From the NCBI RefSeq assembly GCF_000317205.1, contig NZ_AJLK01000011.1:1-64000 (forward strand): a stretch of 64,000 nt of DNA, written 5' to 3'. The stretch comes from Fischerella muscicola PCC 7414. GTDB taxonomy: Bacteria > Cyanobacteriota > Cyanobacteriia > Cyanobacteriales > Nostocaceae. The translations under genes and the position numbers were made by a program. Numbering within the stretch: the stretch's first letter is position 1; every line of letters starts with the position of its first letter. Under the pieces are notes generated by a model, which was not told where the DNA came from, did no database searches, and worked only from the letters and a program-made list of their open reading frames with translations. Shown one piece after another: positions 1 through 64,000 of this stretch.

Positions 1-330
1 TCAGCACCTTTTGTTTTAGGTGTTGCAGTTCCCCAAGCTTTGCGAATTTTTGATCCAGATGTACCAGGGTGGTTTGGCTGGTTTTCGTTGTTGGGTGTTG
101 TGTGGATTTATATTGTGCAGTTCCGGCTGTATAAAACAGTTAATGAATTATATCGGCAAGCTGGGATGAAGGAACCACTGGTAATTTGGTGGTTGTTTGT
201 ACCTGGTTTGAATTTAATTGTTGGTTTAAGACAAATTCATTTTTTGACTCAGTTTTGGGCAAAGAAACAGGGGATTACTGTTGATGATGTTCTGGCTGAT
301 AGTATTCCTTTACTTTCAGCAAATACGTAA
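1..330 (+). CDS. Membrane protein, C-terminal part (5' truncated by window edge)
   Basis: The frame is open from the first base, so this is the 3' end of a gene that starts upstream. The visible 109 residues hold a tryptophan-rich hydrophobic segment (PGWFGWFSLLGVVWIYIV), an amphipathic stretch with YRQAGMKEP, a second hydrophobic segment (WWLFVPGLNLIVGL) and a polar tail. This suggests a small multi-pass inner-membrane protein. I do not recognise the family and propose no function. A TTG at 40 could be read as a start, but the open frame upstream of it (PFVLGVAVPQAL) is equally protein-like, so truncation is the better reading. Confidence 0.6.
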   Translation, partial: SAPFVLGVAVPQALRIFDPDVPGWFGWFSLLGVVWIYIVQFRLYKTVNELYRQAGMKEPLVIWWLFVPGLNLIVGLRQIHFLTQFWAKKQGITVDDVLADSIPLLSANT

Positions 331-380
331 ATTTGGTGGGAGTTAAGGCGATGAGAAAAATAATTTTTTATATTATCGAA

Positions 381-408
381 CACAGATGAACACAGATGAA
401 CACGGATA
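381..408. repeat. Short tandem repeat, CACAGATGAA type
   Basis: CACAGATGAA occurs twice in tandem and is followed by a diverged third copy (CACGGATAGA). The same family appears at 5097-5126. It lies in the spacer before the DUF6671 gene and is an intergenic dispersed repeat. Confidence 0.8.
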
Positions 409-456
409 GATTTTCCGTTGGAGTCTGAGTGGTAATTGGTGATGTTTTCATGTTCT

Positions 457-486
457 AGGGTGCGTTGATGCATGGTGACGCACCTT
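457..486. repeat. Inverted repeat, AGGGTGCGT family
   Basis: AGGGTGCGT (457-465) faces ACGCACCTT (478-486), giving a 9-bp stem with one mismatch just upstream of the DUF6671 gene. The larger element at 61719-61800 begins with the same GGGTGCGTT core. Confidence 0.55.
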
Positions 487-508
487 GGTTGTCGTCATGA
501 GGTAGACA

Positions 509-1372
509 ATGTTAAAGCAGTCATTATTTACGGATAGAATTGCTGTACTTGCTACTAAGCATCAAAAGGAAAGGGTAATTGCTCCTATTTTGGAAGCAGA
601 ATTAGGAATTAAGGTAGTAGTGCCGGAGGAATTTGATACTGATGTTTTTGGTACGTTTACCAGAGAAGTGAAACGCCCCGGTACTCAAATTGAAGCTGCG
701 AGATTGAAAGCCAAAAAAGCTTTGGAATTAACTGGTGAAAGTTTAGCGCTCGCTAGTGAAGGTAGTTTTGGCCCTCACCCTGAAATTCCTTTTATTTCTA
801 GCAATCGCGAAGTTGTCATTTTATTGGATGAAATACATAATTTAGAAATTATTGGTGAAGAATTATCTGTTAACACTAATCATAATCATTTAGTTGTGGA
901 GAGTGTTGAGCAAGCTTTCCAATTTGCTCAGAAAGTTGGTTTTCCTGAACATGGTTTAGTGGTCATGTTTGACGAATTACCAAAGGATAAAACTGAAGTA
1001 ATTAAAGGAATTACTTCAGAAGAAAAATTAATAGAAGCTGTAAATTTTGTTTTGAAAAATTCACCCACTGGCAAAGCACATATAGAGACAGATATGCGGG
1101 CAATGCATAACCCTACACGCATGAAAAATATTGAAAAAGCCACGCGTGACTTATTAAGAAAAATTAATAGCTGCTGCCCAAAATGTTCTATGCCTGGTTT
1201 TGAAATTACAAAAAGAATTAGGGGGTTGCCCTGCGCCTTGTGCTACATGCCAACTTCTCTAACTCGCGCAGTCATATATCAATGCCAAAAATGTGGTTTT
1301 ACTCAAGAAGAAGTATCTCCACATGGCAATGAATACGCAGATCCAGTGAATTGTAATTACTGCAATCCTTAA
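509..1372 (+). CDS. DUF6671 family protein with C-terminal zinc-ribbon-like cysteines
   Basis: A 287-residue protein matching my memory of the DUF6671 family in cyanobacteria. Conserved blocks in order are LATKHQKE near the N terminus, FDTDVFGTFTREVKR (about 42-56), the LASEGSFGPHPEIPF signature (about 80-95), and ETDMRAMHNPTRM (about 193-205). The last 70 residues carry five cysteine pairs or near-pairs (CCPKC, LPCALC, CQKC, NCNYC), which should bind zinc. Function is unknown. Dense conserved acidic and histidine residues in the middle could suggest an enzyme, but that is inference. The gene stands alone, with an opposing gene downstream. ATG at 509 follows a weak purine stretch (GAGGTAG). 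Confidence 0.8.
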   Translation: MLKQSLFTDRIAVLATKHQKERVIAPILEAELGIKVVVPEEFDTDVFGTFTREVKRPGTQIEAARLKAKKALELTGESLALASEGSFGPHPEIPFISSNREVVILLDEIHNLEIIGEELSVNTNHNHLVVESVEQAFQFAQKVGFPEHGLVVMFDELPKDKTEVIKGITSEEKLIEAVNFVLKNSPTGKAHIETDMRAMHNPTRMKNIEKATRDLLRKINSCCPKCSMPGFEITKRIRGLPCALCYMPTSLTRAVIYQCQKCGFTQEEVSPHGNEYADPVNCNYCNP

Positions 1373-1402
1373 ATGATTTAGGAATGTTATTAGCAAATCC
1401 TT

Positions 1403-1450
1403 TGTAGAGACGCGTAGCAAGATCCTACAGTGTAATTTTGTGTCTCTACA
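1403..1450. repeat. Inverted repeat TGTAGAGAC / GTCTCTACA
   Basis: TGTAGAGAC (1403-1411) pairs perfectly with GTCTCTACA (1442-1450) across a 30-base loop. It is a looser relative of the GTAGAGACG palindromes at 10193 and 54564. It lies between two convergent genes. Confidence 0.6.
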
Positions 1451-1586
1451 TAGTAGAGAATACGCATCACTCACGATGAATGATGCCTAATTGTTACACG
1501 TTACGCCATCTGTGTAGAAGCCGCTTTTTAGTCTGGGATCGATTTTAACCGGATAATAGTGGCTTTACGAATGCGATCACCATTTA

Positions 1587-2198
1587 TTACGAGTCCGGCG
1601 AAATCACAGGCGAAGTGTTTCCCCAACTACCGGTAAACACAAACGTTTCTAATGGCTTGCGCTGACGGGGAGCAAACTCACGCTGTTGGTATTTTTCGGG
1701 TAGTGCTTCCGGTTCACCTGGATACCCAATTGCGATCGCTGCTACTGGTTCATAGCCTTCTGGGATATTGTATAACTCCCGCGCCTTCGACACATCAAAT
1801 CCTGCCATTTGGTGGATGAACAAACCAACAGAAGTTGCTTCAATTGCCAGACTGCAAGCTGCTGCACCCACATCGTGAAATGCATGACGGTTTTCAGTGT
1901 GATTTTTCTCAAAGTAAAGCTTTGCTACCGACAGCATCAAGACAGGTGCATGTTGCGCCCAGACTTGATTTCCTTCTGCTAGACAACTAAGCAGACGCTG
2001 GAATTCTTCAGGATTGTCTTGAGTCGCTACGATGAAGTGCCAAGGCTGTTCATTATAGGAAGAAGCAGCCCAGCGCGCAGCTTCTAGTAAACTACAAAGC
2101 TTTTCTTTTTCTACTTGCTGTTGAGAAAATGCCAGAGGACTCCAACGTTGTTTTAGCAACTGATGAATTGGATATTGGGAATTAGCAGGCTTTTCCAT
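1587..2198 (-). CDS. Nitroreductase family protein (FMN-dependent oxidoreductase)
   Basis: The 203-residue length is normal for the nitroreductase fold, which transfers electrons from NAD(P)H through FMN to nitro compounds, quinones or similar acceptors. The N-terminal QRWSPLAFS resembles the arginine/serine FMN-phosphate site. AARWAASSYNEQPWHFIVAT is the conserved helix and strand after it. DVGAAACSLAIEATSVGLFIHQMAGFD is the usual dimer-interface region (about 109-135), and PVAAIAIGYPGE is the C-terminal flavin-contacting strand. No neighbour indicates a substrate. It converges with DUF6671 and is transcribed away from the exoprotein gene at 2288, so the two share a short divergent promoter region. 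Confidence 0.88.
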   Translation of the reverse strand: MEKPANSQYPIHQLLKQRWSPLAFSQQQVEKEKLCSLLEAARWAASSYNEQPWHFIVATQDNPEEFQRLLSCLAEGNQVWAQHAPVLMLSVAKLYFEKNHTENRHAFHDVGAAACSLAIEATSVGLFIHQMAGFDVSKARELYNIPEGYEPVAAIAIGYPGEPEALPEKYQQREFAPRQRKPLETFVFTGSWGNTSPVISPDS

Positions 2199-2287
2199 AT
2201 TGAACTATCCTGAATCCATATCTTTGACTCTGATATCCTAGATAGTACTCAATACTGATACTACTGCTATGGAGCTAGGGAGAGAAA

Positions 2288-5050
2288 ATGACTGGTTTTG
2301 AGAGTAGTCGTTTGAATCAGTTTTTGGGTATAGCGATCGCTATTACCCATATTTTCTCTGCAAATTATGCCCTTGCTCAAATTACTGGCGATCGCACTTT
2401 ACCAAACAACTCTAACGTTACCAAAGAGGGTAACACCTTCAACATCACAGGTGGAAGCCAAGCAGGTAGCAACTTATTCCATAGTTTTCAAGAATTTTCC
2501 ATTCCCACAGGTGACACGGCTTTCTTTAACAATGCTACGGATATTCAAAATATTCTCACCCGGGTAACAGGTGAATCTGTTTCTAATATTAATGGCTTAA
2601 TCAAAGCTAACGGTACAGCTAATCTGTTTTTGATTAATCCCAATGGCATTATCTTTGGTGAGAATGCGCGGTTAAATATAGGTGGCTCATTTTTGGCGAG
2701 TACAGCCAGTAGCTTTAAATTTGCTGACGGGACAAACTTTGGTGCTACTCCAAATAACACTAATACACCTTTGCTAACTGTTAACTTACCAATTGGTTTG
2801 CAATACGGCAGCAATACCGGAAATATTCAAGTACAGGCTTCTAATTTAGAAGTATCTCCTGGCAAAACCCTTGCGCTGGTTGGTGGTAACGTCCAACTTA
2901 ATGCTGGAAAATTATTAGCCCCTGGTGGTCGAATTGAGTTGGCAGGTGTGGTAGAAAATAATACTATCGAGTTAAGTTCTAACGGTTCTCAATTCGGTTT
3001 AAATTTTCCTAATGATGGGCAAAGAAAAGACGTAAATCTGAGCAATAGCGCCCAAGTCAGTGTTATCGCTGCTGGTGGTGGTAGCATTGCCATCAATGCC
3101 CGTAACTTGAATATGTCGGGAGCAAGTACGGTGCAGGCGGGTATAGAGTCGGGGAAAGGTTCTGTAGACTCCAGAGCGTTTGATATTGATATAAATACCA
3201 CAGAGGCAGTGAATGTAGATGCTGGCAGTGTAATTTCTAACACAGTACAAACAAAGGCTGTCGGCAACAGTGGTAACATCAACATTACTACTGGATCACT
3301 GACTTTAACCAGTAATGGTCAAGTCAGAACTACCACCTCTGGCCAGGGAAACGCAGGTGAGATCAATATATTTGCCCGTGATACGGTTCTTTTTGATCGT
3401 ATGCGTAGTGATGGTTCCACTGGTGCATACACCACCGTAGAACCACGTGCAGTGGGTGATGGTGGTGATATCAATATCACCACGGGGTCACTTTTTGTCA
3501 AGAATGCTGCCGCAGTCCTGGCTAGAAGCCAGGGGCAGGGAGATGCAGGTGCGATCAATATCTCTGCCCGCGATGTCGTTTCCTTTGACGGTGTAAGTTT
3601 TAACCTAGCAAACATCAGCGGGGCGGCTAGTTCTGTAGGGTCAACAGAGGTAGCAAATGCTATCGGTAATGGTAGCACTATCACCATCACCACCGGGTCA
3701 CTTTTTGTAACTAATGGCGCTCGACTGATTGCCAACACCTTTGGACTTGGCAATGCAGGTAATATAAATATCCAAGCTCGCGATCGCGTCGTGTTTGATG
3801 GTTTTGGTTTAAATGGCTACTCTAGTGGGGCAGTCACCAACGTAGAATCAACAGGTGAAGGCAAGGGCGGCAGTGTCAATATCACCACTAGGTCACTGAG
3901 TATCAGAAATGGTGCTGTCTTAGGTGCAAGAACTCGTGGTAGAGGAGATGGGGGTAACATCATCCTGAATGTCGAAAAATTAGAAGCTATCAACGGTGGA
4001 CAAGTTTTTACTACCAGCTTTAGTAGTGGTAAGGCAGGTAACATTACCTTGAATGTTACTGACAGTGTTACTCTGGCTGGTACAGACCCTACTTATTTTG
4101 CTCGGCGTGACAGGTATACTCCAGTTATAGTTCCCAATGTAGGTCCTACCAGTGGGCTGTTTGCCAATACCTCTGATACTTCCACAGGTCAGGGAGGAGA
4201 ATTAATAATTAATACTGGCAAGTTAAATATCCGAGATCAGGCACAGGTAACAGTTAGTAGTGCTGGATCGGGAGTAGCAGGTTCCTTAAAAATTGATGCT
4301 GACTCAATTCGTCTTTTGGATCAAGCCAAAATTAGCGCAGATACTAAAGGCGGTGCAGGTAATATCACGCTGCGATCGCGTGACCTCATATTAGGTAACA
4401 ACAGCAGTATTACTACCAATGCTACAGGCAGTAATATTATCGGTGGTAACATTAATATTGATACTGATGTGCTTGCTGCTTTTGCCAATAGTGATATCAG
4501 TGCTAACTCTGATCAATTTTTTGGTGGTCGAGTAATTATCAATACCCAAGGACTTTTTGGTACACAGTTCCGACAGTCACCAACCCCAGACAGCGACATT
4601 ACCGCCACAGGAGCAAGTCCAGAGCTAAGTGGTACAGTACAAATCAATACACCTGATGTTGATCCTAGTCAGGGATTAGTAGAACTGCACGTCAATCTTG
4701 TTGACGCCTCACAGAAAATTGCCACTGGTTGCAACGGAAATCAACAGCAAAGAAGGGGGTCATTTATTGCCACAGGACGTGGAGGTATATCACCTAGTCC
4801 TACACAACCGTTAATGACTGATGAAGTACTGACTAATTGGATATTACTTTCTGAACCAGTCCAGGAGCAGCAACAAAGCCAAAGAACTGACTCTGTAAAT
4901 AACCTGACTCAGATTGTGGAAGCTCAAGGATGGGAAATCAATACTGATGGTGAAGTAGTTTTAGTTGCTACTGCCCCGACTGCAACGCCCCATAGTTCTT
5001 TGTTCTCTCCTATATCTTGTAGTGGTGTGAGTTCAACGACCGTTAATTGA
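2288..5050 (+). CDS. Filamentous-haemagglutinin-type secreted exoprotein (two-partner secretion TpsA)
   Basis: A 920-residue secreted protein. The signal peptide ends near NYALAQITGD (about residue 31). It is followed by the TPS domain with its hallmark NPNGIIFGENARLNIGGSFLAS block (about 117-138), which is recognised by a TpsB outer-membrane transporter. The rest is a right-handed beta-helix of degenerate repeats rich in GNAGNINI, GDGGDINITTGSLFV and SARD-like motifs. The C terminus has two cysteines (TGCNGN and PISCSG) and a low-complexity tail. At 920 residues it is on the short side for these adhesins. No TpsB-type (POTRA/ShlB) gene is visible, so the partner must be encoded elsewhere. 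A purine-rich AGGGAGAG precedes the ATG. Probable role: surface adhesion or sheath interaction. Confidence 0.85.
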   Translation: MTGFESSRLNQFLGIAIAITHIFSANYALAQITGDRTLPNNSNVTKEGNTFNITGGSQAGSNLFHSFQEFSIPTGDTAFFNNATDIQNILTRVTGESVSNINGLIKANGTANLFLINPNGIIFGENARLNIGGSFLASTASSFKFADGTNFGATPNNTNTPLLTVNLPIGLQYGSNTGNIQVQASNLEVSPGKTLALVGGNVQLNAGKLLAPGGRIELAGVVENNTIELSSNGSQFGLNFPNDGQRKDVNLSNSAQVSVIAAGGGSIAINARNLNMSGASTVQAGIESGKGSVDSRAFDIDINTTEAVNVDAGSVISNTVQTKAVGNSGNINITTGSLTLTSNGQVRTTTSGQGNAGEINIFARDTVLFDRMRSDGSTGAYTTVEPRAVGDGGDINITTGSLFVKNAAAVLARSQGQGDAGAINISARDVVSFDGVSFNLANISGAASSVGSTEVANAIGNGSTITITTGSLFVTNGARLIANTFGLGNAGNINIQARDRVVFDGFGLNGYSSGAVTNVESTGEGKGGSVNITTRSLSIRNGAVLGARTRGRGDGGNIILNVEKLEAINGGQVFTTSFSSGKAGNITLNVTDSVTLAGTDPTYFARRDRYTPVIVPNVGPTSGLFANTSDTSTGQGGELIINTGKLNIRDQAQVTVSSAGSGVAGSLKIDADSIRLLDQAKISADTKGGAGNITLRSRDLILGNNSSITTNATGSNIIGGNINIDTDVLAAFANSDISANSDQFFGGRVIINTQGLFGTQFRQSPTPDSDITATGASPELSGTVQINTPDVDPSQGLVELHVNLVDASQKIATGCNGNQQQRRGSFIATGRGGISPSPTQPLMTDEVLTNWILLSEPVQEQQQSQRTDSVNNLTQIVEAQGWEINTDGEVVLVATAPTATPHSSLFSPISCSGVSSTTVN

Positions 5051-5096
5051 ATTCGTGTTGTGACAAAGGTTATATTTTTAATATCGACCACCGATG

Positions 5097-5126
5097 CACA
5101 CAGATGGACACAGATGGACGCAGATA
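5097..5126. repeat. Short tandem repeat, CACAGATGGA type
   Basis: Three tandem units of the form CACAGATGGA (the last CGCAGATA) belong to the same family as 381-408. They are followed by a second repeat type rich in CTCTGCG, at about 5149-5230, which runs up to the aldo/keto reductase start. Confidence 0.75.
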
Positions 5127-5233
5127 AATTTTGGGTTGGTGGTAAAAACTCTGCGAACCTCTGCGCTGACTTTGCGTCCCCACCGAAGCTTTGATCGGAG
5201 GAAACCTCCGCTCAAACTTCTCTCTGCGTTTTT

Positions 5234-6070
5234 ATGCAAAGCTGTAAGCTATCCACAAAAGCAATGAAGCTAACAACACAAGTAGGAGAAAAAGCAAGTA
5301 TTCTCGGTTTAGCAGGACAGCAGCAAATAGATGCTGAGTGTGTATCGGTGGCGTTTGAGGCGGGAATCAATTATTTCTTTTTTTACAATCTAGAGTCGGA
5401 AAAGTTTTTGGTTGGATTAAAACCCCTCTTAGCAACCAAGCGCGAACAGGTATTAGTTACAACTGGGAGTGAAGACAGAAATATAGATAGGTTACGCCGT
5501 TATCTTGATGCTTGTCGCCAGCAACTGAATATTGATGGTGTAGATGTGTTTTTTTTGGAATATGTTTCTCCTAGTGATGACATCAACCAGGTGCGGATCG
5601 CGCTGGATGAACTTCGATCATGGCAGGAGAAGGGACTTGTGCGCTATGTGGGAGTCACTACTCATAACCGAGCGATCGCTTTGGATATGATTGAGGGGTA
5701 TCAGTGTGAAGTGTTGATGCATCGCTATAATATGGCCCATCGCAAAGTCGAAGAGGATGTTTTACCCGCAGCTCATAGAGTTAGCATTCCTGTAGTAGCA
5801 TTCACTTGCACCCGCTGGGGGACACTGCTGAAGGGACACCCCAACTGGCAAGGAAAACTACCCACAGCAGCAGATTGTTACCGCTATGTGCTACAAAATC
5901 CTGCGATACATCTAGCACTCACTGCTCCAAAAACCAGACAGCAATTAGAGGCAAACCTTACTATTCTACACACTCCTCCACTTTCTGCACAAGAAGTAGC
6001 CTGTTGGCAAGAGTATGGCGACTTAATTTATGGTACAGGACAAGATGGGTTTGATACTCAATGGATTTGA
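5234..6070 (+). CDS. Aldo/keto reductase family protein, probably catalytically degenerate
   Basis: The 278-residue TIM-barrel protein aligns by eye with aldo/keto reductases: FEAGINYFFFYN (strand 2 region), REQVLVTTGSE, LDACRQQLNIDGVDVFFLEYVS, ALDELRSWQEKGLVRYVGVTTHN, and late LQNPAIHLALTAPKTRQQLEANL. Known family members use an Asp-Tyr-Lys-His tetrad. Here the Asp position in the GINxFD motif is Phe, the Lys in the VxxTK strand is Gly, and the His in the DxxxLH motif is Glu, so normal NADPH-linked reduction looks unlikely. The first ATG (5234) lies inside a CTCTGCG repeat, and ATG 5264 (MKLTTQ) may be the real start. It converges with the COG3650 gene, with 4 bases between the stops. Confidence 0.75.
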   Translation: MQSCKLSTKAMKLTTQVGEKASILGLAGQQQIDAECVSVAFEAGINYFFFYNLESEKFLVGLKPLLATKREQVLVTTGSEDRNIDRLRRYLDACRQQLNIDGVDVFFLEYVSPSDDINQVRIALDELRSWQEKGLVRYVGVTTHNRAIALDMIEGYQCEVLMHRYNMAHRKVEEDVLPAAHRVSIPVVAFTCTRWGTLLKGHPNWQGKLPTAADCYRYVLQNPAIHLALTAPKTRQQLEANLTILHTPPLSAQEVACWQEYGDLIYGTGQDGFDTQWI

Positions 6071-6074
6071 AACA

Positions 6075-6491
6075 TCATTTTCTCTCTGCACAACCTTCTA
6101 AAACTGTATTACCCAGGATGAGAGTTGCTGAGTAGGGATACTGTTTGTCTGACATGCCATCGCTACAAGCATCTTCTTTTTTGATGATCAGTGTATTGTT
6201 AGTTTTGCCCCGCAATCGATACACTCTGAGCAAATCTGTTGGACGCCCTGATGCCTGAAATGGTGTAACGTAGGGAAAGGTGAGTTTGCGATTTTCTGGT
6301 GTTGAGTAGACAATTCCATTCTTCTTAGATACTGTCACACTCCAAAATGGTTCCGTACCCCGAGCAATAAACTCTTCTGTGTTAGTAGTATTTTGAGTCA
6401 GTATATGATTGCTATGCAATTGGGAAGCAACTGTAATTGTGCTACTACAAACTACAAAAGCAATAATAGAGAAGATTAAGATTTTTTTCAT
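6075..6491 (-). CDS. COG3650-type exported protein
   Basis: A 138-residue protein with a cleavable signal (MKKILIFSIIAFVVCSSTITVA). The mature part carries the GTEPFWSVTVS block near the start and the CSDGMSDKQYPYSATLILG...LEGCAE block near the end, the two conserved signatures of COG3650, a family of unknown function often annotated as a membrane or lipoprotein. Two cysteines (in DACSDG and EGCAE) could form a disulfide. It is monocistronic and divergent from the gene at 6635. The intergenic stretch 6492-6634 carries HIP1-like GCGATCGC octamers. Confidence 0.75.
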   Translation of the reverse strand: MKKILIFSIIAFVVCSSTITVASQLHSNHILTQNTTNTEEFIARGTEPFWSVTVSKKNGIVYSTPENRKLTFPYVTPFQASGRPTDLLRVYRLRGKTNNTLIIKKEDACSDGMSDKQYPYSATLILGNTVLEGCAERK

Positions 6492-6634
6492 TGAAGAAGA
6501 ATTTATAAGTTAACTTCTTTATGTATACACAAGCGATCGCACTATTTTCAGACAATTGACACACTGCTGTCATAGCGATCGCTCAAAATATCAGTATAGG
6601 AATAATAATAATTTTTGAGTTTCCTTTCTAGGAG

Positions 6635-7126
6635 ATGTTTCACACTTTTTCTCTTCACAAGTCTGTAGATGCTTTGAAAGTTTTGGCGACTGGGGTTGTA
6701 TCTAGTCTTTTAGCAGTTCAGTTAGCACCCACGATTGCACAACAAGTTGAGCAACCAATTGCACAGCTTGCAGATTCTAGTTCTCCAACTCCCACAGTAG
6801 TAACACAACAAGATAACCAACCTACACTCTGGTTAGTAGCGGCGGCTGTAGGTGGTGTAGCAATTGGTGTAGCTTTAAAAGAAAGAGGAAATCGCCAAGG
6901 AAGTACTACAGATAGTGGTTCATTTACGGGTCAAAAGGCTGGTATTATTAGCCTTGATCAAGCTAGCCGCAAACTGCAAAAGAGACTTCTGACTCTCTTA
7001 CATGATGATAGAGAAGCAGCCAAGCGGCTTTTTACTCAAGCACAGTTCAAGTTTCCCAACAAAACAGCCGACTGGTATGCTGATAAGGTTATTTATGACC
7101 TTGAACGCGATCGCGGTGGGTTATAA
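6635..7126 (+). CDS. Exported hypothetical protein with one membrane segment
   Basis: A 163-residue protein not recognised as a named family. It has an N-terminal hydrophobic signal (VLATGVVSSLLAVQLAPTIAQQ), a Gln/Pro/Thr-rich linker, and a second hydrophobic helix (LWLVAAAVGGVAIGVAL, about 69-85). The charged helical C-terminal region (LDQASRKLQKRLLTLLHDDREAAKRLF...) ends in WYADKVIYDLERDRGG. The C-terminal part is strongly polar and probably cytoplasmic. The ATG has an acceptable Shine-Dalgarno-like TAGGAGA just upstream, which supports the start. Confidence 0.65.
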   Translation: MFHTFSLHKSVDALKVLATGVVSSLLAVQLAPTIAQQVEQPIAQLADSSSPTPTVVTQQDNQPTLWLVAAAVGGVAIGVALKERGNRQGSTTDSGSFTGQKAGIISLDQASRKLQKRLLTLLHDDREAAKRLFTQAQFKFPNKTADWYADKVIYDLERDRGGL

Positions 7127-7163
7127 AGCAATACGGTTTAGTTAGAGCCAAAAACCTAATTTT

Positions 7164-7197
7164 GTGTAGGTTGGGTTTCGTTCCTCAACCAACCCAC
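7164..7197. repeat. Inverted repeat TGTAGGTTGGGTT / AACCAACCCACA
   Basis: Imperfect inverted repeat with a TCGTTCCTC loop. It is typical of dispersed palindromic elements in Nostocales spacers and lies 40 bases after the preceding gene, where it may stabilise the mRNA 3' end. Confidence 0.5.
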
Positions 7198-7387
7198 AAT
7201 TAATCTCAACTAAACTAAAGTATTAAAATTGACGTTCATTAGGTGGACAACTAAATTATAAACTTCAATTACCTTTCTACCTCTTGAGCAACAAAATCCT
7301 CATCAACACTGTAGTTTAATTCTTCAAGTAGAGGTATACAGGTCATTAAAAATGCATATACTGCAATTACCAAGCAAGAAATTTTTT

Positions 7388-7420
7388 AGCCTCTAGTCTT
7401 ACAACCGCTAGGGGCTTTTC
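7388..7420 (+). terminator. Possible intrinsic terminator
   Basis: AGCCTCTAG (7388-7396) pairs with CTAGGGGCT (7408-7416, one G-T pair), followed by TTTTCTT. A T-run also precedes the stem, so it could act in both directions. It is 260 bases from the upstream gene, and no ORF of note lies between. Confidence 0.5.
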
Positions 7421-7475
7421 TTACTTTCTACCCAATTCGATAGATATAGTATTCCTAAATCATTTATAAGAGATA

Positions 7476-7508
7476 AGATCCCCGACTTCTTGGAGAAGTC
7501 GGGGATCT
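7476..7508. repeat. Perfect palindrome, GATCCCCGACTTCT family
   Basis: AGATCCCCGACTTCT and AGAAGTCGGGGATCT form a perfect 15-bp stem with a TGG loop. A related copy lies at 62565-62592. The 7127-7791 gap holds this, the two preceding hairpins and otherwise only AT-rich sequence. Confidence 0.8.
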
Positions 7509-7791
7509 GGGCATTACCATTCTCACAAATCAAATAGGATTGCTATATATCTATCAAAAGGAATGATATATATTTAGGTAATTAGGTAGATACAAAAGCA
7601 GCAAAGTTTTTTAAATAGCTTTAAATATTTATTACTTAATAATAAACTTTATTTTTGTACTTACATTTGCTTTCTCTACATTAACTATACCTTGTGGCTA
7701 TTAATAATTAATTCTACTGACAGATTAAGTGATAAGTCCGCGATTGTTAATGTATACGTGTTACTGAAAAACATTTACCAAATTCACAACA

Positions 7792-8064
7792 ATGAACATT
7801 CTTGCTTGGATTGTTTTAGGTCTAATCGCTGGTGCTATTGCCAAAGCTATCTACCCCGGTCATCAAGGTGGCGGCATTTTGGGAACACTCATCTTAGGAA
7901 TAATTGGTGCTTTTATCGGCGGTAGTTTAGGTGTGTTATTAAGCACGGGAACTTTTACCTTAGCAGCTCCTACTCTCAGCATTCCGGGTGTTATAGTGGC
8001 AGTAATCGGCGCACTTATCGCTGTTTTCGTGTGGAACTTGTTAACTCGCCGCAGTACCATCTAG
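7792..8064 (+). CDS. GlsB/YeaQ/YmgE family stress-response membrane protein
   Basis: A 90-residue protein with three hydrophobic segments. The glycine pattern LAWIVLGLIAGAIAKAIYPG, then GGGILGTLILGIIGAFIGG, and a third helix (IPGVIVAVIGALIAVFVWNLL) is that of the transglycosylase-associated (GlsB/YeaQ) family. These are small membrane proteins linked to general stress, with no proven biochemical activity. Size is normal. It stands alone, with a long AT-rich upstream region and a hairpin at 8146-8173 downstream. Confidence 0.88.
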   Translation: MNILAWIVLGLIAGAIAKAIYPGHQGGGILGTLILGIIGAFIGGSLGVLLSTGTFTLAAPTLSIPGVIVAVIGALIAVFVWNLLTRRSTI

Positions 8065-8145
8065 TTAACAAAGCCGTAATCAATTTATAATAAACCTCAG
8101 GGAGTTGATTTAACTATTTTTATCCCTGATTTATATAAAAATATG

Positions 8146-8173
8146 AGCGCTAGCCTGTAGCGGGGCTAGCGCT
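8146..8173 (+). terminator. Hairpin after the GlsB-like gene
   Basis: AGCGCTAGCC (8146-8155) pairs perfectly with GGCTAGCGCT (8164-8173) across an 8-base loop. The following sequence, ATTGTTATCT, is only weakly T-rich. This is either a weak terminator or a dispersed palindrome. Confidence 0.45.
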
Positions 8174-8478
8174 ATTGTTATCTGGGTAATTTGATAGTGG
8201 GCAGTATTTCAGTGGTGGGATGTTTTAATATACTCTCCCCGTCGCCTTATCTGAGTGTTAATCTTCCAGTGGGAAGATAGTAGTCTTAGCTTTTGAGATG
8301 ATTAACTGTTGGAACAACTATACTTGCTGATGCAGAAAGCCACTATAACTTTTTTGTTATTTTGATCAATGTATGGCTATATTACTTTTCCACTCTTTGT
8401 TACATTTTTGGCACAAGGTGAGTATAAGTAAACGTCAAACAATTTTTTCCTTCTACTTAATAGCGATTTATTAAAATT

Positions 8479-10122
8479 ATGTTTCTTACTCAAACTGTTC
8501 CTCGTCAACGAGAAATCATTGAAGTTCTTTTCCGTAATGGCTGGGACTACATGCGGAGGTTGCTCACAGGCGGTAAAGCTGACGAGCCTCAGTTACCGAC
8601 ACCAGCAGTTTTGAAAAATATCTTGGTAGATTTGGGGCCTGTGTATGTTAAGTTGGGTCAACTACTTTCTACCCGCCCTGACTTACTAAGTGCATCTTAT
8701 ATCGAAGAACTATCAACGCTACAAGATGAAGTCCCACCAGTTTCTTGGTCAGAAGTAGAAGTACTGATTCGTCAACAACTCAAACAGCCTCTAGAGGAAA
8801 CCTTTACAACAATTAATCCTGTACCAGTAGCAGCTGGTTCTATTGCTCAAACACATCGCGCTACCCTCAAAGATGGTCGAGAAGTTGCTTTGAAAGTGCA
8901 ACGTCCAGGAATTGATGTTACTGTTGCCAGAGATATTGCTCTGATTCAAGGTATTGCTGATTTAGTAGCGCGTACTGAATTTGGTCAAAGCTACGAGATC
9001 AAATCTATCGCCGATGAGTTTATCAAGGCGCTGGAGGCAGAGTTAGATTTTACACGAGAAGCTAGTTATACGGATGAACTACGACAGAATTTATCTGTAA
9101 GCCGCTGGTTTGATCCCAATCAAATTGTAGTCGCCAAAATTTATTGGGATTTGACCACACAAAAATTACTAGTAATGGAATGGTTAGATGGCGTACCATT
9201 ATTGGCGGCTGATTTGAATAACCAAAACGGTAAAACTCCAGCAGTCGAACGCCAAGAAGTTACTAGCTTGTTATTTCGTGCTTTCTTTCAACAGTTGTAT
9301 ATAGACGGATTTTTTCACGCCGATCCGCATCCAGGGAATATTTTCTATCTCAAAGATGGACGCATAGCTCTAATTGACTGCGGTATGATGGGGCGACTCG
9401 ATCCGCGTACACAGCAGATTTTAACAGAAATGTTACTGGCAATAGTCGATTTAGATGCTCGGCGGTGCGCTCAGTTAACTTTACAGCTAGCAGATTCCGA
9501 GGAACCAGTGATTTTGTCTCGTCTGGAAAATGATTATGACCGAATGCTGCGAAAGTACTATAATTTGAGCTTGTCGCAAATGAATTTCAGTCAGATCATT
9601 TATGAGCTGCTACAAGTTGCCCGTAATAATAAAATTCGTTTGCCTAGTAATATGGGTTTGTATGCTAAAACCCTAGCGAATTTAGAGGGAGTAGCACGGT
9701 TATTCAATCCAGAACTAAATTTTATAGATGAAATTCAACCATTGATTACAGATTTATTCCGTCGTCATCTGTTTGGACAAACACCTGTGCGATCGCTGCT
9801 GAGGACAGCTTTGGATCTTAAAACCCTGTCTTTACAATCTCCCCGGCAAATAGAATTTCTGCTAGATAGAGTCACATCAGAGACATTACAGTGGAATTTA
9901 AATATACGTGGTCTCGATAGCTTACGCCGTACCACCGATGATGCTGCCAATCGGCTTTCTTTTAGTATCGTAGTAGGTTCACTGATTATGGGAGCAGCAA
10001 TTATTTCTAGTAATGCAAGAACACCAGAGTTTTCTCTTTTAAGTAATGTGTTATTTGCTACTGCTACTTTGTTGGGTTTGTGGCTGATTATTAGTATTTT
10101 GCGATCAGGACGTTTACGATAA
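8479..10122 (+). CDS. ABC1/AarF/UbiB-family atypical kinase
   Basis: A 547-residue membrane-associated ABC1 kinase-like protein. The family signature KLGQ lies at 58-61, the alanine-rich loop AAGSIAQ at 118-124, and the putative ATP-binding lysine at 139 (VALKVQRPG). The catalytic-loop equivalent HADPHPGN is at 280-287 and the metal-binding DCG at 300-302 (DFG in most members). Two C-terminal hydrophobic helices (SIVVGSLIMGAAIISS and LLSNVLFATATLLGLWLIISIL) anchor it. Bacterial UbiB and plant ABC1K proteins support quinone and prenyl-lipid metabolism, and thylakoid roles are established for plastid homologues. Cyanobacteria carry several paralogues, so an exact role cannot be assigned. The ABC exporter genes follow on the same strand after a repeat-filled gap. 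Confidence 0.9.
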   Translation: MFLTQTVPRQREIIEVLFRNGWDYMRRLLTGGKADEPQLPTPAVLKNILVDLGPVYVKLGQLLSTRPDLLSASYIEELSTLQDEVPPVSWSEVEVLIRQQLKQPLEETFTTINPVPVAAGSIAQTHRATLKDGREVALKVQRPGIDVTVARDIALIQGIADLVARTEFGQSYEIKSIADEFIKALEAELDFTREASYTDELRQNLSVSRWFDPNQIVVAKIYWDLTTQKLLVMEWLDGVPLLAADLNNQNGKTPAVERQEVTSLLFRAFFQQLYIDGFFHADPHPGNIFYLKDGRIALIDCGMMGRLDPRTQQILTEMLLAIVDLDARRCAQLTLQLADSEEPVILSRLENDYDRMLRKYYNLSLSQMNFSQIIYELLQVARNNKIRLPSNMGLYAKTLANLEGVARLFNPELNFIDEIQPLITDLFRRHLFGQTPVRSLLRTALDLKTLSLQSPRQIEFLLDRVTSETLQWNLNIRGLDSLRRTTDDAANRLSFSIVVGSLIMGAAIISSNARTPEFSLLSNVLFATATLLGLWLIISILRSGRLR

Positions 10123-10192
10123 TTTTTGTTGGTTGTTGATTGTTGTTTGTTGTTTGTTGTTTGGAAATATCAATCAACAACCACCAAGTACT

Positions 10193-10228
10193 GTAGAGGC
10201 GCACAGCTAGCTAGCTGTGCGCCTCTAC
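10193..10228. repeat. Perfect 36-bp palindrome, GTAGAGGCGCACAG type
   Basis: Two 18-base arms starting GTAGAGGCGCACAG meet at CTAG with no loop. It is set inside GTTGTTTGTTG / CAACTATCAACC short repeats that fill 10128-10263. Related to the palindromes at 32211, 48358 and 54564. Confidence 0.85.
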
Positions 10229-10263
10229 TAACCAACTATCAACCATCAACTCTCAACCATTTT

Positions 10264-11250
10264 ATGCCAATCATTGAAGCTCAAAATTTGAGCAAAGTTT
10301 ATCCTGTTGCTGTTAAAGAACCAGGTATTACTGGGACAATTACCCACTTTTTTCGTCGCACCTACCGCCAAATAAAAGCAGTTCAAGATGTTTCCTTTGA
10401 AATAGAGGCTGGTGAAGTGGTAGGGTTTTTAGGGCCGAATGGTGCAGGAAAAACCACTACGCTGAAAATGCTGACAGGATTAATTCATCCTTCTAGCGGT
10501 TTAGTTAAAGTCGCTGGACATGTCCCGTTTCGTCGCCAAGAGGCATTTTTGCAAAAAATAACCTTAGTAATGGGACAAAAGCAGCAACTAATTTGGGATT
10601 TGCCAGCTATAGATTCTCTAAAAATTAACGCTGCTGTTTACAATATTAGCGATCACGAGTTTCGTAAGCGAGTTGGCGAACTCAGCGAAATGCTCTCTCT
10701 AGAAGGCAAGCTTAACCAACCAGTACGCAAGCTATCTTTAGGTGAGCGCATGAAAGCAGAAATTTTGGCAGCACTTTTGCACCGTCCCCTGGTGCTGTTT
10801 TTAGATGAACCAACTTTAGGACTAGATGTCAATGCTCAGGTGGGAGTGCGCGATTTTTTACGAGAGTATAATCAGCGTTATCAAGCCACAGTATTGTTGA
10901 CGAGTCACTACATGGCAGATATTACCGCTCTATGTCAACGGGTATTATTAATTCACCAAGGTAAGTTGATGTATGACGGTAGTTTGGATGGACTGTTGGA
11001 AAGGTTTGCACCCTATCGAGAGGTGCATGTGGAATTAACACAACCTCTATCAAAACAAAGACTCATGTTCTACGGTGATGTCCAAAAGTTAGACGGAAGG
11101 ATGGTGTGTTTTATGGTGCAGCAAGAAGAACTGACACGCACCGTCTCGCGGATTTTAGCAGATTTAGATGTGATTGATTTAAAGGTGACTGAACCACCAG
11201 TAGAAGAAGTAATTGGTAGAGTATTTCAAGCAGGAGTGGTGAGTAGTTAG
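10264..11250 (+). CDS. ABC-2 type exporter, ATP-binding protein
   Basis: The start is placed at ATG 10264 (MPIIEAQNLSKVYPV), because the longer in-frame extension to 10126 encodes only repeat DNA. The 328-residue ATPase has Walker A FLGPNGAGKTT, the signature LSLGERMKAEI, Walker B LVLFLDEPTLGLD, and the switch histidine in LLTSHYMAD. The LSLGERM form of the signature and the long N-terminal insert (ITGTITHFFRRTYRQIKAV) fit the cyanobacterial ABC-2/DUF990-type exporter subfamily. The C-terminal 80 residues form the usual regulatory extension. It acts with the permease at 11323, and the substrate is unknown. Confidence 0.88.
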   Translation: MPIIEAQNLSKVYPVAVKEPGITGTITHFFRRTYRQIKAVQDVSFEIEAGEVVGFLGPNGAGKTTTLKMLTGLIHPSSGLVKVAGHVPFRRQEAFLQKITLVMGQKQQLIWDLPAIDSLKINAAVYNISDHEFRKRVGELSEMLSLEGKLNQPVRKLSLGERMKAEILAALLHRPLVLFLDEPTLGLDVNAQVGVRDFLREYNQRYQATVLLTSHYMADITALCQRVLLIHQGKLMYDGSLDGLLERFAPYREVHVELTQPLSKQRLMFYGDVQKLDGRMVCFMVQQEELTRTVSRILADLDVIDLKVTEPPVEEVIGRVFQAGVVSS

Positions 11251-11322
11251 TAGATACTGGTTAGTGGTACTTTTTCAAAACTAACTACTAACCACTAACT
11301 AATAACTACTAACAATTAACTA

Positions 11323-12114
11323 ATGATGAAAAGACTAATCAAAACAACATTAACTTTTCTGTCTGTGTACTACGCTTATATGGTGGAATACCGAGCAGAA
11401 CTAATTTTATGGGTGTTAGCTGGTTCTTTACCTATTATCTTGATGGGAGTTTGGATACAAGCTGCTCAAGGCGGACAATTTGGTTTAACACCTGTGGATT
11501 TTGCTCGTTACTTTTTGGCTGTTTTTCTTGTCAGACAATTCACAGTTGTATGGGTAATTTGGGAGGTGGAAAGGGAAGTAGTAGAAGGTAAACTTTCTAA
11601 CCGGTTGTTACAACCAATTGATCCAGTATGGCATCACGTTGCTGCTCATGTTAGTGAAAGAGCTGCCCGTATCCCGTTCGCAATTCTATTAGTAGGGTTG
11701 TTTTTTATCCTGTATCCCCAAGCATTTTGGATACCAAGTTTCGGAACTTTGTTATTGTTTAGTTTTGTAGTGGTATTAGCTTTTATTTTGCGCTTCGTTA
11801 TTCAACACACTTTTTCTATATTTTCCTTTTGGACAGAAAGAGCCAGCGCTATAGAGAATTTCTGGTTTTTGTTCTTTTTATTTTTGTCTGGGATGATTGC
11901 CCCTCTAGAGGTTTTTCCGGAACCCGTTAGGGCGGTGGTTCTGTTGACTCCTTTTCCCTATTTAATTGATTTTCCTGCCAGTATTTTGGTAGGGATCCCT
12001 GTAAATTTGACACAGGGATTGTTATCAATGGTTGGTTGGATTGTGTTGTTTTCGGGTCTGAATCGTTGGTTATGGCGACAGGGATTGAAGCGCTATTCGG
12101 GAATGGGAGCTTGA
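11323..12114 (+). CDS. ABC-2 type exporter, permease protein
   Basis: A 263-residue integral membrane protein with about six hydrophobic segments, starting with MVEYRAELILWVLAGSLPIILMG and ending GWIVLFSGLNRWLWRQGLKRYSGMGA. This is the pattern of ABC-2 family permeases that dimerise or pair with a second permease. It follows the ATPase gene by 72 bases, and the spacer is an inverted pair of TTAGTGGT / AACCACTAA short repeats. Many cyanobacterial operons of this type encode two permeases. Only one is present here, so the other may lie elsewhere or the exporter is a homodimer. Confidence 0.85.
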   Translation: MMKRLIKTTLTFLSVYYAYMVEYRAELILWVLAGSLPIILMGVWIQAAQGGQFGLTPVDFARYFLAVFLVRQFTVVWVIWEVEREVVEGKLSNRLLQPIDPVWHHVAAHVSERAARIPFAILLVGLFFILYPQAFWIPSFGTLLLFSFVVVLAFILRFVIQHTFSIFSFWTERASAIENFWFLFFLFLSGMIAPLEVFPEPVRAVVLLTPFPYLIDFPASILVGIPVNLTQGLLSMVGWIVLFSGLNRWLWRQGLKRYSGMGA

Positions 12115-12398
12115 ATTAATATCAGGCGATCGCTTAATACCAACTTTGTATTTTTTTTGATTTAAAATTCTTTACTCTTAAAGCTGTTCCAGATAAATAA
12201 AAAATTACACTTATATCAATTAATTTGGTATAAGTTGTTAATCAAGCACTACAGAAATAAATATCAAAGTAAAAAAACAAGGCAAACGCCTATAATAAAA
12301 TAAACTTCGCTCCTAGCACCTTGTGCCTAAGGGCACTTGTATATTTTTGTCAGTTTTTAATAAGAAATCTTCAATTATTGCTTAAAAGAGGGTGGCTG

Positions 12399-13439
12399 AT
12401 GGAACGTTTAGATTCTGTACAACACACACAACAAGCTACAGGATTGGAGGAGCAAAAAACTCCAGTTGTGCAGCAAGAAGTTACAGCTATCACTCCTGCT
12501 GCATCAAACGGTAATGTTAAAACAAAAGTACCCCTATCTCGGAGTCGTTTGCTGCCTATAGTGGTAGTAGGAGTAATTTTAGGTGCAGGAGCGATCGCCT
12601 CAGGAATTTACGCATACCGTCAATGGCAATATGCTCAAAGATTTCCCCAAACCGATAATGCCTATGTTACCGCAGACATTTATCCTGTTACTTCCCGCAT
12701 CTCAGGGATAGTCAGCCAAATTGCCGTCAACGAAAACCAAGTAGTTACTCCGGGAACACTGTTAGTAAAACTTGATCCTCAAGATTATCAGGTATCTCTA
12801 GCTCAAGCCAAAGCATCTTTAGAGTTAGCCAAACAGCAAGCAGCTTTGGCACAGAAAAAAATTAGGAATGTCCCAGTTTCTGTTTCAGCACCGCAGCTAT
12901 CTCCGTTAGACAACAATACTCAAGCCAGACAAAATTTGCTCCAAGCACAAGCCACTCAACAAAGAGATATCAACGAACAACAATATAAAACCACATTGGC
13001 TACAGTTGCTCAGAAGCAGGCAGAGGTTAAAAAAGCTGAACTTCAGCTATCCTACACCAATATTAATGCTCTAGTTCCTGGAAAAATTGGTAACAAAAAT
13101 GTCCAAGTAGGACAACGAGTCGAACCTGGTCAAACTCTTTTCACAGTGGTGCAACCAAACCCTTGGGTTATTGGCAACTTTCCAGAGAGCCAGTTAGAAA
13201 AGATACAACCAGGACAAAAGGCAGACATTAAAATAGCTGCTTTTCCTAGTCGCACTTTTACAGGTAAAGTAGATAGCATTGCCTTGATGCCACAAAACAA
13301 TGACACAAATAATTCTGCGCTCACCAACAATGTACGCAGAATTCCTGTAAAAATTACGTTTGAGCCGACGAGTATTAAAGGTTATGAATCGCGAATTACT
13401 CCTGGTATGTCAGCAGTTGTGACAGTAATTCCGAACTAA
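12399..13439 (+). CDS. HlyD/EmrA-type membrane-fusion protein
   Basis: ATG 12399 (MERLDSVQHT), preceded by AGAGGGTGG, is preferred to the earlier start at 12321. The 346-residue adaptor has a single membrane helix (LLPIVVVGVILGAGAIASGIYAYRQW). QTDNAYVTADIYPVTSRISG follows, a hallmark of EmrA-like adaptors. Next come a lipoyl half-motif, a coiled coil of Ala/Gln-rich helices, the second lipoyl half with YTNINALVPGKIG, and a beta-barrel domain (NPWVIGNFPESQLEKIQPGQ). EmrA-type adaptors normally pair with a DHA2-type MFS pump. None is adjacent, and the upstream ABC-2 genes are separated by 280 bases, so its partner is unclear. Confidence 0.88.
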   Translation: MERLDSVQHTQQATGLEEQKTPVVQQEVTAITPAASNGNVKTKVPLSRSRLLPIVVVGVILGAGAIASGIYAYRQWQYAQRFPQTDNAYVTADIYPVTSRISGIVSQIAVNENQVVTPGTLLVKLDPQDYQVSLAQAKASLELAKQQAALAQKKIRNVPVSVSAPQLSPLDNNTQARQNLLQAQATQQRDINEQQYKTTLATVAQKQAEVKKAELQLSYTNINALVPGKIGNKNVQVGQRVEPGQTLFTVVQPNPWVIGNFPESQLEKIQPGQKADIKIAAFPSRTFTGKVDSIALMPQNNDTNNSALTNNVRRIPVKITFEPTSIKGYESRITPGMSAVVTVIPN

Positions 13440-13445
13440 TTAAGA

Positions 13446-13465
13446 CCCCGTCCTTAAGGACGGGG
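13446..13465. terminator. Perfect 20-bp palindrome between convergent genes
   Basis: CCCCGTCCTTAAGGACGGGG is fully self-complementary. It lies 7 bases after the adaptor gene and 130 bases beyond the pnp stop, so it may end either transcript. No strong T-run follows on either strand. This is also a common dispersed palindrome type. Confidence 0.5.
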
Positions 13466-13596
13466 ACTAACACAAAGCGATCGCTTCTTTCGCTGGCGAT
13501 CGCTACTGCAATTATGGATTTGAGATTTGCTCTCAATCCATAACTAGTGAATTGTTTGTGTTTAGTTTGTAGCCAGAACTACCAAACCTCCTGCCT

Positions 13597-15750
13597 TTAC
13601 TTTGAGGTTGCTTGTTCGCGTGCCGCAGCTGCTTGTTCAGGGTGAATACCTAAGCGAGTGAGATTGATTCTACCCTTATTGTCAATTTCACGCACTTTGA
13701 CGATCACTTCATCACCAACTGCAACTTCATCTTCAACCTTGCCGACACGGTAGTCAGCTAGTTGAGAAATGTGGATCATACCTTCTTTACCTGGCAGAAA
13801 CTCGACAAAAGCGCCAATAGGTATAATTCGCGTCACTCTACCTACGTAAACATCACCCTCATTCAGCTTGCGCGTCATGCCTTGAATGATGCCTTTAGCT
13901 CTCTTGGCTTTGTTTTCATCCACAGCAGAAATGGTAACAGTACCATCATCTTCAATGTCAATCTTAGCACCAGTTTCCTCAGTAATACCCTTGATAGTCT
14001 TGCCTCCCGGCCCGATCACTAGACCAATCATGTCTTGATCAATCTTGATCGTTAACAGACGTGGGGCATAGGGTGACATTTCTGTGCGTGGTTGGTCAAT
14101 GGTCTGGAGCATTTTCTCCAGAATATGCAACCGTGCGGCTCTAGCTTGGTGGATAGCTTGAGAAATGATCTCCAAGGACAATCCGCTGATTTTCATATCC
14201 ATTTGCAAGGCAGTAATCCCACTATCTGTCCCTGCAACTTTGAAGTCCATATCACCCAAAAAGTCTTCGATGCCTTGAATATCCGTCAAGACTCGAACTT
14301 CATCGCCTTCTTTGATCAAACCCATAGCTGCACCGCTAACGGGTTTGGTAATTGGCACACCTGCATCCATTAAAGCCAGAGTGGAACCACACACCGAACC
14401 CATCGAAGTCGAACCATTGGAAGAAAGCACTTCCGACACTACCCGAATTACGTAGGGGAATTGTTCTTTCGGTGGTAGCACTGGTAAGATTGACCTCTCC
14501 GCCAGCGCTCCATGTCCGATTTCCCGACGTCCCGGCGCGCGCAGGGGTTTAGTTTCCCCAACGGAGAACGGCGGGAAGTTGTAGTGGTGCATGTAGCGCT
14601 TTTGCTGGTCTTGTTGCAAATCATCGTTTAAGAATTGCACATCACCTGGTGTACCAAGAGTACAAGCAGATAAAACTTGGGTTAGTCCCCGGTTGAATAA
14701 ACCGCTGCCATGAACTCGCTTGGGTAATAAACTAGTGGCACAGGAAACAGGACGAACTTCATCTAGCTTACGACCATCGACTCGGACGTTGTCTTCGATG
14801 ATCTGACGGCGCATCAGCTTTTTAGTAATATCTTTGAAAGTGTTGTCTAATGCCTTGGCATCACTAGTTGCGGCAACTCGAATTGGATCTTCTTCTGGTA
14901 GTTCAGCGATCGCAGCTGCGATTGATTCTTTGACAGTATCTAAGGCATTATCTCGCTGGGTTTTATCGAAATCAAATTGCGAGAGGATTTTCTTGATTTC
15001 GTCGGTAGCGCGATCGCTAATAAAGTTACTCAGTGATTGATCTGGTTCTGGTGGTGCTTCATGGACTATTTCTAACCCCAGTTCCGCAATTAAATCTTGC
15101 TGCGCTCGAATTAAATCCTGCACAGCTTCATAACCAAATTCGATCGCCTCAATAATATCTCGTTCGGGTAGCTGATTAGCTCCCGCTTCCACCATAATTA
15201 CACCATCCGGCGAACCTGCTACGATTAAATCCAGGTCTCCAGCTTCGATTTCTGCATAGGTGGGGTTAATAATAAAATCATCACCCACCAGACCGACGCG
15301 CACGGCTGCCATAGGCCCATTAAAGGGAATTTTTGCCATTAAGGTCGCAATAGAAGCACCAGTCACAGCTAGCACATCTGGTGGTACTAGCTCATCCATA
15401 GAAAGAGTCAGCGCTACAACTTGCAGATCATCCCGTAACCAAGATGGGAACAAAGGACGCAAAGGGCGGTCAATAAGACGACTAGTGAGAATTGCTCTCT
15501 CTGGCGGACGACCTTCGCGTCGCAACAATCCTCCAGGGATTCTACCTGCTGCGTATAATCTTTCTTCGTAATCTACGGTGAGGGGCAGAAAATCAACGCC
15601 TTCTCTGGCTGCTGATCGCGTAGCTGTAACTAGAACTGCCGTATCCCCAGATTGTATCAACACCGATCCACCAGCCTGGGGTGCTAGTAGACCCACCTTC
15701 AGTCGAATATCCCGTCCATCGAAGGATATTGACTTCTCAAATTCTCCCAT
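13597..15750 (-). CDS. pnp: Polyribonucleotide nucleotidyltransferase (PNPase)
   Basis: The 717-residue length is typical. PNPase degrades RNA 3' to 5' using phosphate and can also add tails. In order: first RNase PH domain (from [16 protein letters not shown], with [28 protein letters not shown]), an all-helical linker (about 150-320), and the second catalytic RNase PH domain ([69 protein letters not shown] with catalytic aspartates). A KH domain with its GPGGKTIK loop and an S1 domain ([32 protein letters not shown]) follow. The C terminus lacks the long RNase E-binding tail seen in some species. It stands alone on the minus strand, with its promoter in 15751-15850. Confidence 0.97.
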
Positions 15751-15867
15751 TCAGTTTTTTTTCCTTACTATGCTCGCTATTCTCTCTCTGTGGCAATCCT
15801 AACATTTATAATCTAATACTGGCTTGAGCAGTATACAGAATTAATGATAAACAATTTCGTTACAAAA

Positions 15868-15990
15868 GGGATCGGGAATCGGGAATCGGGAACAAGGGGA
15901 GCCACTGCGTTGCGCGGGTCTCCCGCGTTGTAGCACGTGGCGTGAACACGGAGGACAAGGGGGACAAAGGGGACAAGGGAGACAAATAAT
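15868..15990. repeat. Composite intergenic repeat (GGGATCGG and GGGGACAAGG types)
   Basis: Tandem GGGAATC(G) units (15871-15893) are followed by a GCGGGTCTCCCGCG palindrome (about 15916-15930) and then several GGGGACAA/GGAGGACAA units (15950-15985). The GGACAAGG family also appears within hetC at 56327-56420. Confidence 0.75.
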
Positions 15991-16017
15991 CAGTTATCAG
16001 TTATCAAATTAAACTGG

Positions 16018-16599
16018 TCACTGTTCACTGAGTTTATGCCCAATGCCCGATCCCCGATCCCCTAATCCCCTATACATAATCAACGCATCCACTTGTTGTA
16101 CATCTAGTTTTACCGCCGCCGGAATCTGCCCAATAATCTGGAATCCTAGTGATTTCCATAATTGAATCGAAGCTATATTAGTAGCAAAGACCAAATTGAA
16201 CACTACCCCCTCATAGCCGAGACTAGCAGCAATTGAGAGCATCGCCTCTCCCATGAACCGCCCGATTCCGAGACCCCGCTTGCCAGGTTGTACAATAAAA
16301 CCAGCGTTGCAAATATGGCTACATCGACCTGGGAAGTTTGGTTTGAGATAAAACGCTCCCAGTATTTCCTTGGCTTGGTGTGTAGCAGATTCAGCAGCAG
16401 TCCTGACTACAAAAGCATCCTGAGTTAACCAGTAAGCTGCAAATTCTGATGGTGAGAGGGGTTGTTTTTGGGGATAGGTTTGTCCTTCTAAAATCACAAC
16501 ATTCAGTAATTTCCTTACCTCCTCTTGTTCCTCTGGATGCATATAATCTAACTCTACTTTGATGCCATTTTTTAAAATTTTATAAAGGGGTAACTGCAT
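16018..16599 (-). CDS. GNAT family N-acetyltransferase
   Basis: A 193-residue acetyltransferase of the GCN5-related fold, which transfers acetyl from acetyl-CoA to an amine. Visible elements are the N-terminal YMHPEEQEEVRKLLNVVI, the strand EILGAFYLKPNFPG, the acetyl-CoA loop VQPGKRGLGIGRFMGEAML (Q/R-x-x-G-x-G/A, about 122-140), and the strand-helix FNLVFATNIASIQLWKSLGFQIIG near the C terminus. The substrate is unknown. The last 14 or so residues (GDRGSGIGHKLSEQ) are encoded by the GGGATCGG-type intergenic repeat, so the reading frame seems to have run into repeat DNA and gained a tail. Confidence 0.88.
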   Translation of the reverse strand: MQLPLYKILKNGIKVELDYMHPEEQEEVRKLLNVVILEGQTYPQKQPLSPSEFAAYWLTQDAFVVRTAAESATHQAKEILGAFYLKPNFPGRCSHICNAGFIVQPGKRGLGIGRFMGEAMLSIAASLGYEGVVFNLVFATNIASIQLWKSLGFQIIGQIPAAVKLDVQQVDALIMYRGLGDRGSGIGHKLSEQ

Positions 16600-16754
16600 T
16601 TTTCCTAAAGTTGATTAAGATTGTTTTCTAGTATTTAAATAAATTTTATAAATATTAATAATATGTATTTAAATTTTAAAAATTAAGGAATTCACAAAGT
16701 AGAAAATAAGCAAATTCAAGGTTTTAATGTTGCGAAAATCTAAGTAGTGGGCAA

Positions 16755-19700
16755 ATGGCAATTTTACACGGTAGTTGGTTACTACAAAATCAGGGTAACT
16801 GTTTATTTATTTGGGGCGAGACTTGGCGATCGCTAGGGACAAATATCGAGCCAAATACATTGACAGAAATACCACCATTACCTTATGCGATCGCACCAGC
16901 CGAATTAAGCGAGTGGCTGAGTTCTCGTAATATTACAATTCCCAATTCAGCGCTGCACCTCGAGACGCAATCAATTGCATCTCGGCAAACAGAGAGACGC
17001 CAACGAACAACTACTGCTACAAAAACTTTGCCAACCTCCTCGCAAATAACTATTGCTTTACCCACTGATTTTGCAGCAGGTGAAACCGAGGCAACAACAT
17101 CGATTCATCCAGTACATTCAGCAGCATTAAGTTTAGAAAAACCATCTTCGCCATACCTACAACCTTGGCGAGTAGAGGGATTTTGTCTCAATCCCACAGA
17201 AGCAGTCAAGTTTCTGACTTCTTTACCCTTGAGTATTGGTAACAGCGAAGATGATTTTTTAGGAGGCGATTTACGCTTTTGGTGCCATATTGCCCGTTGG
17301 AGTTTGGATTTAATCTCAAGATGTAAATTTCTGCCTACTCTTGAACGTCAAGCAGACGGTTCTTTCACTGCCAAGTGGCAAGCACTTTTAGATAGCGCCT
17401 TGGATGGAACTCGCTTAGAAAAATTTTCCCAACTAATGCCCCTAGCCTGTCGGACATACCAAAGAGGTGGGGAGAAAAATCACCCCATCACCCCATCACC
17501 CCACCACCCCATCTCAATAGACTTCCCTGTGGAACCACAAGAATTATTACTGGGATTTCTCAACAGTACAATTGATGCCCAAGTCAGAGAAATGTTTGGT
17601 TCCCAACCTGTGCTAGAAGCAAGAGTTATGGCGTCTTTACCAGGCGCGGTGCGGCAGTGGTTGCAGTCTCTCACGGGTGCGTCAGATACTGTCAACGCCG
17701 AACCAATGGGTTTGGAACGACTAGAAGCGGCGCTGAAAGCTTGGACTATGCCGCTACAATACCAACTGGCAGGAAAAAATCTGTTTCGTACCTGTTTTGT
17801 CTTGCGTCCGCCAGAGTCAGGTGAAACAGATTGGACTTTAGCCTATTTTTTGCAAGCACCAGATGACCCAGAATTTTTAGTGGATGCAGAGACGATATGG
17901 CAGCATCCAGTTGAAAGTTTTGTTTATCGTGGTCGTACCATTAAACAACCACAAGAGACATTTCTACGCGGATTGGGATTAGCATCGCGCTTGTATCCAA
18001 TGATCGCGCCCAGCCTGGATACTAGCTATCCCCAATCTTGCTGCCTTAACCCCATCCAAGCCTACGAATTTATTAAGTCGGTAAAGGCGCGGCTTGAGGA
18101 TAATGGTTTGGGTGTGGTTCTACCTGCGAGTTTGGCAAATCGAGAAGGATGGGCAAATCGTCTGGGTTTAAAAATCACCGCCCAAACACCAAATCAAAAG
18201 CAGGGACGCTTGGGTTTGCAGAGTTTGTTAAATTTCCAGTGGCAATTAGCGATCGGTGGACAAACTCTTTCCAAAAAAGAATTTGACAAACTCGTGGCGT
18301 TAAACAGTCCCCTCGTCGAAATTAACGGTGAATGGGTAGAATTGCGTCCCCAAGATATCAAAACAGCACAGGCCTTTTTTGCTTCTCGCAAAGAACAAAT
18401 GGCCCTTTCCTTAGAAGATGCTTTGCGCCTGAGTACGGGGGACACCCAGACAATTGAAAAATTACCAGTGGTTAGCTTTGAAGCATCAGGGGCATTACAA
18501 GAGTTAATTACTACCCTGACAAATAACAAAGCAGTAGAACCCCTACCCACACCCGCCGATTTTCAAGGACAGCTACGCCCCTACCAACAGCGTGGTGTCG
18601 CTTGGTTGGCATTCCTGGAACGCTGGGGTTTGGGTGCATGTCTTGCGGACGATATGGGATTGGGAAAAACGGTTGAGTTTATCGCTTTTCTACTACATTT
18701 AAAAGAACAGGATGCATTAGAAAAACCAACACTTTTGATTTGTCCAACATCAGTATTAGGAAACTGGGAAAGAGAAGTTAAAAAATTTGCCCCAACTCTG
18801 AAAGTTTTGCAATATCACGGTGACAAACGCCCCAAAGGTAAGGCATTTGTAGAAGTAGCAAACAAGCATGATTTGATAATTACCAGTTATGCGCTGATTC
18901 ACCGAGATTTAAAGTCATTACAGGGTATTTCTTGGCAAGGCATTGTTTTAGATGAAGCCCAAAATATCAAAAATGCAGAGGCAAAACAATCTCAAGCAGT
19001 ACGCCAGCTAGAAGCAACTTATCGGATTGCTTTGACGGGGACACCTGTAGAAAATAGACTGCAAGAACTCTGGTCAATTTTAGATTTTCTCAATCCAGGG
19101 TACTTAGGAAATAAGCAGTTCTTCCAACGACGCTTTGCCATGCCAATTGAAAAATATGGCGATACTTCTTCATTGAATCAATTGCGTTCATTAGTGCAAC
19201 CATTTATTTTGCGTCGTTTAAAAACTGACCGGGAAATTATTCAAGACTTGCCAGAAAAGCAAGAAATGAATGTATTTTGTGGTTTGAGTTTGGAACAAGC
19301 TGAACTTTATCAAAAAGTTGTAGAAGAGTCATTGGCTGAAATTGAAACAGCCGAAGGAATGCAACGCCGGGGTATGATTTTAGCTTTACTCGTCAAGCTA
19401 AAACAAGTCTGCAATCATCCAGCGCAATATTTGAAAAAACCTACTCTTTCGGAACCGCATTTATCAGGAAAACTATTGCGGTTACAAGAAATGTTAGAAG
19501 AGGTTTTATCAGAAGGCGATCGCGCTTTAATTTTCACCCAATTTGCCGAGTGGGGTAAACTGCTCAAACCCTATTTAGAACAACAGCTAGGACGAGAAAT
19601 ATTCTTTTTGTATGGTAGTACCAGCAAAAAACAACGTGAGGAAATGATCGACCGTTTCCAACACGATCCCCAAGGGCCACCAATTATGATTTTGTCACTC

Positions 19701-20018
19701 AAAGCTGGTGGTGTAGGATTAAATTTAACCCGTGCAAATCACGTCTTCCACTTCGACCGTTGGTGGAACCCAGCAGTCGAAAATCAAGCCACAGACCGAG
19801 TATTTCGTATCGGTCAAACCCGCAATGTCCAGGTGCATAAATTTGTTTGTACTGGTACTTTAGAAGAGAAAATTCATGACATGATTGAAAGTAAAAAGCA
19901 ACTAGCCGAACAAGTGGTTGGTGCGGGTGAAGAGTGGTTAACTGAACTCGATACAAATCAACTCCGTAATTTACTTTTATTGGATCGCAGTGCCGTAATT
20001 GAAGAAGATGAAGAGTGA
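16755..20018 (+). CDS. SNF2/Rad54-family helicase-like ATPase
   Basis: A 1087-residue bacterial SNF2 protein. The N-terminal half is cyanobacterial and less conserved, with a block resembling the bacterial SNF2-associated domain (about 380-560). The ATPase core starts near 605 (QLRPYQQRGVAWLAF) with Walker A DDMGLGKT at 632-639 and the motif II box DEAQ at 733-736. Motif III is LTGTPVENRLQELWS. The second lobe carries RALIFTQF, LSLKAGGVGLNLTRANHV and the arginine-finger motif VENQATDRVFRIGQT. These proteins translocate on DNA and remodel complexes, and the bacterial role is poorly known. A CACCCCAT octamer array (17481-17512) encodes HPITPSPHHPI inside the N-terminal half. The SWIM protein at 20187 follows on the same strand. 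Confidence 0.93.
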   Translation: MAILHGSWLLQNQGNCLFIWGETWRSLGTNIEPNTLTEIPPLPYAIAPAELSEWLSSRNITIPNSALHLETQSIASRQTERRQRTTTATKTLPTSSQITIALPTDFAAGETEATTSIHPVHSAALSLEKPSSPYLQPWRVEGFCLNPTEAVKFLTSLPLSIGNSEDDFLGGDLRFWCHIARWSLDLISRCKFLPTLERQADGSFTAKWQALLDSALDGTRLEKFSQLMPLACRTYQRGGEKNHPITPSPHHPISIDFPVEPQELLLGFLNSTIDAQVREMFGSQPVLEARVMASLPGAVRQWLQSLTGASDTVNAEPMGLERLEAALKAWTMPLQYQLAGKNLFRTCFVLRPPESGETDWTLAYFLQAPDDPEFLVDAETIWQHPVESFVYRGRTIKQPQETFLRGLGLASRLYPMIAPSLDTSYPQSCCLNPIQAYEFIKSVKARLEDNGLGVVLPASLANREGWANRLGLKITAQTPNQKQGRLGLQSLLNFQWQLAIGGQTLSKKEFDKLVALNSPLVEINGEWVELRPQDIKTAQAFFASRKEQMALSLEDALRLSTGDTQTIEKLPVVSFEASGALQELITTLTNNKAVEPLPTPADFQGQLRPYQQRGVAWLAFLERWGLGACLADDMGLGKTVEFIAFLLHLKEQDALEKPTLLICPTSVLGNWEREVKKFAPTLKVLQYHGDKRPKGKAFVEVANKHDLIITSYALIHRDLKSLQGISWQGIVLDEAQNIKNAEAKQSQAVRQLEATYRIALTGTPVENRLQELWSILDFLNPGYLGNKQFFQRRFAMPIEKYGDTSSLNQLRSLVQPFILRRLKTDREIIQDLPEKQEMNVFCGLSLEQAELYQKVVEESLAEIETAEGMQRRGMILALLVKLKQVCNHPAQYLKKPTLSEPHLSGKLLRLQEMLEEVLSEGDRALIFTQFAEWGKLLKPYLEQQLGREIFFLYGSTSKKQREEMIDRFQHDPQGPPIMILSLKAGGVGLNLTRANHVFHFDRWWNPAVENQATDRVFRIGQTRNVQVHKFVCTGTLEEKIHDMIESKKQLAEQVVGAGEEWLTELDTNQLRNLLLLDRSAVIEEDEE
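17481..17512. repeat. Four tandem CACCCCAT octamers inside a coding sequence
   Basis: Units at 17481, 17489, 17497 (CACCCCAC) and 17505. The same kind of array is usual in spacers of this genome type, but here it lies in the SNF2 gene and keeps the frame open. Confidence 0.85.
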
Positions 20019-20020
20019 CG

Positions 20021-20186
20021 GGGATCGGGGAGATGGGGGTGTGAGGAGTGCGAGGAGTGTGGGGAGTGTGAGAAGTATATAATAACCACTAACAACTAAC
20101 AACTAACTACCAACTACTAACTACTAACTACTAACCACTAACAAATGACCATTGACCATTAATCATTGACAATTGACCATTGACAA
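20021..20186. repeat. Short-repeat array between SNF2 and SWIM genes
   Basis: GGGGAGTGTGAGGAG-type units (20025-20075) are followed by about nine imperfect AACTAACTACT heptamer-like units (20082-20145) and TGACCATTGACAATTGACC units (20145-20186). It resembles the STRR arrays known from heterocystous cyanobacteria and fills the whole spacer up to the next start codon. Confidence 0.85.
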
Positions 20187-21023
20187 ATGACAAATTACAC
20201 ATTACAAGCCAGCCGAGAATGGTGGTCACAAAGGTGGCTAGAATTATTAGATTCCTATCGCTTTAAAAAGCGTTTAGAACGCGGTAGAAATTATGCACGT
20301 CAAGGTAATGTTCTCAGCATTGAGTTTCAGGGTGCAAAGGTATTAGCCAAGGTGCAGGGTAGTGAACCTGAACCTTATAAAGTTTCTCTTTCCCTTGACT
20401 CTTTTAGTGATGAAGAATGGGGTTATGTAGTAGAAACAATGTCTCAAAAAGCAATATTTGCGGCGAAACTTTTGGCAGGAGAAATGCCACAAAATATAGA
20501 AGAAGTTTTTACTGCCAATGGTATTTCGCTATTTCCTTTTACTCTATCTGACGTCCACAGTAGATGTTCTTGTCCTGATAAAGCAAATCCCTGTAAACAT
20601 ATTGCAGCAGTTTACTATCAGTTAGGCGATCACTTTAGTGAAGATCCTTTTGTACTCTTTCAATTGCGGGGACGTACCAAAGAGCAAATTATTAGTAATT
20701 TACGTCAGTTACGTAGTACTAATATTGAAGCCACGACTGCTCAAAAACTAGAGGATAAAGAGTCGATTTCTCAAAATCAATATTCTTTAAATCTAGAATC
20801 TTTTTGGCAATATCATGAACCATTAGAATCTTCTTTAGTAGTGATTGCACCATCCACTAGTGAAACAGTTTTAGATGTGTTGGGGTCTATTCCCCTTGCT
20901 AAAGAAGAGGAAAATCTCGCAAGCTTAACTGCTGCTGATCTAGTGATGAAATATTTAGATACTGTTTACAAAGATGTCAGCCAAAAAGCTATTCTAGCAG
21001 CGATGAATGTAGGTGGAAATTAA
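20187..21023 (+). CDS. SWIM zinc-finger protein
   Basis: A 278-residue protein. The SWIM motif (CxCx(n)CxH) is RCSCPDKANPCKHIAAVYYQLG at about 129-150. Upstream, RFKKRLERGRNYARQGNVLSIEFQGAKVLAKVQGSEPEPYKV is the domain that usually precedes SWIM in these bacterial proteins. SWIM fingers bind DNA or protein and are often encoded beside SNF2 ATPases. This gene lies directly downstream of one, supporting a joint role in DNA remodelling or repair (inference). The C-terminal half is less conserved. Start ATG 20187 follows immediately on the repeat array. Confidence 0.88.
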   Translation: MTNYTLQASREWWSQRWLELLDSYRFKKRLERGRNYARQGNVLSIEFQGAKVLAKVQGSEPEPYKVSLSLDSFSDEEWGYVVETMSQKAIFAAKLLAGEMPQNIEEVFTANGISLFPFTLSDVHSRCSCPDKANPCKHIAAVYYQLGDHFSEDPFVLFQLRGRTKEQIISNLRQLRSTNIEATTAQKLEDKESISQNQYSLNLESFWQYHEPLESSLVVIAPSTSETVLDVLGSIPLAKEEENLASLTAADLVMKYLDTVYKDVSQKAILAAMNVGGN

Positions 21024-21085
21024 TATATTCAATATCTTATACCTATTTTTTGACCGCCAAGAAATAAATTTCTTTGCTCATCTTG

Positions 21086-21125
21086 AGATGACTTTTGCTA
21101 TCAGCCTAGAACTTTAGTTCTAGGC
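21086..21125. repeat. Dispersed element: AGATGACTTTTGC block plus hairpin
   Basis: A 21-base block (21086-21106) is shared exactly with 32508-32528. It is followed by the hairpin GCCTAGAACT-TT-AGTTCTAGGC (21104-21125). The pairing of a conserved block with a hairpin is reminiscent of a small mobile-element end. Confidence 0.65.
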
Positions 21126-21156
21126 GTGCATACTATTACCCTTAACAAAAGCAAAA

Positions 21157-21921
21157 TTAATGAATATGACTGCGAATCATGTCATCAATCATCGTCTCTA
21201 CATCCACCTCATCTAAATCTGATTCTGTTAGATAAAAGCGTGCATAGCGCTCATCTAAATCAAAAGCTTCGTCTAACCAACCTGCAAAGCCACGGGCCCG
21301 TTTATCAATCTCCAGCAAAACTTCTAACTCCTCTGGGTGTAAACGGAAAATGACTTCTAACTCGTCTAGATAGTTTCTGTATTCTCCACTGGGTTTGAAC
21401 TCAAATTCTTGTACAAATGGATAAGAACCACCAAAAGAGTGGGTATATTCACAATCCACTTTATGCAGGTGAAAACCTAATCTTTCTACTGCTACAAATA
21501 CTCGTTGCATTAGTGGATGAGGTTTCACTTCTAAAACATCTCTATCCCTGGGATTGATAGCACTTTTAATATCCAAGCCTGTACGGATATATACTGGTGT
21601 TCTGCCCATAGTCAAGGGCATTTCGTAGGGTAATTCTAAAGTAAACGGTACTACAATTTCTTCTTTAGGCTGAACAGTCAACCGCTCTAGCAAGCGGTAA
21701 TCGACCATTACACACTCTTCATGAATGGTAGAATCATCGACTTCACGCTCATATTCAGTGGCAAGTTTTAAATAAATATCACTTATATCTTGAGCTACAT
21801 CACCACCAGTGATATAAACTTCTCCTTCCAATACATCACCGGGAATCACGGAAGCGTTAAAAATACGTGTATCGACTTTAGCAGAGCCAATGCCAACGCT
21901 TGCCAACATTTTTTTAAACAT
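21157..21921 (-). CDS. Spo0M-like sporulation-control protein (arrestin-like fold)
   Basis: The 254-residue length is normal for the Spo0M family. The N terminus MFKKMLASVGIGSAKVDTRI followed by PGDVLEGEVYITGGDVAQDISDIYLKL is the family signature. EEIVVPFTLELPYEMPLT and the C-terminal WLDEAFDLDERYARFYL also fit. In Bacillus, Spo0M influences sporulation through an unresolved mechanism. In cyanobacteria it is a widespread protein with no established role. The acidic C terminus ends DEVDVETMIDDMIRSHIH. It is monocistronic, with the VOC gene next on the same strand after 138 bases. Confidence 0.88.
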   Translation of the reverse strand: MFKKMLASVGIGSAKVDTRIFNASVIPGDVLEGEVYITGGDVAQDISDIYLKLATEYEREVDDSTIHEECVMVDYRLLERLTVQPKEEIVVPFTLELPYEMPLTMGRTPVYIRTGLDIKSAINPRDRDVLEVKPHPLMQRVFVAVERLGFHLHKVDCEYTHSFGGSYPFVQEFEFKPSGEYRNYLDELEVIFRLHPEELEVLLEIDKRARGFAGWLDEAFDLDERYARFYLTESDLDEVDVETMIDDMIRSHIH

Positions 21922-22059
21922 TCTTGCTTGCTTACTCCTGTAGATTTGCTCTATTGTAGGCTGGCTAATATTGGGGTGTCACATCTAACACCCTTCTGTA
22001 GTGACTACAGAAGCAAGCTATAATTTTCCGAAAAAAGGATGGTGAAAAATTTTTTACCT

Positions 22060-22650
22060 TTAATTTGCTACTTCTGCCATCTCAATAATTCGCCCTTCGT
22101 AGTCCTTAACCAAAAAGTTTAAGGGTTTTCTGCTGCGAATCTTGAATTTCAACCCCCGCACTTCTACCCGCATTAAAATCATTTCCATACATTCGTGGTC
22201 GAAGCAAACGTGGCGTTGTTGATTTTTGCTGCCTAAACTGGCTCCCGTAATTACATGCAACTGAGTATTTTTCTTGAGTTGATACCACAGTCCCTCACTT
22301 GCATTCGTCATTTTGTTAGAAAAGGAAGGGCTGCTCCCCAAGTAAAGCGGGTCAACTCCTGTTGCACCTATAGTTTGTTCATAGTTGTAGTAGTAGTGTA
22401 GCGGTACTTCTGCTGCTGGTAAATCTAGGAGTCCTTCATATAACTGTCGCGCAATTTCCAAATCCGACACCATAACTGTGTATACCTTTGGCGCACTGGT
22501 GAGGAACATCCACATGGCCCCAGCATAGGCTGCTAGCAGCATTACCATTATGCCTTGGGTAGAAAAAAGGCTATCTAATGGTATAGAAGGTAAAAAAGAG
22601 GCAAAAGTATAAGGATTAACCAAGAATGATGTCACACTTGCTATAAACAT
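22060..22650 (-). CDS. VOC (glyoxalase-like) domain protein with N-terminal membrane segment
   Basis: A 196-residue protein. An N-terminal hydrophobic region (FASFLPSIPLDSLFSTQGIMVMLLAAYAGAMWMFL) precedes a glyoxalase-like domain beginning APKVYTVMVSDLEIARQLYEGLLDLP and ending NFLVKDYEGRIIEMAEV, the usual start and end strands of a VOC unit. The region between (HVCFDHECMEMILMRVEVRG) has possible metal ligands, but a full ligand set cannot be assigned by eye. Substrate is unknown. It might be membrane-tethered. Divergent from the sigma-like gene at 22851. Confidence 0.7.
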   Translation of the reverse strand: MFIASVTSFLVNPYTFASFLPSIPLDSLFSTQGIMVMLLAAYAGAMWMFLTSAPKVYTVMVSDLEIARQLYEGLLDLPAAEVPLHYYYNYEQTIGATGVDPLYLGSSPSFSNKMTNASEGLWYQLKKNTQLHVITGASLGSKNQQRHVCFDHECMEMILMRVEVRGLKFKIRSRKPLNFLVKDYEGRIIEMAEVAN

Positions 22651-22850
22651 GAACAGAATCGGGAATTATATATAAGGGAGCCGCTTTTGTTTTGTAGATT
22701 ATGACTTAAATGAAGTCTTTATTTCTAGTGTATCAAGTGCTAATCCGTCTTGGTGTTGGGTCGAAATAGACTGACACCAAGAGACTATGTGATTAATTAC
22801 AGAGATTTTTATCGCCAAGTTAATTCTAACAACATAAGCAGAATCGGACT

Positions 22851-23489
22851 GTGCAAATTCCTCATTTTCCTGAAGCTAACCATCCCTTAGTTAAGTCACT
22901 GTTCCATCACACTGACCCAGAACTCGTTAGGTTGTTCCAGCAGCATCCAGAGTCGGGAAGATACTTTACAGCTATTTTTTGCCGTTATAGTCCCATCGTT
23001 TATACAGTAATTCGCCATTCAGCGCGATCGCCTGTACAAGCAGATTATTTATTTGCCTTGACTTGGCGACATATCTACTACGAATTGGGTGGACTTAACC
23101 TCAGTAGCACTCAACCTGGGAGGGAAAGTCTGACCTTACAAAATTGGCTTATTGATCAGACTGCTTACTGCATCAACGAGATTGAACTTCCTCCTACTGA
23201 AGCAATTCATTATTCTCTCAAAGCAACCTCTGTACCACTGTGGTGTTATGTAGAACAAGCCTTAGACCAAATGACGCCAATTTTACGCTTGATGGTGTTA
23301 ATGGCTCAAACCTTTCACTGGAGCGAAACGAGAATTGCTGCCTATCTACAAGCTGAAGGAGAAGTGATCGCTCCTAGCCAAGTAGCCAATTTTCTCCAGG
23401 AAGGTTATCGTATGCTAGAGGAAAAATTACCAACAGATATTCGTGCTATCTACTTGGGTGAAAATTTACTGCCACCTGCAATTGCGTAG
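22851..23489 (+). CDS. Sigma-70-like helix-turn-helix protein, cyanobacterial
   Basis: A 212-residue protein starting at GTG 22851 (MQIPHFPEANHPLVKSLFHHTDPELV). FTAIFCRYSPIVYTVIRHSARSPVQADYLFALTWRHIYYEL resembles a degenerate sigma region 2. ALDQMTPILRLMVLMAQTFHWSETRIAAYLQAEGEVIAPSQVANFLQEGYRMLEEKLP resembles region 4 (helix-turn-helix in the WSETRIAAYLQAE part). It could be an ECF-like sigma factor or a relative that no longer binds polymerase. The TPR gene begins at most about 90 bases downstream on the same strand, so they probably form one transcription unit. Confidence 0.6.
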   Translation: MQIPHFPEANHPLVKSLFHHTDPELVRLFQQHPESGRYFTAIFCRYSPIVYTVIRHSARSPVQADYLFALTWRHIYYELGGLNLSSTQPGRESLTLQNWLIDQTAYCINEIELPPTEAIHYSLKATSVPLWCYVEQALDQMTPILRLMVLMAQTFHWSETRIAAYLQAEGEVIAPSQVANFLQEGYRMLEEKLPTDIRAIYLGENLLPPAIA

Positions 23490-23576
23490 AAATACAGAAT
23501 TAATCTGTATTTGGTAACACTCATAAAAATCATACAAAACATTCTGCATCAAGCCGCAATTCCACGGGCAAAGTTT

Positions 23577-24719
23577 ATGAAACAATGGTGTTTGATACCA
23601 AAAATTAACCAAATTTTCATTTATAGATTCAAGCAGGGAAAAAAGAGTTTAAAGGGTAAAGCTAATAAACCTTTTCCCCTTTCTCCCTTGCCCTTTTTAG
23701 TTGCAAGTTTTATATTTCATCCCATAGCGGTGAATGCTGCGGATATTACCGAACAACTCCACCGTCAGATAGATAAATCTGTAGTGCAACAATCAACAGA
23801 CCAAGCAGATACTTTGCTGCGCATCGGTCAGCAGCAACACGCCTCTGGCAAGTCTGATAAAGCAATTGAGTCTTGGTTACAAGCACTAGAAATTTATCAC
23901 TCGCTTGGTGATCTCAACGCTCAAGGTTTAATTTACGATTACCTTGGTAGAGGTTATGTTCAGTTGGGTCGTTACAAAGAAGCAGAAAACGCCATACGCC
24001 GACGCTTAGCGATCGCTCGTGATACCCATGACTTTCAAAGTCAAATTTTCGCCCTGAATAATATTGGTACATTGTTGCTGCAACAAGGGGAACCCGCCGC
24101 TAGTTTACAAACTTTTGCCGAAGCTGTGGAAATTGCCCGCCACGTTAAAAATATCGAAGGTGAAGGATTATCCTTAAGTAATTTGGGACTGGCAAATGCC
24201 AGGTTAGGAAATTACAACAAAGCCATAAAACTTTATGAGAATGCTTTAAGTTTCCGCCGTCAGGTTCGTGATCCCATCGGCGAGGCTAACACCCTCAATA
24301 ATTTAGGTGATGCCTATCTAGAAGCAGGAGATTATCAAGGTACTATTGGGACTTATGGATCTGCACTGCGAATTGCCAAGTATAGTGGCGATCGCGTTAA
24401 CGAATTACGAGCAATTGATGGTCTAGTTAGCGCTCACAGTTCTGTGGGACGCTATGAACGTGCTTTTGACTTGCTACAGCAGCGATTAATCTTAGCTCAA
24501 GAATTACAAAATCGGCGAGAAGAATTAAAATCTTTTGAGTCTTACGCTCAGTTATATGAGCAACTAGGTAATTTCCCAACTGCCCGTAATTTTTATGAAA
24601 GGGCAATTACGGTAGCCAAGATACTAGAAGACAGTAAGCAAGAAGTGCGATTAATAGATCGACTCACTCAAATGATGCGGAAGGCTAACTTGACCGAAAC
24701 AAGCACAAAAAAGAATTAA
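23577..24719 (+). CDS. Secreted tetratricopeptide-repeat protein
   Basis: ATG 23577 (MKQWCLIPKINQ) is preferred to the TTG at 23511. The 380-residue protein has a basic N-terminus and a hydrophobic signal (PLPFLVASFIFHPIAVNAAD) that should be cleaved after VNA. It then carries about six TPR units, e.g. ADTLLRIGQQQHASGKSDKAIESWLQALEI, NLGLANARLGNYNKAIKLYENAL and NNLGDAYLEAGDYQGTIGTYGSAL. TPR solenoids bind other proteins, here probably in the periplasm or at the thylakoid lumen side. Preceded by the sigma-like gene; a hairpin at 24742-24768 follows. Confidence 0.85.
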   Translation: MKQWCLIPKINQIFIYRFKQGKKSLKGKANKPFPLSPLPFLVASFIFHPIAVNAADITEQLHRQIDKSVVQQSTDQADTLLRIGQQQHASGKSDKAIESWLQALEIYHSLGDLNAQGLIYDYLGRGYVQLGRYKEAENAIRRRLAIARDTHDFQSQIFALNNIGTLLLQQGEPAASLQTFAEAVEIARHVKNIEGEGLSLSNLGLANARLGNYNKAIKLYENALSFRRQVRDPIGEANTLNNLGDAYLEAGDYQGTIGTYGSALRIAKYSGDRVNELRAIDGLVSAHSSVGRYERAFDLLQQRLILAQELQNRREELKSFESYAQLYEQLGNFPTARNFYERAITVAKILEDSKQEVRLIDRLTQMMRKANLTETSTKKN

Positions 24720-24741
24720 ATCATTACTTCTTGGTTAAAGG

Positions 24742-24768
24742 GTAAGGGATGTTCCTTCCATCCCTTAC
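24742..24768 (+). terminator. Hairpin between convergent TPR and GGDEF genes
   Basis: GTAAGGGATG (24742-24751) pairs perfectly with CATCCCTTAC (24759-24768). It is followed by TCCTTTACCTTTTAC, which is T-rich enough for a weak intrinsic terminator. Confidence 0.6.
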
Positions 24769-24829
24769 TCCTTTACCTTTTACTTGGAAATAATTTATCA
24801 ATATATTTAATATTTAAATTTTGTAATTT

Positions 24830-25861
24830 TTAAATCTGCTTAATAATAATGCGGTTGCGTCCCTCTGCTTTTGCTTGGTAAAGTGCCTTATCGGCTGCTT
24901 CAATTAAAGCTAAGGGCGAAGTTTCAAAATTGGGAATAATAGTAGCGATTCCTAAACTGAGAGTTACAAACTGACTAACAGTAGATCCAGAGTGAACGAT
25001 TTCTAACTCCCTCACTCCAGCCTGCATTGCTGCTGCGACGTGAACTGCACCCCTATCATGAGTGTGAGGCAAAATCACAGCAAATTCTTCACCACCATAA
25101 CGTGCAACTAAATCCTGATATTTTTGGGCTGTGTCTTTTAAAACATTAGCCACCTTTTGCAAACAGACATCCCCAGCAGGATGACCATATTTATCGTTAT
25201 AAAGTTTAAAAAAATCGATATCACATAAAATTAATGAGATTGGCGATCGCTGTTGTGCTAACTCCAACCACTGAGAATTGAAATACTGATCAAAGCGACG
25301 GCGATTAGCTAGTCCAGTTAAGCCATCTTCGTTAGCAAGCTGTTGCAAAGCTTGGTTGGCTGCTTCTAACTGTTTATATACCTGCCCTTGTTGTAATAGC
25401 TTTCTTACCCGTCGACGCAATACTGCCCAGTGAATGGGTTTAGTGACAAAATCACTAGCTCCAGCCTCAAAAGCACGGTCTACTGAGTCAGGATCATCTA
25501 ATCCTGTAATCATCAGTATAGGAGTACGAGCCCATAATGTAGAAATCAAGCTATTGCCACAACCAGATACATTATCAAGGGATGCAAGTGCTAGCACTAA
25601 ATTTTTCTTGGCAATTTGCATTAATTCTTGACAACAGGTAAAGCCATCCATTGTTGGCATGACCGCATCTAACAAAATTAAATCAGGTTTGACGGCAGTA
25701 TAAGCATCTAAACACTCTTTACCATTACTGACTTCGACTACTCGGTAGCCTTCTTGTTCCATGGCTTCACGCAACAGAAGTCGCATGGTTGTATCATCAT
25801 CAGCGACGAGAATCAGAGGAGGTTTATTGGAAATAGAAGTAAATGAGCCTATCCCTAACAT
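24830..25861 (-). CDS. Response regulator with GGDEF (diguanylate cyclase) domain
   Basis: A 343-residue PleD-like protein. The receiver domain (residues 16-158) has acidic pocket VADDD at 19-23, phosphoacceptor Asp65 in LILLDAVMPTMDG, and Lys141 in VTKPIHW. The GGDEF domain has active-site GGEEF at 256-260, so it should make cyclic di-GMP from two GTP. The product-inhibition site RxxD reads KYQD (247-250), so feedback may be weak. Residues about 85-110 (ALASLDNVSGCGNSLISTLW and flanks) form an extra loop in the receiver between helix 3 and strand 4, not expected in this fold. The cognate kinase is not adjacent. Confidence 0.92.
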   Translation of the reverse strand: MLGIGSFTSISNKPPLILVADDDTTMRLLLREAMEQEGYRVVEVSNGKECLDAYTAVKPDLILLDAVMPTMDGFTCCQELMQIAKKNLVLALASLDNVSGCGNSLISTLWARTPILMITGLDDPDSVDRAFEAGASDFVTKPIHWAVLRRRVRKLLQQGQVYKQLEAANQALQQLANEDGLTGLANRRRFDQYFNSQWLELAQQRSPISLILCDIDFFKLYNDKYGHPAGDVCLQKVANVLKDTAQKYQDLVARYGGEEFAVILPHTHDRGAVHVAAAMQAGVRELEIVHSGSTVSQFVTLSLGIATIIPNFETSPLALIEAADKALYQAKAEGRNRIIIKQI

Positions 25862-26643
25862 GAGTTGAATTTTATAGGAAATAAAAGCTTAGGCAATGAG
25901 AAACCCAGTATATTTATGCTAATGTTGCCAAATTGTTGGTTTTGATCATTTTTATTCAAAAAAGCCTTATTAACGCCAATTTGAAAAATAGCAAAGGCAG
26001 TTTCTACCCTTTTTTCCTACCACGCACTTGCAAGGTAGGGAAATGTTACTATTTATATTTCCCAACTACAAACAAGCAATTACTATTTTTTTGAAAACTT
26101 CAAATGTATTTCGCACTCTGAGGTTACACAGTATGTTTAAACACCAACTGCATTAGGACAAAAAGGGCTGATTGCGTAAGTATGTTGTAAATCTGCAATT
26201 TTTAACTATGGAGTCAAAACTAATAGATTTAATTTTGATTAAAGAACACTAATGATTTGGTAGATTTACTTAACTAACGTCTAAAAAAATAAATAGATGC
26301 AATTATAAATAAAATTTATAGTGAAAATGTTAAAAAGCAAAGGGAAAGAGGTTTTTTAAATTCCTTTAATTGTGATACTATTTCACAAAATTATTGATAC
26401 AAATCCTCCGCTCCAGGTGCTACAAAGGGGAGTTTGGGGAAACCCTAAGAGCGAATCGATTGTTGAGTCTGGTAATACGTTGTTTTAATTGATAGTTTCT
26501 GACTTAGAATAGACAAAACTACCAAAATAAATTATGTAGATTGAAATATTGAAACTAAAGATAAGATGACAAAAAATCAGGTGAAAAGCTTTCGTTTTTT
26601 TCTGCTTCACACCCATCCTATTGAAAACTATTGAGTATTTGTT
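25862..26643. other. Intergenic region, no gene recognised
   Basis: 780 bases between divergent genes. It is AT-rich with only very short ORFs on the plus strand (15 codons or fewer where checked) and no clear hairpin terminator, tRNA or repeat array. It probably holds the promoters of the GGDEF gene and the CRR7-like gene. Nothing else is visible. Confidence 0.5.
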
Positions 26644-26904
26644 ATGCCAGATTCATTAATGTACCAGGAAGATCATTTTGTTGTTTTAGAAACAAATCAA
26701 GAGGAACAGTTTCTGACAGCATCAGAATTATTAGAAAAATTGACAGGTATTCTCCAAAAACTTAATCCTCAAGATTTACCTCCTGATCTGCGGTCTTTGA
26801 ATTCTATAGAAGCAAGAGCGAAATATTTGCTTGACACTAGTTGTGAATTTGATATTGGCCCTGGGCAATATTTACAATGGTACGCAGTGCGCTTAGAGAA
26901 ATAA
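26644..26904 (+). CDS. CRR7-like small protein (chlororespiratory reduction 7 family)
   Basis: An 86-residue protein. MYQEDHFVVLETNQEEQFLTASELLEKLTGIL, the central LPPDLRSLNSIEARAKYLLDTSCEFDI and the terminal YLQWYAVRLEK agree with my memory of CRR7. The plant protein is needed for chloroplast NADH dehydrogenase-like complex assembly, and the cyanobacterial homologues are small soluble proteins. Its role in cyanobacteria is an inference from that homology. It stands alone, with the DUF2854 gene converging downstream. Confidence 0.7.
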   Translation: MPDSLMYQEDHFVVLETNQEEQFLTASELLEKLTGILQKLNPQDLPPDLRSLNSIEARAKYLLDTSCEFDIGPGQYLQWYAVRLEK

Positions 26905-26958
26905 ATTTAGTTAATAGTTAATAGTCCATTGTTTTGACAATTGACTATTAACATAGGA

Positions 26959-27507
26959 CTATTTTGTAGTCGCAATCAGTGTTAGTTCAATGGTATTTTC
27001 TCCTGGCTGTGTGACTTTGACATCGACTCCAGGGCCAAAATAACTGACCATTTTCTCTTGTTTTTGCTGCCAAATATCAATTGGTAGTGCTGAGGAATCA
27101 AATTCTAAAATCAAGGCGTAATTTCCGTTGATATCTTCTTCTCTTAACCCTGTAATCAGTGGTAGTTCTCCATCTGAACAAGTTAAACCTAAGTAGGATA
27201 AAGCACGATCAAAATGAGCATCTTGTCCGTAGGAATAACGAGTCAGGTCTTTGCGAATTTTATTTTGAGTGGGAGTTGCTTGCTGCTGACGCAGTGCCAA
27301 AACGGTGGGTGCAGTAGGTTGACTGAAGGGTACGGGTTTGAGTTCATTAGCTTTAAGTGCTAATCCTCCTAGCACTAATGGAATCCCGTAAAAAAATCCG
27401 ACTAGATTGAGAGTAGCGTTATCGTTAGCGTAGGCGATGAAGCCGATGATGGTTAAGATACCACCGATGGTTAAACCCAGGGTTCCCAGAGAAACTTGGC
27501 GTAACAT
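26959..27507 (-). CDS. DUF2854 family membrane protein
   Basis: A 182-residue protein with two N-terminal membrane helices (LGTLGLTIGGILTIIGFIAYA and LNLVGFFYGIPLVLGGLALKA) followed by a soluble domain with DLTRYSYGQDAHFDRALSYLGL and ELPLITGLREEDINGNYALILEFDS. This matches DUF2854, a family shared by cyanobacteria and plants and found in plastid membranes. Function is not established. Divergent from the small gene at 27654 with 146 bases between. Confidence 0.8.
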   Translation of the reverse strand: MLRQVSLGTLGLTIGGILTIIGFIAYANDNATLNLVGFFYGIPLVLGGLALKANELKPVPFSQPTAPTVLALRQQQATPTQNKIRKDLTRYSYGQDAHFDRALSYLGLTCSDGELPLITGLREEDINGNYALILEFDSSALPIDIWQQKQEKMVSYFGPGVDVKVTQPGENTIELTLIATTK

Positions 27508-27653
27508 GACTTAAATTTTTAATAGTTTTTCTTAGCACCAGTTTTATTATCATCGGCGATCGCCAACAGATTAGGGAAGAGGATAGAGAAAAGTCTCTAT
27601 TGTTTTGAGTTAACTTTGAATTTGAACATAGTGCAAGACGGAAATCCAAAATT

Positions 27654-27833
27654 ATGGACGCACAAACCATCAAAGAACAAATTGCCCAAATTCAAAGCAA
27701 GCGGGAGTACCTACTCAGCTTACTGGAGCAGCCTAATTTGGGGACTTTAAGAATAGACGTCAATCAAGCTTTGGAAGAAATGGATGAGTTAATAGATGAA
27801 TATAGACGCACTTTTCCTGAAACAGAAATCTAA
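27654..27833 (+). CDS. Small conserved-looking coiled-coil protein, 59 residues
   Basis: The short ORF starts MDAQTIKEQIAQIQSKREYL and ends YRRTFPETEI. Its codon use is like its neighbours and it is strongly amphipathic: an N-terminal helix rich in Gln/Ile/Lys, a short GTLRID turn, then an acidic helix (ALEEMDELIDEY). The predicted structure is a helical hairpin. No SD is obvious, which is common in cyanobacteria. Family not recognised. Its composition and clean helical pattern make a real gene more likely than chance. Confidence 0.6.
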   Translation: MDAQTIKEQIAQIQSKREYLLSLLEQPNLGTLRIDVNQALEEMDELIDEYRRTFPETEI

Positions 27834-27955
27834 TTAAGCCAAACTAAGCTACAGCAATAAAATTTATGTCGGTAGCAACCCTTCATTCTGGTTCTACCGA
27901 CACCTTTTCCATTTCTTCCAAATCCCCAAATTCCCAAATCAGCATTTGTGTTTGT

Positions 27956-28372
27956 TTATCCAGCAAAAGTACCATTAATAGTCCTTTGTCCTAGTTGTCT
28001 AACCAAGGAAACTAGTTCTGTGGTAGGCACATCTTTTTTACAAACAGCATCTAAACAAGCTCTTGCCTTTCCTTCAATAAGTTTAGAGTCATCTACTGAT
28101 GAGTAAGCAATAATCTGAGTGCTAGGAGCAATAGCTTTAATCTCACCAGACGCACTCCACCCATCCATAACTGGCATTTGCAAGTCCAGAACAATCACAT
28201 CAGGCTTGTGGCGCTTAACCATTTCTATGGCTTCCTGACCATTACAAGCTAATCCTACAACGTGAATATTTTCTTGAGCAGAAAATATTAATTGCAGAGT
28301 TAAGCGTGTTAGTTCGTGGTCATCAACCACTAGAACGCGCAAGGTAGAAGACTCACAAGACAACATTAACAT
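27956..28372 (-). CDS. Single-domain response regulator (receiver only)
   Basis: A 138-residue protein consisting of one CheY-like receiver: acidic pocket LVVDDHELTR, phosphoacceptor in VIVLDLQMPVMDGW, a threonine/serine position in IIAYSSVDD, and the conserved lysine in VCKKDVPTTEL. There is no output domain, so it would act by protein-protein contact or in a phosphorelay. The spacing of the first block (LRVLVVDDHELTRLTLQLIF) resembles NarL-type receivers. No kinase gene is next to it; ppk follows on the same strand but is likely separate. Confidence 0.9.
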   Translation of the reverse strand: MLMLSCESSTLRVLVVDDHELTRLTLQLIFSAQENIHVVGLACNGQEAIEMVKRHKPDVIVLDLQMPVMDGWSASGEIKAIAPSTQIIAYSSVDDSKLIEGKARACLDAVCKKDVPTTELVSLVRQLGQRTINGTFAG

Positions 28373-28532
28373 CCAAGCAAACTATAAGGTTAATGCATGA
28401 CAGCCTTTATAGTTTATGGGAATAACTACTGGAACTAACTCTATCCTATGGTTGAATAAATTCAATCTTTTTAAAATATTTAAAAAGTATGAATATTTAG
28501 TAATATTAAATTTTTTCAAGAAAATTATTGAA

Positions 28533-30755
<2,223 letters not shown>

Positions 30756-31028
30756 CTAAACACAGGTAAGCGTAGCCCATACAACTGAACTCAGTACCAA
30801 CCCATCAGTATTTCAATTTGAGCAACTAGTATGCGAATTTTTTACTTTAATGAGCGGATAAGTCAATCATAAATCATATTCAAGTGAAATCAAGAGTCAG
30901 CAAATCGCTTTTATAAGGGAGCTTGACTAACACCCTTTGGGATTTGGTGTTTGAGATTTTGGAGCTAGATATCTAAGGGTTTTCCCTCAATTAATCTATT
31001 GTAGTGATACCAAAGCAAAGCGTTGTTA

Positions 31029-32172
31029 TACCAATTCTCTAAAATCCGGCAACAGATAGAGCCTCAAGAATGTACTTTCGCCTAGCAATAGATGCAATGA
31101 TAGATGTGGTTAAATTACCAATGTGAAAGTAAAGTGCAGAGCGCAACTCTTCAAGAGTTTTCGGCATTAACCAACGTAAATGACGTTTGAGATATTGCCA
31201 AACTTGTTCAATGGGATTCAGTTCGGGAGAATGGGAAGGCTGAAAAAATAAAATAATATTATCAGGCACACGAAGACGTTTAGCCTTATGAAAAGCACCA
31301 TTATCCAATTGTAGAATCAAAAAGCTATCGCTAAAGTGTTGAGCTACTAAATCTAGAAATATCTGAAAACAGTCAGTATTGAGGTGTGAAAACTCCCAAA
31401 AGAAATGTTCTCCAGTTAAAGGTTCAATAATTCCATATAGATATGTTGCCTGAAACTTCCATTGATGTACTCCAACGGGTTTTACTCCACTAGAGGTAAT
31501 TTTTCTACCTGTGATTGTCTTCAGCCCAATGCGTGTTTCGTCTCCACAGAAAAACCTAACTGTTGCCGTTGTGTATAACACTGTGACGCAAAAATAGTGC
31601 AGCATAGCTAGGTTCTCTGCTATTTTTTTTAAGTTTTCTACTTGGACTTGAGATTGCTCTATACTTTGTGGTCTTGGTACTTTCGGTGATGCTTCTAAGC
31701 GATAATGTACCAACTTATAGACAGTTTTATATTTCCCTTCAATCCCACAATTTTGCTTGAGCCATTCTACAATCTCCTGATAATTGTTAAATCCCTCTCG
31801 TTTTTGTAACTGCTGAGATAGTGCTTTTTCTGCCCACTTTGGTATTGCTCTCGGTCTACCTGGAGAATGCTTTTGTTGTAGTATTCCTTCTATTCCTTCA
31901 TTTCGGTATACTCGTAGCCATTCCTGTACTGTCGAACGATTTCTGCCGATCATCTGTGCTGTCTTACTGACTGTTTGACTATACCCTGTTTTTAGTAAGT
32001 ACAGTGCTTGAACTTTTTCTTTGATACTTGCTACTTTTTGTTCTAACAGCATCTGCTTGAGTTCTTCTGCACTTTCTTTGATGTCTAGATGATATACCCC
32101 TGACATTTTGATTCCCCAAATTAACCTTTTATCTCATTCTCTCATCTGTTGCCTTATTTTAGCGAAATGGTA
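31029..32172. mobile_element. IS630-type insertion sequence, apparently complete
   Basis: The element is bounded by TA dinucleotides (31029-31030 and 32171-32172), as expected for IS630-family insertion at TA. Terminal inverted repeats are 27 bp (31031-31057 and 32144-32170) with 23 matches; the inner core CGGCAACAGAT / GGCAACAGAT is identical over 10 bp. It carries one intact transposase gene and lies between ppk1 and the universal stress gene without breaking either. Confidence 0.85.
31039..32106 (-). CDS. IS630 family transposase
   Basis: A 355-residue protein. An N-terminal helix-turn-helix pair (ALYLLKTGYSQTVSKTAQMIGRNRSTVQEWLRVYRNEG, about 31-68) and a second winged-helix part (FNNYQEIVEWLKQNCGIEGKYKTVYKLVHYRL) lead into a DDE catalytic domain. 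FFCGDETRIGLK gives the first Asp, LILQLDNGAFHKA the second, and FFQPSHSPELNPIEQVWQYLKRHL the Glu. All three acidic residues are present, so it may be active. Its stop codon lies inside the left terminal repeat, which is usual for compact insertion sequences. Confidence 0.92.
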   Translation of the reverse strand: MSGVYHLDIKESAEELKQMLLEQKVASIKEKVQALYLLKTGYSQTVSKTAQMIGRNRSTVQEWLRVYRNEGIEGILQQKHSPGRPRAIPKWAEKALSQQLQKREGFNNYQEIVEWLKQNCGIEGKYKTVYKLVHYRLEASPKVPRPQSIEQSQVQVENLKKIAENLAMLHYFCVTVLYTTATVRFFCGDETRIGLKTITGRKITSSGVKPVGVHQWKFQATYLYGIIEPLTGEHFFWEFSHLNTDCFQIFLDLVAQHFSDSFLILQLDNGAFHKAKRLRVPDNIILFFQPSHSPELNPIEQVWQYLKRHLRWLMPKTLEELRSALYFHIGNLTTSIIASIARRKYILEALSVAGF

Positions 32173-32570
32173 TTACACCATTTCACGTTAATCATAATAC
32201 ATTTAAATCCTGTACCAGACGTGCCATGGCACGTCTGGTACAACACAAATATTGTTTCACGTTTAAAGGGAATTGGTATTACACTTACTGTGATTTTTGC
32301 GAAAGCACTAAGGTATTGGATACTTCTATACTTAATTAATCACATTTATTTTTAAGCAAATTATCAAAAAATTCTTCTTTATACTAATAGTTTTAACTTC
32401 AAATTTGTACCACTCTTAAGAATTACCAACGTCTCGCCTTCAAATAAATAGCTTGCTCATAGCTTAAGTCTACTTAAGTAGACTCATGCTTTTATTGAGT
32501 AATGTCAAGATGACTTTTGCTATCAGCCAAAGATTTTAATCCTTCTGCCCTCAGCATAGCTGCCTTATCT
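32173..32570. other. Repeat-bearing spacer between IS630 and the universal stress gene
   Basis: It holds a perfect palindrome (32211-32242), a second copy of GGTATTACAC (32275-32284, after GGGAATTGG) resembling a left IS end, an 18-bp palindrome AGTCTACTTAAGTAGACT (32467-32484) and the 21-base block shared with 21086-21106. No coding potential is seen. Confidence 0.55.
32211..32242. repeat. Perfect 32-bp palindrome with ACGTGCCATGGCACGT core
   Basis: Arms of 16 bases beginning TGTACCAGACGTGCCA. The 16-bp core is identical to that of the palindrome at 54564-54593. Confidence 0.9.
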
Positions 32571-33029
32571 TCAATTAAGCTTAACTACAAACACTGAGCA
32601 ATGGGCTTCTTCTACTACTTGACTACTAACCGAACCCTGAACTATTCGGTTCATACCAGTTAATCCACGACTACCAATCACAATTAAATCAGCTTTGTAA
32701 ATATTGGCAAGACGGATAATTTCTTCTGCCGGATCGCCAGTGACTAATTCTATTTCGCTTGCTACAGGTAACTGTGCTTGGTAAGATTGCAGTTGTTTTT
32801 CGATCTGTAGATAAGAAAGGGCTGGGGAATCTGAGTGAGGCCTATCGGCAGGCAATTCCATTTCTGAGTCAGGGGGAGGAAAAACATGACAAAGGACAAC
32901 TTTGCTGTCTTTTGGTAATACTAAATCGTTTAAAGTTTCAATGACTCGCTCTGCAATGCCTGAAGAATCTAGAGCTACCAAAATAGTCTTTAGCACGGCT
33001 TGTATCTCCAAAAGCGCAAACCCCTGCAA
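32571..33029 (-). CDS. Universal stress protein (UspA family)
   Basis: A 152-residue single Usp domain. The first strand is KTILVALDSSGIAERVIETL. The ATP-binding loop at the C-terminal end is IVIGSRGLTGMNRIVQGSVSSQVV, which satisfies the G-2x-G-9x-G-(S/T) pattern of ATP-binding members. The final strand is CSVFVVKL. ATG 33029 gives the extra N-terminal MQGFALLEIQA; a start at a later codon near the KTILVALD strand is possible. Soluble, role in stress survival inferred from family. Confidence 0.9.
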   Translation of the reverse strand: MQGFALLEIQAVLKTILVALDSSGIAERVIETLNDLVLPKDSKVVLCHVFPPPDSEMELPADRPHSDSPALSYLQIEKQLQSYQAQLPVASEIELVTGDPAEEIIRLANIYKADLIVIGSRGLTGMNRIVQGSVSSQVVEEAHCSVFVVKLN

Positions 33030-33137
33030 TTAAAATTGATGATTTTCAAGATTATACTAAGGTAAATGTAGTCTTAAAGTTTAAGTTTGACGCCACAAAT
33101 TGGTTTTTGTCAAAAGTCTGGAGAAAATTTAATAATT

Positions 33138-33222
33138 GTTAGTGGTTATTTGTTGTTTGTTGTTTGTTGTTTGGGATTTATTGTCTTAACAACCAACTAC
33201 TAACCATCAACTACCAACAATT
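33138..33222. repeat. Inverted short-repeat arrays upstream of the Usp gene
   Basis: TTGTTTGTTGTTTGTTG units (33150-33175) face AACAACCAACTACTAACC units (33187-33222), so the transcript could fold into a long imperfect hairpin. It lies between hisD and the Usp gene, which run in the same direction. Confidence 0.75.
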
Positions 33223-33226
33223 TGAT

Positions 33227-34531
33227 TTATTCTTCTTTTTGAACTCGCCGTCTTACGGAATCAGCATGAGAGGGTAAGCCTTCAGCTGCTGCTAGTGCAT
33301 CAATTGCGCCTGCTACTTTCTCCAAGGCAGTTTGTGAGTACTGAATAATACTTGAGTGTTTGAGGAAAGTTTCGACTCCTAATGGTGAAGCATAGCGGGC
33401 TGTACCAGAGGTAGGTAAGGTATGGTTGGGTCCAGCAATATAGTCTCCTACTGCTTCCGGTGTGGAGTGACCTAAGAAAATTGCCCCAGCATGGCGAATG
33501 AATGGTAGAACTTTCTCCCAAGGATCTTCCACTTCTAGTTCTAAGTGTTCGGGAGCAAATTCATTAGAGAGTTCGGCTGCTGCCTGTAGGGATTCTACAA
33601 TCACAATCAAGCCGTAGTGGGCGAGGGCTTTTTCTGTAAGGGTGCGTCTCGGGTGATCTACCAATTGTCTTTCTACAGCAACTTGGACGTTCTTAGCTAA
33701 AGCCGGATCCGTCGTCAATAAAATTGCCGCCGCCATTGGATCGTGTTCAGCTTGTGCTAACATATCTGCTGCTACATGAACGGGATTTGCGGTTTCATCG
33801 GCAATAATCAGCACTTCGCTCGGTCCCGCTAAAGAATCAATACCGACTGTCCCATAGACCAGTTTTTTTGCCAAAGTTACATAAATGTTACCTGGACCGG
33901 TGATGACATCGACTTTAGGGATTGTTTTCGTGCCATAGGCCAAAGCAGCGATCGCTTGCGCTCCACCGACGCGATAAATTTCTTGCAACCCAACTTCTTG
34001 GGCAGCTACCAATACGGCTGGGTAAATAGTTTTACTTGCTCCTGGTGGTGTCACCATAATAATACGGCGTACTCCTGCCACCTGAGCAGGAATTGCATTC
34101 ATTAAGACCGTACTCGGGTATGCGGCACGACCACCAGGTACGTATATTCCTGCTCGATCTACAGGAGTATAGCGTTTGCCGAGAACTACTTCATCATCAT
34201 CAAAGTGTACCCAGCTTTTTGGAACTCGTTGGCGGTGAAACGCTTCGATTTGACGACAAGCCAATCTAATTGCTTCCACCAATTGTTTTGAGACCTGTTG
34301 ATAGGCGGCATCTATTTCTGAACCTGTAACCCGTAGTTCTTCTGGCTTGAGAATTTGATGGTCAAATTCTGCTGTGTAATGTAATACAGCTTTATCACCT
34401 TGGCGCTTCACCGCTTGCAACACTTCCCGCACTGTTGCTTCTTTATGAAGCACCTGTTCGTCATTGGTGCGATCGCAGATCCTTTGTAATTCTGATCTGA
34501 CGTCTGCCTGCTGAGTAATGATTCGCAGCAT
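33227..34531 (-). CDS. hisD: Histidinol dehydrogenase
   Basis: A 434-residue protein of normal length. HisD makes the last two NAD-linked oxidations from L-histidinol to L-histidine. Blocks: YTPVDRAGIYVPGGRAAYPSTVLMNAIPAQVAGV, the GGAQAIAALAYGT region, VDVITGPGNIYVTLAKKLV, the zinc-site AQAEHDPMAAAILLTTD (Gln and His ligands), EFAPEHLELEVEDP, VGDYIAGPNHTLPTSGTARYASPLGVETFLK, and SHADSVRRR with the final His. All expected ligand motifs are visible. It stands alone rather than in a his operon, as is common in cyanobacteria. Confidence 0.97.
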   Translation of the reverse strand: MLRIITQQADVRSELQRICDRTNDEQVLHKEATVREVLQAVKRQGDKAVLHYTAEFDHQILKPEELRVTGSEIDAAYQQVSKQLVEAIRLACRQIEAFHRQRVPKSWVHFDDDEVVLGKRYTPVDRAGIYVPGGRAAYPSTVLMNAIPAQVAGVRRIIMVTPPGASKTIYPAVLVAAQEVGLQEIYRVGGAQAIAALAYGTKTIPKVDVITGPGNIYVTLAKKLVYGTVGIDSLAGPSEVLIIADETANPVHVAADMLAQAEHDPMAAAILLTTDPALAKNVQVAVERQLVDHPRRTLTEKALAHYGLIVIVESLQAAAELSNEFAPEHLELEVEDPWEKVLPFIRHAGAIFLGHSTPEAVGDYIAGPNHTLPTSGTARYASPLGVETFLKHSSIIQYSQTALEKVAGAIDALAAAEGLPSHADSVRRRVQKEE

Positions 34532-35341
34532 GGAGTAAGGACAATGCCAACTTTAAAATATTCCCGCTTGAGAATGAGTTTTGCTTCTTGCCCTCAGGGG
34601 GAAGGGTAGCTAACACCAACTCTCTTTTCTAGCTTAACCTGGATTTTTTTGATACTCTCAAGGTTTGTAGCATATGAATTTTTTACAAAGGCTACTAAAT
34701 TGTGATTGTTCTGGTCGGTTTCCGGCTAATTTAGCAGTACTTAGAAAAGTCTTACTAGTTACTCTCAATTGATAGCCAACCAATTACTACTTTTTTCATG
34801 TTTGTCATATCCCCAAAGTAGGGAGATAGATTGTTTTCATATTTTAGTCGGCTTTTGATTGCATAGGTAGGCTCTAAGTATACTTTCTACCTATATTTCT
34901 AATTTAGTAGCTAACATTATTGTATGGATACAGATGATCGGATGTCTAAATTTCGGTCTTTGAACTTTAGCTATTTACACTTTATTACCTCTATCAATAG
35001 ATATCATTTGAAGATGGGTTAAATTTTAAGCGATCACAACCACTTGGCAACAGGTGGTGAATGAGATAACTGATTTATCGAGTACCTAATTTTAACGTAT
35101 TTCTAGTGGTGAAAACAAAATATAAAGAGGCTTTCATAAATACTGTCAAACAAAAATGAATTTTTTCCTAAGGATGAGATCAATTGTCAACGAGGATTTT
35201 CAAATTGCCTGAGCCAGAAATTAACAGAGTAAATATACTTATTTATTTTCCTACAAATTCTCAAAATATTTCTGTCACTGATATAACAGATATATTTTTC
35301 TGTCTTGAAAATAAGGCAGATGGCACAAGGCAGAAGGGGTT

Positions 35342-35379
35342 CCCCACAAATTCGCTCTCCGAATCGCGAATTTGTGGGG
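35342..35379. repeat. Perfect 14-bp stem hairpin CCCCACAAATTCGC
   Basis: CCCCACAAATTCGC (35342-35355) and GCGAATTTGTGGGG (35366-35379) are perfectly complementary with a 10-base loop. Confidence 0.8.
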
Positions 35380-35449
35380 CCCCGCAGATGGCAGAAGGGG
35401 TAAAAATTTTCATGTTTGGTTGTGCCAAAACAGCAGCGTGATTGACTGT

Positions 35450-35605
35450 CTTGAAAATGGGTGTGGGGGTGTAAGGTTGTAGGGGTGTAGTCAGAGTTAA
35501 ATTTTCATGCCCTCGTTGTGTGATTTATCACATGAGAGTCTAGCTTGAAAATGGGTGTGGGGATGTAAGGGTGTAGAGGTGTAGTCAGAGTTAAATTTTC
35601 ATGCC
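35450..35605. repeat. Pair of 62-bp direct repeats
   Basis: Copies at 35450-35511 and 35544-35605, with three mismatches and 32 bases between. Each runs CTTGAAAATGGGTGTGG ... AGTCAGAGTTAAATTTTC and then ATGCC. Confidence 0.85.
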
Positions 35606-35720
35606 TGGTGGTGGAACTTGTTTAATAGGGACTACCCTCTGCCTTTCTTCGGTAAAAAAACTATAAAAGCTTTATAAGTCTTCTTAGTACTCTCTGCATA
35701 TACACCCAGACTAACAAAAA

Positions 35721-35753
35721 GCGGGGATGTAGCCAACTTCACTACATCCCCGC
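35721..35753 (-). terminator. Intrinsic terminator of the rpoB-rpoC1-rpoC2 operon
   Basis: On the minus strand GCGGGGATGTAG pairs perfectly over 12 bp with CTACATCCCCGC, with a 9-base loop, followed by TTTTTGTT (read from 35720-35713). It lies 22 bases after the rpoC2 stop. Confidence 0.92.
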
Positions 35754-35775
35754 CTGAATTTATGACTACGCTAGT

Positions 35776-38700
35776 TTATTCGTCGTCTTCGTCCTCGAAA
35801 TCATCTTCATCGTAATCATCTTCGTCGTCTTCTGTCAGATCGTTGATTTCACTAGGAATCAAATCATCATCATCATCCAAAATCGACTTTGGTCTACTGC
35901 CATAAGTCATTTCTCCTACTCCTAGAGTTGGCGAATCCAAGTTGTAGGTACGGGCTGTGCGATCGTCCAGTACCATATCTAATGGATCTTCTACTTCATC
36001 CAAGACGCTACTGCTGAAGGAATCAGTGTAGTCTTCGACTATACCAGGTTCTTCGTAGGTATTAAAGCCTGTGCCAGCAGGAATTAATCGTCCGATAATC
36101 ACGTTTTCTTTCAAACCACGTAACCAGTCAGATTTACCTTCTATTGCTGCTTCGGTTAATACCCGAGTAGTTTCTTGGAAGGACGCGGCAGAAATGAAGC
36201 TATCAGTATTCAAAGATGCTTTGGTAATACCCAACAATACGGGAGTATATTGCGCCCTCGCACCGCCGGTAATTGCCATAGCTTCGTTTACCTGTTCGAT
36301 TTGACGTAGTTCTACCAATTCACCAGGCAGCATAGTGGTATCACCACCATCATCAACCCGCACTTTAGAAGTCATCTGGCGAACAATCACTTCAATGTGT
36401 TTATCAGCAATATCAATGCCTTGGGACTGATACACCAGTTGTACTTCATTCACCAGGAAGGTTTGCACCTTCTGTAAGGCATGGCTAGCACAGGCATAGA
36501 CTCCATCTTCAGAACCAAGGTTAAAGAAGACTTCCAGGATCTCATGGGGGTTGGCTGGTCCATCTGTGAGTGTCTGTCCAGCACTGACTGTTTGCCCATC
36601 TGTAACTACTAAGTTCTGTCCAGGGCCAATGGTATAGTCTGTAACTACACCGTTAGGTTCGATCACTTTTACGGCGATCGCTTCATCACCATCACCATAG
36701 ATGACCTTAACTTCTCCTGCTCTCTTAGCTAATATACATGCCTCTTTCGGCTTACGAGCTTCGAGGAGTTCTTCAATTCTCGGCAAACCTTGGATGATGT
36801 CTCCTGTCTTGGCGCGTTCAAATACTAGCAACACCAAGTTATCACCGCGCTGTACCAAATCGCCGTCTTCTACTTGTAAGATAGCACCACCACTGACGCG
36901 GTAGGGACGACCAACACGGATGGTAACAGAGTAGTTTTGAGTAGCCAGTGCCGATTCATCAGCCGCAGTTTCTCCTGCACTCTCTACTTTTTTCACAGCT
37001 ACAACTTGCCCAGATTCTTCAGCAAAGACTCCAGGAGCAATTTCTGTACCCTCTACCACCAAGTCACCCGGCTTTAATTTGGGTTGGACAGCGCAATTCA
37101 TCTTGATCATGTCGTGTTGTTGACGCAACACCAAGCAACGACGAACAGCTTCTGTACCTTTTTTGACGCCCCGGACAATACCACCTTCTTTACATAAGAT
37201 TTGGGTGCGTGCTACTACTGCACCAGGAGCAATGGTTTGTCCGTCTTCAACTTCAAGGGTTGTATTTGTACTACCTTGAGTAGCATCAGCGGTAATATCT
37301 CGACGAACCGTTAAAGATTCCAAAATTACCAGCTGCAAACGTTGAATTTCTGGATCATTGGCATCAGGAACCAACTCAATATCTGCTGCCAAGGGGGAAG
37401 CTGTGTGGTCTTGCTCGTCTTCTTGCTCAATTTCCAACACTAGTTGGGTTCGCAGCAGTTCTACGCCTTCAACACATTTAACACGCTCAGAATCTTTGTA
37501 AGGCAGCCTTTGTACAGCCCGCAATTGAATTGAACGGGCAGTTTGCTGGCTCACGGATGTAGTAGAAGGCACATCAGGATTGTTGGGTACAGCATACTCA
37601 ACTACCAAACGACTTAATAGGGCAGGGCCTTCTGGTGTTTCCACGTACTGAATGTAGCGCAGTTCATTAAAGGTTTGTCCCAGCAGTTCTTCACCAGGTT
37701 GGACAAAGGTGTTATCTTTGCTCATCACTGCTTCTGGGTCATCCACCATTAGCAGGTCTCCTGGTTTAATCACCACTTCTCGCAGAATGTCGTTTTTCTG
37801 GGTGACTTCGATGACGCCATTGTTTTGGCAGAAGATATCTTTGACTACCTCAGTACCAGCTTCAACATACTGACCGTCTTCCACTAACAGCAAGGAGATA
37901 TCTTTATTAACTTCGTGGGTTTCTTCGGGAATCCACAGTAAAGTTCCGCCCTGCACCACTTCGTAACCTTGCTTGGCTTTACCTTTTTTCTGGACTTCTA
38001 CACCAGCATATTTGAGCATTCCACCAGTAGTGGTACGATAACGGTCGTCAATCAACTCGGCGACTACCTGACCGTTTTGGACTTTTGTACCAGGGGTTGC
38101 CCTCAAGTTGAAGACTTGATTGTTACCAGTGCTAACTAAGTAGTTATTTTTACCTTGCGAGCTTTGGACAGTGACTGTAGCTTGGTCTAAAACTACAGAA
38201 GCTGTAATAATTTCAATCTCCCGTGTAGATTTGCCTGGGGTGGCTTCGGGCAAACGTACCACACCACCATGCTGGGTGGTGAGTTTGGTTTCTGCTAGAA
38301 CACCATTGGTAGCGACAGTATCGTTTTCTTTGACTACCAATTCCGCACCAGGTGGTAAGTTATAAACTTCCCCTGACAAAATCCAGATCAAACCACCCCG
38401 TGCGGCTGTGGTGGTGGTGTTGCCTTGACGGTCAGTTTTTTGTTCGGCGACAACATCAGCGAACTTAACTTCCCCGGCTAAGTCAGACGCTACGTCTTTC
38501 ACAGCTTTTTCTGTATTAGCGCGGGTTGTACGTCCGCCAAGGGCGACTTCTGCAATTAATTGACCTTGCTTGACTTGTTGTCCATCTACAACGTACAGTG
38601 TTGAACCTTGGGTAACAGCAATTTCCCTGCTTGTTGAGTTACCAGCATCCAAAGTTAATGTGCCGTTGGTTTCTACATACAAAGCATCTTCACCGTGACG

Positions 38701-39825
38701 GGTACGATAGGGTCTTGTGCGTAAGCGGCGGGGGAAACGGACTGTACCATCAATTACAGCGCGTTCTTGTTTAGCTACTTCCCCAGTGAATACACCACCT
38801 GTGTGGAAAGTACGCATCGTCAACTGAGTACCCGGTTCACCGATACTCTGAGCAGCAATAATACCTACAGCTTCACCCAAATCTACCATTTTGGCGTGGG
38901 CTAAACTCCAGCCGTAGCAATGTTGGCAAACTGATCGCGCTGCTTCACAAGTCAAGGGCGATCGCACTACTACTTCAGTTACACCTGATTTTTCGATGAT
39001 TTTTGCCAAGTCGTCAGAAATCGGTGTATTTCGGGGTGCGATAACTTCGCCTGTGGTGGGATGTACCACATCTTCCGCCACAACTCGCCCCATGAGGCGG
39101 GTTTCTAGCCTAATCAAGGTCTTACCACCTTCGGTCATGGCCCGGATGGGAATTCCTCTGGTAGTACCACAGTCAAATTCCCGGATAATCACATCCTGGG
39201 AAACATCCACCAGACGACGGGTGAGATAACCGGAGTCTGCTGTGCGGAGGGCGGTATCTACTAAGCCTTTGCGCGCACCGTAAGAGGAAATAATGTATTC
39301 GGTAACGGTGAGTCCTTCCCGGAAGTTGGTTTTGATCGGTAAGTCGATAATTTCCCCTTGGGGATCTGCCATCAGTCCCCGCATCCCGACTAATTGCCGT
39401 ACTTGGGAAATGTTACCCCTAGCCCCGGAAAATGCCATCATATACACGGAGTTGAGGGGATTTGTCTTTTTGAAGTGGGTGACAACTTCGTCTTTGAGAG
39501 CTTCAGAAGTTCCATTCCAGGTATCAATTACTTTTTGGAAGCGCTCTACTTCCGTAATTTCCCCACGTTGGTAGCGTTCTTCTGTGGCGCGAATTTCTGC
39601 TTCTGCGGCTTCCAGGAGCGATCGCTTGGAAGGAGGCACCATCAAATCTTCTACACTGATTGAAACCCCAGCTTTGGTAGCATAGCGGAAACCCAAATCT
39701 TTTAATTTGTCCGCCATCACAGCCGTCCGTGCTGTACCATAGTGCGTAAACGCCCAAGAAATCAAATTACGCAGTTGACCTTTGTCAACGACGCGATTGC
39801 GGAAAATCATTTTGTCGTTAGTCAT
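35776..39825 (-). CDS. rpoC2: RNA polymerase subunit beta' (C-terminal part, cyanobacterial split)
   Basis: A 1349-residue protein. The split of beta' into gamma (rpoC1) and beta' (rpoC2) is specific to cyanobacteria and plastids. It starts [25 protein letters not shown] after a short MTNDK extension. It continues with [36 protein letters not shown] (trigger-helix/bridge region), the zinc-site [12 protein letters not shown]...[14 protein letters not shown], and [17 protein letters not shown] (trigger loop). A long cyanobacteria-specific insertion of repeated barrel-sandwich units (about 350-950) follows. The C terminus has the conserved [34 protein letters not shown], then an unusually acidic Asp/Glu tail. 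Downstream of rpoC1 by 96 bases, with a repeat hairpin between. Confidence 0.97.
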
Positions 39826-39837
39826 TTGTCAATAGTT

Positions 39838-39917
39838 ATTGGTAGTTGGTGGTTGATGGTTGATGGTTGATGGTTGGTTGTTCGTTGATTGTTACAAACA
39901 ACTAACAACAAACAACA
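39838..39917. repeat. Inverted short repeats in the rpoC1-rpoC2 spacer
   Basis: GGTTGATGGTTGATGGTTG-type units (39844-39880) face ACAAACAACTAACAACAAAC (39895-39914). The mRNA of the operon could form a hairpin in this spacer. Confidence 0.75.
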
Positions 39918-39921
39918 CTTC

Positions 39922-41799
39922 CTAACTTGCTAGTGCTTCCTGAATCGCCTTATTGTAAATTACACGACCTGGTGTTGTGTATATATACTGAGAAATGAGA
40001 TTTCCCTGAGCGTCTTCTCTGACTCGACGGTATTTATACAACTTAGTCACACTACCATCATCATTTTTAACCACTTCTCGTGGCTCATGATCTGCTTGGT
40101 CTGACTCAACTTCGCCGTCGTAGCGGACATAGATGTAGGCGTGCAGGTCTACCTGTTCCTGATCAAAAGCCATAATTACGTCGTCTAAAGAAGCAAAATA
40201 GCGTCCTGCACCCTTGGTGGCGTGGGGATTTTCTGCGGTTAAGTAATACGAACCTAACACCATGTCTTGGCTAGGTGTAATGATCGGCTTACCTGTAGCA
40301 GGAGACAAAATGTTGTTAGAAGCCAGCATCAATAACCGTGCTTCAGCTTGTGATTCCAGAGATAACGGTACATGTACCGCCATTTGGTCGCCGTCAAAGT
40401 CAGCGTTAAAAGCTGGACACACCAACGGGTGTAGCTGGATCGCTCTTCCTTCTACCAAAATTGGCTCAAAAGCCTGAATACCTAAGCGGTGCAGAGTGGG
40501 AGCGCGGTTGAGTAAAACTGGGTGTCCTTCAATCACTTCTTCCAAGACATCCCAAACACTGGGGTCAGACCGGGAGATCAGCTTTTTCGCAGCTTTAATG
40601 TTGTTTACCATGCCACTACGAATGAGGCGGTGGATCACAAACGGCTGGAATAGCTCAATTGCCATTTCCCGTGGCAAACCGCATTGGTGGATATTTAACT
40701 TTGGCCCCACCACAATTACGGAACGCCCAGAGTAGTCTACCCGTTTACCGAGCAAGTTTTGCCGGAAACGCCCTTGTTTCCCTTCAATAATGTCTGATAA
40801 AGATTTTAAGGGTCGGTTATTTGCTCCAACTACAGTCCGTCCGCGTCGACCATTATCAATTAATGCGTCTACCGCTTCTTGTAGCATCCGCTTCTCGTTG
40901 CGAACGATAATCTCCGGAGCTAAAATTTCCTGCAAACGTGCCAGACGGTTATTGCGGTTGATGACTCGCCGATACAAATCGTTCAAGTCGCTGGTTGCAA
41001 ACCGTCCACCATCAAGCTGCACCATTGGGCGCAAATCTGGTGGGATGACAGGAATTACTGCCATTACCATCCACTCTGGTTTGGAGCCAGTGGCGATAAA
41101 GTTGTCAATTACCCGCAGGCGTTTAATGAGCTTTGCTCGTTTTTGACCTTTGGCGGTGGTAATTTCTTCCCGCAGAGTTTCAGCTTCTTGTTCGAGGTTA
41201 ATATCAGCAAGTAGTCGCAGTAATGCCTCTGCACCAATGCCTACCTCTACACCTTGTAAAGTTGAATCTTCGCTGTAAATCTGATCTTCTATTTCTAGCC
41301 ACTGATCCTCACTGAGTAATTGTTTATAGCTGAGGGTTTCAGCATTACCAGGGCTAAGAACAACATAGGAATTGAAATAAACAATTTGCTCTACATCCCG
41401 CAGTGGCATATCCAACAGGATGGAGATATAACTAGGAATACCTTTGAGATACCAAACGTGGGCTACAGGTGCGGCGAGTTTAATGTAACCCATGCGGTGG
41501 CGGCGTACTCGTGATTCGGTAACTTCCACACCACAGCGTTCGCAAACAATCCCCCGATGGCGCACTCTCTTATATTTACCGCAATGGCATTCCCAATCTT
41601 TTGCCGGGCCAAAGATGCGCTCGCAGAACAAGCCATCCATCTCTGGTTTGAGAGTCCGATAATTAATGGTCTCCGGCTTAGTAACTTCACCAACGACCTG
41701 ACCATTTGGTAGTGTTCTTTCACCCCACTGACGAATACGTTCGGGCGATGCCAAGCCGATTTTAACGTAGTCAAACTGATTAGTTTGGGCGTTTCTCAT
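39922..41799 (-). CDS. rpoC1: RNA polymerase subunit gamma
   Basis: A 625-residue protein, the N-terminal half of bacterial beta'. It shows the zinc-binding segment [23 protein letters not shown] (about 71-93), the rudder/lid region [18 protein letters not shown], the bridge to rpoB contact [19 protein letters not shown], and the catalytic magnesium loop [18 protein letters not shown] near 465-480, with all three aspartates. The length is normal for the cyanobacterial gamma subunit. It lies between rpoB and rpoC2 on the same strand; all three must be expressed together. Confidence 0.97.
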
Positions 41800-41886
41800 C
41801 TGTTTAATGCTGCGTTTAAGTTATGACTTTACAAACAACACGGGCATAATTAGCCGTGCTAGTGGGAGGAGTATTTAGTTTTTAGT

Positions 41887-41953
41887 TGATGGTTGTTTGT
41901 TGTTGGTTGGTTGGAAAATCCAAACAACCACCAACTATCAACAAACAACCAGT
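41887..41953. repeat. Inverted short repeats in the rpoB-rpoC1 spacer
   Basis: GGTTGTTTGTTGTTGGTTGG (41891-41910) faces CCAACTATCAACAAACAACC (41932-41951), with CCAAACAACCACC between. The arms give a long G-U-containing stem. Confidence 0.8.
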
Positions 41954-41955
41954 AT

Positions 41956-44900
41956 TTATTCTTCCTCTTCCATCGACTCGCGACTTAAGGATTCGTAGGT
42001 TGGACGTGGAGGTGTACGACGGGCACTATTGTCTGCCATCAAATCAACTTCTACGTCTACGGTACTGCCATCTGTTTGGGTTTCCACCTTGTGGACGGCA
42101 ATATCCAATCCCAGAGATTGCAATTCTCGCATTAAGACTTTGAAAGATTCTGGTGTTCCTGGTCGAGGAATGGCCTTGCCTTTGACGATCGCATTTAGTG
42201 CTTCATTGCGCCCTTGCATATCGTCAGATTTGACTGTCAGCAATTCCTGCAATGTGTAAGCTGCACCAAAGGCTTCCAATGCCCACACTTCCATTTCTCC
42301 AAACCGCTGACCACCTTGCTGGGCTTTACCACCCAAAGGCTGCTGGGTAACTAAGGAGTATGGGCCAGTAGAACGGGCGTGGATTTTATCGTCTACTAGG
42401 TGTACAAGTTTCAGCATGTAAGCCACACCTACTGTCACTGGTCGGTCAAAGGGTTCACCAGTGCGGCCGTCATAGACCAAGATTTTGCCTGGGTCATCTG
42501 GGTTAAATACCCAGTTTTTGCCAGTTTCATCTCGTGCTTCTTGCAATTTGCCATGCACAATTGACCGGGATGCTTCTTCACCGTACATTTCGTCAAAGGG
42601 CGTAATCTTAAACCGCACTCCCATGATGTGACCAGCCCAGCCCAACAGACACTCAAATACCTGTCCAACGTTCATCCGGCTAGGCACACCCAAGGGGTTA
42701 AGGACGATATCTACTGGTGAACCATCAGGCAAATAGGGCATGTCTTCCATTGGCAATATCTTGGAAATAATTCCTTTGTTGCCGTGACGTCCTGCCATTT
42801 TGTCGCCGACTTGGATTTTCCGCTTCTGGGCTACATACACCCGTACTACCATGTTGGCTCCCGGTGGTAGTTCATCGCCTTGTTCGCGGGTGAAGATCCG
42901 CACGTCTACAACGCGTCCTTTTTCACCGTTGGGTACGCGTAAGGAATTGTCTCGTACATCCCGCGCTTTTTCCCCAAAGATTGCCCGCAGTAGTTTTTCT
43001 TCTGGTGGTTGGTCAGATTCACCTTTGGGAGTGACTTTACCGACGAGAATATCTCCAGCTTCTACCCACGCACCAATCCGGATAATTCCCTGTTCATCTA
43101 AATTCCGTAGGGCATCTTCACCGACGTTGGGAATTTCTCTGGTGATTTCTTCGGGCCCCAGTTTTGTCTGTCTAGCCTCAATTTCATATTTTTCAATGTG
43201 AATTGAGGTATAAACATCATCCTGTACTAATCTTTCGGAAATCAAAATTGCGTCTTCGTAGTTATAGCCTTCCCAAGGCATATAGGCGACGATGATATTT
43301 TGTCCCAGTGCCAATTCTCCACCTTCGGTAGAGGAACCGTCTGCTAGCACCTGACCAGCAACAACCCGTTCACCGATGCGGACGAGGGGTTTTTGGTTGA
43401 GACAAGTGTCTTGGTTGGAGCGCTGGTACTTGGACAGGATGTACTCGATTTCAGCAGGGGGTTTGGCGTTTTCCTCACCTGGGCGTACCCGTGGACGTAC
43501 CCGGATCTTGGTTGCATCTACGTAGGTGACATCACCATCGGTGCGTGAGACAATTACCATCCCGGAGTCTCTAGCTCCCTGTGCTTCTAAGCCCGTCCCT
43601 ACCAATGGACGCTCTGGTTTGAGCAGAGGTACGGCCTGCCGTTGCATGTTCGATCCCATGAGGGCGCGGTTAGCGTCGTCATGCTCCAAGAAGGGAATCA
43701 TGCTCGTAGCTACCGACACAATTTGTACGGGGGAGACTGCGATATAGTCTACTTGTTCTGGGGTTGTGGTGGAGAATTCCTGACGATAACGTACAGGTAC
43801 TTCCGGCCCAATGAGGTGACCATTTTCATCAATTGGTGCATCTCCAGCCGCTACCCGGAAGTCGTCTTCTTCGTCAGCAGTCATGTAAACTGGTGGCAAG
43901 TCATATCTGACGCGCCCATTTTCCACTGGCCGGAAGGGCGTTTCTAAGAAGCCGTATTGGTTCACCCGGGCATGGGTTGCCAAGGAACCAATCAAACCAG
44001 CGTTGGGGCCTTCTGGTGTTTCAATGGGACAAATACGTCCGTAGTGAGATGGGTGAATATCACGGACGGCAAAGCCAGCACGTTCGCGGGTCAAACCACC
44101 AGGCCCAAGGGCAGAAAGACGACGTTTGTGTGTCAATTCTGCTAAGGGGTTGGTTTGATCCATGAACTGCGACAATTGGCTGGAGCCAAAGAATTCTTTA
44201 ATTGCTGCTACCAAAGGCTTGGGGTTAACTAAGGAAGCTGGGGTGAGAACTTCAGCATCGGATACAGTCATCCGTTCCCGAATAATCCGCTCCAAACGGT
44301 TTAAGCCAACCCTGACTTGGTTTTGCAGTAATTCACCAACGCTTCTGACTCGGCGATTTCCGAGGTGATCGATGTCGTCTATACTACCAATGTCGTATTC
44401 CAGGTTAATGAGGTAATCGACCGCTGCCAAGATATCTTGGGGGGTGAGTACCCGCATGGTTTCTGGTACTTGCAGACGCAGTTTTTTGTTGAGTTTGTAG
44501 CGTCCTACACGCCCTAAGTCGTAGCGCTTGGGATCAAAAAAGCGAGAGTCGAGGAGTTGCTGTCCACCTAAGACGGTAGGTGGCTCACCCGGACGCAGTT
44601 TGCGATATAGTTCCATCAGGGCTTCTTCTTCTGAGAATTGCCCTTCTTTTTCGATGGTTTTCTGAAAATATTCGGGGTGACGCAGAGCATCAAAGATTTC
44701 GTTATCTGACAGTCCCAAGGCTTTCAATAGTACTTGGGCCGACAATTTGCGGGTTTTGTCAATGCGTACCCACACTAAGTCGTTACGGTCTGTTTCAAAT
44801 TTCAGCCAAGCACCCCGGTTAGGAATTAAACTAGCTGAATAAGTACGTCGTCCGTTTTTATCAATTTCTGATTTGTAGTAAACTCCTGGCGATCGCACGA

Positions 44901-45279
44901 TCTGGTTGACAATCACTCGCTCAGCACCGTTAATAATAAACGTGCCGCGCTCTGTCATCAGAGGCAAATCTCCAATAAATACTTCTTGCTCTTTAATTTC
45001 CCCCGTTTCTTTATTAATCAAACGTGTGGGTACGTACATTTGCACAGCGTAAGTGCTATCCCGCCGCTTGGCTTCGTCAACGTCGTACTTTGGTTCCTTC
45101 AGTTTGTAATTCTGACCTAAAAAGTGCAGCTCAAGTTTGCCGGTGTAGTCAGTAATGGGACTAAAGGAGTTAAGTTCTTCAATCAGCCCTTCCTCTAAAA
45201 ACCAGCGAAAACTAGAACGCTGGATTTCAATCAAGTCGGGCAACAAAAAGGCGGGTTCCATTATTGTGTCGTTAGTCAT
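41956..45279 (-). CDS. rpoB: RNA polymerase subunit beta
   Basis: The start is placed at ATG 45279 ([32 protein letters not shown]), giving 1107 residues, because the longer frame to 45372 encodes an unrelated 31-residue extension. Blocks in order: [62 protein letters not shown], the rifampicin region [61 protein letters not shown], and [54 protein letters not shown] and [37 protein letters not shown] follow. The Asp and His of the rifampicin pocket (MDQTN, HKRRLSA) are wild-type. First gene of the rpo operon after tatD. Confidence 0.97.
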
Positions 45280-45943
45280 GCCTCTACCTTTGTCAACCTG
45301 GTTAAACTTGTCGGTGTGTGGGAACTTCTCCTTACACCACCTGCAAAGTGCAGGTGCAGGCAAACGGAGCAATTAAACCTGGAAAGAGCAATTTTGGCAA
45401 GAGGGAATTTGCCCCTTTTGCTGGATTTCTAAAAACAGAAGATGGTTCAGCTTTGCCCGAATGTATTTTGCTCTCTTCACTTCCCCTCCGAAAACCGCGC
45501 TATTGGTCATACGCAGTTCTTTTGACTGTTGCCTTTGTAAACTGTGGTGTTTTTCAACCCAGAGCGATGGTATCCTAGTACTGAGCAAATAATTTTCTCA
45601 GCCTAGCGCTTGTCTGTTGTAGCTTGAGGTTGTCGGATTATTCTCACAAAAAATTTCGTTTATAAATTTCTATAACTTTAATGCTTGAGCCAAAGTCTAG
45701 CTTTACCTAAACTGGAAAGTAGGTAGTCATAGGTTTTTAGCTTCATCTATGGAGCTTGGGAGGATGGTCAAGTGAACAGTAGTACAACAAAAGCCGAAAA
45801 CTTTATAATTTGCCTCCTTAAACATTATGGCGCAAGTAAAGATTTTTTGGAGGGTACAATAATATCATAATTTTTGTCCCCTCAAATTTTCTTTTCCAGA
45901 AGATAGTTCCAGAAAATACACATAATACGTGTTTATATATTCC
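45280..45943. other. Region upstream of rpoB, no gene
   Basis: About 660 bases between the tatD stop and the rpoB start. It carries the rpoB leader and probably its promoter. The short ORFs here lack protein-like composition. No array is visible, and rpoB could also be reached by readthrough from tatD. Confidence 0.55.
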
Positions 45944-46729
45944 TTATAGTGTCAAACCGAATAATTCACAGGCATTTTGGGTAGTAATAGCTGCGATCGC
46001 TTCAGTTGTTTCTCCTCGGAGGCGGGCTATTTGTTCAGCCACGTAGCGAACATAGGCGGGTTCATTACGCTTTTCACCCCGCTTTGGAACTGGTGCGAGA
46101 AAAGGACAATCTGTTTCAATTAACAGGCGATCGCTTCTCACCATCGCAGCGGATGCTTGAATCTGTTTAGCATTTTTAAAGGTAACAGTCCCGCTAAAGC
46201 TGATGTAAAAGCCTAAGTCTATAAACCATTGAGTTTCCTCTGGCGTTCCACCCCAGCAGTGCATTACACCTCGTACACTCTCGCCTTTGAGATTTTTCCA
46301 TTTTTGCAGTACGTCCCTGACTTCTGCCGTAGCGTTACGGCAGTGGATAATTACTGGTAAATTCAGTTCAGTGGCTACGCTCAATTGTGCTTCAAACACC
46401 ATGCATTGCTGTTCGTAGTTATCGGCTTTATAAAAATCCAGCCCCGTTTCCCCAATTGCTACTACTTTCGGACCAGATTGAGCTAAAGATTTAATTTCAT
46501 CTAGTGTTTGCTGATTCCATTTGTCTGCATCTAAAGGATGCAACCCCACAGCAATGCTAATTTCGGGAAACTGATGAGCTAGAGCCGCAATGCTAGAAAA
46601 TTCTGCTGGCTCTACACAGGAGTGTACTAGACGCACTACACCTGCTTGTTGCCATCGCGATCGTACTGTTTCTAAATCTGACTGGAAAACGTCAAAGTTG
46701 ATATGAACGTGGGTATCGATTAGCTGCAT
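45944..46729 (-). CDS. tatD: TatD family metal-dependent hydrolase
   Basis: The 261-residue length is normal for TatD. It shows the metal-ligand blocks [52 protein letters not shown] and [15 protein letters not shown], then [14 protein letters not shown]. TatD proteins are Mg-dependent 3'-5' DNases with roles in DNA quality control. Located between rpsT and rpoB, the conserved order in cyanobacteria. The preceding spacer holds the repeat array at 46742-46818. Confidence 0.92.
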
Positions 46730-46741
46730 TGTTTATTTATT

Positions 46742-46818
46742 AGTCAAGAGTCCATAGTCAAGAGTCCATAGTCAAAAGTTGAGTGACAATTGACTATTGA
46801 CAATTGACAATTGACTAT
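46742..46818. repeat. Tandem repeats between rpsT and tatD
   Basis: AGTCAAGAGTCCAT occurs twice in tandem (46743-46770), followed by TGACAATTGACTATTGACAA units. The pattern recurs in the spacer upstream of the SWIM gene. Confidence 0.8.
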
Positions 46819-46820
46819 TA

Positions 46821-47123
46821 TTATGCAGTTGCCGCTGGTTGTGTGTGAGCTTTTAACCTTTGAGCTAGTCTAGATTTTTTTCTCGCCCCGTTGTTGGGAT
46901 GGAGGACGCCTCGCTTCACAGCTTTATCAATTTTGCTATAAGCTTCCGACATCCGAGCTTGGACTTCTTGCTGTGATTCAGGGGTTGGGTTTGCTGCATA
47001 GGTTTCTACCGCAGCAAAGTATTTTTTCATCAGCGTCTTCACAGCTGATTTATAAGCTTTATTGCGTAAACGATTGCGCTCTGCGATTTTGGCGCGCTTG
47101 AGAGCAGACTTTGTATTCGCCAC
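46821..47123 (-). CDS. rpsT: 30S ribosomal protein S20
   Basis: The start is GTG 47123, giving the standard N terminus [21 protein letters not shown] (100 residues). The longer ATG start at 47156 would add a hydrophobic decapeptide that is foreign to S20. S20 binds 16S rRNA in the small subunit. The rest ([29 protein letters not shown] and [19 protein letters not shown]) is typical. First gene of the rpsT-tatD-rpoBC1C2 group. Confidence 0.96.
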
Positions 47124-47244
47124 AGTCAGTTCCAGAAAGATTATAAATATGTACACACACTACTAGACTTACTAATATAGCATCCAAAACGCCAATGTTA
47201 TGATTTCTGAGAAAAAAGTCAGGTTTTGGTATTGGAGTCTACAT

Positions 47245-47765
47245 TGTTTAGTGGTTGATGGTTGTTGGTTTTTGGTGAGACCAGCCCCCCAAAAAGGCGG
47301 TCTCCGTCACGTAGACACGAAGTGGTGAGACAGCGCGCAGAAGGGGGGTTCTCCCCCAATCCCCACTCCCTGTCGGTCGTGGGGCCCCCGAGTCCCCCAT
47401 GAGCGACTGCGAACCCGGAGGGCTTAAGGTAAGGGTAGGGGGACTGGCGAACCCGTAGACACGAAGTGGCTTAAGGTAAGGGTAGGGTTGTTGGTGGTTG
47501 ATTGTTGGTTGTTGGTTGTTGGTTGTTGGTGGTGAGTCAGCGCGCCCCAAGGGGGGTCCCTCCCCCAACCCCAAAGGGGGCCCCTAGCCCCCAATCCCCA
47601 ACGCCAGGTGCTTTATGCCGGGAAACCCGTCCACCGCACTGGCTCCTCCCTGTCGGTCGTGGGGGCCGGTGAGTTCCCCATCCCCCCTTGTCTGGCTTGT
47701 CCCCCTTCTCTCCCTACACTCCCCACACTTCCTTGTCCCCGATCCCCTACTCCAGATTTTTGGCG
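47245..47765. repeat. Dense nested GC-rich repeat cluster
   Basis: It contains GTAGACACGAAGTGG twice (47311 and 47457), TTAAGGTAAGGGTAGGG twice (47424 and 47472), CCCTGTCGGTCGTGGGG twice (47387 and 47648), and TTGTTGGTTGTTGG arrays (47490-47530). CCCTTGTCCC and CCCCACACTCC units follow. Long ORFs in it are products of repeat composition and are not called. Confidence 0.85.
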
Positions 47766-47954
47766 CTTCTCAACCTAAACCCGTCTTCATAATTTTTAAT
47801 CATCAAGAGCGATCGTTCTCTGCTAACAGTAGTCACACAATCCCATACTCTGAATTAAGTTTAAGAATTCTTTAGTAATTTTTTGTGGAACATACTGTTC
47901 CTGACGCCTAACTCTTCTAACATTTATCAGTAGATCAAAATTATCTATAAAAAC

Positions 47955-48287
47955 ATGGCTTTAAAAATTATCGAAAATTTCGATGGCACTTTCACTCTTG
48001 AACCACAAGCGAAAGAGAATCTATTTAAATTATTGAGAAGTGAAGCATTTTTAAATCAAATTTGCCAAAACTTGCAGTGTGAACAAGTAGAATTTACAGA
48101 ATTGCTTTTTCAGCCAGTCCCTTACAGTATAGCCACTCCTAAAGGAATGCCAGCTGAATTTGAAAAATATCATGAATCGGAGGAGTACGTCATTATCAAC
48201 GTTCCGCCTAACTTCATGTTCACAGCCAAGATTTTTCAACCTAGTCGCCTTTGTGCTGTTTATAAGAAATTAGGGATTGGGAGGTAG
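47955..48287 (+). CDS. Hypothetical protein, small, possibly a conserved Nostocales protein
   Basis: A 110-residue protein with no recognised domain: MALKIIENFDGTFTLEPQAK, then a helix (ENLFKLLRSEAFLNQICQNLQ), then an aromatic-rich part with YHESEEYVIINVPPNFMFTAKIF. Composition and codon use look genuine. The last six or so codons run into the GGATTGGG repeat downstream (KKLGIGR), so the C terminus may be repeat-derived. No functional inference. Confidence 0.5.
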   Translation: MALKIIENFDGTFTLEPQAKENLFKLLRSEAFLNQICQNLQCEQVEFTELLFQPVPYSIATPKGMPAEFEKYHESEEYVIINVPPNFMFTAKIFQPSRLCAVYKKLGIGR

Positions 48288-48292
48288 GGATT

Positions 48293-48431
48293 GGGGATTA
48301 GGGGAAAGGGGAAAGGGGGAAGGGAAAAATACCAACCACTAACCACTAACTACTAACGTACAGACGCGATGTTCTTCGCGTCTGTACCCACCAACCACTA
48401 ACCACCAACCACTAACCACTAACTAAAATTT
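48293..48431. repeat. Repeat-filled spacer with a GTACAGACGCGA hairpin
   Basis: GGGGAAAGG units and CTAACCACTAAC heptamer-like arrays flank a perfect hairpin (48358-48387): GTACAGACGCGA and TCGCGTCTGTAC with a 6-base loop. It is the same class as the palindromes at 10193, 32211 and 54564. Confidence 0.8.
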
Positions 48432-48977
48432 ATGACTACAGATACAAATATTCCTGCTTTAGCAAATTTAGAATATATCCCTTACATTGATGAAAACGGG
48501 CAATTACCTGAATATTTACAAGGTAAAATCGGAGTATACGCGATTTTTGACCAACAACAAACGCTGCAATTTGTCGGGTATTCTCGTGATGTTTATCTTA
48601 GCCTCAAGCAGCACATTGTGCGCCAACCACAACAATGTTATTGGGTAAAAGTCCAAACGATTGAACGTCCCAGTCGTGCGGTATTAGAGAATATTGAAAA
48701 GGCTTGGATAGAAGAAAATGGTTGTGTGCCTGTGGGTAACGGCAATGAAAAGGGAAAATGGACACAGCCAATAGATGCTAAAGCAGTAATGACCGCTGAA
48801 GAACAAGCAAATTACGAAAACCCTATCAATGATGAAATAGCTAAAATCAAAATTCTTAAAAATGTAGCGCGGCGAGTCGAGGCGGAAATTTTAAAGGTAT
48901 TAGAGGTACGTGGCTTGCAAATGCAAATTCGATTTAATCCCAAGTTGAAGGAAGAAGGATTGCTGGATTTGAAATAA
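48432..48977 (+). CDS. GIY-YIG nuclease family protein
   Basis: A 181-residue protein. The GIY-YIG core appears as GKIGVYAIFDQQQTLQFVGYSRDVYLSL (about 31-58), where GVY and VGY stand for the GIY and YIG triplets. Arg in RDVYLSL and Glu in SRAVLENIEKAWIEEN (about 100-115) fit the family's catalytic Arg and Glu positions. Known members cut DNA in repair, restriction or mobile elements. A helical C-terminal region (DEIAKIKILKNVARRVEAEIL) may add protein contacts. No partner gene is adjacent; it converges with the Uma2 gene. Confidence 0.82.
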   Translation: MTTDTNIPALANLEYIPYIDENGQLPEYLQGKIGVYAIFDQQQTLQFVGYSRDVYLSLKQHIVRQPQQCYWVKVQTIERPSRAVLENIEKAWIEENGCVPVGNGNEKGKWTQPIDAKAVMTAEEQANYENPINDEIAKIKILKNVARRVEAEILKVLEVRGLQMQIRFNPKLKEEGLLDLK

Positions 48978-48988
48978 ATCTACTTCTA

Positions 48989-49582
48989 TCAAAGATTAAA
49001 AAGAGGAGCTAGGTCAAGAATAAATCCGGGTAGTACAGTTTCTCCTGATAAAGTAGGCGGAGTTTGCTCAGAAAAGTAAAGGGTTTCTACATCCTGATTT
49101 GGGCGGTAAATTTCCACTAGGGGAGTTTGGGGATCAATTAGCCAACCTAAGCGAAGTCGATTGTTTAGGTAATCGTGCATTTTGCTTTGCAATTTTGGCA
49201 AGTTATCTGTTTGGGAACGTAGTTCGATCGCAAAGTCTGGACAAAGAGGGGGAAAGCCTCGTCTGTCTTCAATAGACAAAGCTTCCCATCTTTCCCGACT
49301 TACCCAAGAAACATCAGGAGAACGCTTTGCACCATTAGGCAATTTAAAGATGGTGGAGGAGTCAAAAACATAACCTAGCTTTGTCTGGCGGTTCCACAAA
49401 CTTACTTGTAAGTTCAGTTCGGAATTTCTAATCCCACTTTCTCCACCAGTTGGTGGCATAATGATTAACTCTCCTTCAGCTGTTAGCTCCATGCGCCATT
49501 CTTCATTCGCCATGCACAGATGATAAAATTGCTCATCTGTGAGAGCCACACTAGGAGGAACATTTAGGGTGATAGTTTCCAT
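48989..49582 (-). CDS. Uma2 family endonuclease (DUF820)
   Basis: A 197-residue PD-(D/E)XK-like nuclease family protein widespread in cyanobacteria. Active-site elements are RSPDVSWVSRERW (Asp of the PD motif), CPDFAIELRSQTD (ExK-like, with E replaced in the typical E-x-K spacing), and LQSKMHDYLNNRLRLGWLIDPQ. The N terminus (SVALTDEQFYHLCMANEEWRMEL) matches the family. Role unknown; these occur in high copy in cyanobacterial genomes and are often lost or duplicated. Confidence 0.88.
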   Translation of the reverse strand: METITLNVPPSVALTDEQFYHLCMANEEWRMELTAEGELIIMPPTGGESGIRNSELNLQVSLWNRQTKLGYVFDSSTIFKLPNGAKRSPDVSWVSRERWEALSIEDRRGFPPLCPDFAIELRSQTDNLPKLQSKMHDYLNNRLRLGWLIDPQTPLVEIYRPNQDVETLYFSEQTPPTLSGETVLPGFILDLAPLFNL

Positions 49583-49673
49583 CGCATGATGATTGGGAAA
49601 TAAATTGATAGCTCATTCGGGGTGATTTTATTTTAGTTCCCCTGCCCATACTTATGATGTGAAACTTCATAGT

Positions 49674-51566
49674 TCACAAAACCCGGGATAAAAAAGACAA
49701 CCCTCCCCAAAACCAAACCCAACCGTTTGGCCTATTCTCCACTAAAGGGGAACACAGGGAAACAACGCCCCAATCCCCCTTGGGGAATATTAACACTTCT
49801 ATCCCCAAAGATGGACTAACTCCTACCAAGCGTGATGGAAGATGACCTTGGGGAGCATTAAGGGAAAAATTGAGATCAGAATATTTTAGCCACTCTTGTT
49901 GGATTCTCCAGCCAACGCGATCGCCCAATAAACACTCTGTATACTTATCGATTTCACCGCCTAATTCCAGCCAAATATGTTTCTGCACACTAAAACCAAA
50001 GTGTCCTTGGCTGTACTTTACCCAAAGAGTATCAATAGTGTGTAAATCTTGACAAGGAAATTCTCTAATATGTTCTTTTTTCAGCCAGCCTTTCTTTTCT
50101 TGATCGCTAACCTTGAGGATCAAAGCCGCAGTTAGTATATCTGCTTCTTTCCACTTTTCTTCTGCGAGTAAATTACGTAGTTGAGTATAGTCTACACTTC
50201 GCTCAGAGATCAGCTCATCACCTGTAATTACTGTTCGGATACCGCAGTCCTCTAATCTTGACATGAGAGCAGAAAATCTACTGGCTATCGTATTAGAATA
50301 ACCCCAATTCAACCATTCTCGACAATACGGTAGGTGTCCATAATTAGCATCTAAAGAGAAGGTGAGGTTGTCCAAACTTCTCCAATTCCCTTGGAAAAAC
50401 CAACCGACCCGATCACTGAAACGCTTAAAAGTTTCGTAATCTGCTCCTTTATTTTGAGAAAGACTTCGCCATATACGCAACTGCACACTAAAGCCAAATC
50501 TTCCTTTACTATACTCTAACCACAACTGATTGATTTGATATAAATTTTTATAGGGTAATTGTCTACAATCTTCTGCTTCGAGCTTACCTTTTTCTTGCCG
50601 ACCAGATAGTTTGAGTATTATATTTTTAGTCTCTAGGTTTGCTTCCTCCCACTTACCTGCTGCTAACAATTCTCTGAGTAATTGATAATTTATATCATTG
50701 TCTAAAGGATATTTAAAAATAGCTGTACTTATTTCTTTGTTTTCGGAAATAGGGTTTGTTTGGTTATTTATATTTTTAAGAAATACATCCTGTTTTATAG
50801 ATACATCTTGGTTATTTAATTTTTTAGATATTTTATAGCTAACTAAATGAATTGTTCGCCCAAAACCCATACGGATTGGTTCCTGACCAGAACCTCTAAG
50901 TTCTTTGGCAATGAAATCGAATAGGCGTTCACAACTTACTTGCCCATTCTCATCAGCATTATTAACCGAAAGTCCTTGGAGAAATGCGTCTGTAAAAATA
51001 CCGTGTTCTTTTCCTTCACGCGCCCTTTCAAAAGACCGACAGGCTGTAATTAGGTAATAGTCTGTTCTCTGTTGGAATGCCGTAAAAGTTGATGATACTG
51101 GGATGCTGTGTTCTAGTAATGAACCAGCATGGCAACAGTCCAGCACCATTACTAAACTACTGAGATCAGAAACGGCAATTAAATGATTTAATTCACTTAA
51201 TAAAATAGCGTTTTGTCCATCACTACTGCAATCAGAGGTTGCGAGATAACCTTTTTTATTTCCTCCCATACCTCGTATTTCAAAACCATGTCCAGCAAAA
51301 TAAATAACAGCCTCTTGCTTTGCTGCTTGTTTCAATAGAAACTGCTCTAACTCTTGAGTTAATTGCTTACCTGTCAGTTTTTTATCTGGAGCTATTTGCC
51401 ATCGGTTTTCTTCTGGGTTCCACTTAGCAGGTAATCGTTTAACTTCCTGAAAATTCCCGTTTTGTTCCAAAAGTTCAGCGATCGCTTCTGCATCATTCAC
51501 CGCTTTTGGTAGATTTGTGAAATTACTATAGTTTGCAATTCCAATTACCAAAGCATATTTTGCCAT
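49674..51566 (-). CDS. Caspase-fold peptidase with two GUN4 domains
   Basis: A 630-residue protein. The N-terminal caspase-like (metacaspase/C14) domain (1-240) has catalytic His93 in YFAGHGFE and Cys145 in VLDCCHAGS, both present. Two GUN4 domains follow. The first is about 294-435 (YQLLRELLAAGKWEEANLETKNIIL; FGFSVQLRIWRSL; DANYGHLPY). The second is about 468-630 (YTQLRNLLAEEKWKEADILTAALIL; FGFSVQKHIWLEL; NAPQGHLP). GUN4 domains bind porphyrins in chlorophyll synthesis and signalling, so a tetrapyrrole might gate the peptidase (inference). A segment of about 36 residues (49728-49835) interrupts the C-terminal part of the second GUN4 domain. It is divergent from the Trypco1-like gene. Confidence 0.88.
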   Translation of the reverse strand: MAKYALVIGIANYSNFTNLPKAVNDAEAIAELLEQNGNFQEVKRLPAKWNPEENRWQIAPDKKLTGKQLTQELEQFLLKQAAKQEAVIYFAGHGFEIRGMGGNKKGYLATSDCSSDGQNAILLSELNHLIAVSDLSSLVMVLDCCHAGSLLEHSIPVSSTFTAFQQRTDYYLITACRSFERAREGKEHGIFTDAFLQGLSVNNADENGQVSCERLFDFIAKELRGSGQEPIRMGFGRTIHLVSYKISKKLNNQDVSIKQDVFLKNINNQTNPISENKEISTAIFKYPLDNDINYQLLRELLAAGKWEEANLETKNIILKLSGRQEKGKLEAEDCRQLPYKNLYQINQLWLEYSKGRFGFSVQLRIWRSLSQNKGADYETFKRFSDRVGWFFQGNWRSLDNLTFSLDANYGHLPYCREWLNWGYSNTIASRFSALMSRLEDCGIRTVITGDELISERSVDYTQLRNLLAEEKWKEADILTAALILKVSDQEKKGWLKKEHIREFPCQDLHTIDTLWVKYSQGHFGFSVQKHIWLELGGEIDKYTECLLGDRVGWRIQQEWLKYSDLNFSLNAPQGHLPSRLVGVSPSLGIEVLIFPKGDWGVVSLCSPLVENRPNGWVWFWGGLSFLSRVL

Positions 51567-51580
51567 AGAGTTTTTACTGC

Positions 51581-51615
51581 TGTTAAGATTTTTAGGTATT
51601 ATTAATAACTTAACA
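51581..51615. promoter_or_regulatory. Inverted repeat TGTTAAG/CTTAACA in a divergent promoter region
   Basis: TGTTAAG (51581-51587) and CTTAACA (51609-51615) are perfect arms 21 bases apart, midway between the caspase start (51566) and the Trypco1-like start (51642). Possible regulator site; no known factor is recognised. Confidence 0.4.
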
Positions 51616-51641
51616 GAAACACATATGACTAGAGGCTACAA

Positions 51642-51992
51642 ATGTCAGAAGTACAACGCCTGATTGTCAAAGAAGACGGTCAAGAGTACGAAATTTACGT
51701 AGAATCTAAAACTGCTACTGAGGTTCCAGAACCAGGTTAACCCGTATACCGTGATGTTCTCCCCACTATCAATATTCAGGAGTTTCACGATAAGCTACGT
51801 GGCTATACTAAGTTAGCTCTGGGAGCATTTAAAAATTTACCTGAAGCTGAAGAAGTAACAATTAAATTTGGCATCAAGTTAGGTGGCAAGGTTGGCATTC
51901 CTATCTTGGCTGAAGGTTCTACAGAAGGCAATTTTGAAATTGAGGTGAAGTGTAAGTTTCCTGACAAGTATCAAAATTCTGGCAGTATTTGA
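51642..51992 (+). pseudogene. Trypco1 (CU044_2847-like) protein gene with in-frame stop
   Basis: From ATG 51642 the frame reads MSEVQRLIVKEDGQEYEIYV...ATEVPEPG and meets TAA at 51738-51740. The same frame then continues PVYRDVLPTINIQEFHDKLRGYT...LPEAEEVTIKFGIKLGGKVGIPILAEGSTEGNFEIEVKCKFP to TGA at 51992. The second part, with the FGIKLGGKVGIPI...EGNFEIEV core, resembles the trypsin-co-occurring domain 1 family of conflict systems. No in-frame start after the stop is well placed. It is either a broken gene, a base error in the assembly, or a readthrough codon. It lies 75 bases from, and divergent to, the caspase gene. Confidence 0.75.
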
Positions 51993-52127
51993 GTCAGAGT
52001 CAAAACAAGCATCCTGCCGACTTTTTGTGTATTAAATACCAGGATACCTGTTTGCCAGACAACTTGAGAAAATTTACACATCGCGCTAGTCTTCTTTAAT
52101 TGTGACTGCACACTGTCAACTCAGGCG

Positions 52128-54545
52128 ATGACAAATCAATCCTCCCCGAAAATCCCTTCTTGCACCTGGAGTCGTCCCATTGGTTTAGGTTGGGACAAAC
52201 CTTATACTGTTCGCTATGCTAGCAATATTGATGATGGGCCTTGGCACGGAATGCCTTTAGGTGGTTTTGGTGCAGGTTGTATTGGTCGTTCTTCGCGGGG
52301 AGATTTTAATCTGTGGCATATTGATGGTGGCGAACACGTCTTTAAAAATATCCCTGCTTGTCAATTTAGTGTATTTGAACGTACTGAAGCAGGAACTCAG
52401 GCATACGCCTTATGTACACAACCTCCTGAAGATGGGAGTTTAGCTGCTTGGCAGTGGTATCCAACAATTAAAAATGAAGAAGGCGTCACTGGAACTTATC
52501 ATGCCCTTTATCCGCGCAGTTGGTTTGTTTATGAAAGAGTATATGAAACCCAGTTAACCTGTGAACAATTTTCTCCGATCTGGGCAAATAATTACCAAGA
52601 AACTAGCTACCCTGTGGCAATTTTTGTGTGGAAAGCACACAATCCCACCAACGCACCTATTACTTTGAGCATAATGCTCACTTGGGAAAATATGGTAGGT
52701 TGGTTTACTAATGCCTTGAAATCCCCAGAGGTACGGATGCGGGATGATGGTAGTCCGGTTTATGAGTATCAGCCACGCTTAGGTGAAAGTAAAGATAATT
52801 TTAATCAACTAGTTGAAAATACTAAATACATTGGTTGTGTTCTGGATCGAGTTGGCATTGATCAAGCCATCCAAGAGGGAGAAGGACAGTGGTGCATTGC
52901 TACTCGCAAACATCCCAAACTAGAAATCTTTTATCATAGCCGTTGGCAGACTACAGGCACGGGTGAGGATGTGTGGCAAAGTTTTGCTCAAGATGGATCG
53001 TTACCAAACTATCTAGATCATTCCTCAGCAGTTGAGGGTGAACAAATTGCAGCTGCGCTTGCAGTGCGTTTCACTCTGCAACCAGGGGAAACACTAGAGA
53101 TTCCTTTTGTTTTAACTTGGGATTTTCCGGTTACAGAATTCGCGGCTGGCATCAATTACAACCGCAGATATACAGACTTTTTTGGTAATGATGGCAAGAA
53201 TGCGTGGGCGATCGCATTAATAGCACTACAACAATACCAGGATTGGCAAGCACAAATTCAAGCATGGCAACAACCCATTCTTGACCGTGCAGATTTACCA
53301 GACTGGTTGAAGATGGCTTTATTTAATGAGCTTTACGACCTTTCTGCCGGTGGTACTCTCTGGAGTGCAGCAACTGAGCGTGATCCCATTGGTCAGTTTG
53401 CGGTGTTAGAGTGCCTAGACTACCGTTGGTATGAAAGTTTAGATGTCCGGCTTTATGGCTCTTTTGCCCTATTGATGCTGTTTCCAGAACTAGAGAAGGC
53501 GGTAATGCGTGCGTTTGCCCGCGCAATTCCAGTAAGGAATACGAAGACTCGTGTAATTGGCTACTACTACACAATCGGTGCAGAAAGTCCCTTTGCTGTC
53601 CGAAAGGTGGCAGGAGCAACACCTCATGATTTAGGCGCACCTAATGAACATGTTTGGGAGAAGACGAATTATACCAGCTACCAAGATTGCAATTTGTGGA
53701 AGGATTTAGGTTGTGATTTTGTTTTGCAGGTATATCGCGATTTTCTTTTTACTGGTGCTGACGATATTACATTTCTAGCAGATTGCTGGAATGCCATTGT
53801 AGAAACCCTCAACTATCTAAAAACTTTTGACATAGATAACGATGGAATTCCGGAAAATTCTGGTGCGCCTGATCAAACTTTTGATGACTGGCGGCTACAG
53901 GGAGTGAGTGCTTATTGTGGTGGATTATGGTTGGCAGCATTAGAAGCTGCGATCGCAATTTGTGATGTTTTGATAACAAACCGCAGAGATACAGAGAACA
54001 CAGAGGAGATAGAAGCACAAAAATCGATCTACGAAACTTGGTTACAACAATCTCGCCCTATTTATGAAGCAAAACTCTGGAATGGTCAATATTATCGACT
54101 AGATAGCGAAAGTGGTTCGGATGTAGTCATGGCAGATCAATTGTGTGGTCAGTTTTATGCCCGTTTATTGGGATTGCCTGATATTGTAAAGTGCGATCGC
54201 GCTTTGTCTGCATTGAAAACTATTTACAATGCTTGTTTCTTGAAGTTTCATAATGGTCAGTTTGGTGCTGCTAATGGTCTTCGTCCTGATGGTTCACCAG
54301 AAAATCCCCAAGCTACCCATCCTTTAGAAGTATGGACGGGGATCAATTTTGGTCTAGCGGCCTTTATGGTGCAGATGGGTATGAAAGACGAAGCGATGAA
54401 ATTGACAGAAGCTGTAGTTAGGCAAATTTACGAAAATGGATTGCAATTCCGCACACCAGAAGCAATCACTGCTGTCGGTACTTTCCGCGCTAGTACCTAT
54501 CTACGGGCGATGGCAATTTGGGCAATATATTTAGTTGTTGGTTAG
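52128..54545 (+). CDS. GH116 family glycoside hydrolase (GBA2-like beta-glucosidase)
   Basis: An 805-residue cytoplasmic enzyme related to non-lysosomal glucosylceramidase. The N-terminal domain opens with WHGMPLGGFGAGCIGRSSRGDFNLWHI, a hallmark of the family. The catalytic domain carries nucleophile Glu428 in FAVLECLDYRWYESLDVRLYGSFALL and acid/base Asp582 in NSGAPDQTFDDW, both aligned with residues established in human GBA2 and archaeal relatives. The end has EVWTGINFGLAAFM...MRAMAIWAIYL. A short repeat (53979-54010) encodes NRRDTENTEE between two helices of the toroid. Substrate, probably a glucoside or glucosylated lipid, is inferred. Located alone between the Trypco1-like gene and the hetC leader. 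Confidence 0.92.
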   Translation: MTNQSSPKIPSCTWSRPIGLGWDKPYTVRYASNIDDGPWHGMPLGGFGAGCIGRSSRGDFNLWHIDGGEHVFKNIPACQFSVFERTEAGTQAYALCTQPPEDGSLAAWQWYPTIKNEEGVTGTYHALYPRSWFVYERVYETQLTCEQFSPIWANNYQETSYPVAIFVWKAHNPTNAPITLSIMLTWENMVGWFTNALKSPEVRMRDDGSPVYEYQPRLGESKDNFNQLVENTKYIGCVLDRVGIDQAIQEGEGQWCIATRKHPKLEIFYHSRWQTTGTGEDVWQSFAQDGSLPNYLDHSSAVEGEQIAAALAVRFTLQPGETLEIPFVLTWDFPVTEFAAGINYNRRYTDFFGNDGKNAWAIALIALQQYQDWQAQIQAWQQPILDRADLPDWLKMALFNELYDLSAGGTLWSAATERDPIGQFAVLECLDYRWYESLDVRLYGSFALLMLFPELEKAVMRAFARAIPVRNTKTRVIGYYYTIGAESPFAVRKVAGATPHDLGAPNEHVWEKTNYTSYQDCNLWKDLGCDFVLQVYRDFLFTGADDITFLADCWNAIVETLNYLKTFDIDNDGIPENSGAPDQTFDDWRLQGVSAYCGGLWLAALEAAIAICDVLITNRRDTENTEEIEAQKSIYETWLQQSRPIYEAKLWNGQYYRLDSESGSDVVMADQLCGQFYARLLGLPDIVKCDRALSALKTIYNACFLKFHNGQFGAANGLRPDGSPENPQATHPLEVWTGINFGLAAFMVQMGMKDEAMKLTEAVVRQIYENGLQFRTPEAITAVGTFRASTYLRAMAIWAIYLVVG
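53979..54010. repeat. CGCAGAGATACAGAG-type repeat inside GH116
   Basis: AACCGCAGAGATACAGAG followed by AACACAGAGGAGAT matches the common intergenic CACAGAG repeat style. It is inserted in frame in the GH116 gene. Confidence 0.7.
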
Positions 54546-54563
54546 TTGTTGGTGGTTGATTGT

Positions 54564-54593
54564 TGTAGAGACGTGCCATGGCACGTCTCTACA
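54564..54593. repeat. Perfect 30-bp palindrome with ACGTGCCATGGCACGT core
   Basis: Arms of 15 bases beginning TGTAGAGACGTGCCA. The 16-bp core is identical to 32211-32242. It lies 19 bases after the GH116 stop. Confidence 0.9.
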
Positions 54594-54659
54594 GTAGTTA
54601 GTGGTTAGTTGTCAATTGTCAATGGTCATTGGTCATTGGTTAAGAGGGAACTCTTAACA

Positions 54660-54810
54660 GGGAATAGGAAATAGGAAATAGGTAATTTCTTCCTTGTCTC
54701 CCCACACTCCCCATTGCCCCCCAACCCCACAAAGTGGGGATCCCTAGCCCCCCACTGCCCCTAATCCCCACCAGGGGCCGGTGAGTTCCCCATCCCCAAT
54801 CCCCATCTTT
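54660..54810. repeat. CCCC-rich repeats after GH116
   Basis: GGAAATA-type units, CCCCACACTCCCC, and the GGCCGGTGAGTTCCCCATC block, which also occurs at about 47665. Intergenic, downstream of GH116. Confidence 0.7.
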
Positions 54811-54975
54811 TTTGATCATGAAGACAAAAAATCCGGTTTTGATTGTAATTGGTTGTAATTGACTAATATGAATTCTCCAAAAAAATGCAACTAACCTATG
54901 GATGCATGGCTACTTGCTAAGACAACTATGTATTGCATTCTCCTGGGGCAATGGTAATATAATAGTTTTTTGTCT

Positions 54976-54989
54976 GTTGTTACAGATAC
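54976..54989 (+). promoter_or_regulatory. Candidate NtcA-binding site upstream of hetC
   Basis: GTTGTTACAGATAC fits the GTN10AC consensus (GT-TGTTACAGAT-AC). It is followed after about 21 bases by TAAGTAAT, a plausible -10 region. In Anabaena PCC 7120 hetC is NtcA-dependent from a promoter several hundred bases upstream, as I recall with a GTAACATGAGATAC site. The position here, about 510 bases before hetC, fits. Confidence 0.5.
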
Positions 54990-55177
54990 AAGACATGAAG
55001 CCCTGAAGGCTAAGTAATGGGGCTATGAATGCCAATAACGCAAGTTGTTCTGATTTTTCAGAATTCAGAGCCAAGTTTTCTTGTTTTTAAGCACAAACTC
55101 ATTCTTTGAAGCAATAATTTGCAAGAATTGTAATACTGTACACAAGTGCTTAAAGGCACAAATAAAGGAGAAACAAG

Positions 55178-55195
55178 ATGAAAAATACGGATTAA
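55178..55195 (+). CDS. Five-codon upstream ORF in the hetC leader
   Basis: ATG AAA AAT ACG GAT TAA (MKNTD) is preceded by a textbook Shine-Dalgarno AAGGAG (55165-55170) with 7 bases of spacing, much better than that of hetC itself. It may be a regulatory upstream ORF or a relic of a gene start. Confidence 0.4.
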   Translation: MKNTD

Positions 55196-55422
55196 AAGCT
55201 TAGTAAAAGTTTGGTAAATTGCCAAAAAATCTTGACTAAAGTTATCAAAATTTTATAAGAATGCATCAAGAGGTGTTTAATAGCCTTGTGAAAAACTAAA
55301 TAAGGTTTAGTGAGTGACCTGTTATTAGACAAACTTTCTTTCTCAAAAAACAACTCAAAAAAACTGAGAAAAGTGATTAAGAACACAAAAAATCGGGCTT
55401 TACAAAAGCTCAGGCTACCGTT

Positions 55423-55494
55423 ATGAAATCAAATCCACTGATATTGGCTGCCTCAACGGGCATTTTATCAGCTTACTCAGGCATTAGAGATTAA
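55423..55494 (+). CDS. 23-codon upstream ORF ending three bases before hetC
   Basis: It reads MKSNPLILAASTGILSAYSG and ends IRD-stop. Its TAA is separated from the hetC ATG by GAC only, and it is in the same frame as hetC. That geometry could give translational coupling. No SD is clear. It could also mark an N-terminal extension lost by a stop. Confidence 0.4.
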   Translation: MKSNPLILAASTGILSAYSGIRD

Positions 55495-55497
55495 GAC

Positions 55498-58400
55498 ATG
55501 AACTCGTATTCGTCGTTAGGGGGTAATAAAGAGCCTGTTTATACAAAACATCAGAAATTTTCCATCTCAAAACAGACTATCCTTAAGCTTTTCAGGATAG
55601 CCACGGAAGATACGACCCTCGCATCCGACTTTCATCAAGTTTGGGCTTGGCGTGAGTTTCAATTAGGGGATGATTTGGCGGAGTTAGCGATCGCAAGACA
55701 AACAGAAAATCAAAATGATTTTCTTTTCTTAATTTGTCAAGGTCGAGTGCGGCTACTGGGATTTGATCCAAAATTGAAACGGGAGGTATCTACTCAGTTG
55801 CTAATAGCAGATCAAATCTTTGGAGTAGACTATTTATTTCACAATCAGCCTCTACCGTATCGAGCAGTTGCAGCTAGTGCTGGTTTAGTTGCATCTATAC
55901 ATCTAGATGACCTGAAACAGTGGTTACAACGACTACCTAATTTGCAACGCTATTTGCAAAAAATAACCTGTGAGCGACAAACTTTGATTTTTTTCAAAAC
56001 CGCCACAGAATTACGTTCACATACTAGCCATTCTTTACGCCAGCTTTTACCTTACTTGGAACAAACCAAGGTCAGCGCTGGCTCCAAGCTTGTAGAAGCG
56101 ACTCCTCCATCAAAAGGACGCTTTTGGCTGCGGAGTGGAAAAATTTTGAGTGCCACGCCAGAAAATCAACCACCACAAGTAGGAGAAGGCTGGGGATACC
56201 CCGATACTACAATCCCAGATTGGATTGCCAAAACGGATCTACTAGTATACCACCTACCTCAACAATATGAAGAATTAACTAGCACAATTGCACCGGAAAT
56301 TTTTCTCCACAAGCAACAGAAAGAAGACGCGGGGACGCAGGGAGAAGGGGGACACGGAGGACAAGGAGGACAAGGGGGACACGGGGACAAGGAGGACGAC
56401 TTGGAAGACAAGGGGGACACGACGGCTGTGTCTTCTGAAAATACCCATGCAGAGATGAGTTTGCTACCACCGAGGAAACAGCGCTGGTCGGTAAGCAAAC
56501 TCTGGCGTCGCTATCCTTTTATTCAACAGCAGAGTTCATCTGATTGTGGTGCTGCGTGTTTGGCGATGATTAGCCTCTACTGGGGTAAGCGTTTCAGCCT
56601 GAATAAGTTACGAAACCTAGCCCAGACAGACCGGATGGGGGCTTCTCTTTCGTCTTTAGCGGATGCGGCAGAAACCTTAGGTTATGATGCTTTACCAGTT
56701 AGGGCTTCTTTGAGCAAATTAGAGTTACAACCTAATCCTTGGATTGCTCATTGGCAAGGGATTCACTACGTGGTTGTTTGGCGAGTCAAAGGCGATCGCG
56801 TATTGATTTGTGATCCAGCAATCGGCAAGCGATCGCTTTTGCGTGCAGAGTTTGAAGCTAACTGGACAGGATATGCCTTAGTGTTGTTTCCAACCAAACA
56901 CTTAAACACTCAACGGAACGAAAAAGTTTCCTTGCGAGAATTTTGGCACGCTTTTTGGCATCACCGCGAATTACTGGGGCAAATCGTTCTCGCTTCAGTA
57001 CTGCTAACAGTGTTTGGTTTAGCAGCACCTTTAATTACTCAGGTTGTACTTGACCAAGTTCTGCCTTATAAAAGTTCTCTGACTCTAAATATCTTCGCCT
57101 TCGGTTTTCTATTTTTTGGCATTTGGCGGATTATCGTCCAAGCAGTGCGCCAATACTTGCTGGACTATTTTTCCAACCGCATGGATTTGACGTTACTAGG
57201 CAGTTTTATTAGCCGTACCCTGCGCTTACCATTGCAGTTTTTTGTATCCCGTCAACCAGGAGATATTATTACTCGTATTCAAGAAAACCGCAAAATTCAA
57301 CTATTTTTCACCAAGCAAGCACTTAGTACTATCCTAGATGCGGTCATGGTGATTGTTTACTTGGGATTGATGGCGTATTACAACTTACGCTTGACTCTCA
57401 TCGTCTTGCTTTTAATTCTACCGATTGTGGTTGTGACTGCTGCAACTAGCCCACTTCTCAAAGATGCCTCACGAGAACTTTACCAAAAATCGGCGGTGCA
57501 ATATTCCACAATGCTAGAAATTGTCACTGCTGTAGCCACAGTTAAAACAGCTGCTGCTGAACGTCCAATGCGCTGGCGTTGGGAGGAAAGTTTTACCAAC
57601 ACCGTCCAAACAAGATTTCGGGGTCAGAAGTTAGCTAATAATTTACAGCTAGCAACTAGTTTGATTAATCATCTGGGGATCACTTTTTTACTATGGTACG
57701 GGGCAACGCTAGTGATGGGCAACCAGATGTCACTTGGTCAATTTGTTGCTTTTAATATGCTGATTGGCAGTACAATCAACCCTGTTTTAGCACTGGTGAA
57801 GTTGTGGGATGAGTTACAAGAGATATTGATTTCTGCTGAACGTTTAGATGACATCCTCACTACCCAACCAGAAGAAAATAGCCAAAAACCACAAATGGTG
57901 TTACCTCCGATTCGAGGTGATATCCAGTTTGAAGAGGTTTGTTTTCGTTACAATGCCAATGCAGAACGCAACACCTTGCACAATATTTCCTTTCACATCA
58001 AAGCAGGACAGACTGTAGGAATTGTTGGTACTAATGGTTCTGGTAAAAGTACTTTAGTTAATTTACTAGCAGGTTTGTATCGTCCCAATAGCGGACGTAT
58101 TTTAATTGATGGGCATAATATTGCTGAGGTTTCTCCCCAGTCGTTGCGTAGTCAATTAGGGGTAGTACCGCAAGATATTTTTCTATTTGCTGGCAGCATT
58201 TTGGAAAATATCACACTGTTTAATTCAGAAATTTCCCTAGAAGAAGCGATCGCCGCCGCTAGAGTTGCAGAAGCACACACCTTTATCGAAGCCTTACCAC
58301 TGGGTTACAACACCCGTGTGGGTGAGGGAGGGATGATGCTCTCTGATGAACAGCGCCAAAAAATTGCGATCGCCCGTGCCTTAGTTAGAAATCCACCTAT

Positions 58401-58653
58401 CCTAATTCTAGATGAAGCTACTAGTTGCCTGGATAATGCCTCAAATTTAGCTAGTTTGCGTCCTTCCAGCAACACTTCCACTCATCAGGCATGTACTATC
58501 ATCTTCGTTGCCCATCGTCTTTCTAGTATTCGCCATGCTGACCATATTTTGGTTTTAGACCGAGGTATCCTTACTGAGCAAGGCAATCATCAAGAATTAA
58601 TGACAATTCAGGGTCTTTATTACCACTTAGTTCAACAACAATTACATCTGTAA
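55498..58653 (+). CDS. hetC: HetC-type exporter: cNMP-like domain, C39 peptidase, ABC transporter
   Basis: A 1051-residue protein, close to the length of HetC of Anabaena PCC 7120. Residues about 45-160 resemble a cyclic-nucleotide-binding fold. The C39 peptidase has Gln-Ser-Ser region, Cys350 (SSSDCGAACLA), His423 and Asp439, a full catalytic set that normally cuts a double-glycine leader. The ABC transmembrane domain is about 480-770. The nucleotide domain has Walker A GTNGSGKS (844-851), Walker B ending Asp972-Glu973, and switch His1006. The signature reads LSDEQ (948-952) instead of LSGGQ. HetC is needed early in heterocyst differentiation. A linker (residues 276-309) is low-complexity GGHGGQGGQGGHGDKEDD. 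The identity rests on domain architecture plus hetP downstream. Confidence 0.85.
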   Translation: MNSYSSLGGNKEPVYTKHQKFSISKQTILKLFRIATEDTTLASDFHQVWAWREFQLGDDLAELAIARQTENQNDFLFLICQGRVRLLGFDPKLKREVSTQLLIADQIFGVDYLFHNQPLPYRAVAASAGLVASIHLDDLKQWLQRLPNLQRYLQKITCERQTLIFFKTATELRSHTSHSLRQLLPYLEQTKVSAGSKLVEATPPSKGRFWLRSGKILSATPENQPPQVGEGWGYPDTTIPDWIAKTDLLVYHLPQQYEELTSTIAPEIFLHKQQKEDAGTQGEGGHGGQGGQGGHGDKEDDLEDKGDTTAVSSENTHAEMSLLPPRKQRWSVSKLWRRYPFIQQQSSSDCGAACLAMISLYWGKRFSLNKLRNLAQTDRMGASLSSLADAAETLGYDALPVRASLSKLELQPNPWIAHWQGIHYVVVWRVKGDRVLICDPAIGKRSLLRAEFEANWTGYALVLFPTKHLNTQRNEKVSLREFWHAFWHHRELLGQIVLASVLLTVFGLAAPLITQVVLDQVLPYKSSLTLNIFAFGFLFFGIWRIIVQAVRQYLLDYFSNRMDLTLLGSFISRTLRLPLQFFVSRQPGDIITRIQENRKIQLFFTKQALSTILDAVMVIVYLGLMAYYNLRLTLIVLLLILPIVVVTAATSPLLKDASRELYQKSAVQYSTMLEIVTAVATVKTAAAERPMRWRWEESFTNTVQTRFRGQKLANNLQLATSLINHLGITFLLWYGATLVMGNQMSLGQFVAFNMLIGSTINPVLALVKLWDELQEILISAERLDDILTTQPEENSQKPQMVLPPIRGDIQFEEVCFRYNANAERNTLHNISFHIKAGQTVGIVGTNGSGKSTLVNLLAGLYRPNSGRILIDGHNIAEVSPQSLRSQLGVVPQDIFLFAGSILENITLFNSEISLEEAIAAARVAEAHTFIEALPLGYNTRVGEGGMMLSDEQRQKIAIARALVRNPPILILDEATSCLDNASNLASLRPSSNTSTHQACTIIFVAHRLSSIRHADHILVLDRGILTEQGNHQELMTIQGLYYHLVQQQLHL
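56327..56420. repeat. GGGGACAAGG-type repeat array inside hetC
   Basis: Units such as GGAGGACAA, GGGGGACAC and GGGGACAAGG are tandemly arranged and code for the Gly/Asp/Gln/His-rich linker. The family is otherwise intergenic (15950-15985; reverse complement near 47690). Confidence 0.85.
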
Positions 58654-59622
58654 TCGCACCTATATCAATGAATTGTAGTGCAGAAATAATGCAAATTATT
58701 TTTTAAAATACTTAGGGATAACAATTGCGACTAATTTTCTTTGTAGTCGCTGTATTGCATAACTTCCTAGAAGCGTTAACCGCTACTTTTGTCCTGCAAA
58801 AAAACTTGTTGTAGTGATTTTGTTAGCCCACAGATACATTGCTGAAAGTGGTTTTAAAATCATACCATAAAATGGTAAAAAACACAACTATTTATTCACA
58901 ACAACATGTTTGTTTTCAAGCAAAATTAACAACAGTTTCACCGCAAATTTACAATAAAATGCTAATGTGAAAATTAGTCATGGCAAGGTTTTTGTCGAAA
59001 TTGCAAACAAGATTATCTTGCGATAACAGTAAAAATTATTATCATTTTGTTTGCCAGGTAAACATCCACAACATCATACATGCGTATTTCTATTTATCAG
59101 GAACTCATCAATAAATTTCATAGTAAATTTTATAATTTTTGAAAAAAATACAAATCAAAAATAAATAGTAGGTGAGGGGCGAAACCCCTAATGTATTTAA
59201 CACTGATGGACAAAATCTGAATTGTATAATAATTAGTTAGATAGGGAAGAATATTAACTACACCGAACGGAAAGAAATGAAAAATCAGCAGATGACATTC
59301 ATGGGAAAAAAGAGTATAAGTACGAATGTTGCCCTTGAACATCAAGAATGAATATTTTTTCTTTGCTCTTGTAGAAAAAAATGGCAGTTTCACTTAAAAA
59401 TCTCCTAATTTTTGGTGTAATTCACTACATAAAATAACCAGGGGAAAGTAATTAAATTAGGAGTGAGCCAAATATTCAAGAGGGCAAAACTGCATCTACC
59501 AAGAGCCAAACGGAGACTTTTTCCTACCATTCAACAAAGATGACTCAAGGTAAATTTTTGCCTCAGTCACTGCCTTATCAAACCTAAAACTCATAGTCAG
59601 GTTTCCGATTTTAGGTCAGCTC
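58654..59622. other. hetC to HlyD spacer, no convincing gene
   Basis: 970 bases, AT-rich. Two ORFs of 32 and 44 codons (58872 and 58980) lack supporting features. A small hairpin AGGGGCGAAACCCCT (59175-59189) is present. The HlyD promoter and any hetC terminator presumably lie here. Confidence 0.5.
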
Positions 59623-60861
59623 ATGGACAGAATCATCAGGTCAAATGCAGTCGAAACCTCAAGCCAATCAGGAAGTTTAGAAATTAACTTACAGGATGTG
59701 CATCCCTGCTACGCTCTAACTTCTGAAATGGCATCAATTTACGGAGGTAGTGTTGCTTCACCAGGAGCAGTTTTATCAGAACTACCTACAATCCACACCG
59801 CAACAACCAAAACTTTCCCAGCAGGAATTACGAGTACAAGTAATTACTCTACATCTTTGCAAAAAGTATTAGAACAACGGCCTTCTATTGTTGCTCATCT
59901 AATTTTGTTAGGCGGTCTAGTTTTTTTTGCAACTGTATTAGTTTGGGTCTGTACCGGAAAAATACAACAAGTCAGCCAAGTTCAAGGAAAAGTTGCACCA
60001 TCACAACAGCTTTATCAACTTCAACCACAAGAGTTTGGTAAAGTAGTGAAGATTGCGGTTAAACAAGGTCAACAAGTAAAAGCTGGTCAGGTGGTAGCAG
60101 AATTAGACACCAAACCCCTGTCTAATGACCTACAAGTAAAAAAGCAACAACTCCAACGGATTAAAGCTTTATTAGATCAAACTCGCCACACACCTGCACA
60201 AACTGCGGTTATGGCAATGGCATCTGCAAAAGAAAAAACAACCGCCAGAAATATTGTTACTCCTCAAACTCCCTTAGTTGCCAAACAACAGTTACTAAAT
60301 CGATTACAAGCACAAGTAACCGAGTTGCAGGTCAATATTACCGAAACTCAAAATTTGCTCAAAAAAAGCCAAGTACAGTTAAAGCCAAAATCTCTGTACG
60401 CACCTATAGATGGGGTTGTGTCCTCTTTAAATATCCGTAGTACTGGCGAGGAAGTTAAACCTAAGCAAATTATTGCTGAAATTGCTCCAATTCATGCATC
60501 TGGGGTTTTATCGCTCATACTACCCTCCCAAAAAGCAGCCTTTGTTAACAAGGGAGATTTGGTAGAACTCAAGCTCAATTTTGATTCCCAGCGTCTGAAT
60601 GTTGCTAAAACGCCAAAGCAGAACGTTCCTAGCTATAGAAATAACAACATTCTCTCAGGAAGAGTTATTTCAGTCTCCAGCGATGCTCAAACAGATGAAA
60701 AATTAGGTTGGGTGCGTCGGGTAGAAATAGCTTTGGATAACAATCAAACCGTCAACTTTACAGCCGGACAAGTAGTCACAGCCGAAATCATTCACCATCG
60801 CCGTGTTGCTGATATGTTCCTCAAACCAATGAAGGAATTGCAAAACAGCGAAAGCGATTGA
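59623..60861 (+). CDS. HlyD family membrane-fusion protein, probable HetC partner
   Basis: A 412-residue adaptor. The N-terminal 90 residues are cytoplasmic and unusual. The membrane helix is IVAHLILLGGLVFFATVLVWVCTG (about 89-112), followed by the lipoyl half-motif QVSQVQGKVAPSQQLYQLQPQEFGKVVKIAVKQGQQVKAGQVVAELDT. A helical hairpin and LKPKSLYAPIDGVVSSLNIRSTGEEVKPKQIIAEIAP (second lipoyl half) follow. C39-type ABC exporters work with such adaptors. Its place between hetC and hetP makes it the likely adaptor for HetC (inference). hetP follows after 72 bases, so both may be on one transcript. Confidence 0.87.
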   Translation: MDRIIRSNAVETSSQSGSLEINLQDVHPCYALTSEMASIYGGSVASPGAVLSELPTIHTATTKTFPAGITSTSNYSTSLQKVLEQRPSIVAHLILLGGLVFFATVLVWVCTGKIQQVSQVQGKVAPSQQLYQLQPQEFGKVVKIAVKQGQQVKAGQVVAELDTKPLSNDLQVKKQQLQRIKALLDQTRHTPAQTAVMAMASAKEKTTARNIVTPQTPLVAKQQLLNRLQAQVTELQVNITETQNLLKKSQVQLKPKSLYAPIDGVVSSLNIRSTGEEVKPKQIIAEIAPIHASGVLSLILPSQKAAFVNKGDLVELKLNFDSQRLNVAKTPKQNVPSYRNNNILSGRVISVSSDAQTDEKLGWVRRVEIALDNNQTVNFTAGQVVTAEIIHHRRVADMFLKPMKELQNSESD

Positions 60862-60933
60862 TAAATCTTGCTTAGGCCACTCTTCACCACAAAAACTAAC
60901 AAACTTATTTATTGTATCCAGGACAACAGCACC

Positions 60934-61404
60934 ATGAACCAAAATGTATCTAGCGCTACTAGCAACTTCGAGAAGACTCTTAACCCAGAACAATTTGATC
61001 AGTTAGTTGAAGCCATTCTTGCAGGTAAGTATTCCTGGGCTTGTGTTTTAATACTGCGGTTCGCTGGCTACAATCCTTTACATTACATTCCTTACCGCAC
61101 CTACAACCGATTAATCAAAGAAAACTCGCAACTCAAAAGAGTTAATCAACAGCGCAACGAAAATCTCAAAATTGCTAAACTTCCTGCTGAGAAGAAATCT
61201 GATAGCAATCCCTCACAAAGCTGCTTAAGTAAAATTAAAGATTTGGCTTATCTGGAAGTAGTGGGTAAGCAAAAAAGAGAAATTCGTGGTGGTCATCAAA
61301 ATCAGTGGCTAGGAACACAAATTCGCGAATACCAATCAATGGAAGCTGAACTTAAACCAGAAAGTACTCAAGATTTACCATTCAAATTTTGTGAAATTAA
61401 CTAA
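60934..61404 (+). CDS. hetP: HetP, heterocyst commitment protein
   Basis: ATG 60934 ([22 protein letters not shown]) is preferred to the earlier 60868. The 156-residue length fits HetP (159 in Anabaena PCC 7120, as I recall). The conserved N-terminal domain [50 protein letters not shown] is near identical in the family. The C-terminal half is variable. HetP works with HetR to commit cells to the heterocyst fate. The three paralogues known in Anabaena share this domain, but location next to hetC points to hetP itself. An AGGA 11 bases upstream may serve as RBS. Confidence 0.88.
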
Positions 61405-61412
61405 AATATCTC

Positions 61413-61430
61413 TTGGCTTAATAAAGCCAA
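61413..61430 (+). terminator. Small hairpin after hetP
   Basis: TTGGCTT (61413-61419) pairs with AAGCCAA (61424-61430), 4-base loop, 8 bases after the hetP stop. No T-run follows, so termination is uncertain. Confidence 0.4.
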
Positions 61431-62366
61431 AAATATACTGGGTCAAGTTTCATATCACCTGCCATGCTAGTTAGTAATTTCTGGTATGGCAGACTGATGA
61501 AATCAGTGGACATTAATCAGTAATCAGTTATCAAATTTAGAAAGTGGTCTGGTGTTATTAGATTGATTTAGGTAGAAAAAGAAAAAATATCCTGTTTTAA
61601 ACCTCCTAACGTTATTAGACTTCTTGCAAAAGTCGAATTAACCGCCCTGTGTCCTCCCGTAAATGAGGCTCAAGCGTACACACAAGTCCAAAACCTTGTC
61701 CACATTGGCTTGATTCTGGTAGGGTGCGTTATGGACTATTCGTCCTAACGCACCAAAAATCACTCCTTGATGCGTTAGCCTACGGCATAACACATCCTAC
61801 AAAAAAAGATTTGGGGTAATTAAATTATTTGTGTGTACACAATAATGTGTGTTTCAATACCTATCTACTGGTAAAACAAATATAAAAATAATATAAAATT
61901 TGATATTTGCTAGTCGTTCTGAAAAAAGAATATGCCATTTTGGCAGAACAGCAAGGATTTATTTTTATACATTATAAATAAGAAAATTAGATATCTAGTT
62001 TACCTAAGGAGTCACTATTTAGGAGCAAGTAAATGAATTATTATTGATTAACATAAAAGTAAAAACATTAAACTTGAATAAGAGAGACGAGCAAAGAATA
62101 TAGTTCAGTTAGCAAAGTTAAATATTTGAATACTCTAGCAACCCTTTTTTATCAGGGCTAAGGACAATCAAAAATTTAACCTAACCTGAATTATCAAGAA
62201 TGTTTCTAACCTGAAGCTATTACTACTGGTGGTTCTTTTTCTGCTCAAGTCTAAATATTGCTTATAGGAGTTACAACATTGTGGTGGATGTTGCTTTCTC
62301 TCAAATAAGTTGATACTTAATACAACTAAAATCAGAAAAAGAAAAAGTAATAGTTGAATCGTTTTT
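61431..62366. other. Spacer after hetP
   Basis: About 930 bases, AT-rich, holding the inverted repeat at 61719-61800. No ORF above about 15 codons looks real. A promoter for the small ORF at 62367 should lie here (for example near TTGATACTTAATACAAC at 62310), but I cannot assign it firmly. Confidence 0.45.
61719..61800. repeat. GTAGGGTGCGTTATG inverted repeat
   Basis: GTAGGGTGCGTTATG (61719-61733) and CATAACACATCCTAC (61786-61800) are inverted with 13 of 15 matches; inner copies of TAACGCACC and GATGCGTTA add structure. Common intergenic element in this kind of genome. Confidence 0.8.
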
Positions 62367-62459
62367 ATGGCTGGTAGGATTTACGGCTATTTCGCTTTTC
62401 TTGCAAAAATCCTAATACTCCCTATTGGGATTATACCTACTTTTAAATTTGCTATTTAA
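62367..62459 (+). CDS. Candidate 30-residue hydrophobic small protein
   Basis: ATG 62367 to TAA 62459 encodes MAGRIYGYFAFLAKIL and then ILPIGIIPTFKFAI, a plausible single membrane helix with a Lys in its centre. A clear intrinsic terminator begins 12 bases after the stop. The position just before a terminator, together with the composition, makes a real small gene plausible. No SD is evident, and chance remains possible. No RGSGR-type pattern-signal motif is present. Confidence 0.4.
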   Translation: MAGRIYGYFAFLAKILILPIGIIPTFKFAI

Positions 62460-62471
62460 ACAGCAAACAAT

Positions 62472-62512
62472 AACTGGAAGCCTACAAAAATCGTATAGCT
62501 TCCAGTTTTTTT
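62472..62512 (+). terminator. Intrinsic terminator
   Basis: AACTGGAAGC (62472-62481) pairs perfectly with GCTTCCAGTT (62498-62507), followed by five more T. It ends whatever is transcribed through 62367-62459. Confidence 0.88.
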
Positions 62513-62564
62513 ATATGGTAAATTTTTTGCATGGCTGAGGTTGTGTGATGTTGAGAAAGGCCAG

Positions 62565-62592
62565 ATCCCCGACTTTTGAAAAAAGTCGGGGA
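62565..62592. repeat. Palindrome, GATCCCCGACTTTT family
   Basis: TCCCCGACTTTT and AAAAGTCGGGGA form a 12-bp stem. It is a second copy of the element at 7476-7508. It is followed by CCGTCACGTAGACG (62627), related to repeats in 47245-47765. Confidence 0.8.
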
Positions 62593-63351
62593 ATATGGTT
62601 GAGTATTAGAAAGGTGGTTCCGTCACGTAGACGCAACAGTGACTTTCTGTAGTAAGGGGACTGGTGTAGACGCCTTATGGGCGGTTTCCGTTACCTATTA
62701 GTTGGCAAATTAAAAGCGCCAAGAAATATAGCTGTTACTTGGCGCTTAGAACATTGTGAGTTTTAGTTTATAGGGAGTCTTTAAATAGCTTTGACTCCTT
62801 TTAAATATGATGGTTTATATTCAGGGTCTTTATATCAGCTGACCCCGTTTGAACAATTACTAGTTTTGCAGAAATTTTTGATTTTTTTGATTTCCTAAAT
62901 ATTTTTTTTATTTTTTGTCTATTTGTATTTCTAGTTATGTACTAATGTTAAGCTTTGAAATCCAAATACTGATACATTCGTATACATAATTTTACTTAAG
63001 GATACACGGTACTACGCGTGTTTACGACAGCCTAATACAGTACTAAAGTATAGATATTCTCTACAAAGGTGCGATCGCTAGCTAATGATGAAAAGCGATC
63101 GCTTAATCTGACTTTGACTAAATTGGGCAAGCAAAACAGCCAGAATACTTGCCACCAGTCAGCTTTAGTCTTTAACTTTCTTGTAAATTTTTCTGAGTTT
63201 ACAAAACAGAAATTAAATTTTGCATGGGAACCCAGCTGCAAAGGTGCATGTCTTCCGCTATAGTTTTGCATGTGTTTAGCAAATGAGTGGCTGCAATTGA
63301 CACATTTCTAAACATGCGGTAAATCAGCACATCACAGACGTATAAATAAAT
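62593..63351. other. Spacer before the DUF1565 gene
   Basis: About 760 bases holding repeat fragments (62610-62700) and HIP1 octamers near 63072 and 63095. The ORFs here (63032-63271 minus, 63069-63263 plus) are mutually overlapping and not protein-like. No gene is called. Confidence 0.5.
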
Positions 63352-64000
63352 ATGAAACATCAGGGTTTTCCCATTCAACAAAAAAATATTCGCTTGCTTG
63401 TTGGTAAAAACCTTTGCAATACTTTCCGAGTACCTGTAGCACTCACCACTTTATTCTTGCTTTCCGGTGGTTATCTGCTTTTGCCTGTTGGGGTAAATGC
63501 TGATACTGCTCAAACAATAAATCAGAACACCACTCAGACAGGAAATCAAAACACAACTCAAGTAGAAATTCAAAACACCACTCAAACAGGAAATCAGAAT
63601 ACTAATCAAACAATAATTCAAAACACCACTCAAACAGGAAATCAAAACACTACTCAAGGAACAACAGTTCCTGTAACTGGAAACGTTGTCTACGTTAATC
63701 CCGCAACAGGTTCAGATACCACTGGTGCTGGCACATCAGCCGCACAACCTTATAAAACTATTACCTATGCTCTTAGTCAAGCCCAACCAGGTACAACTAT
63801 TCAACTAGCACCCGGTACTTATAACAAAGAAAGTGGAGAAGTCTTCCCACTGACAGTTAAGCAGGGCGTAATTTTACGAGGAGATGAAGCCACCAAAGGT
63901 CAAGGGGTACTGATTGTCGGTAGCGGTAAATACATTAGTCCTACCTTTGCCAGTCAAAATGTGACCATTAAGACTGAAAAGGATAGCTTCATTACAGGTG
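63352..64000 (+). CDS. Secreted DUF1565-type beta-helix protein (3' truncated by window edge)
   Basis: The open frame from ATG 63352 runs off the end (216 codons visible). The N-terminal signal is VPVALTTLFLLSGGYLLLPVGVNA (cleavage after VNA). A QT-rich tandem repeat of 8 residues follows, six units QTxxQNTT (63511-63654). The mature part begins VVYVNPATGSDTTGAGTSAAQPYKTITYALSQAQPGTTIQLAPGTYN, the standard opening of DUF1565 right-handed beta-helix proteins, and continues ESGEVFPLTVKQGVILRGD. Such proteins are exported, often surface or polysaccharide-associated. Function unknown. Confidence 0.85.
   Translation, partial: MKHQGFPIQQKNIRLLVGKNLCNTFRVPVALTTLFLLSGGYLLLPVGVNADTAQTINQNTTQTGNQNTTQVEIQNTTQTGNQNTNQTIIQNTTQTGNQNTTQGTTVPVTGNVVYVNPATGSDTTGAGTSAAQPYKTITYALSQAQPGTTIQLAPGTYNKESGEVFPLTVKQGVILRGDEATKGQGVLIVGSGKYISPTFASQNVTIKTEKDSFITG
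63511..63654 (+). repeat. Six tandem 24-bp repeats coding QTxxQNTT
   Basis: Units start at 63511 and recur every 24 bases (CAAACAGGAAATCAAAACAC type). They alternate mainly between QTGNQNTT and QTI-type units, suggesting expansion of a 48-bp pair. Confidence 0.9.

Follow-up and report, generated by a model that had tools for sequence, protein, structure and literature searches.

What does a caspase do with two GUN4 domains, and what has it to do with the Trypco1-like gene that stands beside it? Both questions are raised by a locus within the 64,000-nucleotide stretch of DNA analysed here (the window). An earlier note on this DNA suggested that a heme or chlorophyll intermediate could gate a death protease at this place, and it called such a system little described. 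Its coordinates for the two genes, and its divergent gap of 75 bases between them, are correct on re-reading. The features of the locus are these.

49674-51566, minus strand: orthocaspase with two GUN4-like domains, ORF of 630 aa (ORF reading and Pfam)
49833-50207, minus strand: GUN4-like domain B, residues 454-578 (PF05419, 8.4e-44, profile positions 2-124 of 141)
50319-50699, minus strand: GUN4-like domain A, residues 290-416 (PF05419, 1.3e-36, profile positions 4-126 of 141)
50895-51560, minus strand: Peptidase_C14 (p20), residues 3-224 (Pfam, 3.9e-20)
51132-51134 and 51288-51290, minus strand: codons of C145 and H93, within p20
51567-51641, no strand: intergenic stretch of 75 bp between both start codons, head-to-head arrangement
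51642-51992, plus strand: interrupted Trypco1 gene, ATG at 51642 (PF19493)
51738-51740, plus strand: in-frame TAA at codon 33, in an acidic linker ahead of the conserved core

The caspase–GUN4 protein and its interrupted neighbour

The profiles proposed for a check of the locus (Peptidase_C14, GUN4 and Trypco1) all match. The His93/Cys145 dyad is intact, with H93 in GHG and C145 in DCCHAG, and the protein is an orthocaspase with a dyad of the active type, for which protease activity is predicted. The two GUN4 domains are likewise confirmed: Pfam finds the family in two stretches of the 630 aa protein (2.9e-80), and nSTAND1 is not among its listed matches. The AlphaFold model of the full-length protein has a mean pLDDT of 68.0 and a pTM of 0.47, with blocks over the p20 region mostly above 70. 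A Foldseek comparison of this model with the PDB lists MALT1, metacaspases and other caspase-type chains among its matches. The best 50 of 82 matches with an E value of 0.001 or better are all caspase-type, and no GUN4 chain is among them. The only PADLOC models listed for the protein are that for caspases and PD-T4-6.

The PD-T4-6 match (1.1e-81) covers the GUN4 part of the protein encoded at 49674-51566. The model seems to include GUN4, and GUN4 proteins may therefore be at risk of being mislabelled as defence genes. Two further observations concern the genome itself. It holds a second caspase–GUN4 gene (L003:1408-3042, minus strand, contig C61) that belongs to another caspase branch. Dispersed repeats at about 47240-47690 and 48285-48430 of the window match dozens of places in the same genome or in G060 and G008.

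The neighbouring gene had been described as Trypco1-like, and its family assignment stands: PF19493 matches the bases after 51741 at 1.5e-15 (58 bits, cut-off 24.6). However, the in-frame TAA at codon 33 had been overlooked, and the gene is interrupted. In a profile search of the genome, 51675-51959 aligns with positions 5-98 of PF19493 and includes one TAA; this is the only Trypco1 that the genome holds. On direct reading ATG, GTG and TTG are all absent between the TAA and the conserved core, and therefore no intact Trypco1 reading frame remains. Compared with its relative L074, the gene has a dN of 0.07 and a dS of 1.16 over 115 codons and had therefore been conserved until a short time ago. 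Either the stop is a young one or it stems from an error in the assembly. Across 51 intact Trypco1 rows 11 columns are invariant; the AlphaFold model of Trypco1 is poor (mean pLDDT 58.6, pTM 0.37). The 75 bp between the start codons presumably form a shared divergent promoter region, and a few of its columns are kept at 90% among 23 rows.

A head-to-head pair with a variable caspase C-terminus

Is the pair more than an accident of this genome? The 83-aa Trypco1 piece after the stop was used as query against 192 genomes of the family and found matches in 89 of them at 1e-5. The regions around the 55 best Trypco1 places besides the window, and around five weaker ones, were then retrieved. A caspase lies head-to-head at 50 of the 55 and at three of the five, or 53 of 60 overall. 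It is absent at L110, L121, L125, L126 and L128 of the former and at L130 and L131 of the latter. Two of the 53 paired caspases are very short or broken (L093 and L127), and three more end at 350-381 aa (L120, L122 and L124). The start codons in these pairs are 66-199 bp apart (median 72), a range that includes the 75 bp of the window; in the two closest sets the gap is 69-76 bp in 22 of 23 cases and 66-67 bp in 12 of 13.

Three places have short, solitary Trypco1 frames without a caspase (L121 near 3265, L125 near 3276 and L128 near 7103), with the same ORFs adjoining. We take these ORFs, by their look, to be glgC and dnaJ. The solitary frames look like relics beside housekeeping-type ORFs.

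The pair extends beyond the family. Across the order, 64 of 388 genomes match the window caspase at 1e-45, 16 of which are the genome itself or members of its family. Among 20 regions retrieved from other families, Trypco1 lies head-to-head at the caspase in 15, once as a short fragment, and tblastn at 1e-4 detected none in the other five. Every caspase paired with Trypco1 in the two sets is head-to-head with it. Distances between caspases are also correlated with distances between the Trypco1 proteins (Mantel r 0.88 over 52 rows, with 0 of 2000 permutations as high), a value uncorrected for the species history that neighbours share. Within a 22-row clade, where species history is likewise shared, the value is 0.87, again with 0 of 2000 permutations as high. 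The window caspase falls in a 31-row clade (100/99), and Trypco1 accompanies 29 of the 30 other rows. The window thus holds a divergent Trypco1, across a short gap, beside a caspase of the paired clade. The pairing of caspase and Trypco1 is not chance.

The earlier note had asked whether the pair is conserved in related genomes. For caspase and Trypco1 it is, but the conservation does not extend to GUN4. Among 28 family pairs scanned with Pfam, 27 carry an nSTAND1 NTPase after the caspase, one of them as a partial match (L124), and the 28th is the truncated 381-aa ORF of L120. Past nSTAND1 there are WD40 repeats, HisKA and HATPase_c, or nothing recognised, and in single cases a nucleotide cyclase (L112) or pentapeptide repeats (L129). 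Five Trypco1-paired proteins of other families have nSTAND1 in three cases (one partial) and TPR repeats in two. The NTPase is thus a usual, not universal, feature of the pair, and one that the window does not have. GUN4 is absent among the Pfam matches listed for these 33 proteins, the lists for WD40-rich proteins running to 25 families at most. Nor did tblastn find it in the caspase ORF of any of the 53 family pairs or the 15 others, five of the family ORFs extending past the retrieved stretch; the search for GUN4 variants scored six candidates per genome, so rarer ones may be missed. Since no other pair examined has GUN4 and nSTAND1 is usual, it is GUN4 that sets the window apart, while Trypco1 is its constant part. 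In other words, a tandem of GUN4 domains occupies the usual position of the NTPase in a Trypco1/orthocaspase two-gene system.

The survey also turned up some unusual neighbours and variants. The lone GUN4 match in the 60 family regions belongs to a separate gene (L075:7634-8998, minus strand), a protein kinase by eye followed by GUN4 (tblastn), just past a Trypco1 whose paired caspase carries nSTAND1 and a histidine kinase. At the C-terminal end of one Trypco1-paired caspase–nSTAND1 protein (L078:4038-6803, minus strand) is a domain of the phycobilisome family (PF00502, 27 bits, cut-off 22.2). The two with TPR repeats and without nSTAND1 (L197:4053-6062 and L199:3885-5999, both plus strand) are further NTPase-free variants.

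Among published designs, the closest is the two-gene system of EACC1 and a caspase. It is described in PMC7159879 as prevalent in actinobacteria and consists of a small constant gene and a second gene whose N-terminal caspase is constant while the C-terminal domains vary greatly and include STAND NTPases; EACC1 systems are also said to contain nSTAND1 (PMC8195603). The likeness lies in the small constant partner and the constant caspase with its variable C-terminus. However, the partner here is Trypco1 and not the membrane-spanning EACC1, and the genes are head-to-head whereas those of the EACC1 system are arranged 5'/3'. The EACC1-type caspase is the sole NCBIfam model listed for the window protein, which reaches 83.9 bits against a cut-off of 140.

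Trypco1 also occurs in VMAP systems, where, according to PMC7159879, Trypco1/2 goes with trypsin-like peptidases and the caspase with an alpha/beta-hydrolase. As in those systems, Trypco1 adjoins a peptidase gene at the window, but here the peptidase is a caspase. The four neighbouring ORFs scanned with Pfam (GH116, Uma2, GIY-YIG below the cut-off, and one without match) contain no match to MoxR, vWA or VMAP, and no conflict-type gene is apparent among them. Adjacent Trypco1/2 and effector genes, including caspase-like peptidases, are frequent at clade 5A DGR loci (PMC10907252). Within the texts searched, no published account was found in which Trypco1 and an orthocaspase stand head-to-head and the control modules can be exchanged; supplements may list the pair. 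In PMC10156173 the words for caspase and fusion found no match.

The fusion of caspase and GUN4 is another matter. Such proteins were reported in 2010 (PMC2853523), 29 GUN4-bearing orthocaspases have been tabulated (PMC8283722), and binding of tetrapyrroles to GUN4 has been proposed to regulate fused enzymes (PMC7159879). The window protein is like the published ones in having a caspase p20 fused to GUN4. The fusions, as a finding, and their regulation by tetrapyrroles, as a proposal, are thus already in print, and little described is not what they are. Four other caspase–GUN4 proteins (L003, L158, L161 and L173) lie outside the paired caspases in the tree, and no Trypco1 was seen in their retrieved stretches.

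Porphyrin-contact residues of the GUN4 copies

Can these GUN4 domains bind a porphyrin in the known way? In Arabidopsis GUN4, F191 and R211 are important for porphyrin binding, and their mutation lowers it (PMC8967248). The corresponding columns were placed by their spacing to GHLP, guided by PDB alignments and the genome's own canonical GUN4; the assignment is our own reading of the spacing, and a residue displaced by an indel could escape notice. Of 76 domains, 16 had no GHLP-type anchor and were left out. At the position of Synechocystis W192 the canonical GUN4 of this genome has Tyr, and W192 was therefore not among the criteria.

Both window copies have L in the F191 column, and they have L and V in the R211 column. 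Of 47 distinct other non-canonical domains, three have F and five have R in the respective columns, none has the two together and none has the NxLR motif. These 47 come mostly from loci retrieved for their likeness to the window and are no random sample, and a few are in ORFs that are short or truncated, not in proven fusions. The canonical rows have F, W and R (three rows, all from the window's genus, two of them distinct). The two window copies share an FGFSVQ-type motif with 38 of the 47. Compared with the canonical GUN4 structures (PDB 1y6i, 1z3x and 4ykb), the window copies belong to the same sequence family by their PF05419 match, and copy B matches 1z3x at 3e-22. They differ in having neither the porphyrin-contact F nor the R, and in the segment after GHLP, which is unlike that of canonical GUN4.

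The loss of both equivalents would not prove a loss of binding, but judged from the residues the textbook porphyrin mode is unsupported, and with it the gating by heme or chlorophyll that the earlier note had put forward. The GUN4 copies may instead act as a module for protein binding or for an altered ligand, and not as a porphyrin sensor of the classical kind.

History and standing of the locus

One aspect that complicates matters is that the histories of the two genes seem to disagree. A first caspase tree places the window among the Trypco1-paired caspases, as the sister of a family clade of 22 rows (100/100 with the window excluded). With other families added it lies in the 31-row clade mentioned above, leaning weakly (84/66) to family f33, and its end branch is long. 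In the Trypco1 tree the window groups with L074 and relatives (97/94; 87% identity). By its Trypco1 the window joins the Nostocaceae-family clade, from which the caspase tree excludes it. AU tests, with groups named after the trees had been seen, reject a caspase with L074-L080 (p 1e-6) and a Trypco1 with the f33 rows (p 0.0008), and do not reject a Trypco1 outside the family rows (p 0.08). In a 37-row Trypco1 tree the window is in no starred set and its placement is weak. The trees were built without L093 and L127, whose caspases are short or broken, and dS is saturated in the caspase comparisons, so dN/dS is not given for them. The discordance may reflect an exchange of the caspase gene or its fast change, and the halves here are possibly not one evolving unit.

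The GUN4 part has relatives of its own. Copy A is closest (65%) to the GUN4 of the caspase–GUN4 protein L158. Copy B, locus remnants aside, is closest (61-64%) to domains of trypsin-type (L166), CHAT-type (L164 and L165) and kinase (L169) proteins. This fits an assembly from a shared pool of modules.

What remains of the locus in close relatives? The same site was compared in G008 and G060 of the same genus and in G057 and G122 of a second genus, of which G004 and G108 were left out. G008 retains a 146-bp piece of GUN4 B, and in G060 only 19 bp separate the flanks. What is left in G057 is the protein from residue 495 onwards and the tail of Trypco1; in G122 it is the Trypco1 tail only. The remnant in G057 indicates that the window-type GUN4 was already next to Trypco1 prior to the split of the two genera. 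The locus is decaying, with fragments or nothing in four close genomes.

The locus is thus probably a module-swapped, decaying member of a Trypco1/orthocaspase two-gene system with a variable caspase C-terminus. In such a system a small constant Trypco1 stands head-to-head with a constant orthocaspase. The relatives mostly have an nSTAND1 NTPase, which is often followed by a module of the sensor or signalling kind, where the window has two GUN4-like domains instead. The caspase would be the effector, the C-terminal module would sense and set its assembly or conformation, and Trypco1 would dock on or restrain the caspase domain and so regulate it. Cell suicide or conflict would be plausible roles for the pair. 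In the window genome the system probably works without a Trypco1 of its own, or is on its way out.

Perhaps, though, there is no system left to work. The pair could be a pair of pseudogenes without present function, the caspase ORF being open merely because its decay is young. The TAA in Trypco1, the remnants at the same site in the four genomes and the long end branch of the caspase would all agree with this, but 630 open codons, an intact dyad and two strong GUN4 matches would not; moreover, the single stop could be an assembly error in a gene whose codons are otherwise conserved. We regard this account as possible but rather doubtful. A death protease gated by tetrapyrroles, in which the photosynthetic state switches the caspase through heme or a chlorophyll precursor bound to the GUN4 pair, seems unlikely. 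It can draw on the family match across both copies, the FGFSVQ-type motif that they share with most of the other domains and the general proposal in PMC7159879. Against it are the L in place of F191, the missing R at R211 and the rarity of either residue, and of the NxLR motif, among the other non-canonical domains, and the Pfam matches end at 124-126 of 141 profile positions. This residue test speaks against it as the main reading. That the neighbours stand together by chance, without joint function, is scarcely credible because the pair is conserved: the partner is missing at seven of 60 family Trypco1 places and in five of 20 other caspase regions, and the interruption affects Trypco1 and not the caspase, but wherever the partner occurs it is head-to-head. 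A bolder version of the swapped-module account would give a caspase that is widespread in cyanobacteria a dedicated on/off partner in Trypco1, and have the NTP-driven switch replaced outright by a GUN4 pair sensing a small molecule or bilin, yielding an ATP-independent death protease gated by pigment status. This is a long shot.

For the GUN4 family the locus is a warning that a fused GUN4 domain need not be a porphyrin sensor. As for Trypco1, its conservation here indicates that it is not merely a neighbour of trypsins but marks a caspase system of the Cyanobacteriales in which a constant protease is joined to an exchangeable control module, a layout that resembles apoptosome-like designs. 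With a GUN4 pair naturally standing where relatives have an NTPase switch, the locus offers a ready comparison for the role of the C-terminal module.
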